A program made the translations under genes and the position numbers. Positions 1 through 49,947 of a stretch of 49,947 nucleotides of DNA are shown in pieces. The notes beneath the pieces were generated by a model that was given only the letters and a program-made list of their open reading frames with translations, searched no databases and was not told where the DNA came from. Where the stretch lies: NCBI GenBank assembly GCA_947624285.1, contig CANQJS010000010.1:1-49947 (forward strand), read 5' to 3'. The stretch comes from an uncultured Clostridia bacterium. Lineage in GTDB: Bacteria; Bacillota; Clostridia; Oscillospirales; Acutalibacteraceae. Each line of letters opens with the position of its first letter. Positions within the stretch are counted from its first letter, which is position 1.

Positions 1-79
1 TATTTTGTTTTGAAAAGAAAAAATATATCGCTAAGCCGCTGCTTTTTCACCTCCCTTGCGGCATAACTTAAAATAAAAA

Positions 80-104
80 GCGCCGCTAATTTTTGCGGTG
101 TTTT
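80..104 (+). terminator. weak terminator-like hairpin
   Basis: A six-pair stem (CGCCGC at 81-86 with GCGGTG at 95-100, one G-U pair) encloses an 8-nt loop and is followed by TTTTCT. It could end a + strand transcript that enters from outside the window. Positions 1-115 otherwise show no gene. Confidence 0.35.
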
Positions 105-114
105 CTGTAAATGA

Positions 115-149
115 ATAAAAAAACGGCTCTTGATTTCTCAAAAGCCGTT
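115..149 (-). terminator. Rho-independent terminator of the stalk lipoprotein gene
   Basis: The perfect stem AACGGCT/AGCCGTT (122-128 and 143-149) is followed, on the minus strand, by a run of seven T residues. It sits about 33 bases beyond the stop of the minus-strand lipoprotein gene. Confidence 0.8.
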
Positions 150-181
150 GATTATTGAATATTCTGTTACTTTGCCTTCAA

Positions 182-940
182 TCACCAAAGAAGGTAGAAA
201 ACTTTTTCAGTAGCGTCATAGTAATAATATGCCTCTTTCGGCGGACCTTGCGGGTAAAAAGCTTTGTCAAAAAACAGGTCAACTTCTGCTTTACCATGGC
301 GAATGTTGTATTCCAGATTATTTGGATCCGCCCAGTCATCGAATGTCCAACCAGCGGGAATATGATTTGGATCTTCGGGATCATACATAAGGGGCTCATC
401 GCTCCTGCCGGGCAGAGGATAATATTTTTCGTTGAGCGTTATCCCTCTGCTCTTGATGTAAGCGTTTACCTCTGCCTGTACCTGCTGCGGTGTCAGCTTC
501 CTTTTGGTTGTCGTCGGTTTCTTGGTGGTTGTGGGCTTCTTTGTTGTGGCAGCCTTTTTGGTCGTTGTAACCGGCTTCTTAGTTGTGGTCACTTTCTTTG
601 TCGTGGTCACCGCTTTTTTGGTAGTGGCAACAGGCTTCTTCGTGGTCGTTTCTTTCTTCGTGGTCGTTTCGGTCTTTTTCGTTGTTGCCTCGGTAGGCTT
701 CTGCGCTTCGCTCTGCTCTTTGTTATCGGCGGGCTCATCGGCGGGCTGCTCATCGGCCGCCGCCGTGTCCGTGGGCTTTTCCTCTACACCGATCTGAGCA
801 TCAACGGGAGTAAGCGTATCGCTCGCCTGTTCCGTAGGCGGGGCGGTCGTGTTCTCGTTCGTGCCTTGAGCCGAACAGCTCGCGAATATCATCGCACCGA
901 TTATCATCGCGCATATTATCGCTATAACCTTCTTGTTCAT
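182..940 (-). CDS. lipoprotein with a Thr/Lys-repeat stalk
   Basis: Predicted surface lipoprotein of 252 aa, function unknown. A 21-residue signal peptide ends in the lipobox IFASC, so Cys22 would be lipidated. An acidic Pro/Glu/Asp-rich stretch follows, then about 75 residues of degenerate TTKK/TTKKP repeats, a pattern typical of extended wall-spanning stalks. The C-terminal ~100 residues are non-repetitive and rich in Tyr, Trp and Pro; I do not recognise the domain. The start at 940 is chosen because GGAG lies at normal spacing before it; the in-frame ATG at 967 lacks a site and would add nine residues ahead of the signal peptide. The gene is a single-gene unit with its own terminator. The Lys-rich repeats may bind anionic wall polymer, but that is inference. 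Confidence 0.75.
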   Translation of the reverse strand: MNKKVIAIICAMIIGAMIFASCSAQGTNENTTAPPTEQASDTLTPVDAQIGVEEKPTDTAAADEQPADEPADNKEQSEAQKPTEATTKKTETTTKKETTTKKPVATTKKAVTTTKKVTTTKKPVTTTKKAATTKKPTTTKKPTTTKRKLTPQQVQAEVNAYIKSRGITLNEKYYPLPGRSDEPLMYDPEDPNHIPAGWTFDDWADPNNLEYNIRHGKAEVDLFFDKAFYPQGPPKEAYYYYDATEKVFYLLW

Positions 941-1078
941 AACCTTTTCTCCTTTCGGTTGCTTCAACTTAATAATATTTTATAAATTTCCCATTGTCAA
1001 ATGTGTTACTGAAAATATATAAAATTAGGCGCTTTCTGTGAAAAAATACGGTCTTTGCTACGCAATTCAAATATGCTC

Positions 1079-1107
1079 TTGACAAAAAGCGTTATCCGCT
1101 TTACAAT
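1079..1107 (+). promoter_or_regulatory. promoter of the putative antitoxin RNA
   Basis: TTGACA (1079-1084) and TACAAT (1102-1107) are 17 bp apart. No ORF follows; transcription would begin near 1114 and run about 90 nt into the hairpin at 1158-1203. Confidence 0.75.
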
Positions 1108-1112
1108 ATAAG

Positions 1113-1205
1113 TGAACAGGGAGCTTTCCGATAGACGGTTAGCCCCGGTGTTGAGTTAAAGAAATAACTGCTTCCGTAAGCTGTTGGCGGTTATTTCTTT
1201 TTTAT
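1113..1205 (+). ncRNA. putative type I antitoxin small RNA
   Basis: The RNA is predicted from a near-consensus promoter just upstream and an intrinsic terminator at 1158-1203. It would be about 90 nt and non-coding. It converges with the mRNA of the tiny toxin ORF on the other strand and is antisense to its 3' end, including the last codons, the layout of Fst/RNAII-type loci. Its 5' part (AGGGAGCT, then an ACGGTTA-like motif) also resembles the 5' leader of the toxin mRNA in the same sense, so the two transcripts begin alike. RNA size and pairing are inferred, not measured. Confidence 0.55.
1158..1203. terminator. bidirectional terminator shared by toxin and antitoxin
   Basis: A 14-bp stem (AAAGAAATAACTGC at 1158-1171, GCGGTTATTTCTTT at 1187-1200) is U-rich at both outer ends. 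It can end the antitoxin on the + strand and the toxin mRNA on the - strand. The toxin stop codon lies inside the stem. Confidence 0.75.
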
Positions 1206-1265
1206 TGCCGTTATGTAGCCTGTGGCTGCAATTAGAATAATAACAATTACTGTCAAATATTCCAT
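1191..1265 (-). CDS. putative type I toxin, 24-residue membrane peptide
   Basis: A very short ORF starting MEYLTVIVIILIAATG, continuing YITA and ending with three Lys. It has one hydrophobic segment (residues 4-20) and a basic tail, the form of holin-like and Fst/Ldr-type toxins that insert in the membrane. Its start has an A/G-rich ribosome site (AGGGGGG), but that site lies in the hairpin CCCCT-GAA-AGGGG (about 1273-1285), so translation is probably self-inhibited. A good minus-strand promoter lies upstream and a convergent small RNA covers its 3' end. Family membership is inferred from size, composition and layout, not sequence identity. Confidence 0.6.
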   Translation of the reverse strand: MEYLTVIVIILIAATGYITAIKKK

Positions 1266-1353
1266 AGGCAACGCCCCCCTTTCAGGGGCAGGATTTAACC
1301 GCCTACCGTTATCAGTGATAGCTCCCTGCCGGACAACTTAATGCCCTGAATAA

Positions 1354-1382
1354 ATCATACTAAATACAATTTTAAAAATCAA
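1354..1382 (-). promoter_or_regulatory. promoter of the toxin mRNA
   Basis: On the minus strand TTGATT (1377-1382) and TATGAT (1354-1359) are 17 bp apart. The resulting mRNA would have a structured leader of about 80 nt before the toxin start, typical of type I toxins. Confidence 0.7.
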
Positions 1383-1456
1383 TATGTCTTTATAACTTTC
1401 TATCAATTTCATCCGCGCCGTGTTTATTTTTATCAAAATTTTCCAATATTAAGAGT

Positions 1457-2296
1457 ATGAAAGAATTACTCAAAAAAATCAGAATACGAAATAAATACGA
1501 TTTTGGATTTCTTATGAAGCCTTTGGCGGCAATATCGCTGATTTCGGCTTTTGCCTACGGTTTAAAGCTGCTTGATGTTCGGGAGGCAAAAATACTTATA
1601 CCCGCCTCTCTTTGGGCTGTTATTACCGTCTGTATGCTGATACGCGCCAAAAATCCGTATAAAAAATTGACCGTTATCCTGTTGGCTCTTGTAGGAGCGG
1701 TGCTTTATATCGGAATATATGATGAATTTGTTGTTTTCGCCGCGGAAAAATCCTCCGGCGGCGGAGTTAAGTTTGGAATGCTGAACACGATTTTTTCATC
1801 TTTCGGGCTGTATGATTATGAGGAGTTGATGCTTCGCTCTTCTTACGGCGGAGCTAAAATAATAAACGGCATTTTCGCAACGGGCGCGTCGGATATTTTT
1901 CTTCTGAATCCCGCGGGGGAGGAGGCTTCGCTTTTTCTCAGCGGAAAATATCTTTCTCTTTTTGCCGCGGCGGGCATCGCGCTTTCCCTCGGAAAACACA
2001 AAAAGGAAGTCCTTTTTATCACCCTGTTTGCGTTTCTCACGGGGGATCTTACCGTTTTTCTTGCAATGCTGCTGCTTGTATTTACGCCGTTTTATTTTGT
2101 ATTCCTTTTGGCGGCTTTTGTCTGCTTTTTCGTAGCGTCGGTCGGCGGTCTTAAATACGGCTTTTCCGTGAACGCCTCTGTTTTTGAATTATTCAAATAT
2201 AACGATAATATTTTGTATTTTCTTATCCTCGGCGTTTTTATCTGCGCAGTGACCTATTATTTCTCACGACTTGTAAAAGAAAAGAAAAAATGGTAA
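1457..2296 (+). CDS. polytopic membrane protein resembling a degenerate PTS EIIC
   Basis: Membrane protein of 279 aa with about 7-8 hydrophobic segments. From about residue 110 to 255 the order of motifs follows glucose/GlcNAc-type PTS EIIC proteins: a small-residue stretch, SGKYLSLFAAAGIALSL (compare the GKY/FPIMMFGLPAAALAMY region), a charged KHKKE turn, FLTG, then LKYGFSVNASVFELFKY (compare the GIRHGFGFSAGLIDYVL region). The sugar-contacting GITEPIEF motif is replaced by TGDLTVFLAM and no EIIB domain is present, so transport by phosphorylation is unlikely. It may be a decayed or repurposed relative. The relationship was judged by eye and needs a profile search. The ribosome site is weak. 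It lies 13 bases upstream of the AlkD-like gene and may be co-transcribed with it. Confidence 0.5.
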   Translation: MKELLKKIRIRNKYDFGFLMKPLAAISLISAFAYGLKLLDVREAKILIPASLWAVITVCMLIRAKNPYKKLTVILLALVGAVLYIGIYDEFVVFAAEKSSGGGVKFGMLNTIFSSFGLYDYEELMLRSSYGGAKIINGIFATGASDIFLLNPAGEEASLFLSGKYLSLFAAAGIALSLGKHKKEVLFITLFAFLTGDLTVFLAMLLLVFTPFYFVFLLAAFVCFFVASVGGLKYGFSVNASVFELFKYNDNILYFLILGVFICAVTYYFSRLVKEKKKW

Positions 2297-2309
2297 TATC
2301 ATTTTGGTG

Positions 2310-2975
2310 ATGAAAATGAATGTCAGGCAAGAGCTGTTTAATAACCGTGATTTGAAGTATAAGGATTTTCACAGCGCTCTTTTGCCGAATATCGATGCAA
2401 ACAGAGTTATCGGCGTGAGAATACCCGTATTGCGAAAAATGGCGAAACGCCTCGAAAACGATGATTTCGATTGGGAATATTACGAGGAGCAAATGCTTCA
2501 CGGCTTTTATATCGGCTATGCAAGGCTCGGCTTTGAGGAACGCCTTATGCTGCTGAAACGCTTTATTCCGAAAATCGACAATTGGGCTGTGTGCGACTGC
2601 GTTTGCTCTACTCTTAAATTCATTCAAAAAGACAGGGCGGCGTTTCTTGATTTTCTTCAAAAATATATGTTTTCCGACAGCGAATTTGAAAGACGCTTTG
2701 CAACGGTAATTCTTATGGACTACTATCTCGATGATGAATACGCCGAATTTGCCATTGATTATTTTAAAAATACCGACTCGGATCTATACTATGTAAATAT
2801 GGCGGCGGCTTGGGCGCTTTCTACCGCTTTTGTGAAATATCCGAAAAAAGTAATGCCGCTTATCGAAAACGGTGTTTTGCACGGCGATATACATAATATG
2901 ACTATCTCCAAAATCCGCGACAGCCTGCGGGTCGACAGGGAAACGAAGGAATATCTGAAAACCTTGAGAAGATAA
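2310..2975 (+). CDS. AlkD-like DNA alkylation repair protein
   Basis: A 221-aa all-helical HEAT-like protein of the DNA alkylation repair (AlkD/AlkC-like) family. Family features visible include an N-terminal IDANRVIGVRIPVLRKMAKRL segment (AlkD proteins carry a G[VI]R-PxLRxLAK motif), then IDNWAVCDCVCSTL, where the Trp and Asp match the W-DxxD region that contacts the lesion. AlkD removes N3- and N7-alkylated purines without base flipping. Small Firmicute homologues like this are often of unproven activity. The ATG at 2310 was chosen; the ATG at 2316 is equally possible, and neither has a strong ribosome site. Confidence 0.8.
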   Translation: MKMNVRQELFNNRDLKYKDFHSALLPNIDANRVIGVRIPVLRKMAKRLENDDFDWEYYEEQMLHGFYIGYARLGFEERLMLLKRFIPKIDNWAVCDCVCSTLKFIQKDRAAFLDFLQKYMFSDSEFERRFATVILMDYYLDDEYAEFAIDYFKNTDSDLYYVNMAAAWALSTAFVKYPKKVMPLIENGVLHGDIHNMTISKIRDSLRVDRETKEYLKTLRR

Positions 2976-3005
2976 CGGAAAATATTTTACTCAAGGCATA
3001 AAAAT

Positions 3006-3041
3006 ACCGACTGTTCTTTTTTATTTGAACAGTCGGTTTTC
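3006..3041. terminator. bidirectional terminator between alkD-like and murC
   Basis: The perfect 11-bp stem ACCGACTGTTC/GAACAGTCGGT (3006-3016, 3027-3037) has a T-rich run on both sides. It serves the two convergent genes. Confidence 0.85.
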
Positions 3042-3059
3042 TATAATATTTACAACAAG

Positions 3060-4433
3060 TTATTTCAACTTTTCAACAAGCATTCTCGAAACCTTGTAAA
3101 CATCTCCGCAGCCGAGGGTTATTACCATATCTCCGTCCTCACAGTGTTCGGCAAGATAATCGGCTATATCGGAAAGCTTATCTATCTGTATGCAGTCGGG
3201 TATCTTATTTGAAAGGTCGGTCGCCTTTATACCTATGGTATTTACCTCGCGGCTGCCCATAATTTCCGAAACAACGCACTTGTCGGCTATCTGAAGCACC
3301 CTTGCGAAATCATCAAGCAACTTCGCCGTGCGTGAGAAAGTGAAAGGCTGATGTACCGCCCAAACTCTTTTATAACCCATTTTCATGGCGGCGTTGAGAG
3401 TTACCTCGATTTCCTTGGGATGGTGGGCATAGTCGTCAACTATCGTAACGCCTCTGTAAGTTCCTTTCAGCTCAAAGCGCCTGCCCGCGCCTTTAAATTC
3501 TTTCAGAGCTTTTCGTATGCTCTCAATATCGGCGCCGCTCTCATATCCTGCGGCAAATGCCGCAAGCGAATTTAGAATATTATGGCTTCCCGGTACGGAT
3601 ATCTCAATATGCGTAATAAATTCTCCGTTGTGATAAGCGTCATAATCAGAATGAAATCCGCCCGGAACATTTATATTTTTTGCCTGCCAGTCGCATCCGT
3701 CACTCTTGCCGAAAGAAATAAGCCGCTTTCCCTCAATGCCTTTTAGCGTATCAACCGTGTTTTCGTCATCGCCGTTATATATAATGGTTTTCGTTGTGTT
3801 TTCGCAGAATTTTCTGAAAGACTTTTTTATATTTTCAAGATTTTTAAAGAAATCAAGATGATCCTCGTCTATGTTAAGCACAACAGCCATATCGGCGTTC
3901 ATATGAAGAAATGTGTTGTTGAATTCACAGGACTCGCATACAAAATTTTGACTTTTTCCGTATCTGCCGTAGGCATCGATTGCGGGCAGTTTTCCGCCGA
4001 TGACCGCGCTGGGGTCAAGCCCCGCCTCAAGAAGTATCTGAGTCGTCATTGAAGTGACGGTGGTTTTTCCGTGAGTGCCGCACACGCCTATGCAGTTTGA
4101 AAATATTCTGCTGAGCGCACCGAGAGCTTCCGCTCGCTCGAATGTGGGGAAATTTTGCTTCGCGTATTCAAGCTCCTCATTGCCGTCGAGTATAGCGTTT
4201 GTGTATATTACCAAATCCACATCTTCGGCGATGTTTTCCTTAACCTGCCCGAGAAATACCCTTGCGCCCTCTTTTTCAACTCGGCGAAAGGTCTCCGTAT
4301 CGTTATTGTCAGAGCCTGTGACAGAGTAGCCGAGGGATAAAAGTATCTCCGCCACCGGGCACATCCCCGCGCCGCCGATGCCGATAAAATGAACTTTTTT
4401 TGATTTTTTCAGCGCTTCGTCTATATTTTTCAA
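3060..4433 (-). CDS. murC: UDP-N-acetylmuramate--L-alanine ligase MurC
   Basis: Cytoplasmic ATP-dependent ligase that adds L-Ala to UDP-MurNAc, the first step of the peptidoglycan stem peptide. It has the N-terminal Rossmann motif HFIGIGGAGM, the Mur ligase P-loop GVCGTHGKTTVTSM, central ESCEFNNTFLH and NIDEDHLDFF, and a C-terminal VDDYAHHPKEI motif. The start is placed at the TTG at 4433 because GGGAGG lies 7 bases upstream; an upstream ATG at 4466 has no site and adds residues unlike the family. That gives 457 aa, the usual length. A TATAAT-like -10 box (4478-4483) with a weak -35 lies upstream. The gene stands alone and diverges from dpaA. Confidence 0.95.
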   Translation of the reverse strand: MKNIDEALKKSKKVHFIGIGGAGMCPVAEILLSLGYSVTGSDNNDTETFRRVEKEGARVFLGQVKENIAEDVDLVIYTNAILDGNEELEYAKQNFPTFERAEALGALSRIFSNCIGVCGTHGKTTVTSMTTQILLEAGLDPSAVIGGKLPAIDAYGRYGKSQNFVCESCEFNNTFLHMNADMAVVLNIDEDHLDFFKNLENIKKSFRKFCENTTKTIIYNGDDENTVDTLKGIEGKRLISFGKSDGCDWQAKNINVPGGFHSDYDAYHNGEFITHIEISVPGSHNILNSLAAFAAGYESGADIESIRKALKEFKGAGRRFELKGTYRGVTIVDDYAHHPKEIEVTLNAAMKMGYKRVWAVHQPFTFSRTAKLLDDFARVLQIADKCVVSEIMGSREVNTIGIKATDLSNKIPDCIQIDKLSDIADYLAEHCEDGDMVITLGCGDVYKVSRMLVEKLK

Positions 4434-4521
4434 GAGAAAACCTCCCGTGTTTATATTGTTTAACATTTCGCATAGATATTATACTACCGTTTTCCGTAAA
4501 AATAAACACTTTACTTTATTA

Positions 4522-4548
4522 ACAACGAAAAAATTTGCGCATAGTATG
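4522..4548 (+). promoter_or_regulatory. possible mother-cell (SigK/SigE-like) promoter of dpaAB
   Basis: AC at 4522-4523 and CATAGTATG starting at 4540 are 16 bp apart and resemble the SigK pattern AC-N16-CATAnnnTA; there is no good vegetative promoter here. Dipicolinate synthase is made in the mother cell in Bacillus and Clostridium, so the fit is plausible but the motif is short. Confidence 0.35.
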
Positions 4549-4569
4549 AATTGAAACCGAGGTGTCAAT

Positions 4570-5298
4570 ATGAGATTAAATAAATTTTCCGTTCCTTTTA
4601 CCGAGGATAAAAGAATGATATACGCAAAGGAATATCTTGAAAAGAAAGGCTTTGAATACACGCAAAAAACCGAGGACAGCGATTTTGTGCTTTTGCCCGT
4701 AAGCTCGAAAAAGCATATGTTTAAGGGGCTTGAGGACAAGGTGGTTTTCTACGGAATGTGTGATTACAAAAGCGGCTATGATTATATGAAATATGAAAGC
4801 TATGTACTTAAAAACGCTTTTCTTACGGCTGAGGGAGCCGTCACTCTCATAGAGGAAAACACCAATTATTCGCTTTTCAGGGCAAATGTTCTTATCATCG
4901 GCTACGGCAGGATAGGCAAGGCGCTGCACAAAATACTCAAAGGCTACGGCGCTGATATTACGGTTTGCTCACGGAGCAAGGAATCCGAGGCGGAATGTGT
5001 TTTCAACGGAGCGCGCCATATAAGCTTTGATGAGCTGAAAAAAGACAACGCCGCGGAGATCATAATAAATACCGTTCCGCACACGGTGCTTACAAAGGCG
5101 GAGCTGTCTGCGATAAGAAAGGACGCCGTGATACTTGACCTTGCGTCCTTCCCCGGCGGAATCGACACGCTTGTTGCCGACAGTATGGGACTTTTGGTGC
5201 TTAACGGCAGCAGAATGCCCGCAAGATACGCCGAAAAGACCGCGGGATACCTGATAGGCGAAGCGGTTTCAGATATAATTGAGGAGGAATTTGTTTGA
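4570..5298 (+). CDS. dpaA: dipicolinate synthase subunit A
   Basis: The NAD(P)-binding subunit of dipicolinate synthase, which oxidises dihydrodipicolinate (or its hydroxylated precursor) to dipicolinic acid for spore-core dehydration. A short N-terminal region precedes the Rossmann motif VLIIGYGRIGKALHKIL (about residues 107-123), then SRSKESEAE, INTVPHTVL, LDLASFPGGID and NGSRMPARYAEKTAGYLI, all characteristic of DpaA. At 242 aa it is shorter than the Bacillus subtilis protein (about 297 aa); the shortening is in the N-terminal half. GAGGTG lies 7 bases before the ATG. It overlaps dpaB by 4 bases. Confidence 0.92.
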   Translation: MRLNKFSVPFTEDKRMIYAKEYLEKKGFEYTQKTEDSDFVLLPVSSKKHMFKGLEDKVVFYGMCDYKSGYDYMKYESYVLKNAFLTAEGAVTLIEENTNYSLFRANVLIIGYGRIGKALHKILKGYGADITVCSRSKESEAECVFNGARHISFDELKKDNAAEIIINTVPHTVLTKAELSAIRKDAVILDLASFPGGIDTLVADSMGLLVLNGSRMPARYAEKTAGYLIGEAVSDIIEEEFV

Positions 5299-5858
5299 AG
5301 ATCGGATACGCGCTCACAGGCTCCTTCTGCACCTTTTCAAAGGCGATAGACGCGCTGAAAGAGCTTGTCACGCAGGGGTATGATGTTTACCCGATTATGA
5401 GTGAAACCGCATATAATACCGATACTCGTTTCGGTTACGCAAAGGATATACAGGATGAAATAACGGCAATAACAGGGCACAGCATAATTCATAAAATCGA
5501 GCAGGCAGAGCCTATCGGTCCTAAGAAAATGCTCGATATACTCTGCATCGTTCCCTGCACGGGAAATACGCTCGCGAAGCTTGCCAACGGCATTGCCGAT
5601 ACGGCGGTTACAATGGCGGCGAAAAGCCATCTTCGCAATTCAAGGCCTGTAATAATCGGCGTTTCCACAAACGATGCGCTCGGCGGGGCGGCTAAAAATA
5701 TAGGCAGCCTTATGAATTACAAAAACTATTATTTTGTTCCGTTCGGTATGGATGATTGCATTCATAAAACCAAATCAATGGTCTGCGATTTTTCACTTGT
5801 GCCGGATACAGTTAAAAAGGTTGAAAACGGAGAGGAAATATTAAAAAAAATATTTTAA
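5295..5858 (+). CDS. dpaB: dipicolinate synthase subunit B (flavoprotein)
   Basis: The 187-aa partner of DpaA, of the flavoprotein/DfrA-Coenzyme A decarboxylase fold. Motifs include GYALTGSFCTFSKAIDAL at the N-terminus, IVPCTGNTLAKLANGIADTAVTMAAKSHLRN and VIIGVSTNDALGG in the middle. The TTG start at 5295 overlaps the dpaA stop (TTGA) and has GAGGAGG just upstream, so translation is coupled. Both subunits are needed for dipicolinate in the mother cell. It marks the organism as a spore former. Confidence 0.92.
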   Translation: MKIGYALTGSFCTFSKAIDALKELVTQGYDVYPIMSETAYNTDTRFGYAKDIQDEITAITGHSIIHKIEQAEPIGPKKMLDILCIVPCTGNTLAKLANGIADTAVTMAAKSHLRNSRPVIIGVSTNDALGGAAKNIGSLMNYKNYYFVPFGMDDCIHKTKSMVCDFSLVPDTVKKVENGEEILKKIF

Positions 5859-5867
5859 TGAAATATG

Positions 5868-5897
5868 TTGACTTTTGCGGAAAATTTGATATATTAA
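5868..5897 (+). promoter_or_regulatory. promoter of the pot operon
   Basis: TTGACT (5868-5873) is followed at 16 bp by TATATT (5890-5895), or at 18 bp by TATTAA. It lies directly after the dpaB stop and before the leader hairpin. Confidence 0.55.
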
Positions 5898-5928
5898 AAT
5901 CATCGGCAAAAAATTTTCACACTATCAT

Positions 5929-5981
5929 AAAACAGCATAAAATGAGGTTATTCGCAGTATCTTCATTTTCTGCTGTTTTTA
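5929..5981 (+). terminator. leader hairpin with U tract (dpaB terminator or pot attenuator)
   Basis: The stem AAAACAGCA/TGCTGTTTT (5929-5937, 5971-5979) continues inward as TAAAATGA against TTCATTTT and is followed by T residues. It lies after the likely pot promoter, so it may attenuate potABCD as well as end dpaB transcripts. Confidence 0.65.
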
Positions 5982-6029
5982 ATGTATGAAAGAATTGCCG
6001 AAATCGGGTTACAAAGAGGAAGTGCATAA

Positions 6030-7169
6030 TTGGAAAAACTGATCGTTCTTAAGGATGTTACCGTAAAATACGGCAGTAATGTAGTACTTGATAATCTTAA
6101 TCTGTATATCAATAAAAAAGAGTTTATAACGCTGCTCGGTCCTTCCGGCTGTGGCAAGACCACCACGCTACGCTGTATCGCCGGCTTTATCGAGCCTGAC
6201 GAGGGCGAGGTCATTTTTGAGGATAAGGTCATAAATGATGTCCCGCCGCACAAGCGAAAGGTCAACACGATTTTCCAGCGTTATGCTCTTTTTTCTCATT
6301 TAAATGTATATGAAAATATAGCTTTCGGTCCTGAAATTCAGAAGATGCCTAAATCCGAGATAAGAAAAACAGTTGCCGAAATGCTTGAGCTTGTAAATCT
6401 CAAGGGCTTTGAAAAAAGGTCTATCGACAGCCTTTCGGGCGGTCAGCAGCAGCGCGTGGCGATAGCAAGGGCGCTTGCCAACAAGCCGCATGTGCTGCTT
6501 CTTGACGAGCCTCTCGGCGCGCTTGATTTAAAGCTTCGCAAGGATATGCAAAAGGAATTGAAGGCTATTCAAAAAAGGCTTGGAATAACCTTTATTTATG
6601 TTACCCACGACCAGGAGGAGGCTCTTTCTATGAGCGACACGGTCGTGGTAATGGATAAGGGCAAGATACAGCAGATAGGAACGCCCGAGGAAGTATATAA
6701 CGAGCCCGTGAACGCCTTTGTAGCCGATTTTATCGGCGAGTCAAACATAGTTGACGCCGTTATGATAAAGGATTATCTCGTCAGCTTTCAGGGCTCTGTT
6801 TTCGACTGCCTTGACAAGGGCTTTGAGCCCAACGAGCCTGCCGAGGCGGTAGTCCGCCCTGAGGATATAAAAATATGCGAGGTTGGGGCTAAGGACAGCC
6901 TTACCGGAGTTGTTACCGATGTTGTGTTCAAGGGCACATTCTATGAGATCTTCGTTGATGTAAACGGCTTTATATGGCTTATTCAAACAACGGAATTTCA
7001 CGATATAGGCGAAACGATAGGAATGTATATTGAGCCCGACGCTATCCATGTTATGAAACGCAGTGAATACAGCGGCGAGTTTGGAGATTATTCCTTCTTC
7101 TCCGATGAATTTGAGCATATCAACGATGCCGATTATGATTGGGAGGCGGAAGATGAGACAAAATCGTAA
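6030..7169 (+). CDS. potA: spermidine/putrescine ABC transporter ATPase PotA
   Basis: The nucleotide-binding subunit of a polyamine importer, 379 aa. It has Walker [10 protein letters not shown] (about residues 38-46), a Q-loop at FQRYALF, signature [15 protein letters not shown], Walker [13 protein letters not shown] and the switch His in [15 protein letters not shown]-type regulatory domain follows (about residues 245-345). An acidic tail of ~30 residues ending in [10 protein letters not shown] extends past the usual end. The TTG start is supported by GAGGAAG upstream; no ATG is nearby. It overlaps potB by 17 bases. Confidence 0.93.
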
Positions 7170-7980
7170 ATCCTCTCTGCTCGATAAGCCGTATCTTGTT
7201 TGGGCGCTGCTTTTCATAATCGTGCCCCTGATAATGGTTTTGTATTATTCCTTAACGGATTCTTCGGGGAATTTCACATTAAAATATATTCAAACTCTGC
7301 CGGCATACACCTCCACGATTCTGCTGTCCGTGCTTTACGGAATTTTCGCGACCGTCATATGCCTGCTGATAGGTTATCCCGCGGCTTATTTTATTTCAAA
7401 GGTTAAAATGAGCAGTCAGGCAATGATGGTATTGCTTATTATGCTGCCGATGTGGATGAATTTTCTTATAAGAACTTATTCGCTTATGACTATTTTGGGC
7501 GAAACGGGGATAATCAACACTTTTCTGACCTCGATTGGTCTAAAGCCGCTTGAAATGCTTAACACGGGCGGTGCGGTAATGCTTGGAATGGTGTATAATT
7601 TCCTGCCGTTTATGATACTGCCCATTTATTCCGTTATAACAAAAATGGATCATTCTCTTATCGAGGCGGCGCAGGATCTTGGTTCAAACAGCTTTAATGT
7701 GTTCAGGCGCGTTACTCTGCCGCTTTCACTTCCCGGTGTTCTTAGCGGCATCACCATGGTTTTTGTGCCCTGCGTTTCCACCTTCTATATTACGCAGAAA
7801 TTAGGCGGCGGGCGCATTGTGCTCATAGGCGATGTTATTGAAACGCAGTTTCAAAGCGCCAATAACTACAACCTCGGCGCAAGCCTTTCTTTCGTATTGA
7901 TGATCCTTATGCTCATTTGTCTCGGCGTGATGAATTATCTCGGCGCTGATAATGAAAACGAGGGGGGTATGATAATATGA
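7153..7980 (+). CDS. potB: spermidine/putrescine ABC permease PotB
   Basis: Inner-membrane permease of 275 aa with six predicted helices and the binding-protein-dependent transport motif [25 protein letters not shown] (EAA loop) that docks on PotA. The ATG at 7153 is preferred over an upstream in-frame start because GGGAGGCGG stands 5-8 bases before it and the upstream 30 residues do not look like a membrane protein start. It overlaps potA at its 5' end and potC at its 3' end (4 bases). Confidence 0.93.
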
Positions 7981-8798
7981 AAAAACGCCTGCCTTTGACC
8001 GCTAAGCTGTATATGGCGGCAATTTTCGTATTTTTATATTTCCCGCTTGTTGTTATGGCGCTGTTTTCATTCAACGACACAAGCAGCACATATAATTTTA
8101 CTGGCTTTTCCGTAAAATGGTGGACGGAGATGTTTACAAATGAGGCCGCTATGGCGGCGCTTGAAAATACGATAATACTCGCGCTTGTCAATGCGGTATG
8201 CGCAACGGCGCTTGGTACTCTCGCCGCCGTAGGTATTTTCAAATCACGGCATAAGCTCTATAAGCAAGCCATGCTCACCGTTACAAATGTTCCGATGATG
8301 AATCCCGAAATAGTTACGGGTATCTCTATGATGCTTCTTTTCGCTTTTGCCGGAGCGCTTGTAAATCAAACGAATGTTATGGGCTTTTGGACGCTTCTTA
8401 TCGCCCATATAACCTTTTCTCTGCCATATGTAATTCTGAATATTCTTCCGAAGCTCAGGCAGTTTGATATGAATGTTTACGAGGCGGCGGTAGATCTCGG
8501 TTGCAGACCCGTCAGCGCATTTTTCAAGGTAGTGCTGCCAAATATCGCCAGCGGGATATTCACGGGATTTATTATGAGCTTCACCCTTTCTCTTGATGAT
8601 TTCATAATATCCTATTTTACAAACGGCCCAAGCTTTCAGACTCTGCCGATATATATTTTTTCACTCACCAAAAAGCGCGTAAAGCCCGATATGTTCGCGC
8701 TTTCAACTTTGATATTTGTTGTTATATTCATTTTGCTTTTGCTTATGAATATCTCACAGCTCAGGTCCGATAAAAAGGGTAAGAGTGATGGCAGATGA
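7977..8798 (+). CDS. potC: spermidine/putrescine ABC permease PotC
   Basis: The second permease half, 273 aa, six predicted helices, with EAAVDLGCRPVSAFFKVVLPNIASG as the EAA loop. The N-terminal helix YMAAIFVFLYFPLVVMALFSFN and the LDDFIISYF motif are typical of PotC. It starts within the potB stop codon (ATGA) and overlaps potD by 4 bases, so all four pot genes are translationally coupled. Confidence 0.93.
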   Translation: MKKRLPLTAKLYMAAIFVFLYFPLVVMALFSFNDTSSTYNFTGFSVKWWTEMFTNEAAMAALENTIILALVNAVCATALGTLAAVGIFKSRHKLYKQAMLTVTNVPMMNPEIVTGISMMLLFAFAGALVNQTNVMGFWTLLIAHITFSLPYVILNILPKLRQFDMNVYEAAVDLGCRPVSAFFKVVLPNIASGIFTGFIMSFTLSLDDFIISYFTNGPSFQTLPIYIFSLTKKRVKPDMFALSTLIFVVIFILLLLMNISQLRSDKKGKSDGR

Positions 8799-10054
8799 AA
8801 AAGTATTTTGTTTTGTTTTTCACGGTTTTATTTGTTGCTTTATCCTTTAATTTGACCGCTTTTGCGGACGATGAAGTTTTTTCTGACGAGCAGATCGAGT
8901 ATTATAAAAATCTCGGTCTAAAGGGCACTGCCGTCAATGTGTATAACTGGGGGGAATATATCTCCGACGGCACCGAGGGCACTATGAATGTGGTAAAGGA
9001 ATTTGAACGCCTTACGGGAGCCAAAGTAAACTACACCAACTACGAATCAAACGAAAATATGTATTCAAAGCTGTCAGGCGGGGGAGTTTCCTACGATGTT
9101 ATTGTTCCCAGCGATTATATGATAGGCAGACTGATCGATGAGGATATGCTTGTAAAGCTCAATTATGATAATATTCCGAATATGAAATATATCGACGAGC
9201 GTTATCAGCATCTGTTCTTTGACCCAAATCAGGAATATACCGTCTGCTATAATGTGGGAACAACGGTAATCATCTACAACACCGAGATGGTCGATGAGAA
9301 GCCGACGAGCTGGAAGATACTTTGGGATGAAAAATATAAAGATAAGGTGCTGATGTTCAACAATTCAAGAGACGCTTTCGCCATAGCTCAGGCTATACTC
9401 GGTCAGGATTTCAACACCGTAGACGAGGCGGATTGGAATGCCGCGGCACAGCTTCTTGCCGAGCAAAAGGACAAGGTACAGCCAAATTATGTTATGGATG
9501 AAGTGTTTAATCTTATGGAGAGCGGGGAATACGCGCTTGCAACCTACTATGCCGGCGACTATGTTCTTATGAACGAAAACAACCCAAGCCTTGATTACTG
9601 CTTTCCCGAAGAGGGCGTAAATATTTTCTATGACGCGTTCTGTATTCCGAATTGCGTTCAGAATAAGGAAGGCGCGGAGGCGTTTATAAACTTTATGCAC
9701 GAGCCGCAGGTGGCTCTTGCGAACGCCGAATATATCTATTACGCCACGCCGAACAGCGCCGTTGTGAATAATGAGGAATATTCGCTTTACGACGATAAAA
9801 CCGTTTATCCCGATGAGCTTCCGAAATGTCAGTATTTTGAAAATCTGCCGCAGAATATTCTTGAATTGCAGGCGGATTTGTGGACGGGCGTAAAAAGCGG
9901 CAGGCTCTCCGCCGAAAGCGAATCGGAAAACAGAAAAATATATATTGAATCCGCCGTTGTGGCAGGCATAGCCGTTTGCTTTATATTATATAAGCTTGTT
10001 GCCAATCGGCGCAAAAAGAAAATTCAGGATTTAAGCGATTTGTATGGAAAATAA
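8795..10054 (+). CDS. potD: polyamine-binding protein PotD with a C-terminal membrane anchor
   Basis: Extracellular substrate-binding subunit, 419 aa. The signal peptide (residues 1-24, ending AFA) has no lipobox Cys. The mature protein starts DDEVFSDEQIEYYKNLGLKG and then carries typical PotD blocks: VNVYNWGEYISDG, YESNENMYSKL, YDVIVPSDYMI, YNVGTTVIIYN and ALATYYAGDYV. Unlike most Gram-positive PotD proteins, which are lipoproteins, it ends with a hydrophobic helix (about residues 386-402) followed by RRKKK, so it is probably held by a C-terminal anchor with the tail inside the cell. It overlaps the next gene by 11 bases. Confidence 0.9.
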   Translation: MKKYFVLFFTVLFVALSFNLTAFADDEVFSDEQIEYYKNLGLKGTAVNVYNWGEYISDGTEGTMNVVKEFERLTGAKVNYTNYESNENMYSKLSGGGVSYDVIVPSDYMIGRLIDEDMLVKLNYDNIPNMKYIDERYQHLFFDPNQEYTVCYNVGTTVIIYNTEMVDEKPTSWKILWDEKYKDKVLMFNNSRDAFAIAQAILGQDFNTVDEADWNAAAQLLAEQKDKVQPNYVMDEVFNLMESGEYALATYYAGDYVLMNENNPSLDYCFPEEGVNIFYDAFCIPNCVQNKEGAEAFINFMHEPQVALANAEYIYYATPNSAVVNNEEYSLYDDKTVYPDELPKCQYFENLPQNILELQADLWTGVKSGRLSAESESENRKIYIESAVVAGIAVCFILYKLVANRRKKKIQDLSDLYGK

Positions 10055-10715
10055 AGCGGGCAAGAAAATCAAATGCGTTATATTTGACCTTGACGGAACT
10101 CTTGTTAACACAATAGACGATTTGGGCAGAGCGTGCGATCACCTGCTTAAAAGAAAAGGTCTGCCGCTGAAATGGACGGCAAACGATTACAAGCGATTTG
10201 TGGGCGACGGCGCGAAGCTTCTTGTTGACAGGGCTTTTGAGGGCAGACTTTCGGAGTCGGAGCTGAGCGAACAGTATGAGCTTTTCAAGAAAAAATACAA
10301 TGAAATCAAGCTCGAAAACGCTTATGTGTATGACGGCGTTGCGGAGCTTGTTGCCTATTTGAAAAGCGCGGGGCTCAGGCTTGCCGTGTGTACTAATAAG
10401 CCCGACGCCGCCGCAAAGGGAATGACGCTCGCTCTTTTCGGCGACGGAGTGTTCGATTATATCCTCGGCGCTGTGGACGGCGTGCCGAAAAAGCCCGAAA
10501 ATAATATGCCGCTGAAGATCATAAACGCTATCGGGCTCACTCCCGATGAGTGCCTCTGGATAGGCGACAGCGCGGTTGATATTAAAAGCGCAGAAAATTT
10601 CGGCTGCCCCTGCATAGCGGTTACATGGGGCTTTCGCGCAAGGAGCGAGCTTGAGAATAAAGGCGCTTTGTGTATAGTGGATAAGCCCGAAGATATTTTA
10701 AAATTTTTGAATTAA
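10044..10715 (+). CDS. HAD-family phosphatase, phosphoglycolate phosphatase-like
   Basis: Cytoplasmic hydrolase of the haloacid dehalogenase superfamily, 223 aa. Motif I is IFDLDGTLVNT (nucleophile first Asp, residue ~15), motif II VCTNKP (Thr), motif III the Lys in PKKPENNMP, motif IV LWIGDSAVDIKSAENFGC. The cap inserted after motif I is of the C1 type, as in Gph/PGP. Substrate cannot be told from sequence; 2-phosphoglycolate, phosphonates and nucleotides are all used by relatives. It overlaps potD by 11 bases, so it is the last gene of the pot operon. Confidence 0.85.
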   Translation: MENKAGKKIKCVIFDLDGTLVNTIDDLGRACDHLLKRKGLPLKWTANDYKRFVGDGAKLLVDRAFEGRLSESELSEQYELFKKKYNEIKLENAYVYDGVAELVAYLKSAGLRLAVCTNKPDAAAKGMTLALFGDGVFDYILGAVDGVPKKPENNMPLKIINAIGLTPDECLWIGDSAVDIKSAENFGCPCIAVTWGFRARSELENKGALCIVDKPEDILKFLN

Positions 10716-10719
10716 CATA

Positions 10720-10748
10720 TTGACAACAACCTGTTCATCTGCTATAAT
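10720..10748 (+). promoter_or_regulatory. consensus promoter of the tRNA-Leu gene
   Basis: TTGACA (10720-10725) and TATAAT (10743-10748) match the vegetative consensus exactly, with 17 bp spacing, and end 14 bases before the mature tRNA 5' end. Confidence 0.88.
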
Positions 10749-10762
10749 CTCTATCGTTGCAA

Positions 10763-10847
10763 GCGAGAGTGGCGGAATCGGCAGACGCGCACGTTTGAGG
10801 GGCGTGTGGGGCGACTCGTACGGGTTCAAGTCCCGTCTCTCGCACCA
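10763..10847 (+). tRNA. tRNA-Leu (anticodon GAG)
   Basis: The 85-nt sequence folds as a class II tRNA: acceptor GCGAGAG pairs with CTCTCGC before an encoded ACCA end, the anticodon stem is CACGT/GCGTG around loop TTGAGGG, which gives anticodon GAG, and the T arm contains GGTTCAAGTCC. The variable arm is of the long Leu type. The hairpin at 10856-10879 just downstream lacks a U tract, so it is a processing or weak termination site at best. Confidence 0.93.
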
Positions 10848-11128
10848 ATTTGTGTCGGTAGTCCCATTTGGGGCTATCGGCGCAAACAACAATTTGTTAA
10901 CTAAATATTCACTTTAGAATCTATACACATTAGTATTGCTATCCTGCGCCTTGCTATCGCCGCGTATTATGCAAACAGCCTTTTGAGTTGCTTTACCCGG
11001 AGCTTGCAGGTATCTATTAACTTCCACTTAATAGGCTCGCTCGCGCCGAAGGGCGGTCTTGGCATAACTGTTAGCAATCTCCTTTGTACCTTTTCTAATG
11101 TGCTTTATTCGGTTTTCAAGGTTTATAC
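10848..11128. other. gene-poor stretch after the tRNA
   Basis: I see no convincing gene in these 280 bases. There is a 10-bp hairpin at 10856-10879 and two near-copies of TTGCTATC some 18 bases apart near 10935-10960. On the minus strand a 32-codon ORF with a distant GGAG (start near 11063, reading MPRPPFGASEPIKWK) could be a relic of an accessory gene. Confidence 0.4.
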
Positions 11129-11167
11129 GAAAAGAAGCTCACAGCCGCTTCCAAACAAACTGTGAGC
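11129..11167 (-). terminator. terminator of the islet small RNA
   Basis: On the minus strand GCTCACAG/CTGTGAGC (11160-11167 pairing with 11137-11144) is followed by TTCTTTTC. It would end a transcript started from the promoter at 11316-11344. Confidence 0.6.
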
Positions 11168-11308
11168 CTCAGATGTATAACAAGTGCATTATTATTAACA
11201 CACAATGTTAACTCTCATAAGTCTTACAGATATCTCTGGAATATCTTAGGGCGTACGCCTTATAACTGTTGGCGCAGTTATAAGGCTGTGAGGGTTTCTT
11301 TTTGTATT
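11130..11308 (-). ncRNA. candidate structured small RNA (about 175 nt)
   Basis: This segment is bounded by a near-consensus minus-strand promoter and an intrinsic terminator and has no ORF longer than a few codons. It contains a perfect 12-bp hairpin with a 6-nt loop (GCCTTATAACTG/CAGTTATAAGGC at 11257-11268 and 11275-11286), a short AGATAT/ATATCT hairpin (11228-11246) and the terminator hairpin. I recognise no known family. It could be a regulatory RNA, the antitoxin part of an RNA-based system, or a remnant of mobile DNA. Confidence 0.4.
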
Positions 11309-11328
11309 CCATTATATTGTAATGGAAT
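11306..11328. promoter_or_regulatory. palindromic operator over the small-RNA promoter
   Basis: ATTCCATTA-N5-TAATGGAAT is a perfect 9-bp inverted repeat. It covers the -10 box of the minus-strand promoter, so a dimeric repressor bound here would block that promoter. The repressor is unknown; the HTH protein encoded at 12196-12507 is one candidate, though the operator at its own promoter is different. Confidence 0.55.
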
Positions 11329-11344
11329 AATTATCCTTTGTCAA
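11316..11344 (-). promoter_or_regulatory. minus-strand promoter of the small RNA
   Basis: On the minus strand TTGACA (11339-11344) and TACAAT (11316-11321) are 17 bp apart. A weaker + strand promoter (TTGTCA 11338-11343 with ATAATA/TAATAA near 11361-11367) overlaps its -35 and could drive the DUF5710 gene divergently. Confidence 0.7.
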
Positions 11345-11374
11345 GGTTTGAAATAAAAAAATAATAAAGCAATG

Positions 11375-11389
11375 GTGCACTCGGTGCAC
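11375..11389. repeat. left copy of a 15-bp inverted repeat flanking the DUF5710 gene
   Basis: GTGCAC-TCG-GTGCAC. Its exact reverse complement stands at 12173-12187. Similarity continues outward (AATAAA and A-rich bases on the same side), and each copy is also a hairpin. Confidence 0.75.
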
Positions 11390-11432
11390 ATACATTTAGT
11401 TGTCTATAAACAGACATAGCAAAAGGAGAAAA

Positions 11433-12233
11433 ATGGATTTATTATTGGATGTGCCTTTTTCACAAAAAGATGAGGCTAAAAAGAACGGAGCTTGGTGGAA
11501 GCCTGAAATTAAAAAGTGGTATGTGCGTGAAGATCCGCAGCAAGCCTATTATCTGAATTGGAAAAAGTATTTTAATAAATGGCTGCCGGAACATAATTTA
11601 CTTTGCAGAAATATATATATTTTTCAAATGCAGCGTAAATGCTGGAAGTGCGGTAAAGATACTCCGGTAGTTTGTTTGGCAACTAATGATTCATATACCT
11701 TATTTGATGACGAAGTGAGTTATAAAAGATACCAAAATTTGCAGTTACTTTCTTATGTATCTAAAATACCCGATGAATTGGCTGCGTATCTAAAGGAAAA
11801 CTACAAGTATTACCCCTCATTTTCTAACTTTGTTAAAAAAACCTACTTTATCAATCACTGTATTCATTGTGCAAGTGTTCAAGGCGATAATTATTTGCAC
11901 GAGCTACCGAAAGAAGCCTTTTATAAGCACCTCTGCTATAAAAGTTCTGAAAAGTCAAATTATTATAAAGTAAAAAATACATATTTAGTTCCGATTTTAT
12001 CAAATTTGCCATATTATGATTTAGTAGCTAATTCTTCAGAATTGATGCTTATACATATGCAAAACGGAATTGAAAACAGAGCCAGCCTTAATATAACTCA
12101 AAAACTTATTGATAAGCTCATTGATGATTCAAATTATATTGGCGAAATAGAAATCAACAACATTAAAAAAAAGTGCACCGAGTGCACTTTTTTATTTATG
12201 CAGAAATTATATTCCACTTTGCAAGCAGGGTAG
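11433..12233 (+). CDS. DUF5710-domain protein with Cys-pair motifs
   Basis: A 266-aa protein of unknown function. Residues 1-45 (LLLDVPFSQKDEAKKNGAWW...KKWYV) match the DUF5710 pattern, a small domain found in accessory and conjugative-element proteins next to nucleic-acid enzymes. Two CxxC pairs, CWKCGK and CIHCAS, suggest a zinc site. The rest is rich in Tyr, Lys and Asn and more AT-rich than neighbouring genes, which fits horizontal acquisition. The ATG at 11433 has AAAGGAG at good spacing. The reading frame runs through the hairpin repeat at 12173-12187, so its last ~20 residues may be an accidental extension; it overlaps the convergent HTH gene by 38 bases. Confidence 0.7.
   Translation: MDLLLDVPFSQKDEAKKNGAWWKPEIKKWYVREDPQQAYYLNWKKYFNKWLPEHNLLCRNIYIFQMQRKCWKCGKDTPVVCLATNDSYTLFDDEVSYKRYQNLQLLSYVSKIPDELAAYLKENYKYYPSFSNFVKKTYFINHCIHCASVQGDNYLHELPKEAFYKHLCYKSSEKSNYYKVKNTYLVPILSNLPYYDLVANSSELMLIHMQNGIENRASLNITQKLIDKLIDDSNYIGEIEINNIKKKCTECTFLFMQKLYSTLQAG
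12173..12187. repeat. right copy of the 15-bp inverted repeat (also a terminator-like hairpin)
   Basis: GTGCAC-CGA-GTGCAC, exact reverse complement of the copy at 11375-11389. Here it is flanked by A and T runs and can act as a bidirectional terminator for the convergent genes on either side. Confidence 0.75.
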
Positions 12234-12507
12234 GATCCATTTTCACTACACTTAAAAATCTTCTTGCCGAGCCGACAGGTTTATTAGTTCCGGCTTCCCA
12301 GGCTTCGACTGTTTTCTGCGAAACGCCCATTACCTGGGCAAAAGTAGCCTGAGTCATACCTAAAGAGTTTCTTACTTCCTTAATTTCCGTGGCATTAAAA
12401 TCAGGAACAGGATTCACTGTGCATTTTGCTATACGCGCCGAGCCGCGCCCGCTTTCGTATTCTATTGCTTCGTTAAGTCCATTCAATATGCTTTCATATA
12501 CACTCAT
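12196..12507 (-). CDS. HigA/MqsA-like antitoxin, XRE-family HTH protein
   Basis: A 103-aa DNA-binding protein. The N-terminal part (YESILNGLNEAIEYESGRGSARIAKCTV) is typical of antitoxins partnered with RelE/HigB toxins; the HTH is in residues ~45-90 (RNSLGMTQATFAQVMGVSQKTVEAWEAGTNKP). GGAG precedes the start. Its 5' neighbour, 2 bases upstream, is the broken toxin gene, so the antitoxin is now an orphan. It probably still represses its own promoter through the palindrome at 12694-12714. Confidence 0.85.
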   Translation of the reverse strand: MSVYESILNGLNEAIEYESGRGSARIAKCTVNPVPDFNATEIKEVRNSLGMTQATFAQVMGVSQKTVEAWEAGTNKPVGSARRFLSVVKMDPTLLAKWNIISA

Positions 12508-12509
12508 AA

Positions 12510-12670
12510 CTATACTCCTTTTTGCGTCTTTTTCAGAATTTCTATCAGTTTTTTTACTTCGTTTCTTTCTTCTTTTGTCAGATTGTCTTTTTCATTCTTA
12601 GTAATTCGTTAAGACCGATTTCCTTCCACTTCCTGTCAAATTTAGGAAGCATAATAAACTCTCTTTCCAA
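12510..12670 (-). pseudogene. broken RelE/HigB-like toxin gene
   Basis: The minus strand reads MEREFIMLPKFDRKWKEIGLNE from a TTG at 12670, the standard N-terminus of this RelE-like toxin family. After a few more codons the frame ends. In another frame the same stretch gives KNEKDNLTKEERNEVKKLIE and a normal C-terminus up to a stop at 12510-12512, two bases before the antitoxin start. The whole middle (about 60 codons in family members, including the RNase core) is missing, so this is an internal deletion with frameshift. It has too little left for activity. Confidence 0.75.
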
Positions 12671-12690
12671 TCTAACACCTCTTTTTTATC

Positions 12691-12719
12691 ATTATACCCT
12701 ATAATATAGGGTATGTCAA
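12691..12719 (-). promoter_or_regulatory. promoter and palindromic operator of the HigBA-like module
   Basis: On the minus strand TTGACA (12714-12719) and TATAAT (12691-12696) have exact consensus and 17 bp spacing. The spacer is filled by the palindrome ATACCCTA-N5-TAGGGTAT (12694-12714), a likely autoregulatory operator for the antitoxin. Confidence 0.85.
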
Positions 12720-12732
12720 TATCTATTTGTTA

Positions 12733-12927
12733 TTAAAAGCCTCTTTTGAGAGACTTTTCATCAATTAGCATCACTTTCTTTTCCATTGCGTCATCAAACA
12801 GAATATAATTGCTATGACCATAACAGCCGCACTGGCGGATATAGTGTTTGAAAACAAGAAAGCCTTTAGTGCACAGCGCAAGGACTGCGGTTATAACGGT
12901 ATCAATACATATATGTGCTATTATCAA
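12733..12927 (-). CDS. uncertain small ORF, 64 aa
   Basis: The minus strand is open from an ATG at 12927 and encodes a hydrophobic, Cys-containing N-terminal half (ICIDTVITAVLALCTKGFLVF) and a charged C-terminus. No ribosome site or clear promoter is visible, and its last codons lie in a terminator-like hairpin near 12740-12762. I recognise no family. It may be a relic or chance ORF; the 260-base stretch from 12721 to 12985 otherwise holds nothing I can name. Confidence 0.2.
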   Translation of the reverse strand: MIIAHICIDTVITAVLALCTKGFLVFKHYIRQCGCYGHSNYILFDDAMEKKVMLIDEKSLKRGF

Positions 12928-12985
12928 TGTTGACGGATGTTTTTTGCGATGATATAATTTTTGAAAATATAAAATTCGGTGGAAT

Positions 12986-13684
12986 ATGGACTGTTTTTTG
13001 AATTACAACGAAACGGAAATAGAATATACTCTTGAGCGAAAGAAAGTTAAGAATATAAATATGCGGATTTACCCCGACGGAAAAGTTTTCGTTTCGGCAA
13101 ACAGGCATGTGCCGCAAAGCGTTATTGACGGTTTTGTTTTAAGAAACGCGCATCGAATAATTTCCGCAAGAAAAAAGTTCTCCGAAAAGCCGTCTCTCGG
13201 CGATTCTCTGAAAAGCGGTTGCACTGTGAGCGTTTTGGGCAGGGAGTATTCGCTGCGGGTAAATGATTGCGCTCAAAACTCATATTCTTTCACCGACGGA
13301 GAAATCACACTGTATGTACGCGGCGCCGATGTCTATGAAAATCGGCTCTCGGTTTTTGATTCTCTGCTTTTCGATACGGCCAAGCGGATTTTTCCCGAGT
13401 TGCTTGAAGAATGTTATCCGCGTTTTTCGGCTGTTTGTAAGACTCTGCCGGAGCTTAGGATCAGAAAAATGAAATCACAGTGGGGAAGCTGTTACCACAA
13501 CAGGAATATTATCACACTTAATTCAAGGCTTGCGGCGTTTGATAAGGATGTTATACGCTTTGTAATATTTCACGAATACTGCCATTTCATATACCACGAT
13601 CATTCGGCGGCATTTTATGCTTTGCTTGCACAGGTGTGCCCCGATTGGAAAAAACGCAAAGAAAAACTTAAAATGATAAAGTGA
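12986..13684 (+). CDS. YgjP-type (DUF45) zinc metallopeptidase-like protein
   Basis: A 232-aa protein of the YgjP/SprT-like M48-related group. The N-terminal half has the family's KKVKNINMRIYPDGKVFVSAN strand region; the C-terminal half has KMKSQWGSCYHNRNIITLNSRLA and the zinc motif HEYCH (about residues 197-201), followed by HDHSAAFYALLAQVCPDWKKRKEKL with the third ligand His. Cytoplasmic, with no signal peptide. Relatives often sit next to type I restriction genes, but none is visible here. A weak GGTGGA precedes the start. Confidence 0.88.
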   Translation: MDCFLNYNETEIEYTLERKKVKNINMRIYPDGKVFVSANRHVPQSVIDGFVLRNAHRIISARKKFSEKPSLGDSLKSGCTVSVLGREYSLRVNDCAQNSYSFTDGEITLYVRGADVYENRLSVFDSLLFDTAKRIFPELLEECYPRFSAVCKTLPELRIRKMKSQWGSCYHNRNIITLNSRLAAFDKDVIRFVIFHEYCHFIYHDHSAAFYALLAQVCPDWKKRKEKLKMIK

Positions 13685-13685
13685 T

Positions 13686-13736
13686 AGCCTTTCGGAAATA
13701 AGCGTTGCTTGTATTCGAAAGGCTTATTACTTTTTG
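13686..13736 (+). terminator. terminator after the metallopeptidase gene
   Basis: AGCCTTTCG (13686-13694) pairs with CGAAAGGCT (13716-13724), followed by TATTACTTTTT. Confidence 0.65.
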
Positions 13737-13765
13737 ATCACTTTTTTTAACCAAATTGTAACTAT

Positions 13766-13795
13766 TTGTAAAGTCGTAATTTGTTGAAATATAAT
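13766..13795 (+). promoter_or_regulatory. promoter of upp-uraA
   Basis: TTGTAA (13766-13771) and TATAAT (13790-13795) are 18 bp apart, about 50 bases before upp. I see no PyrR-type leader. Confidence 0.6.
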
Positions 13796-13846
13796 TGTTC
13801 ATATGGTATTTTATATTATTAGAATATCAAGAAAGGATATGCGCCT

Positions 13847-14479
13847 ATGGAAAGAAAAATAATCATTATGGATCACCCGCTTATTCAGCATAAGCTCAGC
13901 ATCCTGCGCAATGTTGAAACAAGCACAAAGGATTTCAGAGACCTTGTAAATGAGATAGCGATGCTTATGATTTACGACGCCACCCGTGATCTGCCTTTGC
14001 AGGACAAGGAGGTGCAGACCCCTTGCGGTGTTGCTCATTGCAAGAAGATCTCCGGCAGAAAGCTCGCTTTCGTTCCGATTTTAAGAGCCGGTCTCGGAAT
14101 GGTGGAGGGCGCGCTCAATCTCGTTCCCTCGGCAAGAGTGGGGCATATCGGGCTTTACAGAGATGAAACGACTCTTGAGCCCGTTGAGTACTATTGCAAA
14201 CTGCCTAAGGATATTGAGCAGAGAGATGTTTTTGTTCTTGACCCGATGCTTGCGACGGGCGGATCTGCTATCGACGCTATCAATCAGATCAAGAAAAGAG
14301 GACCGCGCTCAATAAAGTTTTTGTGCATCATCGCCGCTCCGGAGGGTCTTGACGCTCTTAAAAATGCTCATCCCGATGTTGATATATTCGCCGCAGGTCT
14401 TGACGACCACCTCAACGAAAACGGCTATATCGTTCCCGGCTTGGGCGACGCCGGAGACAGGATTTTCGGAACAAAATAA
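13847..14479 (+). CDS. upp: uracil phosphoribosyltransferase
   Basis: Cytoplasmic salvage enzyme making UMP from uracil and PRPP, 210 aa, the usual length. It shows the N-terminal [13 protein letters not shown], the [12 protein letters not shown] block, the PRPP-binding motif [14 protein letters not shown] and the C-terminal uracil site [27 protein letters not shown] strong ribosome site (AAAGGA) precedes the ATG. It is 30 bases upstream of uraA, so import and phosphoribosylation are encoded together. Confidence 0.97.
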
Positions 14480-14509
14480 TTTAAATATAGAGAAAGGATT
14501 TTAATCACC

Positions 14510-15979
14510 ATGGCTAAAGAAAAGAAAGAAAAGTTTACCGTAGGCGCTGAGGGCATTTATGACGCCCGCAAGCTCGGTACTCCGAGAATGGTTATTCTCG
14601 GCTTCCAGCATATGTTCGCTATGTTCGGTGCAACAGTGCTTGTTCCGCTTCTCACAGGTCTTTCAATTTCGACCACTCTTTTGTTCGCCGGCTTGGGAAC
14701 TCTTTTGTTCCACTGCCTGACTAAATTCAAAGTACCTGCCTTCCTCGGCTCGTCATTCGCGTTTCTCGGCGGTTACGCCGCCGTTGCGCCTATGAAGGAC
14801 GGCGCTCCCAATTCGGAAATGCTGCCCTATGCCTGCCTCGGCGTTGCTTGCGCGGGTCTCGTTTACCTTGTGCTTGCGGCTGTAATCAAAATCGTCGGCA
14901 TAAGCAAGGTAATGAAGCTGTTTCCTCCCATCGTAACAGGTCCTATCATTATGGCTATCGGTCTTGGTCTCGCTCCGTCGGCGATTTCAAACTGCGAGTC
15001 TAACTGGACTCTTGCGATAATCGCTCTTGCGCTTGTTATTATATTCAATATATTCGGCAAGGGTATGGCAAAAATCGTTCCCATTCTTCTCGGTCTGCTC
15101 GGCGCGGTTGCGGTAGCCGTTGTTCTCGCTCTTACACTCGGTGAGAATATAACGGTTGACGGCGCGGAGTATATCGCCGTAAGCGGAAGCCCGAGTATGC
15201 TTTTGTTCTCAACGGATAAGCTTCAGGCGCTCAAAGACGCCGCTTGGATAGGCGTGCCTATCGATTGGGGCTCAACCGTATTCGGCGGAGTAAAAGAATC
15301 CACCCTCGCGATCTCCTCAATAATCGCAATTATCCCGATTTCGCTTGCTACGATGATGGAGCATATCGGCGATATTTCGGCTATATCCGCCACTTGCAAC
15401 AGAAATTATATTGAGGATCCCGGTCTCCACAGAACGCTCCTCGGCGACGGCCTTGCCACAACGCTTGCCTCGCTTTTCGGCGCTCCCGCCAACACCACCT
15501 ACGGTGAAAACACAGGCGTTCTTGTTCTTTCCAAGGTCTATGACCCCAGAGTAATCAGAATAGCAGCATATTTTGCCGTATTCTTCTCACTTTCTCCCAA
15601 ATTCGCCGCGGCGATAAACCTTATGCCCACAGCGGTAATCGGCGGTATTTCCTTTGTACTGTACGGTATGATCTCCGCTATCGGTGTTCGCAATGTTGTT
15701 GAGGCAAAGGTAGATTTCTCAAAGTCGCGCAACACGATAATCGCCGCCGTTATTCTTGTTTTGGCTCTCGGCTCAAACGGTATAACTATTCCTCTCGGCG
15801 ATAATCCAATCAGCATTTCGGCTCTTGCCACCGCTTCGGTAGTTGGCATTCTTCTTAATGTGTTTTTCCCCGGCAAGGATTATGTATTCAAACTTGCCGA
15901 CGGCAGCGACAAAGAAGCCGATAATGAAGCCGCGCCCGCTGCCGAAGAAGCACAAGCGCAGCCCGCCGATAACAATTGA
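14510..15979 (+). CDS. uraA: uracil permease
   Basis: Nucleobase-cation symporter of the NCS2/NAT family, 489 aa with about 12-14 membrane segments. The family motifs include FQHMFAMFGATVLVP near the N-terminus, the Glu of MMEHIGDISAI (substrate site) and the GAPANTTYGENTGVL segment. The C-terminus (~30 residues) is a cytoplasmic tail of Ala, Glu, Asp and Gln. AGAAAGGA precedes the start. Confidence 0.93.
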   Translation: MAKEKKEKFTVGAEGIYDARKLGTPRMVILGFQHMFAMFGATVLVPLLTGLSISTTLLFAGLGTLLFHCLTKFKVPAFLGSSFAFLGGYAAVAPMKDGAPNSEMLPYACLGVACAGLVYLVLAAVIKIVGISKVMKLFPPIVTGPIIMAIGLGLAPSAISNCESNWTLAIIALALVIIFNIFGKGMAKIVPILLGLLGAVAVAVVLALTLGENITVDGAEYIAVSGSPSMLLFSTDKLQALKDAAWIGVPIDWGSTVFGGVKESTLAISSIIAIIPISLATMMEHIGDISAISATCNRNYIEDPGLHRTLLGDGLATTLASLFGAPANTTYGENTGVLVLSKVYDPRVIRIAAYFAVFFSLSPKFAAAINLMPTAVIGGISFVLYGMISAIGVRNVVEAKVDFSKSRNTIIAAVILVLALGSNGITIPLGDNPISISALATASVVGILLNVFFPGKDYVFKLADGSDKEADNEAAPAAEEAQAQPADNN

Positions 15980-15992
15980 AAATTTTAAAAAG

Positions 15993-16019
15993 AAAAGCAG
16001 GATCAAAATCCTGCTTTTT
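15993..16019 (+). terminator. terminator of upp-uraA
   Basis: The perfect stem AAAAGCAGGAT/ATCCTGCTTTT has a 4-nt loop and is followed by T residues. Confidence 0.88.
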
Positions 16020-16021
16020 CT

Positions 16022-16302
16022 TATAGCTGAGGGAAGTTGAACACAATAAGGTTTTTGCAGGTTTATTTACGCAAATACTGCTTCAAACCCCTTGTCAATA
16101 CTCAAGTATTGACTTCGGTGTTTTCATTGTCTTTGCAAAAATCCTTACCGCAAAAACTGCTTAGCATCCCACGGCGAGGAGTTTTTGAGGGATTTTTGCT
16201 TTTTTCGACGCAGGCGGGCTGGCGCCCGCCAAGAAGAAAAGGGGAAAAATAGCCAAAAAGAACCGCCGTGGGACTTATCGGGTTCAGCTCCCCTCAGCTA
16301 TA
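16022..16302. mobile_element. MITE-like element with 29-bp terminal inverted repeats
   Basis: The 281 bases between uraA and the convergent DUF2974 gene hold no gene. The two ends (16022-16050 and 16274-16302) are inverted repeats matching at 25 of 29 positions, each starting TATAGCTGAGGG. Inside are two nested arms. One is closed by GTTTTTGC/GCAAAAAC and contains the hairpin CAATACT-CA-AGTATTG; the other is closed by CCCACGGCG/CGCCGTGGG and contains GGCGGGC/GCCCGCC. The whole sequence can fold on itself as a branched structure. A miniature transposable element with TA target duplication is the simplest reading; a repeated structured RNA is possible. No transposase is present. Confidence 0.65.
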
Positions 16303-16308
16303 CCTGAA

Positions 16309-17487
16309 TTATTTTATTTCGTCGGCGGTTTCGTCGTTTTTGCCGCTCGTTTTCTCAATCAGCCGAGTTCTTATGTTTTCATACATTGAGCGGAAATCAG
16401 GATCCGGCACATATTTAAAAACATCTATTGAATCTATCAGACTTTTGGCAAGCGTTTTAAGTATCTCGTTTACCTCATCGCTTACGCCGTCTTCATTCTT
16501 TCTGCGTTCAAGTATCGTCGTTAAAACGGCAAGAAGTTTTGCCTTATTTATATCGTCAAGCGTTTCTATGCCGCTTTTTTTGGCAATGCTGTATATGCTT
16601 TTTACCGTTTTTTTCATCACATCGGGCGGAAGCTCGGCGAGGCTCTCCGTGAATGTGTCCTCAAGATACTCGGATAATGGGCTGAATTTTTCCGCCTTTT
16701 CAAATTCCGCGCCGTTTGTGAGCCAAGTGAAAACATTGTGCTGGGCGATGCCTGTTGCGTTGCTCTTCACAATTATGTAATCGCATTTTGTTGCAAGCAT
16801 TCTGCCCACGATTGAGCTTTCGGGAGATATATTCAATATCTTAAGGCAGTTTGACGGCGTGAAAAGGTCGTCAGCAAGATTTTCGGGGAAGCCCGGACCG
16901 TCGTTGTTATAGACGAGTACCGTGCGCTCTTTGTTTTCATATTTAGTAAAAATGAAGCTGAATACGGCGAGATTTCCACCCTTTGAATGACCGCCGAGAT
17001 AAAATCTGCCTTCGTGCCTGTCAAAAACTCGGTTTGTATAGCTCAAAGCGGCAAGCTGGGCTTTAACGGGAAAGCTGTACGCCAGCTCCGCGTCCTCATA
17101 AAAGCCGAGTATCTGCTCGTCAGTTCCGCGATAGGCGATATAATGAATATTTTCCGATATTTTGAATGTGACGGCGCTGAAGGCTGTTTCATATGTTCCT
17201 CCCGCAATGTCCTCAAAATCCTCTATCACCACATTTTTGTATCTTTCGGTGCTTCCGAGAGTGATCAACATATCTACGGTTTTGGCAACCGCTCTGTTTC
17301 GCGCGTTTATATCCTCTTTTTCTATACGGGGAAATATTCCTGCCGCCTCAGAAAATGTTTTGCCGTTCAGACCGATAAAATTGAGATATGCGAGCCTGCT
17401 GAAAATCACATTGTCCACCTCATTGAGGGGAGCTTCATCGAAGGTTTTTACACATTGACCCTCGGCGTACTCATATATCGTGCTCAA
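16309..17487 (-). CDS. DUF2974 (Mbeg1-like) alpha/beta hydrolase
   Basis: A 392-aa protein of the DUF2974 family, which has a lipase-like alpha/beta fold. The first ~40 residues (NVIFSRLAYLNF) and ITLGSTERYKNVVIEDF match the family; the nucleophile elbow is LGGHSKGGNLAVF with Ser168, and NNDGPGFPE follows. The C-terminal ~100 residues are a helical extension. The start is a TTG at 17487 with GGGAGG upstream. Substrate unknown; no signal peptide or membrane helix, so cytoplasmic. The gene stands alone with its own promoter, and its stop is 7 bases from the MITE-like repeat. Confidence 0.85.
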   Translation of the reverse strand: MSTIYEYAEGQCVKTFDEAPLNEVDNVIFSRLAYLNFIGLNGKTFSEAAGIFPRIEKEDINARNRAVAKTVDMLITLGSTERYKNVVIEDFEDIAGGTYETAFSAVTFKISENIHYIAYRGTDEQILGFYEDAELAYSFPVKAQLAALSYTNRVFDRHEGRFYLGGHSKGGNLAVFSFIFTKYENKERTVLVYNNDGPGFPENLADDLFTPSNCLKILNISPESSIVGRMLATKCDYIIVKSNATGIAQHNVFTWLTNGAEFEKAEKFSPLSEYLEDTFTESLAELPPDVMKKTVKSIYSIAKKSGIETLDDINKAKLLAVLTTILERRKNEDGVSDEVNEILKTLAKSLIDSIDVFKYVPDPDFRSMYENIRTRLIEKTSGKNDETADEIK

Positions 17488-17518
17488 AAAAATTCCTCCC
17501 TGAATTTTATCTGTAAAA

Positions 17519-17547
17519 ATTATACATTATATTGATTGCATTTTCAA
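17519..17547 (-). promoter_or_regulatory. promoter of the DUF2974 gene
   Basis: On the minus strand TTGAAA (17542-17547) and TATAAT (17519-17524) are 17 bp apart, about 30 bases before the TTG start. Confidence 0.75.
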
Positions 17548-17627
17548 GAAAAACACAGCATATTGTAGAAATTTGCACTTTAAAGGAGTAAAATGGTTAA
17601 AATTTGGTGTCAATTTTAAATTATTTA

Positions 17628-17656
17628 TTGAAATGTTTTATATTATAGTATATCAT
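17628..17656 (+). promoter_or_regulatory. promoter of xpt
   Basis: TTGAAA (17628-17633) and TATCAT (17651-17656) are 17 bp apart, about 32 bases before the xpt start. The leader is too short for a purine riboswitch. Confidence 0.55.
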
Positions 17657-17687
17657 AACTGCGTAAAAAGTGATTGCGGCGGTATTT

Positions 17688-18266
17688 ATGGAGCTTTTAA
17701 AGAAAAAAATCAGAGAAGAAGGCGAAGTTTACGAGGGCAATATTCTTAAGGTAGACTGCTTTCTCAATCATCAGATAGATATTCCTTTTCTCAAAGAGGT
17801 CGGCAGGGAATTTCACCGCCTTTTTAAGGACTGCGGCGTTAACAAGATTTTGACCATTGAAGCTTCGGGCATAGCCATTGCCTCGATGGTTGCCGAAGAA
17901 TTTGATTGCCCGCTTCTTTTTGCCAAAAAAACTAAAACAAAGAATATCGCCGGAGATGTTTACACCACCGCCGTTGAATCTTACACCCACGGCACCACAT
18001 ACACGGTAATGGTTTCAAAGCGTTTTCTCGGCAAGGGCGATAAAGTGCTTATCGTTGACGATTTCCTCGCGATAGGAAACGCCCTAAATGGTCTTATTAC
18101 CCTTGTAAATGACAGCGGCGCGGAGCTTGCCGGTTGCGGCATTGTTATTGAAAAAGGCTTTCAGGGCGGAGGAGACAGGCTCAGAGCAAAGGGCGTAAAT
18201 CTTCAAAGCCTTGCCATTGTTGAAAAAATGAATCACGAAACGGGCGAGATTTCATTTCGTGAATAA
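17688..18266 (+). CDS. xpt: xanthine phosphoribosyltransferase
   Basis: Converts xanthine and PRPP to XMP in purine salvage; 192 aa. Diagnostic segments are MELLKKKIREEGEVYEGNILKVDCFLNHQIDI at the N-terminus (split here by description only), the TIEASGIAIASMVAEEF block and the PRPP loop VLIVDDFLAIGNALNGL. The ATG at 17688 gives the family's usual start; the in-frame GTG at 17670 would add six residues. The ribosome site is weak either way. It is 55 bases upstream of the BMP gene and is probably part of the same purine unit. Confidence 0.93.
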   Translation: MELLKKKIREEGEVYEGNILKVDCFLNHQIDIPFLKEVGREFHRLFKDCGVNKILTIEASGIAIASMVAEEFDCPLLFAKKTKTKNIAGDVYTTAVESYTHGTTYTVMVSKRFLGKGDKVLIVDDFLAIGNALNGLITLVNDSGAELAGCGIVIEKGFQGGGDRLRAKGVNLQSLAIVEKMNHETGEISFRE

Positions 18267-18321
18267 TTGAGGTTATCAGGCTTTTCAGCCTTATAATATA
18301 TTTTATTTTGGAGGTAAAAAA

Positions 18322-19593
18322 ATGAAAATCACCAAGAAGATCATTGCGGTCATTCTCAGTATGCTCTTGATTGGAGCAGCATTCGCCGGTTGCGCGGGTG
18401 GAACTCAGAATGAGGGCGAAGGCGGAGCAAACGAAGGTATTGATCTCAAAGCGGGCTTTATTTTCCTGCACGATGAGAACTCAACCTATGACAAAAACTT
18501 CATCAACGCCGCCAATCTTGCTTGTGACAATCTCGGAATAAGCAAGGAAAACAGAATTTATAAAACTAATATCCCTGAGGGCAATGAGTGCTATGATGCC
18601 GCTGCCGAGCTTGTTGACGCGGGCTGCAAATTCGTTTTTGCGGACAGCTTCGGTCATGAGTCCTATATAATTCAGGCGGCTAAGGAGTATCCCGATGTTC
18701 AGTTCTTCCATGCCACGGGCACAAGAGCTCACACCGAGGGTCTTGCAAACTATCACAACGCTTTCGCGTCCATCTATGAGGGTCGTTATCTTGCAGGTAT
18801 CGCTGCGGGTATGAAGCTCAATGAAATGATAGCGAACGGTCAGATCACCGCAGATCAGGCTAAGATGGGCTATGTAGGTGCATTCCCTTATGCCGAGGTT
18901 AAGTCGGGTTATACTTCATTCTATCTCGGCGCAAAGAGCGTTTGCCCCACAGTTACTATGGATGTAACCTTCACCAACAGCTGGTATAATGAAGCTCTTG
19001 AAAAGGAAGGCGCTGAAAATCTTATCTCCAACGGCTGCGTTCTTATCAGCCAGCATGCGGACTCAATGGGCGCTCCCACCGCTTGCGAAAACAGAGGCGT
19101 ACCGAATGTTTCCTATAATGGCAGCACTGTAAGCGTTGCTCCCAACACATTCATCGTATCCTCCAGAATCAACTGGGCTCCCTATATGGAGCTTGCCATG
19201 AAGGCTGTTGCCGAAGGCAAGTCGGTTGATCCCGATTGGACAGGCACTATCTCCACAGAGTCTGTTCTTCTTACCGAGGTAAACGAAAATGCCGCCGCTC
19301 CCGACACTCAGAAGGCTATTGACGAGGCAAAGGCAAAGCTTGTTGACGGAACTCTTCATGTTTATGATACTTCAACATTCACCGTAACGGTTTCCGATTC
19401 CAAAAATGTAAATGCCAAGGTTGACGCCGACGGTCATCTTACATCTTATATGGCGGATGTTGATTCCGATGACAACTACACTCCTGACACTGAGGTCGTT
19501 AAGGATGGCTACTTCCATGAGTCCGAATACCGTTCCGCTCCCTACTTTGATGTTGATATTGACGGTATAAATCTTCTTGGAAATGTAGAATAA
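18322..19593 (+). CDS. BMP-family nucleoside-binding lipoprotein
   Basis: Substrate-binding subunit of a nucleoside ABC importer (PnrA/Med/NupA type), 423 aa. The signal peptide ends at lipobox AFAGC (Cys24). Family blocks include NSTYDKNFINAANLACDNLG, FADSFGHESYI, FHATGTRAHTEGLANYHNAFASIYEGRYLAGIAAGMK, MGYVGAFPYAEVKSGYTSFYLGAKSV and ISQHADSMGAPTACENRG. Bound ligands in relatives are purine nucleosides. GGAGG precedes the start. A terminator follows, so it is probably made in excess over the membrane part. Confidence 0.93.
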   Translation: MKITKKIIAVILSMLLIGAAFAGCAGGTQNEGEGGANEGIDLKAGFIFLHDENSTYDKNFINAANLACDNLGISKENRIYKTNIPEGNECYDAAAELVDAGCKFVFADSFGHESYIIQAAKEYPDVQFFHATGTRAHTEGLANYHNAFASIYEGRYLAGIAAGMKLNEMIANGQITADQAKMGYVGAFPYAEVKSGYTSFYLGAKSVCPTVTMDVTFTNSWYNEALEKEGAENLISNGCVLISQHADSMGAPTACENRGVPNVSYNGSTVSVAPNTFIVSSRINWAPYMELAMKAVAEGKSVDPDWTGTISTESVLLTEVNENAAAPDTQKAIDEAKAKLVDGTLHVYDTSTFTVTVSDSKNVNAKVDADGHLTSYMADVDSDDNYTPDTEVVKDGYFHESEYRSAPYFDVDIDGINLLGNVE

Positions 19594-19614
19594 CTAAATC
19601 CGGTTATTTTAATT

Positions 19615-19648
19615 CGTGACCGTGCGGATAACACGGTCACGATGTTTT
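19615..19648 (+). terminator. intra-operon terminator after the binding-protein gene
   Basis: The perfect 10-bp stem CGTGACCGTG/CACGGTCACG (19615-19624, 19632-19641) is followed by a short T run. It lies between the binding protein and the ATPase gene, and partial read-through would give the usual excess of binding protein. Confidence 0.75.
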
Positions 19649-19672
19649 TAACAATCTACTCGGAGGTAAGAT

Positions 19673-21217
19673 ATGGACGGCGTTTATGCTGTTGAAATGA
19701 AAGGAATTACCAAAAGCTTCGGAAAGGTAATTGCGAATAAAGAGGTCGATCTTCAGGTTCGCCGAGGTGAAATTCTCGCGGTGCTCGGCGAAAACGGAAG
19801 CGGAAAAACGACGCTTATGAATATGCTTTCGGGTATATATTATCCCGATGAGGGCGAAATCTTCATTGACGGAAAAGAGGTCGTTATCCGCTCCCCGAAG
19901 GACGCGTTTGACCATAAAATCGGAATGATACATCAGCACTTCAAGCTTGTTGATGTTTTCAATGCAACCGAAAATATCGTTCTCGGCGTTAAGGATGAAA
20001 AGAAATTTAACTTGAAAGAAGCCGAAAAGCGAGTCAAAGAGATAACGGAAAAATACGGCTTTTCCGTTGATTTAAACAAAAAGATTTATGAGATGTCCGT
20101 TTCGGAAAAGCAAACCGTGGAAATAATCAAGGTGCTTTTCAAGGGCGCTGATATTCTTATTCTCGACGAGCCAACCGCAGTCCTCACACCGCAGGAAACG
20201 AAAAAGCTTTTCGATATTCTTCGCCGTATGAAAAAGGACGGCAAGGCGCTTATCATAATCACCCATAAGCTAAACGAGGTGCTTGAAATTTCGGATAGGG
20301 TGACTACTCTGCGTAAAGGCGAGCTTGTAGGCAGTGTGAATACCGCCGACGCCACCGAACAGTCACTCACCGAAATGATGGTTGGCGAAAAGGTGGATCT
20401 CAATATCCACAGAGATGAGCCGAAAAGCCCCAAAGCGGTGCTGACTGTAAAAAATCTTAATGTCATTTCGCCCGACGGGAAAAAGGCGCTCGACAATGTA
20501 AATTTCACCGCTTACTCAGGCGAGATACTCGGCATAGCCGGTATTTCCGGCTGCGGTCAAAAGGAATTGCTTGAATCCGTCGCGGGCTTACAGAAGGCGA
20601 CGGAAGGCTCAAGTATAATCTATACTCCCGATGAAAACACCACGAAAGAGCTTGTGGGAAAATCGCCGAGGGAAATACGCAAATTGGGCGTTGCGCTTTC
20701 GTTCGTTCCCGAGGACAGGCTCGGTATGGGTCTTGTCGGCAATATGGATATTACCGACAATATGATGCTCAGAAGCTATAAACGGGGCTCTACGGCGTTT
20801 CTTGACCGCAAAAATCCGAAAAGTCTCGCTGAGCGTATCATCAAAAGCCTTGACATAGTCACTCCGGGAACATCAACACCCGTTCGCCGTCTTTCGGGCG
20901 GTAATGTGCAAAAGGTGCTTGTGGGGCGTGAGATTTCGCTCAATCCCAAGGTGCTTATGGTGGCTTATCCCGTTCGAGGGCTCGATATAAATTCCTCCTA
21001 CACTATCTATAATCTGCTGACAAAGCAGAAAGAGGATGGCGTTGCCGTTATCTTTGTCGGCGAGGATCTCGATGTTCTCATTGAGCTTTGCGACAGGATA
21101 ATGGTCATAAATTCAGGCAGAATTACCGGCATCGTGGACGGCAAAACGGCTGTGAAGGATGAGATAGGACTGCTGATGACTAAGAGTACGGATGAGGAGG
21201 CTGCTGTAGATGAATGA
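19673..21217 (+). CDS. nucleoside ABC transporter ATPase (duplicated NBD)
   Basis: A 514-aa protein with two ABC domains, as in NupB/YufO and RbsA. Domain 1 has Walker A GENGSGKTT, signature MSVSEKQTVEI and Walker B ILILDEPTAVLTP. Domain 2 has a degenerate P-loop (GISGCGQKE), signature LSGGNVQKV and a Walker B in which the Asp-Glu pair is replaced (VLMVAYPVRGLD), the usual asymmetry of this family, so only one site is fully catalytic. It overlaps the first permease gene by 8 bases. GGAGG precedes the ATG. Confidence 0.92.
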   Translation: MDGVYAVEMKGITKSFGKVIANKEVDLQVRRGEILAVLGENGSGKTTLMNMLSGIYYPDEGEIFIDGKEVVIRSPKDAFDHKIGMIHQHFKLVDVFNATENIVLGVKDEKKFNLKEAEKRVKEITEKYGFSVDLNKKIYEMSVSEKQTVEIIKVLFKGADILILDEPTAVLTPQETKKLFDILRRMKKDGKALIIITHKLNEVLEISDRVTTLRKGELVGSVNTADATEQSLTEMMVGEKVDLNIHRDEPKSPKAVLTVKNLNVISPDGKKALDNVNFTAYSGEILGIAGISGCGQKELLESVAGLQKATEGSSIIYTPDENTTKELVGKSPREIRKLGVALSFVPEDRLGMGLVGNMDITDNMMLRSYKRGSTAFLDRKNPKSLAERIIKSLDIVTPGTSTPVRRLSGGNVQKVLVGREISLNPKVLMVAYPVRGLDINSSYTIYNLLTKQKEDGVAVIFVGEDLDVLIELCDRIMVINSGRITGIVDGKTAVKDEIGLLMTKSTDEEAAVDE

Positions 21218-22316
21218 AAAAGAAAAGGTGCGTGAGCCTCTTTTTCACCTTGTGAAAAGGGACGCTATGCCGTGGCATACGGCGTGGCTTATCCGTATCG
21301 GCTCAATAGTTGCCGCGCTCATTGTAAGCGGCATCCTTACAATGGTGCTGGTGCATGAAAACCCTTTCAGCGTTTATGCCACTATGATCGAAGGCGCTTT
21401 CGGCACAACAAGAAGAATTTGGAATCTCGCTCAGAGTATTGCGATGCTGCTCTGCGTTTCTCTCGCCGTGGCTCCCGCGTTTAAAATGCGATTTTGGAAT
21501 ATCGGCGCCGAGGGGCAGGTGCTTGTCGGCGGTCTCGCCACGGCGGCGTGTATGATACTCCTCGGCGGCAGGATACCGAACGCTCTTTTGATACTTATAA
21601 TGATAATCGCAAGTATTTTAGGCGGCGCGATCTGGGCTGTTATTCCCGCAGTTTTCAAGGCGAAGTTTTACACAAATGAAACTCTCTTTACCCTTATGAT
21701 GAACTATGTGGCGATTCAGCTTGTTTCGTATTTTGCCATACTTTGGGAATCACCGAAGGGCTCGGGTATCATCGGCATAATAAATCAAAATTCGCGCGCA
21801 GGCTGGCTGCCTGTTATCGGAGGGCAGGAATATTTTCTTAATATTCTGATAGTCCTCGCGCTTACTGTGATCATGTATATTTATTTGAAATACAGCAAGC
21901 ACGGCTATGAGCTCGCCGTTGTCGGCGAGTCGGAAAATACGGCGAGATACATAGGCATAAATGTTAAGAAAGTCATAATCAGAACTATGCTTCTTTCAGG
22001 CGCGGTTTGCGGCATAGCGGGCTTTCTTCTTGTTGGCGGAACGAGCCATACCATTACTTCCGCAACAGCCGATAACCGAGGATTTACCGCCATTATGGTG
22101 GCGTGGCTTGCGAAATTCAATCCGCTGTATATGATAGTAACATCGTTTATTCTCTGCTTCCTTGAAAGGGGCGCGAATGAGATATCAACTGTGTTTGGGT
22201 TAAATCATTCGTTTTCCGATATCATTACGGGCATTATCCTGTTTTTCATCATAGGCAGCGAGTTCTTTATCAACTATCAGATAAAGCTCCGCGGCAAGCA
22301 TAAGGAGGAGAAGTAA
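21210..22316 (+). CDS. nucleoside ABC permease, first subunit (NupP/YufP-like)
   Basis: A 368-aa membrane protein of the BPD_transp_2 family with about 9-10 helices. Recognisable blocks are FWNIGAEGQVLVGGLATAA (the ATPase-docking and pore region in this family) and EVVGESENTARYIGIN (reading AVVGESENTARYIGINVKK). The N-terminal ~25 residues are charged and cytoplasmic. It overlaps the ATPase gene and is separated from the second permease gene by one base. Confidence 0.9.
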   Translation: MNEKEKVREPLFHLVKRDAMPWHTAWLIRIGSIVAALIVSGILTMVLVHENPFSVYATMIEGAFGTTRRIWNLAQSIAMLLCVSLAVAPAFKMRFWNIGAEGQVLVGGLATAACMILLGGRIPNALLILIMIIASILGGAIWAVIPAVFKAKFYTNETLFTLMMNYVAIQLVSYFAILWESPKGSGIIGIINQNSRAGWLPVIGGQEYFLNILIVLALTVIMYIYLKYSKHGYELAVVGESENTARYIGINVKKVIIRTMLLSGAVCGIAGFLLVGGTSHTITSATADNRGFTAIMVAWLAKFNPLYMIVTSFILCFLERGANEISTVFGLNHSFSDIITGIILFFIIGSEFFINYQIKLRGKHKEEK

Positions 22317-22317
22317 T

Positions 22318-23316
22318 ATGAATTTTACAGCATTGATTACTTTTATCCAGCGTGCCGTATGCCAGGGCATACCGCTTCTTTACGGCTCAACAGGTGAAAT
22401 ACTGACCGAAAAATCGGGAAATCTTAACCTCGGTATCCCCGGAATTATGTATGCCGGCGCTATCAGCGGCGTTATGGGCGCGTTTTTCTATGAAGAATCA
22501 CTCCCGACGAGGGACGCCATAAATCCGTTTCTCGCTATATTGATACCGACCCTCTGCGCTATTATAGGCTCTGCGCTTCTCGGTCTTATTTACTGCTTCC
22601 TGACCGTAACGCTCAGGGCAAATCAGAATGTAACGGGTCTTGCTATCACCACCTTCGGCGTAGGCTTCGGCAACTTCTTCGGCGGCTCGCTGATCAAGCT
22701 TACCAACAGCGATGTGCCCTCTGTTGCGCTTACCAACACAAGCCAATTTTTCAGGGCGACTTTTCCGTTTGCCGAATCATTAGGCTGTTTTGGAAAAATA
22801 TTTTTCTCCTATGGCTTTCTCGCGTATTTATCCATAATTATCGCTTTGCTCTGCGCGTTTTTCTTAAAGAAAACAAGAGGCGGGCTTCATCTGCGCGCCG
22901 TAGGTGAAAACCCCGCGACGGCAGACGCGGCGGGCATAAATGTAAACAGAGCTAAATACCTTGCAACCTGCATCGGCAGCGCGATAGCGGGGCTCGGCGG
23001 TCTTTACTATGTTATGGATTACGCCTGCGGCGTATGGTCTAACGAGGGCTTCGGCGACAGAGGCTGGCTTGCCATTGCGCTTGTTATATTTGCTCTTTGG
23101 AAACCCGATATGGCGATTCCCGGCTCAATTCTTTTCGGCGGTCTTTATATCGTATTCCTTTACATTCCCGGGCTTGCGCTTCGTACTCAGGAGCTAATAA
23201 AGATGCTTCCGTATGTTGTTACGATAATCGTTCTTATAATCAGCTCCATAAAGAGTAAGAAAGAAAACCTCGGCCCTGCGTCTCTCGGTCTTTCCTATTT
23301 CAGAGAGGAGAGGTAG
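22318..23316 (+). CDS. nucleoside ABC permease, second subunit (NupQ/YufQ-like)
   Basis: A 332-aa membrane protein, the partner half of the permease, with about 8-9 helices. Its motifs include GEILTEKSGNLNLGIPGIMYAGA near the N-terminus, ANQNVTGLAITTFGVG and the AVGENPATADAAGINV loop. GGAG precedes the ATG. It is 2 bases upstream of hpt, which links import directly to purine phosphoribosylation. Confidence 0.9.
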   Translation: MNFTALITFIQRAVCQGIPLLYGSTGEILTEKSGNLNLGIPGIMYAGAISGVMGAFFYEESLPTRDAINPFLAILIPTLCAIIGSALLGLIYCFLTVTLRANQNVTGLAITTFGVGFGNFFGGSLIKLTNSDVPSVALTNTSQFFRATFPFAESLGCFGKIFFSYGFLAYLSIIIALLCAFFLKKTRGGLHLRAVGENPATADAAGINVNRAKYLATCIGSAIAGLGGLYYVMDYACGVWSNEGFGDRGWLAIALVIFALWKPDMAIPGSILFGGLYIVFLYIPGLALRTQELIKMLPYVVTIIVLIISSIKSKKENLGPASLGLSYFREER

Positions 23317-23318
23317 AT

Positions 23319-23855
23319 ATGAATCCTGATGTTGAGAAAATACTCGTTTCAGAGGAACAACTGAAAGAAATCAACAAACGCCTCGGCGCGCAGATAACCG
23401 AGGATTATAAAGACAAAAGACTTCTTGTGCTGGGTATATTAAAGGGCTGTGTGTTCTTTATGACGGATCTTGTCAGGCATATCGATTTGCCTTTGTCAAT
23501 TGACTTTATGACCGTATCATCTTACGGCAGCGGCACACGCTCATCGGGCAGAGTTAAAATAACCAAGGATATTGACATTGATCTTGACGGCTATGATGTG
23601 CTTATCGTAGAGGATATACTCGACAGCGGCAAAACGCTGCACTATGTTTCGGAAATACTGAAAACAAGGGGGGCACGCTCAATTAAAATCGCCACTCTTC
23701 TTGATAAACCCGAACGAAGAGTTGCGCCCATAACACCCGATTATGTAGGGTGTGATGTGCCTGATGAGTTTGTAGTCGGCTACGGCCTTGATTATGACCA
23801 AAAATACAGAAATCTTCCTTATATCGGGCAACTCAGACGCAGTATATATGAATAA
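23319..23855 (+). CDS. hpt: hypoxanthine phosphoribosyltransferase
   Basis: Converts hypoxanthine (and guanine) with PRPP to IMP/GMP; 178 aa. It has VLGILKGCVFFMTDLVRHID, DFMTVSSYGSGTRSSG (flexible loop), the PRPP motif VLIVEDILDSGKTL and the C-terminal VGYGLDYDQKYRNLPYIG purine site. AGAGG precedes the ATG. Its place at the end of the transporter operon suggests imported nucleosides are cleaved and salvaged as bases, although no nucleoside phosphorylase gene is in the window. Confidence 0.96.
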   Translation: MNPDVEKILVSEEQLKEINKRLGAQITEDYKDKRLLVLGILKGCVFFMTDLVRHIDLPLSIDFMTVSSYGSGTRSSGRVKITKDIDIDLDGYDVLIVEDILDSGKTLHYVSEILKTRGARSIKIATLLDKPERRVAPITPDYVGCDVPDEFVVGYGLDYDQKYRNLPYIGQLRRSIYE

Positions 23856-23857
23856 AA

Positions 23858-23902
23858 ATATCCCACACGGCAGAATTTAAAGTGTCGCGTGGGATTTTTT
23901 AA
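23858..23902 (+). terminator. terminator of the purine operon
   Basis: ATCCCACACG pairs with CGCGTGGGAT (one mismatch) and is followed by TTTTTT. Confidence 0.82.
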
Positions 23903-23966
23903 TATCCTCGCTTACTTTCTGTAATTTTTTTGTATATTTCGTCAAATAAAATAAGCGATTTTACAC

Positions 23967-24032
23967 ATTTTGTAATCTTTATGTAAAATTATTAAAAAAT
24001 ATATTTATTTTGTAATCTTATAGTGTTATAAT
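23967..24032 (+). promoter_or_regulatory. direct-repeat regulatory region and -10 box of the two-component operon
   Basis: ATTTTGTAATCTT occurs twice (23967-23979 and 24007-24019), 40 bp apart, or about four helical turns, followed by TATAAT (24027-24032) with only a poor -35 (TTTATT at 24004-24009). This suggests a promoter activated by a response regulator, possibly the one encoded at 25388-26101. The 220 bases from 23856 to 24076 hold no gene. Confidence 0.5.
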
Positions 24033-24076
24033 ATTACAAAAATGTGTATGGAATTTACCGCAGAGGAGGGAATGGC

Positions 24077-25384
24077 GTGAAGCTCTTACGGGTACTGTTG
24101 CCTTTGCTTCTTACCTTTATGTTGCTTTGCGGTTGTTCCGTTCATTTGCGCAATTCCGCCGAAGATCTGATAAGACCCGCCGCTCTTTCCGAGAAAGACT
24201 CGGGCGTTTATAAAGCGCTGAAGAACTTTTGCGATGAAGATTTTGTTTTAAAAACACCCGTAAGCGGAGATTTCAGGTCTTCATTTATTTTTTACGATTT
24301 TGACGGCGACGGAGCTGACGAGGCGCTTGCATTTTATAAAAATGACGGCGCTGATAAAGCGAGTATGGCTGTTTTAGACGAATTTACAGACGGCTGGAGC
24401 GTTGTGAGCAATTTGGAGGGCGACGGAGACGGCGTTTATTCCGTGGAAGCGTGCAAGCTTCTTGAAAGCGGAGGCGTTCAGCTCGTTGTATTGTGGGATA
24501 CTTCGGTGAATAATTTCTCCCGCTATCTTTCTGTTTACACTCAGGAGAATTCAAACTCCTTTTCGGGCTTTGTAAAGATCGGAGCTTCAATTCGTGCCGC
24601 CGCTTATACGCCGGTCGATATCAAAAACAGAGGCTACGATGAGCTTTTGGTTTTCAATGTGGGAAACGGTAAAAGCGTTGATTCATCAGCGGCTCTTTTT
24701 TCTGTAAGCGAAAGCGGTCTGCAGTCCCGCTCCGCCACAAAGCTGGACGGGCATATCGAATCTTACGAAAATGTAGTTAGCGAAAATACGGGCAGAGGCT
24801 TCAGAGCTTTTGCCGACGCGTTTAAATCCAACGGAAACGGAATGCTCACCGAACTTATCGTGTGGTCTGATTATTACGACGAGATAATCGCGCCATATTA
24901 CAGCTATTCGAGCGGGCGCACCGATAAAACATCACGAAATGCTTACATCTATTGCTGTGATATAAATTCGGACGGTTATATCGAGATTCCTACGGACGCC
25001 GGCGGAATATCGCTTTCCGGTGGGGTAAAGGCTATCGACTGGAAGCGTTACAGCTCCGTTCTAAACCATGTATGTTACACGCTTTTTGTTGAGCGCGACG
25101 GCTATAATGTTCTTATTCCGAAAGAATATTTTGAAAAAATCAAAGCGTCATATGACGAAAAATCGGGGCTTCTTGAGGTAAGCGAAAAAAGCGGAAAAGC
25201 GATTTTTTCCGTTATAAAGACGAATCTTTCCGACTATATGGAAAATACCGACAAATTTGCTGAATACACTGAAATTTACAGAGATAATGTTTATATTTTT
25301 CTTGCCGAATGCGGCGGGAATTCTGATATAAAAATCGATACTAAAACCCTGAAATCAATGATAATTATCGGCAAAGGAGTGTAG
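24077..25384 (+). CDS. lipoprotein of unknown function upstream of a two-component system
   Basis: A 435-aa predicted lipoprotein. The start is the GTG at 24077, with GAGGAGG upstream, which gives a clean signal peptide MKLLRVLLPLLLTFMLLCGC (Cys20 lipidated); an ATG at 24044 would put 11 residues before it. A VCBS/FG-GAP-like segment (FYDFDGDGADEALAFYK) and a second Asp-rich stretch (YCCDINSDGYIEIP) suggest a repeated beta-propeller-like fold that could bind calcium. It is 3 bases upstream of the response regulator gene, so it may be an accessory sensor or a target of the system. Confidence 0.75.
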   Translation: MKLLRVLLPLLLTFMLLCGCSVHLRNSAEDLIRPAALSEKDSGVYKALKNFCDEDFVLKTPVSGDFRSSFIFYDFDGDGADEALAFYKNDGADKASMAVLDEFTDGWSVVSNLEGDGDGVYSVEACKLLESGGVQLVVLWDTSVNNFSRYLSVYTQENSNSFSGFVKIGASIRAAAYTPVDIKNRGYDELLVFNVGNGKSVDSSAALFSVSESGLQSRSATKLDGHIESYENVVSENTGRGFRAFADAFKSNGNGMLTELIVWSDYYDEIIAPYYSYSSGRTDKTSRNAYIYCCDINSDGYIEIPTDAGGISLSGGVKAIDWKRYSSVLNHVCYTLFVERDGYNVLIPKEYFEKIKASYDEKSGLLEVSEKSGKAIFSVIKTNLSDYMENTDKFAEYTEIYRDNVYIFLAECGGNSDIKIDTKTLKSMIIIGKGV

Positions 25385-25387
25385 AGT

Positions 25388-26101
25388 ATGAAAAAGGTGC
25401 TTGTTGCAGAGGACGAAGAATCCATCCGCGAATTTATAGTTATTAATCTAACAAGAAGCGGTTACGAGGTCGTTCAGGCGGAAAACGGAGCTGCCGCGCT
25501 TGCGCTGTTCAAGAAGGCTAACGGAGATTTTGATGTTGTCATTCTTGATATTATGATGCCTGAAATCGACGGACTTACGGTTTGCAAGGAGCTCCGTAAG
25601 CGTTCGTCCGACCTCGGTATCATTATGCTTTCAGCGAAAACGCAGGAAATGGATAAGGTAACGGGCTTGCTCGTGGGGGCGGATGACTATGTTACAAAGC
25701 CCTTTTCACCCAGCGAGCTTATGGCGAGGGTGGACGCCGTTTACAGGCGCGTTGAAATTTCAAGAGGCTTCAGGCATAGCGACACCACGGGCGAGATCAT
25801 ACGCCTTGATGAATTTGAACTGAATCTTAGAAATCGCACGCTTTCAAAAGCAGGTAATCTTATAGAGCTCACACAGGTTGAGTTTCAAATCATTGAACAC
25901 TTTTTCAAAAACCCGAACGCCGCTCTCAGCAGAACGGATATACTTAAAACCGTATGGGGCAACAATTACTTCGGCGATGAAAAGATAGTCGATGTTAATA
26001 TTCGCAGACTCCGTATGAAAATCGAAGATAATCCGTCCAGCCCGTCAAGGCTCGTTACTGTTTGGGGTCTCGGCTACAAGTGGGTACCCGGTGACAGGTA
26101 A
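25388..26101 (+). CDS. response regulator, OmpR/PhoB family
   Basis: A 237-aa transcription factor. The receiver domain (residues ~1-118) has the acidic pocket AEDEE, phospho-acceptor Asp54 in VVILDIMMPEIDG, and the Lys of DDYVTKPFSP. The C-terminal winged helix (~135-235) has FELNLRNRTL, LTQVEFQIIEHFFKNP, VDVNIRRLRMKIE and VWGLGYKW. PhoP/ResD-like in layout. Its probable kinase is the next gene, 23 bases downstream. Confidence 0.95.
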   Translation: MKKVLVAEDEESIREFIVINLTRSGYEVVQAENGAAALALFKKANGDFDVVILDIMMPEIDGLTVCKELRKRSSDLGIIMLSAKTQEMDKVTGLLVGADDYVTKPFSPSELMARVDAVYRRVEISRGFRHSDTTGEIIRLDEFELNLRNRTLSKAGNLIELTQVEFQIIEHFFKNPNAALSRTDILKTVWGNNYFGDEKIVDVNIRRLRMKIEDNPSSPSRLVTVWGLGYKWVPGDR

Positions 26102-26124
26102 TTTTTTAATCGGAAGTCGCTGAT

Positions 26125-27660
26125 ATGAAGAAAGTTTTGAGCGGAAAACTGCATATTATGAAGCTTCAGGGTATCGCCAAGCGTTGGTTTATCAATGTGG
26201 TTGGTCTTATCTTTCTGTTTTTGATCATAATTTTTGTTGTGGCTTCATTTTCCGTTAAAGCTTATTATTATGATTCCGTCAAAAGTCTGCTCTACAGCGG
26301 AGCTTCCACTACTGCTGTCAGCTATTTTAAAACAAATCTTGATTTGGGCGTTTCCCTTGAGGATTCTGCCGCGCGCTTCGTTGACAGCTATACTTATAAG
26401 GACAAAACTACTGTTTGGATAGTTGATAATAACGGCAATATCATTGCTTCTTCCGACGGCTTTTTGCGCGAATCGCCCGAAATGCCCGACTATTCTCAGG
26501 CTGTTTCGAGCGAGGACGGAATAAGCGAATTTGTTGGCAGAGCCAACGGTGAAAAAATTATGTCCGTCTCGCGCGTCATCGAAAATTCTCAGGGAATAAA
26601 AGTAGGCGCCGTGCGTGTGATGGCTTCGCTGAAAGGTATCGACTGGCAGATTTTCGGAATAATCGTTTTTCTCTTTGTATCACTGATCGCAATTATAATT
26701 ATCATAATTTTTTCCAATATGATTTTTATGCGTTCGATCATTGTGCCGATAAGGGAGATAACTGCCACCACAAAGGAGATTTCCAACGGCAATCTTGATG
26801 TTAGAATAGAAAAGAAATATGACGATGAAATAGGCAGACTTTCCGACTCAATAAATTCGATGGCGTCCGATATAGCCGATGCCGATAAATTGAAGAATGA
26901 TTTTATTTCTACGATTTCTCACGAGCTGAGAACTCCTCTGACTTCTATCAAAGGCTGGGGCGAAACGCTGCTCTTCGGTCTCGATCAGGAGAGAGACCCC
27001 GTCACCAACAAGGGTTTGCAGATAATAGTAAGCGAATCGGGGCGTCTTGAGGGCTTTGTTGAGGAATTGCTTGATTTCAGCCGGCTTCAGAGCGGGCGAA
27101 TGAATTTAAGACTTGTTAAAACCGATATTTTCGCCGAGCTTGACGAAACTGTTTTCACATTCCGCGAAAGAGCGATGCGAGAGGGAATAGAGGTGCGTTA
27201 CAGTATTCCGGATTTTCCCGCTCCCGCCAACGCCGACCCGAACAGGCTCAAGCAGGTGTTTATGAATATTCTTGACAACGCCCTTAAATATTCAAAAATT
27301 CAGGGCAAGATTTTTGTTAAGGCAGAGTTTTCCACCTTTAACGGAGGGGACGCCGTCAAGATCTCTATCGCCGATCAGGGCTGCGGTATCTCCGAAGAGG
27401 ATCTGCCTCATGTTATGGAGAAATTCTATAAAGCCAATGATACGGTAAGAGGCTCGGGAATCGGTCTTGCCGTTACCAATGAGATAGTAAATCTTCATAA
27501 CGGAAAATTAGAGATAGACAGTAAGCAGAATGTCGGCACTCTCGTAACGATCTATCTACCCGTAGACAGCGTGCCCACTAAACAGGAAATTGATATGTCC
27601 GAGCCGAAGATGGACGAGGTTTCCGATGATGACATTAAGTTGAAAGGATATAATTCCTGA
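26125..27660 (+). CDS. sensor histidine kinase (PhoR/ResE-like)
   Basis: A 511-aa membrane kinase. Helix 1 lies at ~25-48, an extracellular sensing domain at ~50-178, helix 2 at ~180-205 and HAMP at ~205-260. The HisKA domain has FISTISHELRTPLTSIKGW with His266. The ATPase domain has the N box NILDNALKY, G1 DQGCGI, F box FYKAND and G2 GSGIGLAV. The C-terminal ~30 residues are acidic. The extracellular domain is the Cache/PAS-like type by size; the signal is unknown. Its stop overlaps the yqhQ start (TGATG). Confidence 0.94.
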   Translation: MKKVLSGKLHIMKLQGIAKRWFINVVGLIFLFLIIIFVVASFSVKAYYYDSVKSLLYSGASTTAVSYFKTNLDLGVSLEDSAARFVDSYTYKDKTTVWIVDNNGNIIASSDGFLRESPEMPDYSQAVSSEDGISEFVGRANGEKIMSVSRVIENSQGIKVGAVRVMASLKGIDWQIFGIIVFLFVSLIAIIIIIIFSNMIFMRSIIVPIREITATTKEISNGNLDVRIEKKYDDEIGRLSDSINSMASDIADADKLKNDFISTISHELRTPLTSIKGWGETLLFGLDQERDPVTNKGLQIIVSESGRLEGFVEELLDFSRLQSGRMNLRLVKTDIFAELDETVFTFRERAMREGIEVRYSIPDFPAPANADPNRLKQVFMNILDNALKYSKIQGKIFVKAEFSTFNGGDAVKISIADQGCGISEEDLPHVMEKFYKANDTVRGSGIGLAVTNEIVNLHNGKLEIDSKQNVGTLVTIYLPVDSVPTKQEIDMSEPKMDEVSDDDIKLKGYNS

Positions 27661-28631
27661 TGTTGCAGAACAAAACACATAAAACCTCCGTGGGAGGGCA
27701 GGCGCTCATCGAAGGCGTGATGATGCAGGGTCCGAGGGGCGTTGCAACTGCCATCCGAAAGACCGACGGCAGCATATTTGTTGAATATCACGGTGTAAAG
27801 CATATCAAGGACAAAATAAAATTTCTCGGTTTTCCCGTTATAAGAGGCATAGTTAATTTTATAGAATCAATGATACTCGGATATAAGCTGCTTATGTATT
27901 CCGCCGAGGTTTCGGGAATGGAAGACTACGACGGCGAGGATATGACGAAATTTGAAAAATGGCTTGAAAATAAATTCGGCGATAAAATGATGAATTTCGT
28001 CACGGGTTTAGCTTCTGTTTTGGGTGTGTTGCTCGCGTTTTTACTTTTTATCTATTTTCCTGTGCTTTTTTTCAATAAAATCAATGAATGGAGCGGCGGC
28101 GCGATAACCGCTTATCAGGGGCTTATAGAGGGCGCTCTTAAAATAATAATTTTCGTTTCTTATCTGCTTATCGTCAGCAGAATGAAGGATATTCAGCGCC
28201 TTTTCAAATACCACGGCGCGGAGCATAAATCGATTTCCTGTTACGAGGCGGGGGAGGAGCTCACCGTTGAGAATGTTAAAAAATCTTCTCGGTTTCATCC
28301 AAGGTGCGGAACATCGTTTATATTTGTGATTCTCATTTTCAGTATTGTTATATATTCCGTTGTTGCCAAAATATTTCCCGCTATTGCCGTAAACCGCGCT
28401 CTTTGGATACTCTTAAAGGCGGCTTTTCTTCCGATTGTTATGGGCCTCGGCTATGAATTTATAAGATACGCCGGCAGGCACGATAACCTTTTCGTTAAGA
28501 TAGTTTCCGCTCCCGGGTTGTGGATGCAGCGTATAACAACAAAGGAGCCGGACGATGATATAATCGAAGTGGGAATAGCGGCGCTGAAAGCAGTTATTAC
28601 CGACGACCCGAAGGACGATGAAATAAGGTGA
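27660..28631 (+). CDS. yqhQ: DUF1385 membrane protein YqhQ
   Basis: A 323-aa membrane protein. The signature N-terminus SVGGQALIEGVMMQGPRGVATAIRK, the central FKYHGAEHKSISCYEAGEELTVENV and RFHPRCGTSFIF are all hallmarks of DUF1385. There are about four to five membrane helices between them. The role is unknown; the conserved His, Glu and Cys residues suggest a metal site. It is commonly found next to prmC and prfA in Firmicutes, as here with prmC, which it overlaps by 4 bases. Confidence 0.9.
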   Translation: MLQNKTHKTSVGGQALIEGVMMQGPRGVATAIRKTDGSIFVEYHGVKHIKDKIKFLGFPVIRGIVNFIESMILGYKLLMYSAEVSGMEDYDGEDMTKFEKWLENKFGDKMMNFVTGLASVLGVLLAFLLFIYFPVLFFNKINEWSGGAITAYQGLIEGALKIIIFVSYLLIVSRMKDIQRLFKYHGAEHKSISCYEAGEELTVENVKKSSRFHPRCGTSFIFVILIFSIVIYSVVAKIFPAIAVNRALWILLKAAFLPIVMGLGYEFIRYAGRHDNLFVKIVSAPGLWMQRITTKEPDDDIIEVGIAALKAVITDDPKDDEIR

Positions 28632-29449
28632 CGCTTAAAGAGGCGTATAATTACGGCGTTTATTTTCTTTCCTGCAACGGCGTTGACGAGGCGGAATTTA
28701 AATCCCTATGCCTTGTGTGCCATATCGCGGGAATAAATAACAGCGAGTATAATTTTCACACCTCGGATGAGATAATTATGAAGCGCTTTGCCGAGCTGCT
28801 GTGGCGGGTTAAAAACGGCGAGCCTTTGCAATATGTTCTCGGTAAATGGGATTTTTACGATTCCGAATTTAAGGTGGGAAAGGGCGTTCTTATTCCTCGC
28901 CCCGAAACGGAAGAGCTTACCGAGCTCGTTATAAAAGAGGCGCGCGCTGTCGAATTTCCCGTAATCTTTGATTTGTGTGCCGGCACCGGCTGCATCGGTA
29001 TAAGTGTTGCCAAAGCCGTTCCCTCGGCAAAGGTTTTCTGTGTTGAAAAAAGCGCTCAAGCGATGCCTTATCTCACCGATAATTGCAAGCAGGCGGAAAA
29101 CGCCGTGCCTGTTGACGGCGATGTTTTCGAGCCGCCGAGCCTGCCGCAAGCCGATATTATCGTTTCCAATCCGCCTTATATCAAAAGCTGCGAAATTTCT
29201 TCACTTCAAAAAGAGGTGAGCTTTGAGCCGCGTATTGCGCTTGACGGCGGAGATGACGGGCTTGATTTTTACAGAGCCATATGCGCCAAATGGAAAGTAT
29301 TGCTTAAAAACGGCGGCAGTATATTTTTTGAAATCGGCGAAACTCAGGGCGAAACCGTTTCAGAAATCTTGAAAAAAAATGCTTTTTCTGATATTAAAAT
29401 AATCAAGGATATGTACGGTAATGACCGTATTGTCCGCGCAATATACTAA
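28628..29449 (+). CDS. prmC: peptide chain release factor N5-glutamine methyltransferase
   Basis: Methylates the GGQ glutamine of release factors using SAM; 273 aa. An N-terminal helical domain precedes the Rossmann methyltransferase: LIPRPETEELTELV, the SAM motif IFDLCAGTGCIGISVAK and the catalytic NPPY in DIIVSNPPYIKS. The GTG start overlaps the yqhQ stop (GTGA). No release factor gene is in the window. Confidence 0.93.
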   Translation: MTLKEAYNYGVYFLSCNGVDEAEFKSLCLVCHIAGINNSEYNFHTSDEIIMKRFAELLWRVKNGEPLQYVLGKWDFYDSEFKVGKGVLIPRPETEELTELVIKEARAVEFPVIFDLCAGTGCIGISVAKAVPSAKVFCVEKSAQAMPYLTDNCKQAENAVPVDGDVFEPPSLPQADIIVSNPPYIKSCEISSLQKEVSFEPRIALDGGDDGLDFYRAICAKWKVLLKNGGSIFFEIGETQGETVSEILKKNAFSDIKIIKDMYGNDRIVRAIY

Positions 29450-29468
29450 TTTAACGGAAGTGGCTAAT

Positions 29469-30140
29469 ATGTCGTTATTCAGCGTGTTCAGAAGCGGAGA
29501 TATGATTCAGATTATTTCCGTTGTTCTTTCAAGAATTTTTATTGTTTTTTTCTGTATGCCCATCCACGAATGCGCCCACGCCTGGGCTGCCGATAAAATG
29601 GGAGATCACACCGCGAAAAATCTCGGCAGAATGACGCTTAATCCCTTTTCTCATCTTGATTTGGTGGGCACGATTATGATATTCTTATTCGGTATCGGTT
29701 ACGCAAACCCCGTTCCCGTCAATGAAAGAAATTTCAGAAATCCGAAAAAGGGAATGGCGCTCACCGCGCTTGCAGGACCGGCTTCAAATCTTTTTATGGG
29801 ATTTGTGGCGGTGTCAATATATTACGGCGTTATGCTTTTGCCGCATACTACCGCTGTGACGCTTATTGCGTTTATATTCTATTATGCCGCCTCTGTAAAT
29901 GTCACCCTCGCGGTGTTCAATCTTCTTCCGATACCGCCGCTTGACGGCTCTAAGGTTGCCGCGATGATAATTCCGAATAAGTATTATTACAAATATCTGC
30001 AATATGAGCGTTACATTATGATAGGCCTTATCGTGCTTTTATTCACGGGTATTTTAAACAGACCCATCGGCTTTATTTCCGATATAATGATGTGGCTCAT
30101 TTCATTTATACCAAACCTGATTTACGGTATCTTTGCGTGA
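29469..30140 (+). CDS. site-2-type membrane metalloprotease (M50 family)
   Basis: A 223-aa intramembrane zinc protease of the YwhC/YydH-like M50 group. The zinc motif HECAHAW lies in helix 2 (about residues 34-38), with the third ligand in NLLPIPPLDGSKV (about 159-171), and LGRMTLNPFSHLDLVGT follows the first motif. Five to six membrane helices. The start at 29469 is chosen because GGAAGTGG stands upstream and the family N-terminus begins there; an earlier in-frame ATG at 29421 lies inside prmC. The substrate is unknown; cousins cut anti-sigma factors or SpoIVFB targets. Confidence 0.87.
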   Translation: MSLFSVFRSGDMIQIISVVLSRIFIVFFCMPIHECAHAWAADKMGDHTAKNLGRMTLNPFSHLDLVGTIMIFLFGIGYANPVPVNERNFRNPKKGMALTALAGPASNLFMGFVAVSIYYGVMLLPHTTAVTLIAFIFYYAASVNVTLAVFNLLPIPPLDGSKVAAMIIPNKYYYKYLQYERYIMIGLIVLLFTGILNRPIGFISDIMMWLISFIPNLIYGIFA

Positions 30141-30146
30141 GGTTTT

Positions 30147-30866
30147 ATGGAACAGATAAGCTATAAGCTTGAGGTGTTTGAAGGTCCTATGGATCTGCTT
30201 TTGCACCTCATCAACAAGCATAAACTTAATATAAACGATATTCCTATCGTTGAGTTGGTAAATCAATATCTTGATTATGTTCGTCAAATGGAAAATGCCG
30301 ATTTTGATATAGCGGGCGATTTTCTTGAAATGGCGGCAAGGTTGATTTATTTAAAAACGGTTTCTTTGCTGCCCCGTCACGAGGAGGCGGAAAAGCTGAA
30401 GGCGGAGCTTACGGGAGAGCTGATCGAATACCGTGACTGCAAGATCATCGCCGAAAAACTCAGTAAGCAGACGGAAGGCTTCAACCGCTTTGTCCGCGCG
30501 CCGCAGGAGGGCTATGTCAATTACGATTACGAGCGTTTCCATGAGAGCGAGGAGCTGCTGAACGCCTACATCTCGGCAGCCGGCAAGGCTCGGCGCAGGC
30601 TTCCTCCGCCCGTTGAATCCTTCAGGGATATAGTGGCGAGAAAATTCGTCAATGTCGCATCGAAGATAACCGCCGTCGTCCGTAAACTCCACAACGGCAA
30701 AAAGGTTAAGTTTCTCACTCTTTTTGACGGCTCAAAAAGCAGAAGCGATATTGTGGCGGTGTTTTTAGCCGTGCTTGAACTCGCCAAAGCAAAAAGAATT
30801 TCTATCGAGGGCTCTATACAAAACCCCGATGTTCAGATAATTAAAGAGGTTGAAAGCGTTGAATAA
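30147..30866 (+). CDS. scpA: segregation and condensation protein A
   Basis: The kleisin subunit of the SMC-ScpAB condensin, which bridges SMC heads in chromosome organisation; 239 aa. The conserved N-terminus YKLEVFEGPMDLLLHLI and AARLIYLKTVSLLP in the middle are diagnostic, and the C-terminal winged helix (FLTLFDGSKSRSDIVAVFLAVLELAK) binds the SMC head. Overlaps scpB by 8 bases. Confidence 0.96.
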   Translation: MEQISYKLEVFEGPMDLLLHLINKHKLNINDIPIVELVNQYLDYVRQMENADFDIAGDFLEMAARLIYLKTVSLLPRHEEAEKLKAELTGELIEYRDCKIIAEKLSKQTEGFNRFVRAPQEGYVNYDYERFHESEELLNAYISAAGKARRRLPPPVESFRDIVARKFVNVASKITAVVRKLHNGKKVKFLTLFDGSKSRSDIVAVFLAVLELAKAKRISIEGSIQNPDVQIIKEVESVE

Positions 30867-31467
30867 TGATAAAAACATAATCGCAAGAATTGAGGCGATG
30901 CTCTTTGCTTCGGGCGAACCCGTGGAGGCTGTTAAGCTTGCGGAGCTTCTGGAGCTTGATATTGAAAGCGTAACGAAAATGCTTGCCCATCTTGCCGATT
31001 TGTATGAGGAAAAAAACAGCGGTCTGCGCCTTGTGAGAATGGACGGAAAATACCAGCTTTGCACAAGGGAGGAGTACGCCGACGATGTCAGGGCGCTCTT
31101 GGAAGTCAGAAAAAATACCCCTTTGTCGCAGGCGGCGTTTGAGGTGCTTGCCATAGTCGCCTACAATAAATCCGTAACCAAAAGCTTTATCGAGCAGATA
31201 AGGGGCGTTGACTGTTCGGGCTCAATAGCTAATCTTGTGCAAAAAGGGCTTATTGAGGAAAAGGGCAGGCTTGATTTGCCGGGCAGACCTCTTGTTTACG
31301 GAACTACCGATCGCTTTCTCAGGTGCTTTTCTCTTAACAGTCTTGACGACCTGCCCGATCTCCCGTCCGTTGAGGAATCGGAGAAAATGGCCCGTGATAA
31401 CGGTCAAACATCGCTTTTTGAGGACGAAAAATCTTCCGTCGAGGAAGATGTTAATGATGACGAATGA
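30859..31467 (+). CDS. scpB: segregation and condensation protein B
   Basis: The condensin accessory protein that dimerises and binds ScpA; 202 aa with two winged helices (IIARIEAMLFASGEPV; EVLAIVAYNKSVTKSFIEQIRGVDCSGS). The TTG at 30859 is preferred to the TTG at 30850 because AAAGAGG is about 9 bases upstream of the former and abuts the latter. It ends with an acidic tail. Confidence 0.94.
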   Translation: MNNDKNIIARIEAMLFASGEPVEAVKLAELLELDIESVTKMLAHLADLYEEKNSGLRLVRMDGKYQLCTREEYADDVRALLEVRKNTPLSQAAFEVLAIVAYNKSVTKSFIEQIRGVDCSGSIANLVQKGLIEEKGRLDLPGRPLVYGTTDRFLRCFSLNSLDDLPDLPSVEESEKMARDNGQTSLFEDEKSSVEEDVNDDE

Positions 31468-31486
31468 TTTTGAAAGGATGATTTGA

Positions 31487-32215
31487 ATGACTGTATTTTT
31501 GATAGCCTTAGGCGTTATAGCGGTCGTTCTTTCAATCGGGCTTTCGATTTCCGCCACTTTCAATGTTACATATGACAAGGGCTGGAAAACCACCGTAACG
31601 ATTTTGGGGCGGGAACGGGAAATCAAACTGACTAAGCTGCTTTCCTTTATTTTGTTTCCCGATAAGTCCGCGCAGGAGGTCAAAAAGGGCAGAAATAAAT
31701 CAAAAGCCAAAGAGACTCACGGCGAACAGCCGGCTAAATCGACCGATGACGACGAAAAAAAATCCCCAAAAAAGAAAGACGGGCAGAAAGGCAAAAAAAC
31801 TAAAAATCAGTCAAAGCCCAACTATATACAGCGCGTTTTGAATGAAGAGGGGATACTCGGCATACTTCATCTTATTTCAAATACGATACAGTCGGCGTCT
31901 ACTGCTGTAAACACTTTATTTTCGGGCTTCCATATTTATCTGATTTATGTTAAAATGATAATAGGCGGGGGCGACGCCTTTGATATTGCGGATAAATACG
32001 GCTCGATTTGCAAGTATTATTTTCCGATTAAAGGATTTATTTTGAACAATAAAAATGTTGACGATTACGACGAGACCTTTTATGCCGATTTTATCGCCCC
32101 GTCAAGCGAATACGCCTTTCAGTTTATCGGCTCAATAAACGCGGGCACTCTTTTGAGAGTTATCCTTTCCGCGGGAAAAACATTTTTGTTCAATCTTTTA
32201 AGCAATAAACAATAA
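31487..32215 (+). CDS. DUF2953 protein (YtfI-like)
   Basis: A 242-aa protein with one N-terminal membrane helix (residues ~2-24), a Lys/Asp-rich low-complexity stretch (about 65-110) and a C-terminal domain with YVKMIIGGGDAFDIADKYG, the DUF2953 signature. It sits between scpB and ytfJ, the standard ytfI-ytfJ arrangement in sporulating Firmicutes. Function unknown; a sporulation or membrane role is inferred from that context. Confidence 0.85.
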   Translation: MTVFLIALGVIAVVLSIGLSISATFNVTYDKGWKTTVTILGREREIKLTKLLSFILFPDKSAQEVKKGRNKSKAKETHGEQPAKSTDDDEKKSPKKKDGQKGKKTKNQSKPNYIQRVLNEEGILGILHLISNTIQSASTAVNTLFSGFHIYLIYVKMIIGGGDAFDIADKYGSICKYYFPIKGFILNNKNVDDYDETFYADFIAPSSEYAFQFIGSINAGTLLRVILSAGKTFLFNLLSNKQ

Positions 32216-32238
32216 TTATATTTAAGGAGATACAAATT

Positions 32239-32640
32239 ATGAAAGAGACACCGGTAAATAAAATAATGGAAAACACGCTGCAAAAGATGCGTGAGATGGT
32301 GGATGTTTCCACGATTATCGGCGACCCGATGGTAACGGGCGATACAACGCTTATCCCCGTTTCAAAGGTCACCTACGGCTTTACCAGCGGCGGAACGGAT
32401 CTTCCCTCAAAGCAGGGCACGGAGCTCTTCGGCGGTGGCGGAGGCGGAGGTATATCCATTACTCCCGTTGCGTTCATCGTTATTCAAAACAATAAGGTAA
32501 GGCTTATGCAGATAGATAACTATACTTCTTCTGCCGACCGTGCTATCTCGATGATTCCCGAGCTTATAGACCAGATCTCACGGCTCGTTAAGGCGAAAGA
32601 GGAAGACGGAGAGAGCAAGCCCGAGGAGAAAGCCGAATAA
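32239..32640 (+). CDS. ytfJ: GerW family sporulation protein YtfJ
   Basis: A 133-aa protein of the GerW/YtfJ family, linked in Bacillus to germination proteins. It has IIGDPMVTGDTTLIPVSKVTYGFTSGG, a run of Gly residues and GISITPVAFIVIQ, with a short acidic tail. TAAGGAG precedes the ATG. It follows the DUF2953 gene by 23 bases and precedes dacF, all typical of the family's genomic context. Confidence 0.93.
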   Translation: MKETPVNKIMENTLQKMREMVDVSTIIGDPMVTGDTTLIPVSKVTYGFTSGGTDLPSKQGTELFGGGGGGGISITPVAFIVIQNNKVRLMQIDNYTSSADRAISMIPELIDQISRLVKAKEEDGESKPEEKAE

Positions 32641-32656
32641 TTCTAATTAAATTTCA

Positions 32657-32735
32657 GATCACCTGCATATATTTAGATTAAGCGTATTTATTACTGCGCT
32701 TGCGTTTCTTTGCGCTTATATATAAGCAGGTGATC
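32657..32735 (+). promoter_or_regulatory. leader hairpin that hides the dacF ribosome site
   Basis: GATCACCTGC (32657-32666) is the exact reverse complement of GCAGGTGATC (32726-32735), and an adjoining 6-bp ATATAT pairing extends the stem across a 2-nt bulge. The right arm contains the ribosome site of dacF, so the folded leader should block translation. The loop can form two alternative AAGCG/CGCTT pairings. Confidence 0.6.
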
Positions 32736-32738
32736 GTT

Positions 32739-33797
32739 TTGTTTAAAAAAATATCCGCCTTTATTTCGGCGCTTTTGCTCTTTCTCTCTTTCGGTATTAC
32801 AGCCGTCGGGCAGGATTGCAGCGCCGCCTCGGCAGTTGTAATTGACGCGGCTTCGGGTGAAATTCTTTTTGAAAAGGATATATATACCGAAAGAAGTATG
32901 GCATCCACAACAAAAATAATGACCTCTCTCATTGCGTGCGAGAGCGGCGGGCTTGACAGTATCGTAAATATTACCGCGGAAATGGCAGATACCGAGGGAA
33001 CTGCTCTCGGTTTGCGTGAGGGGGATACGATTTCACTCTATGACCTTGTTGTCGGTATGCTTCTTGCATCGGGAAATGACGCGGCAAACGCTACCGCTAT
33101 TTTTATCGCAGGCAGTTTTGAGGGATTTGCGGCGATGATGAACGAAAGAGCCCGCCAAATCGGAATGAATCACACGCTTTTCGTAAGCCCTTCGGGGCTT
33201 GACGGCGGAAACCATCACTCCTGCGCGTATGATATGGCTTTGCTTACGGCTCAGGCGCTTAAAAACGATATTTTCGCTTCGGTGTGCAAAGCGCGAAGTA
33301 TGGAGATAACAGTAAGCGGAAAAAAGCAGACGCTTTACAATCATAATAAATTGCTCTATCAGATTGACGGCTGTATCGGCGTTAAAACCGGATTTACAAG
33401 CAAGGCGGGCAGATGCCTTATTTCCGCCGTCAGAAAAAACGGAAACACCATGATATGCGTCACACTTAATGACGGCGACGATTGGAACGATCACAAAAAG
33501 CTATATTCACAATGTGAAAAGCTATATAAGGAAAAGAAAGTTTACAGCGTTGTTGAAGTCAACATTGTGGGCGGAGTAAAAAATGTTCTCACGGCGGAAT
33601 ATGAAAAAGAGATCAGGGTCGTCAATCCGCAGTTGATAACCGTTGAAGTATATCATTTCCCATTCATATATGCCCCTGTTACCAAAGGCGATGAAATAGG
33701 AATTGTAATAATAAAATATAAAGAAAAGGAAATTGCCCGCGCGCCTGCTATCGCGGGTGAAAGCGTTGAATATTATGCCGAACAAGAACGAGGTTAG
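32739..33797 (+). CDS. dacF: D-alanyl-D-alanine carboxypeptidase, DacF type
   Basis: Peptidoglycan carboxypeptidase (S11, low-molecular-mass PBP), 352 aa. A signal peptide is at residues 1-~25. Catalytic motifs: SxxK in RSMASTTKIMTSL (Ser56, Lys59), SxN in LASGNDAAN, KTG in GVKTGFTSKAG. The C-terminal PBP5-type beta domain follows; no obvious amphipathic anchor is seen. The TTG at 32739 is chosen over an upstream start at 32700 because a GCAGGTGA ribosome site stands just before it. The neighbours scpAB-ytfI-ytfJ suggest a role in sporulation. It overlaps the next gene by 23 bases. Confidence 0.9.
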   Translation: MFKKISAFISALLLFLSFGITAVGQDCSAASAVVIDAASGEILFEKDIYTERSMASTTKIMTSLIACESGGLDSIVNITAEMADTEGTALGLREGDTISLYDLVVGMLLASGNDAANATAIFIAGSFEGFAAMMNERARQIGMNHTLFVSPSGLDGGNHHSCAYDMALLTAQALKNDIFASVCKARSMEITVSGKKQTLYNHNKLLYQIDGCIGVKTGFTSKAGRCLISAVRKNGNTMICVTLNDGDDWNDHKKLYSQCEKLYKEKKVYSVVEVNIVGGVKNVLTAEYEKEIRVVNPQLITVEVYHFPFIYAPVTKGDEIGIVIIKYKEKEIARAPAIAGESVEYYAEQERG

Positions 33798-34521
33798 ACT
33801 GCAAAAATATATGGCTGAATGCGGCGTTGCGTCAAGACGCAAATGCGAGGAGCTTATAGAAGCGGGAAAGGTCAAGATAAACGGGCATATAGCCGTTATC
33901 GGCGCAAAGGTCAATATTAAAAAGGATATTGTAACATTGCGCGGAAAGAAAATCGAAAAAGAATCGCGCCTGCGTTATATTATGCTCCATAAACCGAGGG
34001 GCTATGTCAGCGCCGTTTCGGATGACCGAGGGCGAAAAACCGTTATGGAGCTTGTTTCCGATATAGAAGAACGCATCTATCCCGTCGGCAGGCTCGACAG
34101 GGATTCCGAGGGTCTGCTGCTGCTTACAAATGACGGCGCTTTCGCTCACGCTCTGACGCATCCGCGGCACGGATTTGCAAAAACCTATCGTGTCACCGTC
34201 CGCCCGTCCGTCAGCGACGATATTCTCTTTCGCCTTAGAAACGGAATAGAGATAGACGGAAAAACTACCGCGCCCTGCGATGTTACCGTTATTACAAGCG
34301 AACAGGGTAGAGTAGTTTTGGAATTTGTTTTGCGTGAGGGTAGAAACAGGCAGATAAGAAAAATGTGCGAGGCGGTAGGTCTCGAGGTCGCAAGGCTTAA
34401 AAGAACATCTATCGGCTCTTTAAAGCTTGGAATGCTTCAGCAGGGAAAATGGCGCGAGCTCAGTGAAAACGAGGTCAAAAAGCTGCTTTGCTCCGCCGAA
34501 AAAATTAAAGAAAAGGAGTAG
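33775..34521 (+). CDS. 23S rRNA pseudouridine synthase, RluB/RsuA family
   Basis: A 248-aa RNA modifying enzyme. The N-terminal S4 RNA-binding domain is VRLQKYMAECGVASRRKCEELIEAGKVKINGH; the catalytic block is YPVGRLDRDSEGLLLLTNDG with its nucleophilic Asp, and the C-terminus has REGRNRQIRKMCEAVG. The exact site (RluB position 2605 in E. coli or another) cannot be told. The ATG at 33775 overlaps the end of dacF. An ORF beginning at 33733 lies within dacF and is not used. Confidence 0.91.
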   Translation: MPNKNEVRLQKYMAECGVASRRKCEELIEAGKVKINGHIAVIGAKVNIKKDIVTLRGKKIEKESRLRYIMLHKPRGYVSAVSDDRGRKTVMELVSDIEERIYPVGRLDRDSEGLLLLTNDGAFAHALTHPRHGFAKTYRVTVRPSVSDDILFRLRNGIEIDGKTTAPCDVTVITSEQGRVVLEFVLREGRNRQIRKMCEAVGLEVARLKRTSIGSLKLGMLQQGKWRELSENEVKKLLCSAEKIKEKE

Positions 34522-34563
34522 AACGCCAAATATAGGCGATACTGTTTCAAAGAGGGGTATTTT

Positions 34564-35325
34564 ATGTCACAAGAAAAATTTGTTTTGCCGGATAGTTATA
34601 AGCTCGTTATGCTTCAGGATTTCAGCGGCGGAAATGAGCTTGAAAATTGGACTTCTCCCGAAAATCAGCGCAATGGCGGATATTGGTCGCCACAGCAATG
34701 CTTTGTTGAAAATAAAAAGCTTGTTATTCGCTCTCAATTCAGGAACATCAGCGGCAAAGAGGGTTATCATTCCGGTTGCCTTATCTGGAATAAAAACAGC
34801 TTTACCTACGGATATTACGAGGCTCGCTGTCGGGTCGATAAGGTAAAGGGCGCGTGGTCTGCCTTTTGGCTTATGCCCGATAAAATCGAGAAAGGCTACG
34901 GCTATGAAATAGATATTTTTGAATGCGCTTGGAATTATTTTTGCGAATCTACTCTCCATTGGAACGGCTATAAAAAGCAAGCCAAAAAGCGGGTCATTAT
35001 GAAAAATCTTTACGAGGGTATGCACACCTTTGCGCTTGATTGGAAGAAGGACAGCCTCAGCTTTTATTATGACGACAGGCTCGTTTGGCGAGTAAACGAT
35101 GAAAACGGCAAAATCAATTATCCTGTTGCTCTTATGTTCAGCACGGAAATAAACGGCAGAGCAGACAGGAACGGTAAGCCGTTAGTCAAACAGGTTTGGA
35201 TAGGTAACGGTCTTATCACCGACAGGCGCAACGATCTTCCGTCGGATTTCGTTATTGATTATGTTAAAGTCTATGATAACGGAGACCTTATTTTAAGCAA
35301 CCCCGTTAATTTGCCGCCGACTTGA
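34564..35325 (+). CDS. glycoside hydrolase family 16 protein without a signal peptide
   Basis: A 253-aa single-domain protein. YGYYEARCRVDKVKGAWSAFWLMP and the catalytic motif YEIDIFECAWN, where ExDxxE gives Glu115, Asp117 and Glu120, identify GH16 (laminarinase/lichenase/agarase group); HTFALDWKKDSLSFYYDD follows. There is no signal peptide or membrane segment, so it looks cytoplasmic, which is unusual for the family. The start is the first possible ATG, with AGAGGG about 8 bases upstream. It is 42 bases after the pseudouridine synthase gene and could be co-transcribed. Confidence 0.88.
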   Translation: MSQEKFVLPDSYKLVMLQDFSGGNELENWTSPENQRNGGYWSPQQCFVENKKLVIRSQFRNISGKEGYHSGCLIWNKNSFTYGYYEARCRVDKVKGAWSAFWLMPDKIEKGYGYEIDIFECAWNYFCESTLHWNGYKKQAKKRVIMKNLYEGMHTFALDWKKDSLSFYYDDRLVWRVNDENGKINYPVALMFSTEINGRADRNGKPLVKQVWIGNGLITDRRNDLPSDFVIDYVKVYDNGDLILSNPVNLPPT

Positions 35326-35345
35326 TTTTCGGCGGTTTTCTTTTG
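35314..35345 (+). terminator. terminator after the GH16 gene
   Basis: The stem CCGCCG/CGGCGG (35314-35319, 35330-35335) is followed by TTTTC TTTTGCTTTTTT. It overlaps the end of the GH16 ORF. Confidence 0.8.
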
Positions 35346-35391
35346 CTTTTTTATAAAAACAATTCTTCAATAAATATAAATAAAAAAACAG

Positions 35392-35420
35392 TTGTAATTC
35401 AGTTGTCAAAGTGTTAAAAT
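35392..35420 (+). promoter_or_regulatory. promoter of the carboxyltransferase operon
   Basis: TTGTAA (35392-35397) and TAAAAT (35415-35420) are 17 bp apart, about 60 bases before the first gene. Confidence 0.6.
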
Positions 35421-35479
35421 ACCTAAAAAAGATTTTTTCGGAAATATATTCCGATTTATGAGCATAAGGAGGATTTTCA

Positions 35480-36799
35480 GTGAGTGATTACAGTTCTGAA
35501 CGCTCCGAGGCGGCAAACAGACTTTTTTCATTATTTGACGACGGCGCTTTTACCGAAATCGACGCCTACGCAAAATCGGCAAGCGGTGATGTAGAGGTCG
35601 TTGCGGGCTTCGGTACCGTAAACGGAGTGTGCGTTTACGCTTTTTCTCAAGATCCGTCTGTTGACGGCGGCGCAGTCAGCACGGCGCAATGCGCGAAAAT
35701 TAAAAAGATCTATGATCTTGCCGTTAAAACAGGTTGCCCCGTGATAGGCATATATGATTCAAACGGAATGAAGCTCAGCGAAGGCTTTGAAGCGCTTTCA
35801 GCATACGGCGAGATACTCAAGCTGTCGTCATCCGTTTCGGGCGTTGTGCTCCAGATTTCAGTAATTGCGGGCTCTTGTCTCGGCACAAGCGCGCTTATGG
35901 CGAATATGGCGGATGTTGTTATTTCTGTAAAAGACGCCGATTTTTATGTTACGGCACCGAGCGATATAACAGCCGAACAGTCATTCAGTGAGGGCACGGT
36001 AGATATTCTCACCGCTGATGTTCAGGGCGCTATCGACGCCGCCAAAGCTCTTGTATCCGTTTTGCCATCAAATAATCTTGAGACTTCGCTTCCGTTTGAC
36101 TTCGACGGCAATGGCTCGCTTTGCGCGGAGAATATGACCGCGAGTGAAATCGTTAATGCGGTTGCAGACGACGGCAGTATCATTGAAATCAAAAAGGGCT
36201 ACGCGCCAAATGCCGTGACCGCGTTTGCGAGTATCGGCGGATTCCCCGTCGGCATAGCAGCATTTGACGGAAAGCCTGTCTGCCCCGCGTGCGCTTATAA
36301 GGCGGAGGCGTTTGTTAAGCTCTGCGACGCGTTCAGCGTTCCGATAATAACTTTTGTTCATACCGACGGATTAAAGAGAGATAAGGAAAACGCCGTTCTT
36401 ACTGCGGTAACAAAGCTCGTAAGCGCTTACGCGAGCGCGACCTGCCCAAAAATTTCCGTTATCACGGGCAACGCTGTCGGCGCGGCATACATTGCGCTTG
36501 CCGGCAGAGGCAATAACGCAGATCTTGTTTTCGCTTGGGATTCGGCCGTAATATCTCCTATCGAGGTGAACTCCGCTGTAGCTTTCCTTTATAACGACAG
36601 GCTTGCGAACGGAGAGGACAGAAACGCCCTCGAAAGTGAATATAAAGATGATCTCGCTTCACCGTTTACCGCCGCCGCAAGCGGAGCAATCGACGATATT
36701 ATCACCCCCGAGGCGACAAGGGATAAGCTCATAAACGCTCTTGCCATACTTGAGGGTAAAAGAGAAAATACAATTCCGAGAAAGCACTCGGTAAAATAA
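35480..36799 (+). CDS. divergent acyl-CoA carboxyltransferase (MmdA/12S-like)
   Basis: A 439-aa protein of the carboxyl transferase fold (crotonase-type, two halves), similar to MmdA, PccB and the 12S subunit of transcarboxylase, but shorter than their usual ~510 aa. The N-terminal half keeps GFGTVNGVCVYAFSQDPSVDGGA and VSGVVLQISVIAGSC. Several signature glycines are changed: the DSGGARIQEG motif reads DSNGMKLSEG, GPCAGGA reads GSCLGTS, and in the C-terminal half VxxPGFxPG reads VHTDGLKRD and the YGGAY motif VGAAY. The oxyanion holes may therefore be altered. GTG start with AAGGAGG upstream. It is followed by the biotin carrier 16 bases later. Confidence 0.78.
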   Translation: MSDYSSERSEAANRLFSLFDDGAFTEIDAYAKSASGDVEVVAGFGTVNGVCVYAFSQDPSVDGGAVSTAQCAKIKKIYDLAVKTGCPVIGIYDSNGMKLSEGFEALSAYGEILKLSSSVSGVVLQISVIAGSCLGTSALMANMADVVISVKDADFYVTAPSDITAEQSFSEGTVDILTADVQGAIDAAKALVSVLPSNNLETSLPFDFDGNGSLCAENMTASEIVNAVADDGSIIEIKKGYAPNAVTAFASIGGFPVGIAAFDGKPVCPACAYKAEAFVKLCDAFSVPIITFVHTDGLKRDKENAVLTAVTKLVSAYASATCPKISVITGNAVGAAYIALAGRGNNADLVFAWDSAVISPIEVNSAVAFLYNDRLANGEDRNALESEYKDDLASPFTAAASGAIDDIITPEATRDKLINALAILEGKRENTIPRKHSVK

Positions 36800-36815
36800 T
36801 CAGGAGGACAATACT

Positions 36816-37193
36816 ATGAAAAAATACACTGTTACCGTGAATGGAATAAGCTATGATGTTACGGTTGAGGAAGCAGGCGCAGGCGCTTCTCCAGCTCCTG
36901 CCGCTGCACCGCCCGCACCCTCGGCAAAACCCGCCGCCGCTCCGTCACCTAAGCCCGCAGCTCCTGCCGCACCTCAGGGCTCGGTAAAAATCGAATCGCC
37001 TATGCCCGGCACTATTCTTGATGTCAAGGCTTCTGTTGGCGCTTCCGTAAACGAGGGAGAGGCTCTTATAATCCTTGAGGCTATGAAAATGGAAAATGAA
37101 ATAGTCGCGCCCTCCGCCGGTACGGTCGCTTCCGTTGAGGTCAACAAAGGCGACAGCGTTGAGGCAGGTCAGGTGCTTGTTACTTTAAAATGA
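36816..37193 (+). CDS. biotin carboxyl carrier protein (1.3S-like)
   Basis: A 125-aa biotinyl domain protein. Residues 1-20 form a short beta segment, a Pro/Ala-rich flexible linker follows (about 22-54), then the biotinyl domain with the canonical EAMKMENEI motif, so Lys91 carries biotin. The carboxyl group shuttles between the two carboxyltransferase active sites. GGAGG precedes the ATG. It lies between the genes for its likely partners. Confidence 0.93.
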   Translation: MKKYTVTVNGISYDVTVEEAGAGASPAPAAAPPAPSAKPAAAPSPKPAAPAAPQGSVKIESPMPGTILDVKASVGASVNEGEALIILEAMKMENEIVAPSAGTVASVEVNKGDSVEAGQVLVTLK

Positions 37194-37203
37194 GGTGGCT
37201 TAA

Positions 37204-38601
37204 ATGGCAAAAATAGGTATTACCGAAACCGTCCTGCGTGACGCTCATCAATCGCTTATCGCTACGCGTATGCGCACGGAGGAATTTGCGGATATTCTTG
37301 AAAAAATGGATAAGATAGGCTTTTACTCCCTTGAATGCTGGGGCGGCGCGACATTTGATTCCTGCCTGCGCTTTCTTGACGAAGATCCTTGGGAGAGACT
37401 GCGCCTTATCCGTAAAAAATGCCCGAATACTAAGCTGCAAATGCTTTTCAGAGGGCAGAATATGCTTGGTTACCGTCACTATGCCGATGATGTTGTTGAT
37501 TACTTTGTAAAGAAAAGCATTGATAACGGCATAGATATAATGCGTATTTTTGACGCTCTTAACGATGTGAGAAATCTTGAAACCGCAATAAACGCCGCGA
37601 AGAAGTACGGCGGTCATGTTCAGGCGGCGATTTCTTACACCACAGGCCCTGTATTTGATATAGAATATTTTTGCAATTACGCAAAGCAGCTTGAAAACGC
37701 GGGCGCGGATTCTATCTGCATTAAGGATATGGCGGGTCTGCTTACTCCATATGGGACTTATGATCTTGTTAAGGCTCTAAAGGAGACAGTGAGCGTTCCT
37801 ATTCAGCTCCATTCTCATTACACCTCGGGGCTTGCATCAATGGTGCATCTTAAAGGAATAGAGGCGGGCGTTGATGTTATTGACACCGCCATGAGTCCGC
37901 TTGCCATGGGCACTTCTCACCCTGCTACCGAATCGATGGTCGCCGCTCTTCAGGGCACACCTTACGATACGGGGCTTGACATTAAAGCACTTTCCGAAAT
38001 CCGCGATTTCTTTATGCCGCTTCGTGAAAAATATATTTCCGAGGGGCTTCTCAACACAAAAATGCTCGGCGTTGACGCAAATACTCTCCTTTATCAAGTA
38101 CCCGGCGGTATGCTCTCAAACCTGCTCAATCAGTTGAAGCAGGCGGGCAAGGAGGATAAGCTGGAAGAGGTCCTCAACGAAGTTCCGAGAGTGAGAAAAG
38201 ACAGCGGCTATCCTCCGCTTGTTACTCCCACCTCGCAAATAGTCGGCACTCAGTCCGTTTTCAATGTTATCTTAGGCGAGCGCTATAAAATGGTAACAAA
38301 GGAATTTAAGGATATGGTAGCCGGAAAATACGGCAAGACCCCCTGTGAGATAGACCCCGAGTTCAGAAAGAAAATCGTAGGCGACGATCCCATAATCGAC
38401 TGCCGCCCCGCCGACCTTCTTGAGCCCGAGCTCGACAGATTCAAAACAGAAATAGCCGAATATTATGAGCAGGAGGAGGATGTGCTCTCCTACGCTCAAT
38501 TTGATCAGGTGGCGATTAAATTTTTCCAAAAGAGAAGAGATAAAAAATATCATCTTGACGGAAAACACCACGATATAGTAAATAAAATTCACCCTGTTTA
38601 A
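37204..38601 (+). CDS. oxaloacetate decarboxylase alpha-like carboxyltransferase (5S-like)
   Basis: A 465-aa TIM-barrel carboxyltransferase of the OadA / pyruvate carboxylase family, without a fused biotin domain, so like the 5S subunit of transcarboxylase. It has ETVLRDAHQSLIATRM, LECWGGATFD, QMLFRGQNMLGYRHY, the active-site Lys in CIKDMAGLLTPY, the metal ligands of LHSHYTSG and TAMSPLAMGTSHPATESMVA. Its carboxyl acceptor or donor is expected to be pyruvate/oxaloacetate. GAGGTGG is upstream of the ATG. No OadB sodium pump gene follows; a terminator does. Confidence 0.9.
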   Translation: MAKIGITETVLRDAHQSLIATRMRTEEFADILEKMDKIGFYSLECWGGATFDSCLRFLDEDPWERLRLIRKKCPNTKLQMLFRGQNMLGYRHYADDVVDYFVKKSIDNGIDIMRIFDALNDVRNLETAINAAKKYGGHVQAAISYTTGPVFDIEYFCNYAKQLENAGADSICIKDMAGLLTPYGTYDLVKALKETVSVPIQLHSHYTSGLASMVHLKGIEAGVDVIDTAMSPLAMGTSHPATESMVAALQGTPYDTGLDIKALSEIRDFFMPLREKYISEGLLNTKMLGVDANTLLYQVPGGMLSNLLNQLKQAGKEDKLEEVLNEVPRVRKDSGYPPLVTPTSQIVGTQSVFNVILGERYKMVTKEFKDMVAGKYGKTPCEIDPEFRKKIVGDDPIIDCRPADLLEPELDRFKTEIAEYYEQEEDVLSYAQFDQVAIKFFQKRRDKKYHLDGKHHDIVNKIHPV

Positions 38602-38627
38602 TATCATTTTTGATAAAGGAAATTTTT

Positions 38628-38682
38628 AAAGCCTGCTTTGGGATGCGGATATGACCGTATCTTATAAGCAGGCTTTATTTTA
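38628..38682 (+). terminator. terminator of the carboxyltransferase operon
   Basis: AAAGCCTGCTT pairs with AAGCAGGCTTT across an inner hairpin (GATGCGG/CCGTATC) and is followed by ATTTTATT. Confidence 0.75.
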
Positions 38683-38706
38683 TTGCCGCAAACTGCGCTG
38701 TCGCTT

Positions 38707-38736
38707 TTGAATGGTAAAATATTTTTCGTTTACAAT
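38707..38736 (+). promoter_or_regulatory. promoter of the recombinase gene
   Basis: TTGAAT (38707-38712) and TACAAT (38731-38736) are 18 bp apart; a strong GGGAGG ribosome site lies between this and the ATG at 38756. Confidence 0.6.
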
Positions 38737-38755
38737 ATAAACGGGAGGAATTATT

Positions 38756-39601
38756 ATGAAAAAAAATCAATATGTTACAAACGAACAAATAGTGGAATTT
38801 GAAAAATGGCTCATCAAAGAGGAGAGAGAACAGGGCACTATCCAGAAATATCTCCGCGATGTCAGATCTCTTTCCGCTTGGCTCGGCGGCAGTGAATTGA
38901 CAAATGAGGCGGTTGCCGATTGGAAAGAGCATTTGATAAAAGACGGTTACAAGCCCGTTACCGTTAACTCCATGCTCGCGTCCGTCAACAGCTATTGCCG
39001 TTTTGCCGGACTTAACATCAGGTTAAAATTCCTGAGGATACAGCGCAGAATGTTTCAGGAAGAGCAACGCAATTTGAAAAAGAACGAGTATGAGAGGTTG
39101 ATAGGCGCAGCCGAAAAAAAGGGAAATAAACGGCTCTCTCTGCTCATTGAGACGATAGGAGCAACGGGCATTCGTGTTTCCGAGGTAAAGTATGTAACGG
39201 TTGAAGCAGTAAGAAGCGGAAAGGCAGAAATATCGCTGAAAGGCAAGATTCGCACTATCCTGCTGCCGGGGAAGCTTTGCCGTAAACTTCTTAAATATGC
39301 GCAAAAACAAAAAATCGCTTCCGGTGAGATATTCATCACCAAAAGCGGTAAGGGAATGTCAAGAAAACAGATTTGGTCGGAAATGAAAGCGGTCTGTAAA
39401 GTAGCGGGCGTTGAAGCCTCTAAAGTATTTCCTCATAATCTTCGCCATCTTTTTGCAAGGGCGTATTATAAAGCAACGCGCGATGTCGCAGGGCTTGCCG
39501 CTCTGCTCGGTCACAGCTCAATAGAAACAACGCGCATATATCTGCTCTCTACGGGTAATGAGCTTGCAAGAAAGCTTGAAGCGCTACGGCTTGTTTTGTA
39601 G
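38756..39601 (+). CDS. tyrosine recombinase, probable DNA invertase
   Basis: A 281-aa site-specific recombinase of the phage integrase family. The N-terminal SAM-like core-binding domain (~residues 8-95) is followed by the catalytic domain with all the active-site residues: Arg140 (ATGIRVSEV), Lys164 region (LKGKIRTILL), His227 and Arg230 (FPHNLRHLFAR), His253 (LLGHSS) and the nucleophile Tyr262 (TTRIYLLS). There is no arm-binding domain, excisionase or other phage gene nearby. The stop codon touches the inverted repeat at 39602, so it most likely acts on the adjacent repeat pair. A different role such as a XerC-like housekeeping or element integrase is less likely. Confidence 0.9.
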   Translation: MKKNQYVTNEQIVEFEKWLIKEEREQGTIQKYLRDVRSLSAWLGGSELTNEAVADWKEHLIKDGYKPVTVNSMLASVNSYCRFAGLNIRLKFLRIQRRMFQEEQRNLKKNEYERLIGAAEKKGNKRLSLLIETIGATGIRVSEVKYVTVEAVRSGKAEISLKGKIRTILLPGKLCRKLLKYAQKQKIASGEIFITKSGKGMSRKQIWSEMKAVCKVAGVEASKVFPHNLRHLFARAYYKATRDVAGLAALLGHSSIETTRIYLLSTGNELARKLEALRLVL

Positions 39602-39619
39602 ACAAAATTTTCATTTTGT
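39602..39619. repeat. left inverted repeat of the invertible segment (IRL)
   Basis: ACAAAATTTTCATTTTGT, exact reverse complement of 39839-39856. The repeat itself has two inverted arms (TAGACAAAAT and ATTTTGTCTA, extending one to three bases outside the 18 bp) around a 4-bp centre TTTC, the layout of a tyrosine recombinase core site. Confidence 0.85.
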
Positions 39620-39653
39620 CTATTGCCAAATATAAAAGACTGAATGTTTTGTA

Positions 39654-39682
39654 ATAATAACATATATCTCGACCAAAAACAA
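39654..39682 (-). promoter_or_regulatory. candidate leftward promoter inside the invertible segment
   Basis: On the minus strand TTGTTT (39677-39682) and TATTAT (39654-39659) are 17 bp apart. In this orientation it reads toward the recombinase as an antisense transcript; after inversion it would read into the polysaccharide genes. Confidence 0.45.
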
Positions 39683-39772
39683 GCTTTTTCTTAAATTTGA
39701 CTTTTACATATACGCATAAAGTTTCTAAAGGGTGATTTTTTACACAGTAGTATTTTTAATGCAATTAAAATC

Positions 39773-39801
39773 TTGAAATAAATTCAGCTTTCGTCAATAA
39801 T
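39773..39801 (+). promoter_or_regulatory. candidate rightward promoter inside the invertible segment
   Basis: TTGAAA (39773-39778) and AATAAT (39796-39801) are 17 bp apart, each one base off consensus. It points toward the polysaccharide locus in the present orientation. Confidence 0.4.
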
Positions 39802-39838
39802 TATATTGCTTTTTTGCTTCTAAACGGCGATATGAACA

Positions 39839-39856
39839 ACAAAATGAAAATTTTGT
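39839..39856. repeat. right inverted repeat of the invertible segment (IRR)
   Basis: ACAAAATGAAAATTTTGT, the exact inverse of IRL. Arms AACAAAAT and ATTTTGTT flank the 4-bp centre GAAA. The centre is asymmetric and inverted between the two sites, which would direct inversion, not deletion. Confidence 0.85.
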
Positions 39857-39928
39857 TACCAACAATTCTTATTTTGATGATTTCATACGCATGCCGTAAC
39901 GCTTTGCAATATTCTTAATATGACCGTA

Positions 39929-39958
39929 TTGACTGAAAACCCGAAATAATGGTATAAT
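39929..39958 (+). promoter_or_regulatory. fixed promoter outside the invertible segment
   Basis: TTGACT (39929-39934) and TATAAT (39953-39958) are 18 bp apart, 70 bases past IRR and 50 bases before the SDR gene. The SDR gene thus has a constitutive candidate promoter as well. Confidence 0.6.
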
Positions 39959-40010
39959 ACTACAGACGACAGTCATTATTCTTCAATTTTTAATTTGTCT
40001 AGGTATAATT

Positions 40011-41060
40011 ATGAAGGTTTTTATGATAGGCGGAACGGGATTGTTAGGCTCTGCCGCCTCTGAAATTCTCATTGAAAGAGGCAATGAGGTAAGATCCGTT
40101 GCGTTGCCTCCGATTCCCGTAGGCGCGGATATTCCCGAGGAAATGGAGCTTATTTTGAGCGATGCCGATAAGCTGAGCGATGATGAAATCGTTTCGTTAA
40201 TGACGGGCTGCGATGTTTTTGTTTTTGCCGCCGGCGTTGACGAAAGGGTTGAATTTCCCGCGCCTGTTTATGAATATTACCGCAAGTACAATATCACGCC
40301 TCTTGAGCGTTATTTTACACTCGCCAAAAAGGCGGGTATCAAAGGCGCGGTAGTTTGCGGCTCTTATTTTTCTTGGCTCGCGAAACGGCGCCCCGAAATG
40401 AAGCTTTGCGAAAAGCACCCCTATATCAAAAGTAGAATCGAGCAGGAAAAGGTCTGTGAAAAATTTTCGGATAATGATTTCAGCGTATTCGTACTCGAGT
40501 TGCCTTATATTTTCGGAGTTCAGAAAGGAAGAAAACCTGTTTGGACTATTCTTATTGAGCAACTGAGCCGTTTTAAAAATATGCCTTTTACTTTGTATCC
40601 CGCAGGAGGCACGGCTATGCTTACCGTCCGTCAGGTGGGGGAAGCGCTTGCGGGAGCCTGTGAGCTTGTTCTTCGCAATGCCGAAAATGGTGCGGGCGGC
40701 TTTCGCGCCTTCGGCATATCCTGTTACAATATGACTTGGCGCGAATTACTGAAAATCGTTTACAAAGCTATGGACGGCGTTTCCGACAGGCGCATTATCG
40801 ATATACCTAAATGGGCTTTCAAGGCATTCGGCTTTTCGATGAGGGCGGATTATAAAAAAAGAAATACCGATCCCGGTATTGATCCCGTTGGGCTTGCCGA
40901 CATTATGGGGATGAATTTATTTATCCCCACTTGCGAATGTAAAGAGCTTGGATGTACCGCTGACGATATAGAAAAAGCGATATCCGATTCCGTTGAGCTT
41001 TCCGTTAAAGCATATAACGGAACAGCCGATCTTGTAGGTATGAAAGGCGAAGGCGCATAA
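40011..41060 (+). CDS. NAD-dependent epimerase/dehydratase-family protein
   Basis: A 349-aa extended short-chain dehydrogenase (SDR). The dinucleotide motif is GGTGLLGSAASEIL at residues 7-20; FVFAAGVDERVEFP and VVCGSYFSW are typical of the strand 4-5 regions. The expected YxxxK is only partly met (HPYIKSRIEQEK: Tyr followed by Arg at +4), so it may be a non-catalytic or atypical member. Substrate unknown; its place before the cps genes suggests a sugar-nucleotide role. The weak ribosome site and separate promoter suggest it is a unit of its own. Confidence 0.75.
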   Translation: MKVFMIGGTGLLGSAASEILIERGNEVRSVALPPIPVGADIPEEMELILSDADKLSDDEIVSLMTGCDVFVFAAGVDERVEFPAPVYEYYRKYNITPLERYFTLAKKAGIKGAVVCGSYFSWLAKRRPEMKLCEKHPYIKSRIEQEKVCEKFSDNDFSVFVLELPYIFGVQKGRKPVWTILIEQLSRFKNMPFTLYPAGGTAMLTVRQVGEALAGACELVLRNAENGAGGFRAFGISCYNMTWRELLKIVYKAMDGVSDRRIIDIPKWAFKAFGFSMRADYKKRNTDPGIDPVGLADIMGMNLFIPTCECKELGCTADDIEKAISDSVELSVKAYNGTADLVGMKGEGA

Positions 41061-41162
41061 AACGAAGGACATATCTGATTGACATTCCGAATTATTGCCC
41101 TTCGATGAATAAGACTTTATATATTTAAAAATTATATTTATATATTATTTATAAAAAAACTC

Positions 41163-41191
41163 TTGAATTTATTTCCAATCTATTGTATAAT
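41163..41191 (+). promoter_or_regulatory. promoter of the cps operon
   Basis: TTGAAT (41163-41168) and TATAAT (41186-41191) are 17 bp apart. Because it overlaps an in-frame upstream start, it supports the TTG at 41235 as the real start of cpsB. Confidence 0.75.
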
Positions 41192-41234
41192 CTTAACACT
41201 TTGTATGCTTATATGGAACAGGCGGTGTAGAAAT

Positions 41235-41987
41235 TTGTCAAAAATCGGTGAAAAATTCGGCAGGATCGTAGATATGCATTGCCATATTCTACCGGGTCTT
41301 GACGACGGGGCGGACAGCCCCTCCGTTTCTCTGGCTATGATGAGAACGGCCGTGCAAAGCGGAATAACCGATATTGTAGTTACACCGCATTTTAATTTGC
41401 GTAAAAGCGCTTCGCCTCAAACCGTTTTAAGAGTATTGCACTCAGCTCAGGAGGCCGCGGACAGATACGGAATACCTCTTAGATTTTATCCTGGCAACGA
41501 AGTTTATTATTTCGATGAGCTTCCCGAATATTTGAGGGAAAAGCGCGTATTAACAATGAACGGCTCTGATTATGTGCTTATTGAATTTTCGCCCATATCT
41601 CCGTTTCATGTTATTGAAAATGCGATGGACAGCGTTATGTTTGCGGGCTATCGGCCGGTTATAGCCCACATCGAGCGCTATGAGTCGATCCTCGACGACT
41701 ATGAAAAAGTTTACCGGCTTGCTGATATGGATGTTCGTATTCAGGTCAACGCCTCAAGCGTTACGGGAAGCAACGGAAAGAATGTAAAAAAATTCGTTCA
41801 CAGGCTTCTTAAAGAGGAGTTGGTCGATCTCATCGGAACGGACGCGCACAGCAATAGGCACCGCACTCCCGAAATATCCGATTGCAGGGATATTTTGGTT
41901 AAAAAATACGGCATAGATTATGCAAAACATCTTTTGAGAAAGAATGCTGCTGAAATGTTCGGCTTACAGCTTACGGAGGGTAAATAA
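41235..41987 (+). CDS. cpsB: CpsB/YwqE-type tyrosine phosphatase (PHP domain)
   Basis: A 250-aa PHP-fold metallophosphatase that dephosphorylates the CpsD kinase. Metal-site motifs are DMHCHILPGLDDGADS, VVTPHFNLR, GNEVYYFDEL, IAHIERYE and IGTDAHSNRHR. The TTG start with GGCGGTG upstream gives the usual length (~250 aa); an ORF running further upstream would begin inside the promoter. It overlaps cpsC by one base. Confidence 0.9.
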   Translation: MSKIGEKFGRIVDMHCHILPGLDDGADSPSVSLAMMRTAVQSGITDIVVTPHFNLRKSASPQTVLRVLHSAQEAADRYGIPLRFYPGNEVYYFDELPEYLREKRVLTMNGSDYVLIEFSPISPFHVIENAMDSVMFAGYRPVIAHIERYESILDDYEKVYRLADMDVRIQVNASSVTGSNGKNVKKFVHRLLKEELVDLIGTDAHSNRHRTPEISDCRDILVKKYGIDYAKHLLRKNAAEMFGLQLTEGK

Positions 41988-42772
41988 TGAATGAAAAAAA
42001 TGAAACTATCGAAATAGATGTTTTTTCGATGTTGCTTTACTTTATCAAGCGTTGGTACTATTTCGTTTTTTCCGTTTTGATAACTACGGTCATAGGGCTT
42101 GCGATATGTATTTTTGTAATTACGCCGCAGTTTCGTTCCACAACAAAAATTCTTGTTTTGAACAGGCAAAACAATAATCAACTTTCTTACAGTGACTTTC
42201 AGATTTCAAATCAGCTTACCAAGGACTATGAGGAGCTGATAAAGAGCAGAGATGTTCTTGAATCGGTTATTCAGAAATGTAATCTCAATGATAAATACGA
42301 AGATCTTTTAGGGCGTATAACCGTCAGTAATACTGCGGACACTCATTTGATTTCAATTTCGGTTGAGGACCCGTCGCCCCAAATGGCACAGCAGATCGCC
42401 GATACTCTTAGAGACACGGCAACTGCTCATATAACAAATGTTACCGAGGTAGAGGCGGTTAATGTGGCTGAAAAGGCCAATCTTCCCACAGAGGAAGCCT
42501 CTCCTTCAAAGTTCGTTTGGGCAGTTCTTTCCGCGGGCATAGGCGGTTTGGCGATGCTTATATTCTTAACAATACGCTACCTTACCGATGATTCGATCAA
42601 ATCGGAAGCGGATGTTGAGCAGTATCTCGGACTTCCGACTCTTGCGCTTATTCCTAAAATGGAAACCGCTATCAAGAGCGGCGGTAAATCAAAATCATCT
42701 TCCACGAGGCGTGGCTCACCGCAGCGCACCGCTTCCGGCAGACCATCAAATTCGGTACAAAGGAGGAAGTAA
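41987..42772 (+). CDS. cpsC: capsule chain-length regulator CpsC (Wzz-type)
   Basis: A 261-aa polysaccharide co-polymerase and CpsD activator. Two membrane helices (about 26-50 and 176-198) enclose an extracellular coiled domain; the Wzz pattern is seen in YFIKRWYYFVFSVLITTVIG and the second helix is preceded by the Pro-containing ANLPTEEASPSKF. The cytoplasmic tail of ~60 residues is rich in Ser, Lys, Arg and Pro. It starts in the cpsB stop (TAATG) and its stop is 2 bases before cpsD. Confidence 0.9.
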   Translation: MNEKNETIEIDVFSMLLYFIKRWYYFVFSVLITTVIGLAICIFVITPQFRSTTKILVLNRQNNNQLSYSDFQISNQLTKDYEELIKSRDVLESVIQKCNLNDKYEDLLGRITVSNTADTHLISISVEDPSPQMAQQIADTLRDTATAHITNVTEVEAVNVAEKANLPTEEASPSKFVWAVLSAGIGGLAMLIFLTIRYLTDDSIKSEADVEQYLGLPTLALIPKMETAIKSGGKSKSSSTRRGSPQRTASGRPSNSVQRRK

Positions 42773-42774
42773 GA

Positions 42775-43536
42775 ATGTCTGTTGCAAACGAATTTCAGAA
42801 TAACAATAATCCTGCAAATTCCGGTGTTATCGACGCTCCGCAGGATGCTCACACCGTTTATCTGCGCAAAGAGGGAGCGCGTAATTTCCAGCTTCAGGAA
42901 GCATTTAAAACCCTTCGTTCAAACACAGAGTTTTCCGGCGAGAATCTTCAGGTAATATGCGTTACAAGCGCGCTTCCCGGCGACGGTAAATCCACGGTTA
43001 GCTACAATCTTGCCTGTGCGTTTGCCGAGAGCGGAAAGACCACCTTACTTATAGACGCCGATTTAAGAAAATCGGTTATGAGAAAGTATTGCAGGGGCGG
43101 TAACCCGTCAAGCGGTCTTACTCATTATCTTATCGGCAAAAAAACTTACGCCGAATCCGTGAATTACTCGGATATAACGAATTTAAGCGTTATCTTTGCC
43201 GGTCATGTTCCCCCCAATCCCACCGAGCTTTTGGGCAGCAAAAAATTCACTTCTCTTGTTGAAAAAGCCAGAGAGGATTTTCAGGTAGTTATAATCGATA
43301 CTCCGCCTATCGGCAGCGTTATTGATTCCGCTATCGTAGCTAAGGTGTGCGACGGAATTATCCTTGTTCTTAAGGACGGCGCTATCAGCTACCGTATCGC
43401 TCAAAGATGCAAGGAGCAGCTCGATCATTCGGGAACTAAGCTTTTAGGCTGTGTTCTCAACAGCGTAGACCTTTCGTCCAACAGATATTACGGAAAATAT
43501 TACGGTAAGTATTACGGATCATATTATGGAAAATAA
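42775..43536 (+). CDS. cpsD: autophosphorylating tyrosine kinase CpsD
   Basis: A 253-aa bacterial tyrosine (BY) kinase. The P-loop is SALPGDGKSTVSYNLA (Walker A), with Walker A' TTLLIDADLR and Walker B VVIIDTPPIGS. The C-terminus is a Tyr-rich cluster (YYGKYYGKYYGSYYGK), the multi-site autophosphorylation tail. Together with CpsC it controls polymerisation; CpsB reverses it. It overlaps the next gene by 11 bases. Confidence 0.94.
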   Translation: MSVANEFQNNNNPANSGVIDAPQDAHTVYLRKEGARNFQLQEAFKTLRSNTEFSGENLQVICVTSALPGDGKSTVSYNLACAFAESGKTTLLIDADLRKSVMRKYCRGGNPSSGLTHYLIGKKTYAESVNYSDITNLSVIFAGHVPPNPTELLGSKKFTSLVEKAREDFQVVIIDTPPIGSVIDSAIVAKVCDGIILVLKDGAISYRIAQRCKEQLDHSGTKLLGCVLNSVDLSSNRYYGKYYGKYYGSYYGK

Positions 43537-44182
43537 AAATATAAATTCTGCCGGCAATTCTTTAACCCCGAACAACAGCTTATTTTATAGATTTGTTAAA
43601 AGGGCATTTGATATTGTTGTAAGTCTTTTGGGAATAATTGTATTGTCTCCCTTGATTTTGATCGTTTCTTTGATTATTTATATCGACGATCCAGGCCCTG
43701 TCTTTTTTATTCAGGACAGAAACGGGATCAACGGTAAAGTTTTCAAAATGTGGAAGTTTCGCAGCATGACAAAGAACGCTCAAAATTTGAGGTTTGAGAT
43801 GGAGGATCAGAACGAACTTGACGGTCCGGCATTTAAAATTAAGGATGATCCCCGAATAACAAAAGTCGGTAAATTCATCAGAAAGACAAGTATTGACGAG
43901 CTTCCTCAGCTTGTTAATATTTTAAAAGGTGAAATGTCTGTCGTAGGTCCAAGACCGCTTCCAACATACGAAACGGAGCAATTGAACGAGAAACAGCTTC
44001 AGCGCCTTTTAGTCAAACCGGGTTTGATTTGTTACTGGCAGGTTTGCGGCAGAAACAATGTTTCTTTCGATGAATGGATGGAAATGGATTATAAGTATAT
44101 TAAAGACGCAAGTGTTGCCACTGATCTTAAAATATTGTTCAAGGCGATTCCTGCGGTTTTAAGTGGTTTAGGCGCGGCTTGA
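43526..44182 (+). CDS. initiating sugar-1-phosphate transferase (polyisoprenyl-phosphate)
   Basis: A 218-aa WbaP/CpsE-type transferase that moves hexose-1-phosphate from a UDP-sugar to undecaprenyl phosphate, the first committed step of the repeat unit. One membrane helix (about residues 26-48) precedes the catalytic domain with DDPGPVFFIQDRNG, FKMWKFRSM, TSIDELPQLVNILKGEMSVVGPRP and YWQVCGRNNVSF. The N-terminal multi-helix part of WbaP is absent, as in PglC-like short forms. The sugar cannot be predicted. Confidence 0.92.
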   Translation: MENKNINSAGNSLTPNNSLFYRFVKRAFDIVVSLLGIIVLSPLILIVSLIIYIDDPGPVFFIQDRNGINGKVFKMWKFRSMTKNAQNLRFEMEDQNELDGPAFKIKDDPRITKVGKFIRKTSIDELPQLVNILKGEMSVVGPRPLPTYETEQLNEKQLQRLLVKPGLICYWQVCGRNNVSFDEWMEMDYKYIKDASVATDLKILFKAIPAVLSGLGAA

Positions 44183-44220
44183 TTTAATTGTTTTTATCAA
44201 GCAAAAAGAGGAAACGAATT

Positions 44221-45000
44221 ATGAAAGTTGTTATTTTGGCAGGCGGCTTCGGCACAAGAATTTCCGAAGAATCCGCTTTTAAACCGAAACCGATGATCGA
44301 AATCGGCGAAATGCCGATACTTTGGCATATAATGAAAGGCTACTCTGCATTCGGTATCAACGAGTTCATAATCTGCGCCGGTTACAAGCAGCATGTTATT
44401 AAGGAGTGGTTTGCGGATTATTTTCTTCACACCTCCGATATAACTTTTGATTTCACTCGCGGCAATGAAATTATCGTTCACGACAAGCACGCGGAGCTTT
44501 GGAAGGTAACCGTTGTTGATACCGGGCTCAACACCATGACCGGCGGCAGAATAAAGCGTGTGCGTAAATACATCGGAAACGAGCCTTTCTGCCTTACATA
44601 CGGCGATGCGGTTTGCGATGTGGATATTTCCGAATTAGTTAAATTCCATAAAAGTCACGGGAAGATCGCTACGCTTACGGCTGTAACTTTGGAGCAGCAA
44701 AAGGGCGTATTGGATATCGGCTCCGACAATGCCGTTAAATCTTTCAGAGAAAAGAATCTTTCTGACGGAGCGCTTATAAACGCGGGATATATGGTTTTAA
44801 ATCCCGAAATTTTCGACTTTATAGAGGGCGACAGTACCGTTTTTGAACGCGAGCCTTTAGAAAAACTTGCTTCCGCCGGTGAGCTTATGTCGTATAATCA
44901 CCGTGGATTTTGGCAGTGTATGGACACAAAACGCGAAAAGGACCGGCTTGAGGAACTTTGGGCTTCGGGGCGCGCTCCGTGGAAAATTTGGGAGGATTAA
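44221..45000 (+). CDS. rfbF: glucose-1-phosphate cytidylyltransferase
   Basis: Makes CDP-glucose from glucose-1-phosphate and CTP; 259 aa. The nucleotidyltransferase motif is AGGFGTRISEESAFKPKPMIEIG, with GINEFIICAGYKQHVIKEWF, TYGDAVCDVDI and NHRGFWQCMDTKREKDRLEELW also typical. The ATG at 44221 has GAGGAAACG upstream; an earlier in-frame start at 44188 has none. It begins the CDP-deoxyhexose part of the cluster and touches the next gene. Confidence 0.95.
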   Translation: MKVVILAGGFGTRISEESAFKPKPMIEIGEMPILWHIMKGYSAFGINEFIICAGYKQHVIKEWFADYFLHTSDITFDFTRGNEIIVHDKHAELWKVTVVDTGLNTMTGGRIKRVRKYIGNEPFCLTYGDAVCDVDISELVKFHKSHGKIATLTAVTLEQQKGVLDIGSDNAVKSFREKNLSDGALINAGYMVLNPEIFDFIEGDSTVFEREPLEKLASAGELMSYNHRGFWQCMDTKREKDRLEELWASGRAPWKIWED

Positions 45001-46053
45001 ATGGATTTATCTTTCTACAAAAATAAACGAGTGCTTGTAACGGGTCATACCGGTTTCAAAGGCACTTGGCTTTGCAAAATGCTTGTGAACGCCGGCGCGG
45101 CGGTTACGGGCTACAGCCTTGAGCCGCCGACAAATCCCAATTTGTTTGATATTTCCGGTCTTGACGGCGAAATGAAGAGCGTCATCGCCGATATTCGGGA
45201 TTTTGACAGATTGAAAGCCGTTTTTGCCGAGGCTCAGCCCGAGATAGTTTTGCACCTTGCCGCTCAGCCGATCGTTCGTGAGAGCTATAAAAATCCGCGC
45301 CTCACATACGAAACAAATGTTATGGGCACGGTCAACCTTATGGAATGCGTTCGGCTTAATCCGTGTGTAAAAAGCGTTTTAAATGTCACCACCGATAAGG
45401 TTTACAAAAATAACGAGTGGTGCTGGGGCTACCGTGAGGACGAGCCTCTTGACGGTTTTGACCCGTATTCAAATTCAAAATCGTGCTCCGAGCTTGTGAC
45501 GCACAGTTATATCAACAGCTTTTTCTCCGATAGCGATATAGCCGTTTCGACCGCAAGAGCGGGAAATGTTATAGGAGGCGGAGATTTCGCGAGCGACAGG
45601 ATAATTCCCGACTGCGTCCGCGCCGTGATGAAAGGCGAGAGGATAGGCGTTAGAAATCCTTATTCAATCCGTCCGTATCAACATGTTTTGGAGCCGTTGG
45701 CAGTCTATCTTATGATCGCCGCTAAGCAGTATGAGGACAAGCGTTTTGCCGGATTTTACAATGTAGGTCCTGATGAATATGACTGTGTAACTACCGGCGA
45801 GCTCGTTGATCTTTTCTGCAAGCATTGGGGCAAAGGAGCGCAATGGATAAATCAGTCCGAGAAAAACGCTGTTCACGAAGCTAACTTCTTAAAGCTCGAC
45901 TGCTCAAAGTTAAAAAGCACATTCGGCTGGAAACCTCATTGGAACATTGACGAATGTATGAAATATACGGCTCGATTTTATAAATCTTGGCTCGCGGGTG
46001 AAGATATCCCCGCTGAGATGAACAGAGAGATCAAAGTTTTTTTGGAGGATTAA
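45001..46053 (+). CDS. rfbG: CDP-glucose 4,6-dehydratase
   Basis: Converts CDP-glucose to CDP-4-keto-6-deoxyglucose; 350 aa extended SDR. It has VLVTGHTGFKGTWLCKML, the LHLAAQPIVRESYKNPRLTYETNVMGT block, a TTDKVY motif and the catalytic YSNSK. The start is the ATG right after the rfbF stop codon, so they are coupled. Confidence 0.96.
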   Translation: MDLSFYKNKRVLVTGHTGFKGTWLCKMLVNAGAAVTGYSLEPPTNPNLFDISGLDGEMKSVIADIRDFDRLKAVFAEAQPEIVLHLAAQPIVRESYKNPRLTYETNVMGTVNLMECVRLNPCVKSVLNVTTDKVYKNNEWCWGYREDEPLDGFDPYSNSKSCSELVTHSYINSFFSDSDIAVSTARAGNVIGGGDFASDRIIPDCVRAVMKGERIGVRNPYSIRPYQHVLEPLAVYLMIAAKQYEDKRFAGFYNVGPDEYDCVTTGELVDLFCKHWGKGAQWINQSEKNAVHEANFLKLDCSKLKSTFGWKPHWNIDECMKYTARFYKSWLAGEDIPAEMNREIKVFLED

Positions 46054-46058
46054 GATAA

Positions 46059-47402
46059 ATGGCAGAATGGAAGTCAGAGGCTGAAGCGAGGGAACGGATA
46101 AAGGCGCTTGTTGCCGAGTATTATCACGACTTCAAGGAAAATAAAAAGCCGTTTGAGCCGGGCGACAGGATAAGCTACGCCTCCCGTGTTTTTGACGAAA
46201 AGGAAATGCAGAGCCTCACTGACGCTATGCTCGATTTTTGGCTCACTACAGGCAGATTTTCCGATGAATTTGAAAAGAAATTCGCGGAATGGATAGGTGT
46301 TAAGTACGCCCACTTGGTAAACAGCGGCTCGTCCGCCAATCTCATAGCCTTTTCGGTTTTGACCGCTCCCGAGCTCGGCGAACGCCGGATAAAGCGAGGC
46401 GATGAGGTCATAACGGTCGCGTGCGGATTTCCGACTACCGTTACACCGATATTGCAGTATGGAGCTGTACCCGTTTTTGTTGATGTTACTGTTCCTCAGT
46501 ACAATATCGATGTCGCAATGCTTGAGGATGCGCTTTCCGATAAAACAAAGGCTGTTATGATAGCCCACACGCTCGGTAATCCGTTTGATTTAAAGGCTGT
46601 TAAGGCGTTTTGCGATAAGCACGATCTTTGGCTCGTTGAGGATAATTGCGACGCGCTCGGCTCGCAGTACACTATCGACGGCGAGACGAAACTCACCGGC
46701 ACTTGGGGCGATATCGGCACAAGCAGCTTCTATCCTCCTCACCATATGACGATGGGCGAGGGCGGATGCGTTTATACGAATAACCCGCTGCTCAATAGAC
46801 TTATACTGTCTTACCGTGATTGGGGGCGCGATTGCATCTGCCCCTCAGGGCGGGATAATTTCTGCGGTCACCGCTTTGACGGGCAGTTCGGCGAGCTTCC
46901 GAAAGGGTACGATCATAAGTATGTTTACAGCCACTTCGGTTACAACCTCAAGGTGACGGATATGCAGGCGGCGATAGGTGTTGAGCAGCTCAAAAAGTTT
47001 CCGAGTTTTGTTGAGCGACGCCGCCACAACTGGAACAGAATGAGAACGGCTTTAGAGTCGATTCAGGATAAAATCATACTTCCGACGCCTGCCGAAAACA
47101 GCCGCCCGTCTTGGTTTGGATTTATGATTTCCGTAAGACCCGAAAGCGGACTTGACAGGAACAAAGTTACGCGATTCATTGAAGAGCACAACATTCAAAC
47201 GCGCCTTTTGTTCAGCGGTAATCTCATTAAGCACCCGTGCTTTGATGGAATAAGAAATACCGATGCCTATCGTGTTGTCGGCTCTCTTGACTCAACGGAT
47301 TTCATTATGAATAACTCGTTTTGGATAGGTCTTTATCCCGGTATGACCGATGAAATGATCGACTATATCGCGGAAATTGTCAAGAAAGCGGTAAACTGTT
47401 AA
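46059..47402 (+). CDS. rfbH: CDP-4-keto-6-deoxyglucose 3-dehydrase (E1)
   Basis: An unusual PMP-dependent iron-sulfur enzyme that removes the C3 hydroxyl, leading to 3,6-dideoxyhexoses; 447 aa, aspartate aminotransferase fold. The usual Lys is replaced by His in FYPPHHMTMGEGG, as in the E1 family, and the [2Fe-2S] cysteines appear in RDCICPSGRDNFCGHRF. The reductase partner (E3, RfbI/DdhD) is not in the window. AAGATAA precedes the start, a poor site. Confidence 0.94.
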   Translation: MAEWKSEAEARERIKALVAEYYHDFKENKKPFEPGDRISYASRVFDEKEMQSLTDAMLDFWLTTGRFSDEFEKKFAEWIGVKYAHLVNSGSSANLIAFSVLTAPELGERRIKRGDEVITVACGFPTTVTPILQYGAVPVFVDVTVPQYNIDVAMLEDALSDKTKAVMIAHTLGNPFDLKAVKAFCDKHDLWLVEDNCDALGSQYTIDGETKLTGTWGDIGTSSFYPPHHMTMGEGGCVYTNNPLLNRLILSYRDWGRDCICPSGRDNFCGHRFDGQFGELPKGYDHKYVYSHFGYNLKVTDMQAAIGVEQLKKFPSFVERRRHNWNRMRTALESIQDKIILPTPAENSRPSWFGFMISVRPESGLDRNKVTRFIEEHNIQTRLLFSGNLIKHPCFDGIRNTDAYRVVGSLDSTDFIMNNSFWIGLYPGMTDEMIDYIAEIVKKAVNC

Positions 47403-47417
47403 ATTTGAGGGAATTGT

Positions 47418-49256
47418 ATGAAAATTCGTTTGGCAGATTATGTTGCAGATTTTCTCGTAAGCCACGGCGTTACCGATGTGTTCAGCGTTGTAGGCGGAGG
47501 CGCTATGCACCTTAATGACGCTTTGGGGCATCATACAGGGTTAAATGTTATATATAATCACCATGAGCAAGCGTGCGCAATAGCCGCTGAGGCTTATGCT
47601 CGCCTTGAAAACAGAATTGCCGCCGTTTGCGTTACCACCGGACCGGGCGGAACAAACGCGCTTACAGGAGTTGTAGGCGGCTGGCTTGATTCGATTCCGA
47701 TGTTTGTTATCAGCGGTCAGGTGAGATATGATACCACGGCGCGTTACGCGCTTAAATATACTGAAAAACCGCTTCGTTCCATGGGCGATCAGGAGTATGA
47801 CATTGTTAAATCCGCCGCGCCTATGACGAAATACGCGGTGATGATAGAGGATCCGGCGGATATACGCTATTGCCTTGAAAAAGCATGGCATTTGGCAACT
47901 ACCGGTCGGCCGGGGCCTGTTTGGATCGATATTCCGGTCAATTATCAGGGCGGATATATTGAAACAGATGATCTTCGCGGCTATGACCCCGCGGAGGACG
48001 ACGCGGAGCTTCCGCCAAAAGTCAGCGAAGATACGATAAAGCTTATAATCGACAAGATAAAAAAAGCTAAACGACCCGTTTTTCACGCTGGGTATGGCAT
48101 ACGCTTGTCCGGTGGATATAACGCTTTTCGCTCTGTTATGGAAAAGCTCAACATTCCCATTGTAACATACTGGAATGCCGTTGACTTAATTGAGGACGAC
48201 CATCCTCTTTACTGCGGCAGAGCCGGAAATATGGGCGACCGCCCCGGAAACTGGGCAATACAGAACGCCGATTTGATTCTCGCCGTCGGCACAAGAATAT
48301 CAATACGGCAGGTTGGCTATAATTGGAAAACTTGGGCGCGTGCCGCCGAGGTCATAATGGTGGACATTGACCCCGCCGAGCTTAAAAAACCGACGCTTCA
48401 TGTTGAAATGCCGGTGTGGGCGGACGCGAAGGACTTTCTCGAATGCGCCGACGCGCTTTGCCCGAAGAATGAAAAAGTGTTTAACGGTCAGGATTGGCTG
48501 AAAATCTGCGAGGGCTGGAAAAGGAATTATCCCGTTGTTCAGCCAAGGCAGTGGGAAGAAAACGGCGAAACGGCAAATGTGTACGCGTTTGTTGATTATC
48601 TCAGCTCAAGACTGTCCGAAAACAGTCTTACCGCCGTGTCAAACGGCGCATGCTGTGTCGTCGGAAATCAGACATATCACATTCAAAAGGGCAGCCGTAT
48701 GGCTAACAACAGCGCAATTGCGTCGATGGGATACGGACTTCCCGCGGCTATCGGAACTTGCATAGGCGGCGGCAGAAAAACGACTGTGTGCCTTGAGGGC
48801 GACGGCTCGATCATGATGAATCTTCAAGAGCTTCAGACTATTATTACAAATAAACTGCCGATAAAGATATTTCTGATAAACAACGGCGGTTATCATTCCA
48901 TAAGAATAACTCAAAATAATCTCTTCGGTGAGCATACTAAGGTGGGAATAGGTCCGGAATCGGGCGATCTTTCATTTCCCGAATTTAAGAAAATCGCCGA
49001 GGCGTTCGGTTACACCTACCTCTGCGCACATTCAAACGCCGAAATGAAAGAAGCGGTTGATAAGGCGCTTTCAACGGACGGCTGCGTGTTTACAGAAATT
49101 TTTACCGATACAAAGCAGGTTTGGGAGCCTAAGAGCAGCACAAAGCGTCTTGAGGACGGAACGCTTGTAAGCCCGCCGCTTGAGGATTTGGCGCCGTTTT
49201 TACCGAGGGAAGAGCTTAAAAAAATAATGGCTATACCATTGATTCCTGAAATATGA
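47418..49256 (+). CDS. ThDP-dependent enzyme, acetolactate synthase-like (YerE-type candidate)
   Basis: A 612-aa thiamine-diphosphate enzyme with three alpha/beta domains. The N-terminal Pyr domain has the catalytic Glu50 in NHHEQACAIAAEAYAR; the C-terminal PP domain has the ThDP motif EGDGSIMMN...LINN; FAD-type features are in the middle. The best-studied gene in this position, after rfbFGH, is YerE of Yersinia, which couples acetaldehyde from pyruvate to C4 of CDP-3,6-dideoxy-4-ketoglucose to give a branched sugar. That role fits the neighbours but is inference; a dedicated acetolactate synthase is the alternative. GAGGGAATTG precedes the ATG. Confidence 0.75.
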   Translation: MKIRLADYVADFLVSHGVTDVFSVVGGGAMHLNDALGHHTGLNVIYNHHEQACAIAAEAYARLENRIAAVCVTTGPGGTNALTGVVGGWLDSIPMFVISGQVRYDTTARYALKYTEKPLRSMGDQEYDIVKSAAPMTKYAVMIEDPADIRYCLEKAWHLATTGRPGPVWIDIPVNYQGGYIETDDLRGYDPAEDDAELPPKVSEDTIKLIIDKIKKAKRPVFHAGYGIRLSGGYNAFRSVMEKLNIPIVTYWNAVDLIEDDHPLYCGRAGNMGDRPGNWAIQNADLILAVGTRISIRQVGYNWKTWARAAEVIMVDIDPAELKKPTLHVEMPVWADAKDFLECADALCPKNEKVFNGQDWLKICEGWKRNYPVVQPRQWEENGETANVYAFVDYLSSRLSENSLTAVSNGACCVVGNQTYHIQKGSRMANNSAIASMGYGLPAAIGTCIGGGRKTTVCLEGDGSIMMNLQELQTIITNKLPIKIFLINNGGYHSIRITQNNLFGEHTKVGIGPESGDLSFPEFKKIAEAFGYTYLCAHSNAEMKEAVDKALSTDGCVFTEIFTDTKQVWEPKSSTKRLEDGTLVSPPLEDLAPFLPREELKKIMAIPLIPEI

Positions 49257-49947
49257 ATGTGACTGAAATGAAAAAGGCGATTATAACAGGTCCGACCGGT
49301 GCGGTTGGTATTTCCTTAATTGAAGAACTTGTTTCACACGGAATAGCCGTTACAGCAATTTGTCGCCCCGATTCAATGAGATTAAAGGATATTCCGAGGC
49401 ATGAACTTGTTGACATCGTAGAGTGCGACATAAGCGATCTTATTTCGTTGAAAGATAAGCTTTCAAGAGATTATGATGTTTTTTATCACTTTGCTTGGGA
49501 CGGCACCTATGGTGAATCACGGCAGGATTTGAAGCGTCAGGCTAAAAACATCATATATACTATCGATGCTGTTCAACTTGCGAAACATCTCGGTTGTAAG
49601 GCGTTTGTTGGCGCGGGAAGCCAGAGTGAATTCGGTCATGTAGATGGGGTGCTTCATCCCGATTTGCCTTGCAATCCCGATAACGGATACGGAATTGCCA
49701 AACTTGATGCCGGAAGAATGAGTAGAATTGAGTGTAAGAAATTAGGCGTCAGACATGAGTGGTGCAGGATTTTAAGTCTTTATGGACCTCATGATGCAGC
49801 GCATACAATGGTTATGAGCAGTATAATTAAAATGCTCAACGGAGAGCGTGTGCAATGCACAAAGGGCGAGCAGGTCTGGGATTATATTTACAGCAAGGAT
49901 GCGGCTCGTGCTTTCAGATTGGTTGCCGAGAAAGGAAAAGACGGCGC
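49253..49947 (+). CDS. NAD-dependent epimerase/dehydratase, cut by the window end
   Basis: The first 231 residues of an extended SDR. It has IITGPTGAVGISLIEEL, HFAWDGTYGE, GAGSQSEFG and YGIAKL (YxxxK complete). It begins with an ATG that overlaps the TPP gene stop (ATGA); a second in-frame ATG at 49268 is possible. Position and type suggest the ketoreductase that finishes the CDP-dideoxy or branched sugar, as YerF or the abequose/paratose synthases do, but the specificity is not visible. Confidence 0.75.
   Translation, partial: MNVTEMKKAIITGPTGAVGISLIEELVSHGIAVTAICRPDSMRLKDIPRHELVDIVECDISDLISLKDKLSRDYDVFYHFAWDGTYGESRQDLKRQAKNIIYTIDAVQLAKHLGCKAFVGAGSQSEFGHVDGVLHPDLPCNPDNGYGIAKLDAGRMSRIECKKLGVRHEWCRILSLYGPHDAAHTMVMSSIIKMLNGERVQCTKGEQVWDYIYSKDAARAFRLVAEKGKDG

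Follow-up and report, generated by a model that had tools for sequence, protein, structure and literature searches.

The window analysed here (the whole stretch of 49,947 nucleotides) carries, directly after the gene for a tyrosine recombinase, a short AT-rich segment bounded by two inverted recombination sites. The best explanation, to which we assign a probability of roughly 0.88, is that the local recombinase inverts positions 39620–39838 and so turns a promoter towards or away from the SDR gene and the cps/CDP-sugar genes that follow. The initial annotation of this DNA had proposed such an arrangement, an invertible segment that has its own tyrosine recombinase and precedes a polysaccharide locus in a member of the Clostridia, and the proposal is supported by the design shared across a family of related loci and by inversions seen within that family. 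The features are collected in Table 1.

Table 1. Features of the predicted switch and its surroundings (positions in the window)
Feature	Position	Strand	Basis
Tyrosine recombinase, 281 aa, presumed invertase	38756..39601	+	Phage_integrase 1.1e-24, SAM-like N-domain 3.5e-7
Recombination site 1 (predicted), ACAAAAT-TTTC-ATTTTGT	39602..39619	.	Arm match and family consensus
Predicted invertible segment, 219 bp, 26% G+C, non-coding	39620..39838	.	Assembled with promoter toward recombinase
Extended -10 promoter-like TTGTTT-17-TATTAT, TG before -10	39654..39682	-	Score 15.9; 99% shuffle quantile 15.77
Recombination site 2 (predicted), ACAAAAT-GAAA-ATTTTGT	39839..39856	.	Arm match
Fixed promoter-like TTGACT-18-TATAAT, TG before -10	39929..39958	+	11 of 12; conserved in G021
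SDR/epimerase-like gene, first downstream	40011..41060	+	Gene/domain match
cps start: CpsB/CapC, Wzz, tyrosine autokinase, sugar transferase	41163..44182	+	Domain matches
CDP-sugar genes: glucose-1-phosphate cytidylyltransferase, CDP-glucose 4,6-dehydratase, RfbH-like aminotransferase, then TPP enzyme	44188..49256	+	Domain matches

The two 18-nt repeats (39602–39619 and 39839–39856) are inverted and 100% complementary, with 219 nt between them. Among perfect inverted repeats that are 16 or 18 bp long and spaced 50–1000, they are the sole pair in the 49,947 bases, and no such pair appeared in any of 20 dinucleotide shuffles of the window. The perfect repeats around non-coding DNA that were described in the initial annotation are thus confirmed, with exact coordinates, and the longest stop-free run within the segment is at most 45 codons. 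The proposed core-site design holds equally well: both sites read ACAAAAT-N4-ATTTTGT, and the 4-bp centres, TTTC and GAAA, are inverted relative to each other. The TAG stop of the recombinase gene sits inside the left dyad (TAGACAAAAT-TTTC-ATTTTGTCTA). In the source assembly, a single, incomplete one of 1.59 Mb (75% complete), the exact motif ACAWAAT-N4-ATTWTGT occurs at 4 places. Two are the window sites, and the other two lie between a radA-like and an Xer-type gene and before a VWA-like gene (names assigned by eye). At gathering thresholds no Rfam family was found at the switch, and the single hit is a tRNA at 10763. The window has just one further perfect pair of at least 14 bp at a spacing of 50–1000, a 15-bp repeat (GTGCACTCGGTGCAC) at 11375–11389 and 12173–12187, with 783 bp between its arms.

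The recombinase belongs to the tyrosine type (Pfam Phage_integrase) and is not a serine recombinase as in Mpi-type invertases. It had been said to have its full catalytic residues, and the alignment bears this out: R140, K164, H227, R230, H253 and Y262, which we take to be the catalytic positions, are invariant across 18 aligned members. At the level of the superfamily it matches the XerA_Arch model (4.1e-40) and PDB entry 4a8e (6.4e-19). The cut-offs of the Xer models are not reached, with 115.1 of 329.6 bits for XerD, 100.5 of 335.15 for XerC and 138 of 220 for XerA_Arch. An initial search of 60 related genomes was followed by a profile search across 394 genomes of the order (E up to 1e-50), which matched the subfamily in 115 of them; within the genus it is found in 3 of 80 genomes. 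Named isolates that share the design are Pusillibacter faecalis MM59, whose switch precedes a gene with an S-layer domain, Monoglobus pectinilyticus and Subdoligranulum variabile (two records), and all the named relatives are Clostridia. PsrA, at 36% identity, is the only match named as an invertase among the 15 of 538 plasmid records listed. No relative was confirmed among viral contigs, and an unverified faecal phage record gave one 45% match, without a site pair.

The site pair was then considered across a set of 126 loci, consisting of the window, 20 stretches, 5 named contigs and a further 100 stretches; these loci are related to each other, and the counts given below are therefore not counts of independent events. 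A pair was accepted where dyad-symmetric 18-mers lay within 800 bp 3' of the recombinase gene and 180–360 bp apart. On this definition an inverted pair of ACAWAAT-N4-ATTWTGT sites is present just 3' of the gene in 85 of the 126 loci (83 distinct), while the same search 1.8 kb further on found a pair in 0 of 93 control stretches. Looser definitions were rejected, as they gave pairs in 2 of 93 controls (four mismatches, dyad 5 of 7) and in 7 of 93 (dyad 4 of 7). The segments of the paired loci are 201–335 bp long (median 234). In the 41 pairless loci, the sequence past the gene is shorter than 400 bp in 26 and longer than 500 bp in 15, and two of these 15 hold sites that fall outside the definition (L032, with unequal centres, and L040, about 2.8 kb away). 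Several loci contain three sites, two of them in the same direction (L035:5041/5104/5353; L040:7616/7689/7996; L104, L171, L174 and L179), an arrangement that would allow deletion or alternative segment lengths.

In loci picked by their arms only and having two sites each, the 4-bp centres are reverse-complementary in 68 of 68. Between loci they vary freely: 50 different centres are found over the 83 loci, with a centre identity of 1.00 within loci and 0.25–0.34 between them. The crossover region of a tyrosine recombinase needs to match for stable exchange. A model in which the sites are operators does not predict such matching. We also considered whether switches in one genome avoid having the same centre; 15 of 17 same-genome pairs do differ, but the diversity of centres already predicts this, and the idea was dropped. 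Two genomes have several similar switches with the variant arms ACATTAT-N4-ATAATGT (G042, loci L041–L044; G130, loci L136, L139 and L146). Their centres are mostly identical (TGGT, with one TGAT), so that recombination between loci would be possible there.

Not all copies of the switch are intact. Seven relatives have recombinases 76–78% identical to that of the window, and the pair is kept in three and absent in four. The four (L230, L232, L233 and L234; recombinases 77–78% identical) are decayed copies, in which inspection by eye shows other sequence past site 1 (two cases), an apparent insertion element (one) and a damaged site (one). Since copies decay, membership of the family is no proof of activity.

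Signs of inversion come from an all-against-all comparison of the segments together with blastn of the loci. In four sets, homologous segments lie in opposite orientations, with the inversion ending at the sites. One involves a sister switch on contig 3 of the window's own genome (L032), which compared with the congener G021 (L033) has 188 bp inverted at 89% identity, starting at the site, between flanks that are colinear up to the sites and 95% and 84% identical. Two copies within one genome (L168 and L170) also differ by an inverted segment (81%), with both sides colinear. L127 is inverted relative to L131 and L141 (81%), and L037 relative to L098 (69%); in both of these sets only the flank on the recombinase side aligns, and the right flanks do not. 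The sites of the sister switch (contig 3:112766–112783 and 113028–113045 of the window's genome, G000) have mismatched centres, CTGC and CATT, and on sequence grounds this switch, inverted with respect to the congener, may have become locked by the mismatch.

The window's own segment was not found inverted among the close relatives searched. Its orthologue in G021 (L034) is oriented as in the window, with a local score of 54 forward against 20 in reverse, as are the alignable segments of the window's subgroup. The part of the counter-prediction in the initial annotation that concerns relatives, a fixed orientation in all of them and unconserved repeats, fails for the family, in which the repeat design is conserved and homologous segments occur in both orientations; the few alignable relatives of the window segment do share its orientation. 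On the 3' side of the recombinase gene, 23 of 117 contigs stop within the first 400 bp and 0–2 in every subsequent 400-bp bin, compared with 6 that stop within 400 bp on the 5' side. Contig breaks at this position are expected if assemblers meet both orientations. Six of the 23 come from one genome with several near-identical copies, and repeats may explain these; the remaining 17 fit a mixture of orientations, beside other possible causes.

Promoters inside the segments were sought with a home-made score, which favours a 17-bp spacing and a TG before the -10, and were compared with shuffled sequences. An outward-facing promoter-like sequence with an extended -10 exceeds the 95% shuffle quantile in 67 of the 83 segments. 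The best candidate has a 17-bp spacing in 73/83 and the TG in 72/83, both of them features that the score favours. In 67 of the 83 segments it faces the recombinase, and in 16 it faces the operon; if the 67 strong candidates are taken by themselves, 55 point to the recombinase and 12 to the downstream gene. The promoter-like sequence of the window segment likewise points to the recombinase, away from SDR and cps. The distance from the -10 to the site is similar for both promoter directions, which is what inversion of the whole segment as one unit would produce. For L168 and L170 the promoter was called in the same direction despite their inverted segments, with both scores below the threshold.

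Terminator-like hairpins are present in 58 of the 83 segments, against 6–13 in ten shuffles. Of 79 scored segments, 42 have the hairpin opposite to the promoter, 14 have it the same way and 23 have none. In the window segment no terminator-like hairpin passed the filter. The distances from promoter to site peak near 26, 37, 47 and perhaps 57 bp. The main class, 45–50 bp, was chosen after seeing the data and holds 34 of 66 distances; the other 32 lean to the same phase as the main class (V-test p = 5e-5), and after thinning at 65% recombinase identity 13 distances are left, with p = 0.024. We regard helical phasing as a lead. A more general suggestion is that these switches are a portable cassette, consisting of a recombinase, sites with locus-specific matched centres and a promoter that is helically phased to the site and often backed by a terminator facing the opposite way, with bound recombinase and RNA polymerase keeping to a set face of the helix and with mutual effects of inversion and transcription; as a whole we think this rather doubtful.

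In the 82 loci where a downstream reading frame was found, the first gene is on the same strand in 74. In 37 of these 74, at most 50 bp separate site 2 from the start of the frame (taken as that of the longest frame), and in these loci it is probably the downstream gene that the segment serves. The first downstream genes encode SLH (8/74), SPFH/Band_7_1 (7/74), List-Bact repeat (7/74), BspA-type LRR (5/74), type IV pilin-like (3/74) and SipW-like (2/74) proteins, these being raw counts without a genome-wide background.

In the window the first downstream gene is the SDR, which has a fixed promoter-like sequence of its own. The SDR is present in 35 of 41 genus genomes. Among 30 fetched SDR loci (flanks up to 1.5 kb, some shorter), the recombinase and CpsB both stand beside it in two, the window and G021, and neither is present in the other 28. 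In 11 of these 28 an oadA-like gene (named by eye) is directly upstream of the SDR, with a gap of less than 200 bp, and in one more it is about 1 kb away. In congeners that have no switch the SDR is preceded by similar promoters of its own, as judged by eye. This comparison of gene order suggests that the cassette was inserted between the SDR and the oadA-like gene in the lineage that has cps there as well. The link between switch and cps is a co-occurrence in two related genomes only. A further promoter-like sequence, TTGAAT-17-TATAAT, precedes cpsB and is not clearly conserved in G021. Since both the SDR and cpsB have promoter-like sequences of their own, the switch may not be needed for their expression, and because of the fixed SDR promoter its effect here is likely to be a boost of transcription rather than a strict on/off control.

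On the basis of these observations, we hypothesise that the 281-residue recombinase would bind the two inverted sites that flank 39620–39838 and would exchange strands within the matched 4-bp centres, at about 39609–39612 and 39846–39849, so that the segment inverts. In the assembled orientation the single extended -10 promoter would point leftwards and read into the recombinase gene from its 3' end, which would be the off state for the genes on the right. In the inverted orientation it would read rightwards into the SDR and then into the cps/CDP-sugar operon, adding to the fixed SDR promoter; such read-through is suggested by the SDR–cpsB interval, in which no terminator was found. We infer that this recombinase acts on the window sites and that the window copy still flips. 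The outcome would be phase-variable expression of the SDR and of a surface polysaccharide, and the capsule with a CDP-dideoxy sugar, put forward in the initial annotation as what could be turned on and off, may be the switched output.

Other readings of the locus differ widely in their probability. A chance inverted repeat might be looked for in AT-rich DNA, and the segment has a G+C content of only 26%; such an origin is contradicted by the 0/20 shuffles, by the same design in 83 distinct loci and by the 68/68 matched centres, and its probability is negligible. It is also very improbable that the repeats are a transcription terminator or palindromes bound by a regulator. Each arm is itself palindromic, and a similar lone palindrome stands beside the Xer-type gene of the same genome, but an operator has no need for centres that agree inside each locus and differ without constraint from one locus to the next, nor for inversions that end at the repeats; on these two observations the operator reading was rejected. 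A switch that was once active and is now locked in this lineage is a better candidate, though still an unlikely one. The window and G021 share one orientation, decayed relatives exist, and the sister switch in the same genome has mismatched centres (CATT vs CTGC). Against this reading, the window sites match at 18/18 positions, and the recombinase has an intact frame that keeps the invariant residues.

The most serious competitor accepts the invertible promoter and questions its main output. The SDR and cps genes would run on fixed promoters, and the invertible promoter would, in one of its orientations, mainly produce RNA antisense to the recombinase gene and so tune the recombinase. The conserved SDR promoter, the promoter-like sequence ahead of cpsB and the prevailing direction of the best promoters towards the recombinase all speak for it. 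Against it, the short distance to the downstream frame in half of the 74 loci leaves little room for another promoter, and in 74 of 82 loci the first downstream gene is oriented away from the segment. We consider this possible but clearly less probable than control of the SDR and polysaccharide genes by the inverting segment.

Sites with the same arms also occur singly. In the window's genome a palindrome ACAAAAT-N4-ATTTTGT, whose symmetry continues over about 30 bp, is close to an Xer-type gene (contig 1:15678–15695; L186:1179), and the same lone palindrome is found near Xer-type genes in L020, L021, L022, L026, L028, L030 and L031. In L186 and L028 it lies between the Xer-type and radA-like genes; other Xer-type loci, such as L016, L019 and L024, are without it. 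Possibly this palindrome is the chromosomal dif site of the group. A different lone exact-arm site (contig 24:1635–1652; L196) overlaps a promoter-like TTGACA before the VWA-like gene, and its centre recurs at none of the three remaining exact sites in that genome.

The best-known examples of phase variation through promoter inversion are those of Bacteroides and C. difficile. A 2025 survey gives a median of 3 invertons per genome for Clostridia-like Firmicutes (PMC11892184). The family described here is large, and many of its switches adjoin surface genes. The combination of the recombinase subfamily with a pair of ACAWAAT-N4-ATTWTGT sites and a matched centre is a signature that allows such switches to be listed, and it can be used to guess the state of a switch from an assembly and to predict surface genes with heterogeneous expression. 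For the window, whether a CDP-dideoxy-sugar polysaccharide is expressed heterogeneously becomes a directly testable question.

Switches of this kind, invertons, are already known, and the window is a further member: it has flanking inverted repeats, an adjacent recombinase, matched centres and an internal promoter, the last as a consensus match only. The closest published set is inverton group 139, with 33 invertons, 32 of them from Clostridia, which is tied to a nearby tyrosine recombinase (invertase group 35), and whose flipping was measured from reads in Intestinimonas and Clostridium sp. D5 (PMC11892184). The coordinates printed there give segments of 227 bp in Intestinimonas butyriciproducens and 205 bp in Clostridium sp. 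D5, so that the window resembles this group in its Clostridia host, its nearby tyrosine recombinase and its segment size. The portions of that survey drawn on here contain no description of matched variable centres or of promoter-to-site spacing (PMC11892184). Group 139 is probably the family found here, in a comparison that covers host, type of recombinase and segment size. A literature search, with supplements and most subscription journals outside its scope, found no description of the ACAWAAT-N4-ATTWTGT site design.

The window recombinase shares its protein superfamily with XerC, XerD and XerA, and the arms of its sites equal the palindrome beside the Xer-type gene of the same genome; it differs from an Xer/dif system in having two inverted sites instead of one and in scoring below the cut-offs of the Xer models. 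PsrA is likewise a tyrosine-type DNA invertase, of Streptococcus hsdS loci, described as inverting coding segments of a methylase specificity gene and not a promoter. In Bacteroides, invertible promoters lie beside surface polysaccharide loci, and Mpi is a serine recombinase that acts on many sites, in contrast to the local, tyrosine-type enzyme of the window. In C. difficile, the recombinase RecV acts at several switches and is not known to be encoded next to cmr, whereas the window recombinase gene abuts its segment. The cmr switch itself has an invertible promoter P2 upstream of a fixed promoter P4, is in the OFF orientation in the reference genome and affects colony and surface phenotypes (PMC8844915). 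An invertible promoter followed by a fixed one is also the order of the window segment and the SDR promoter, and cmr is the better comparison for the window.
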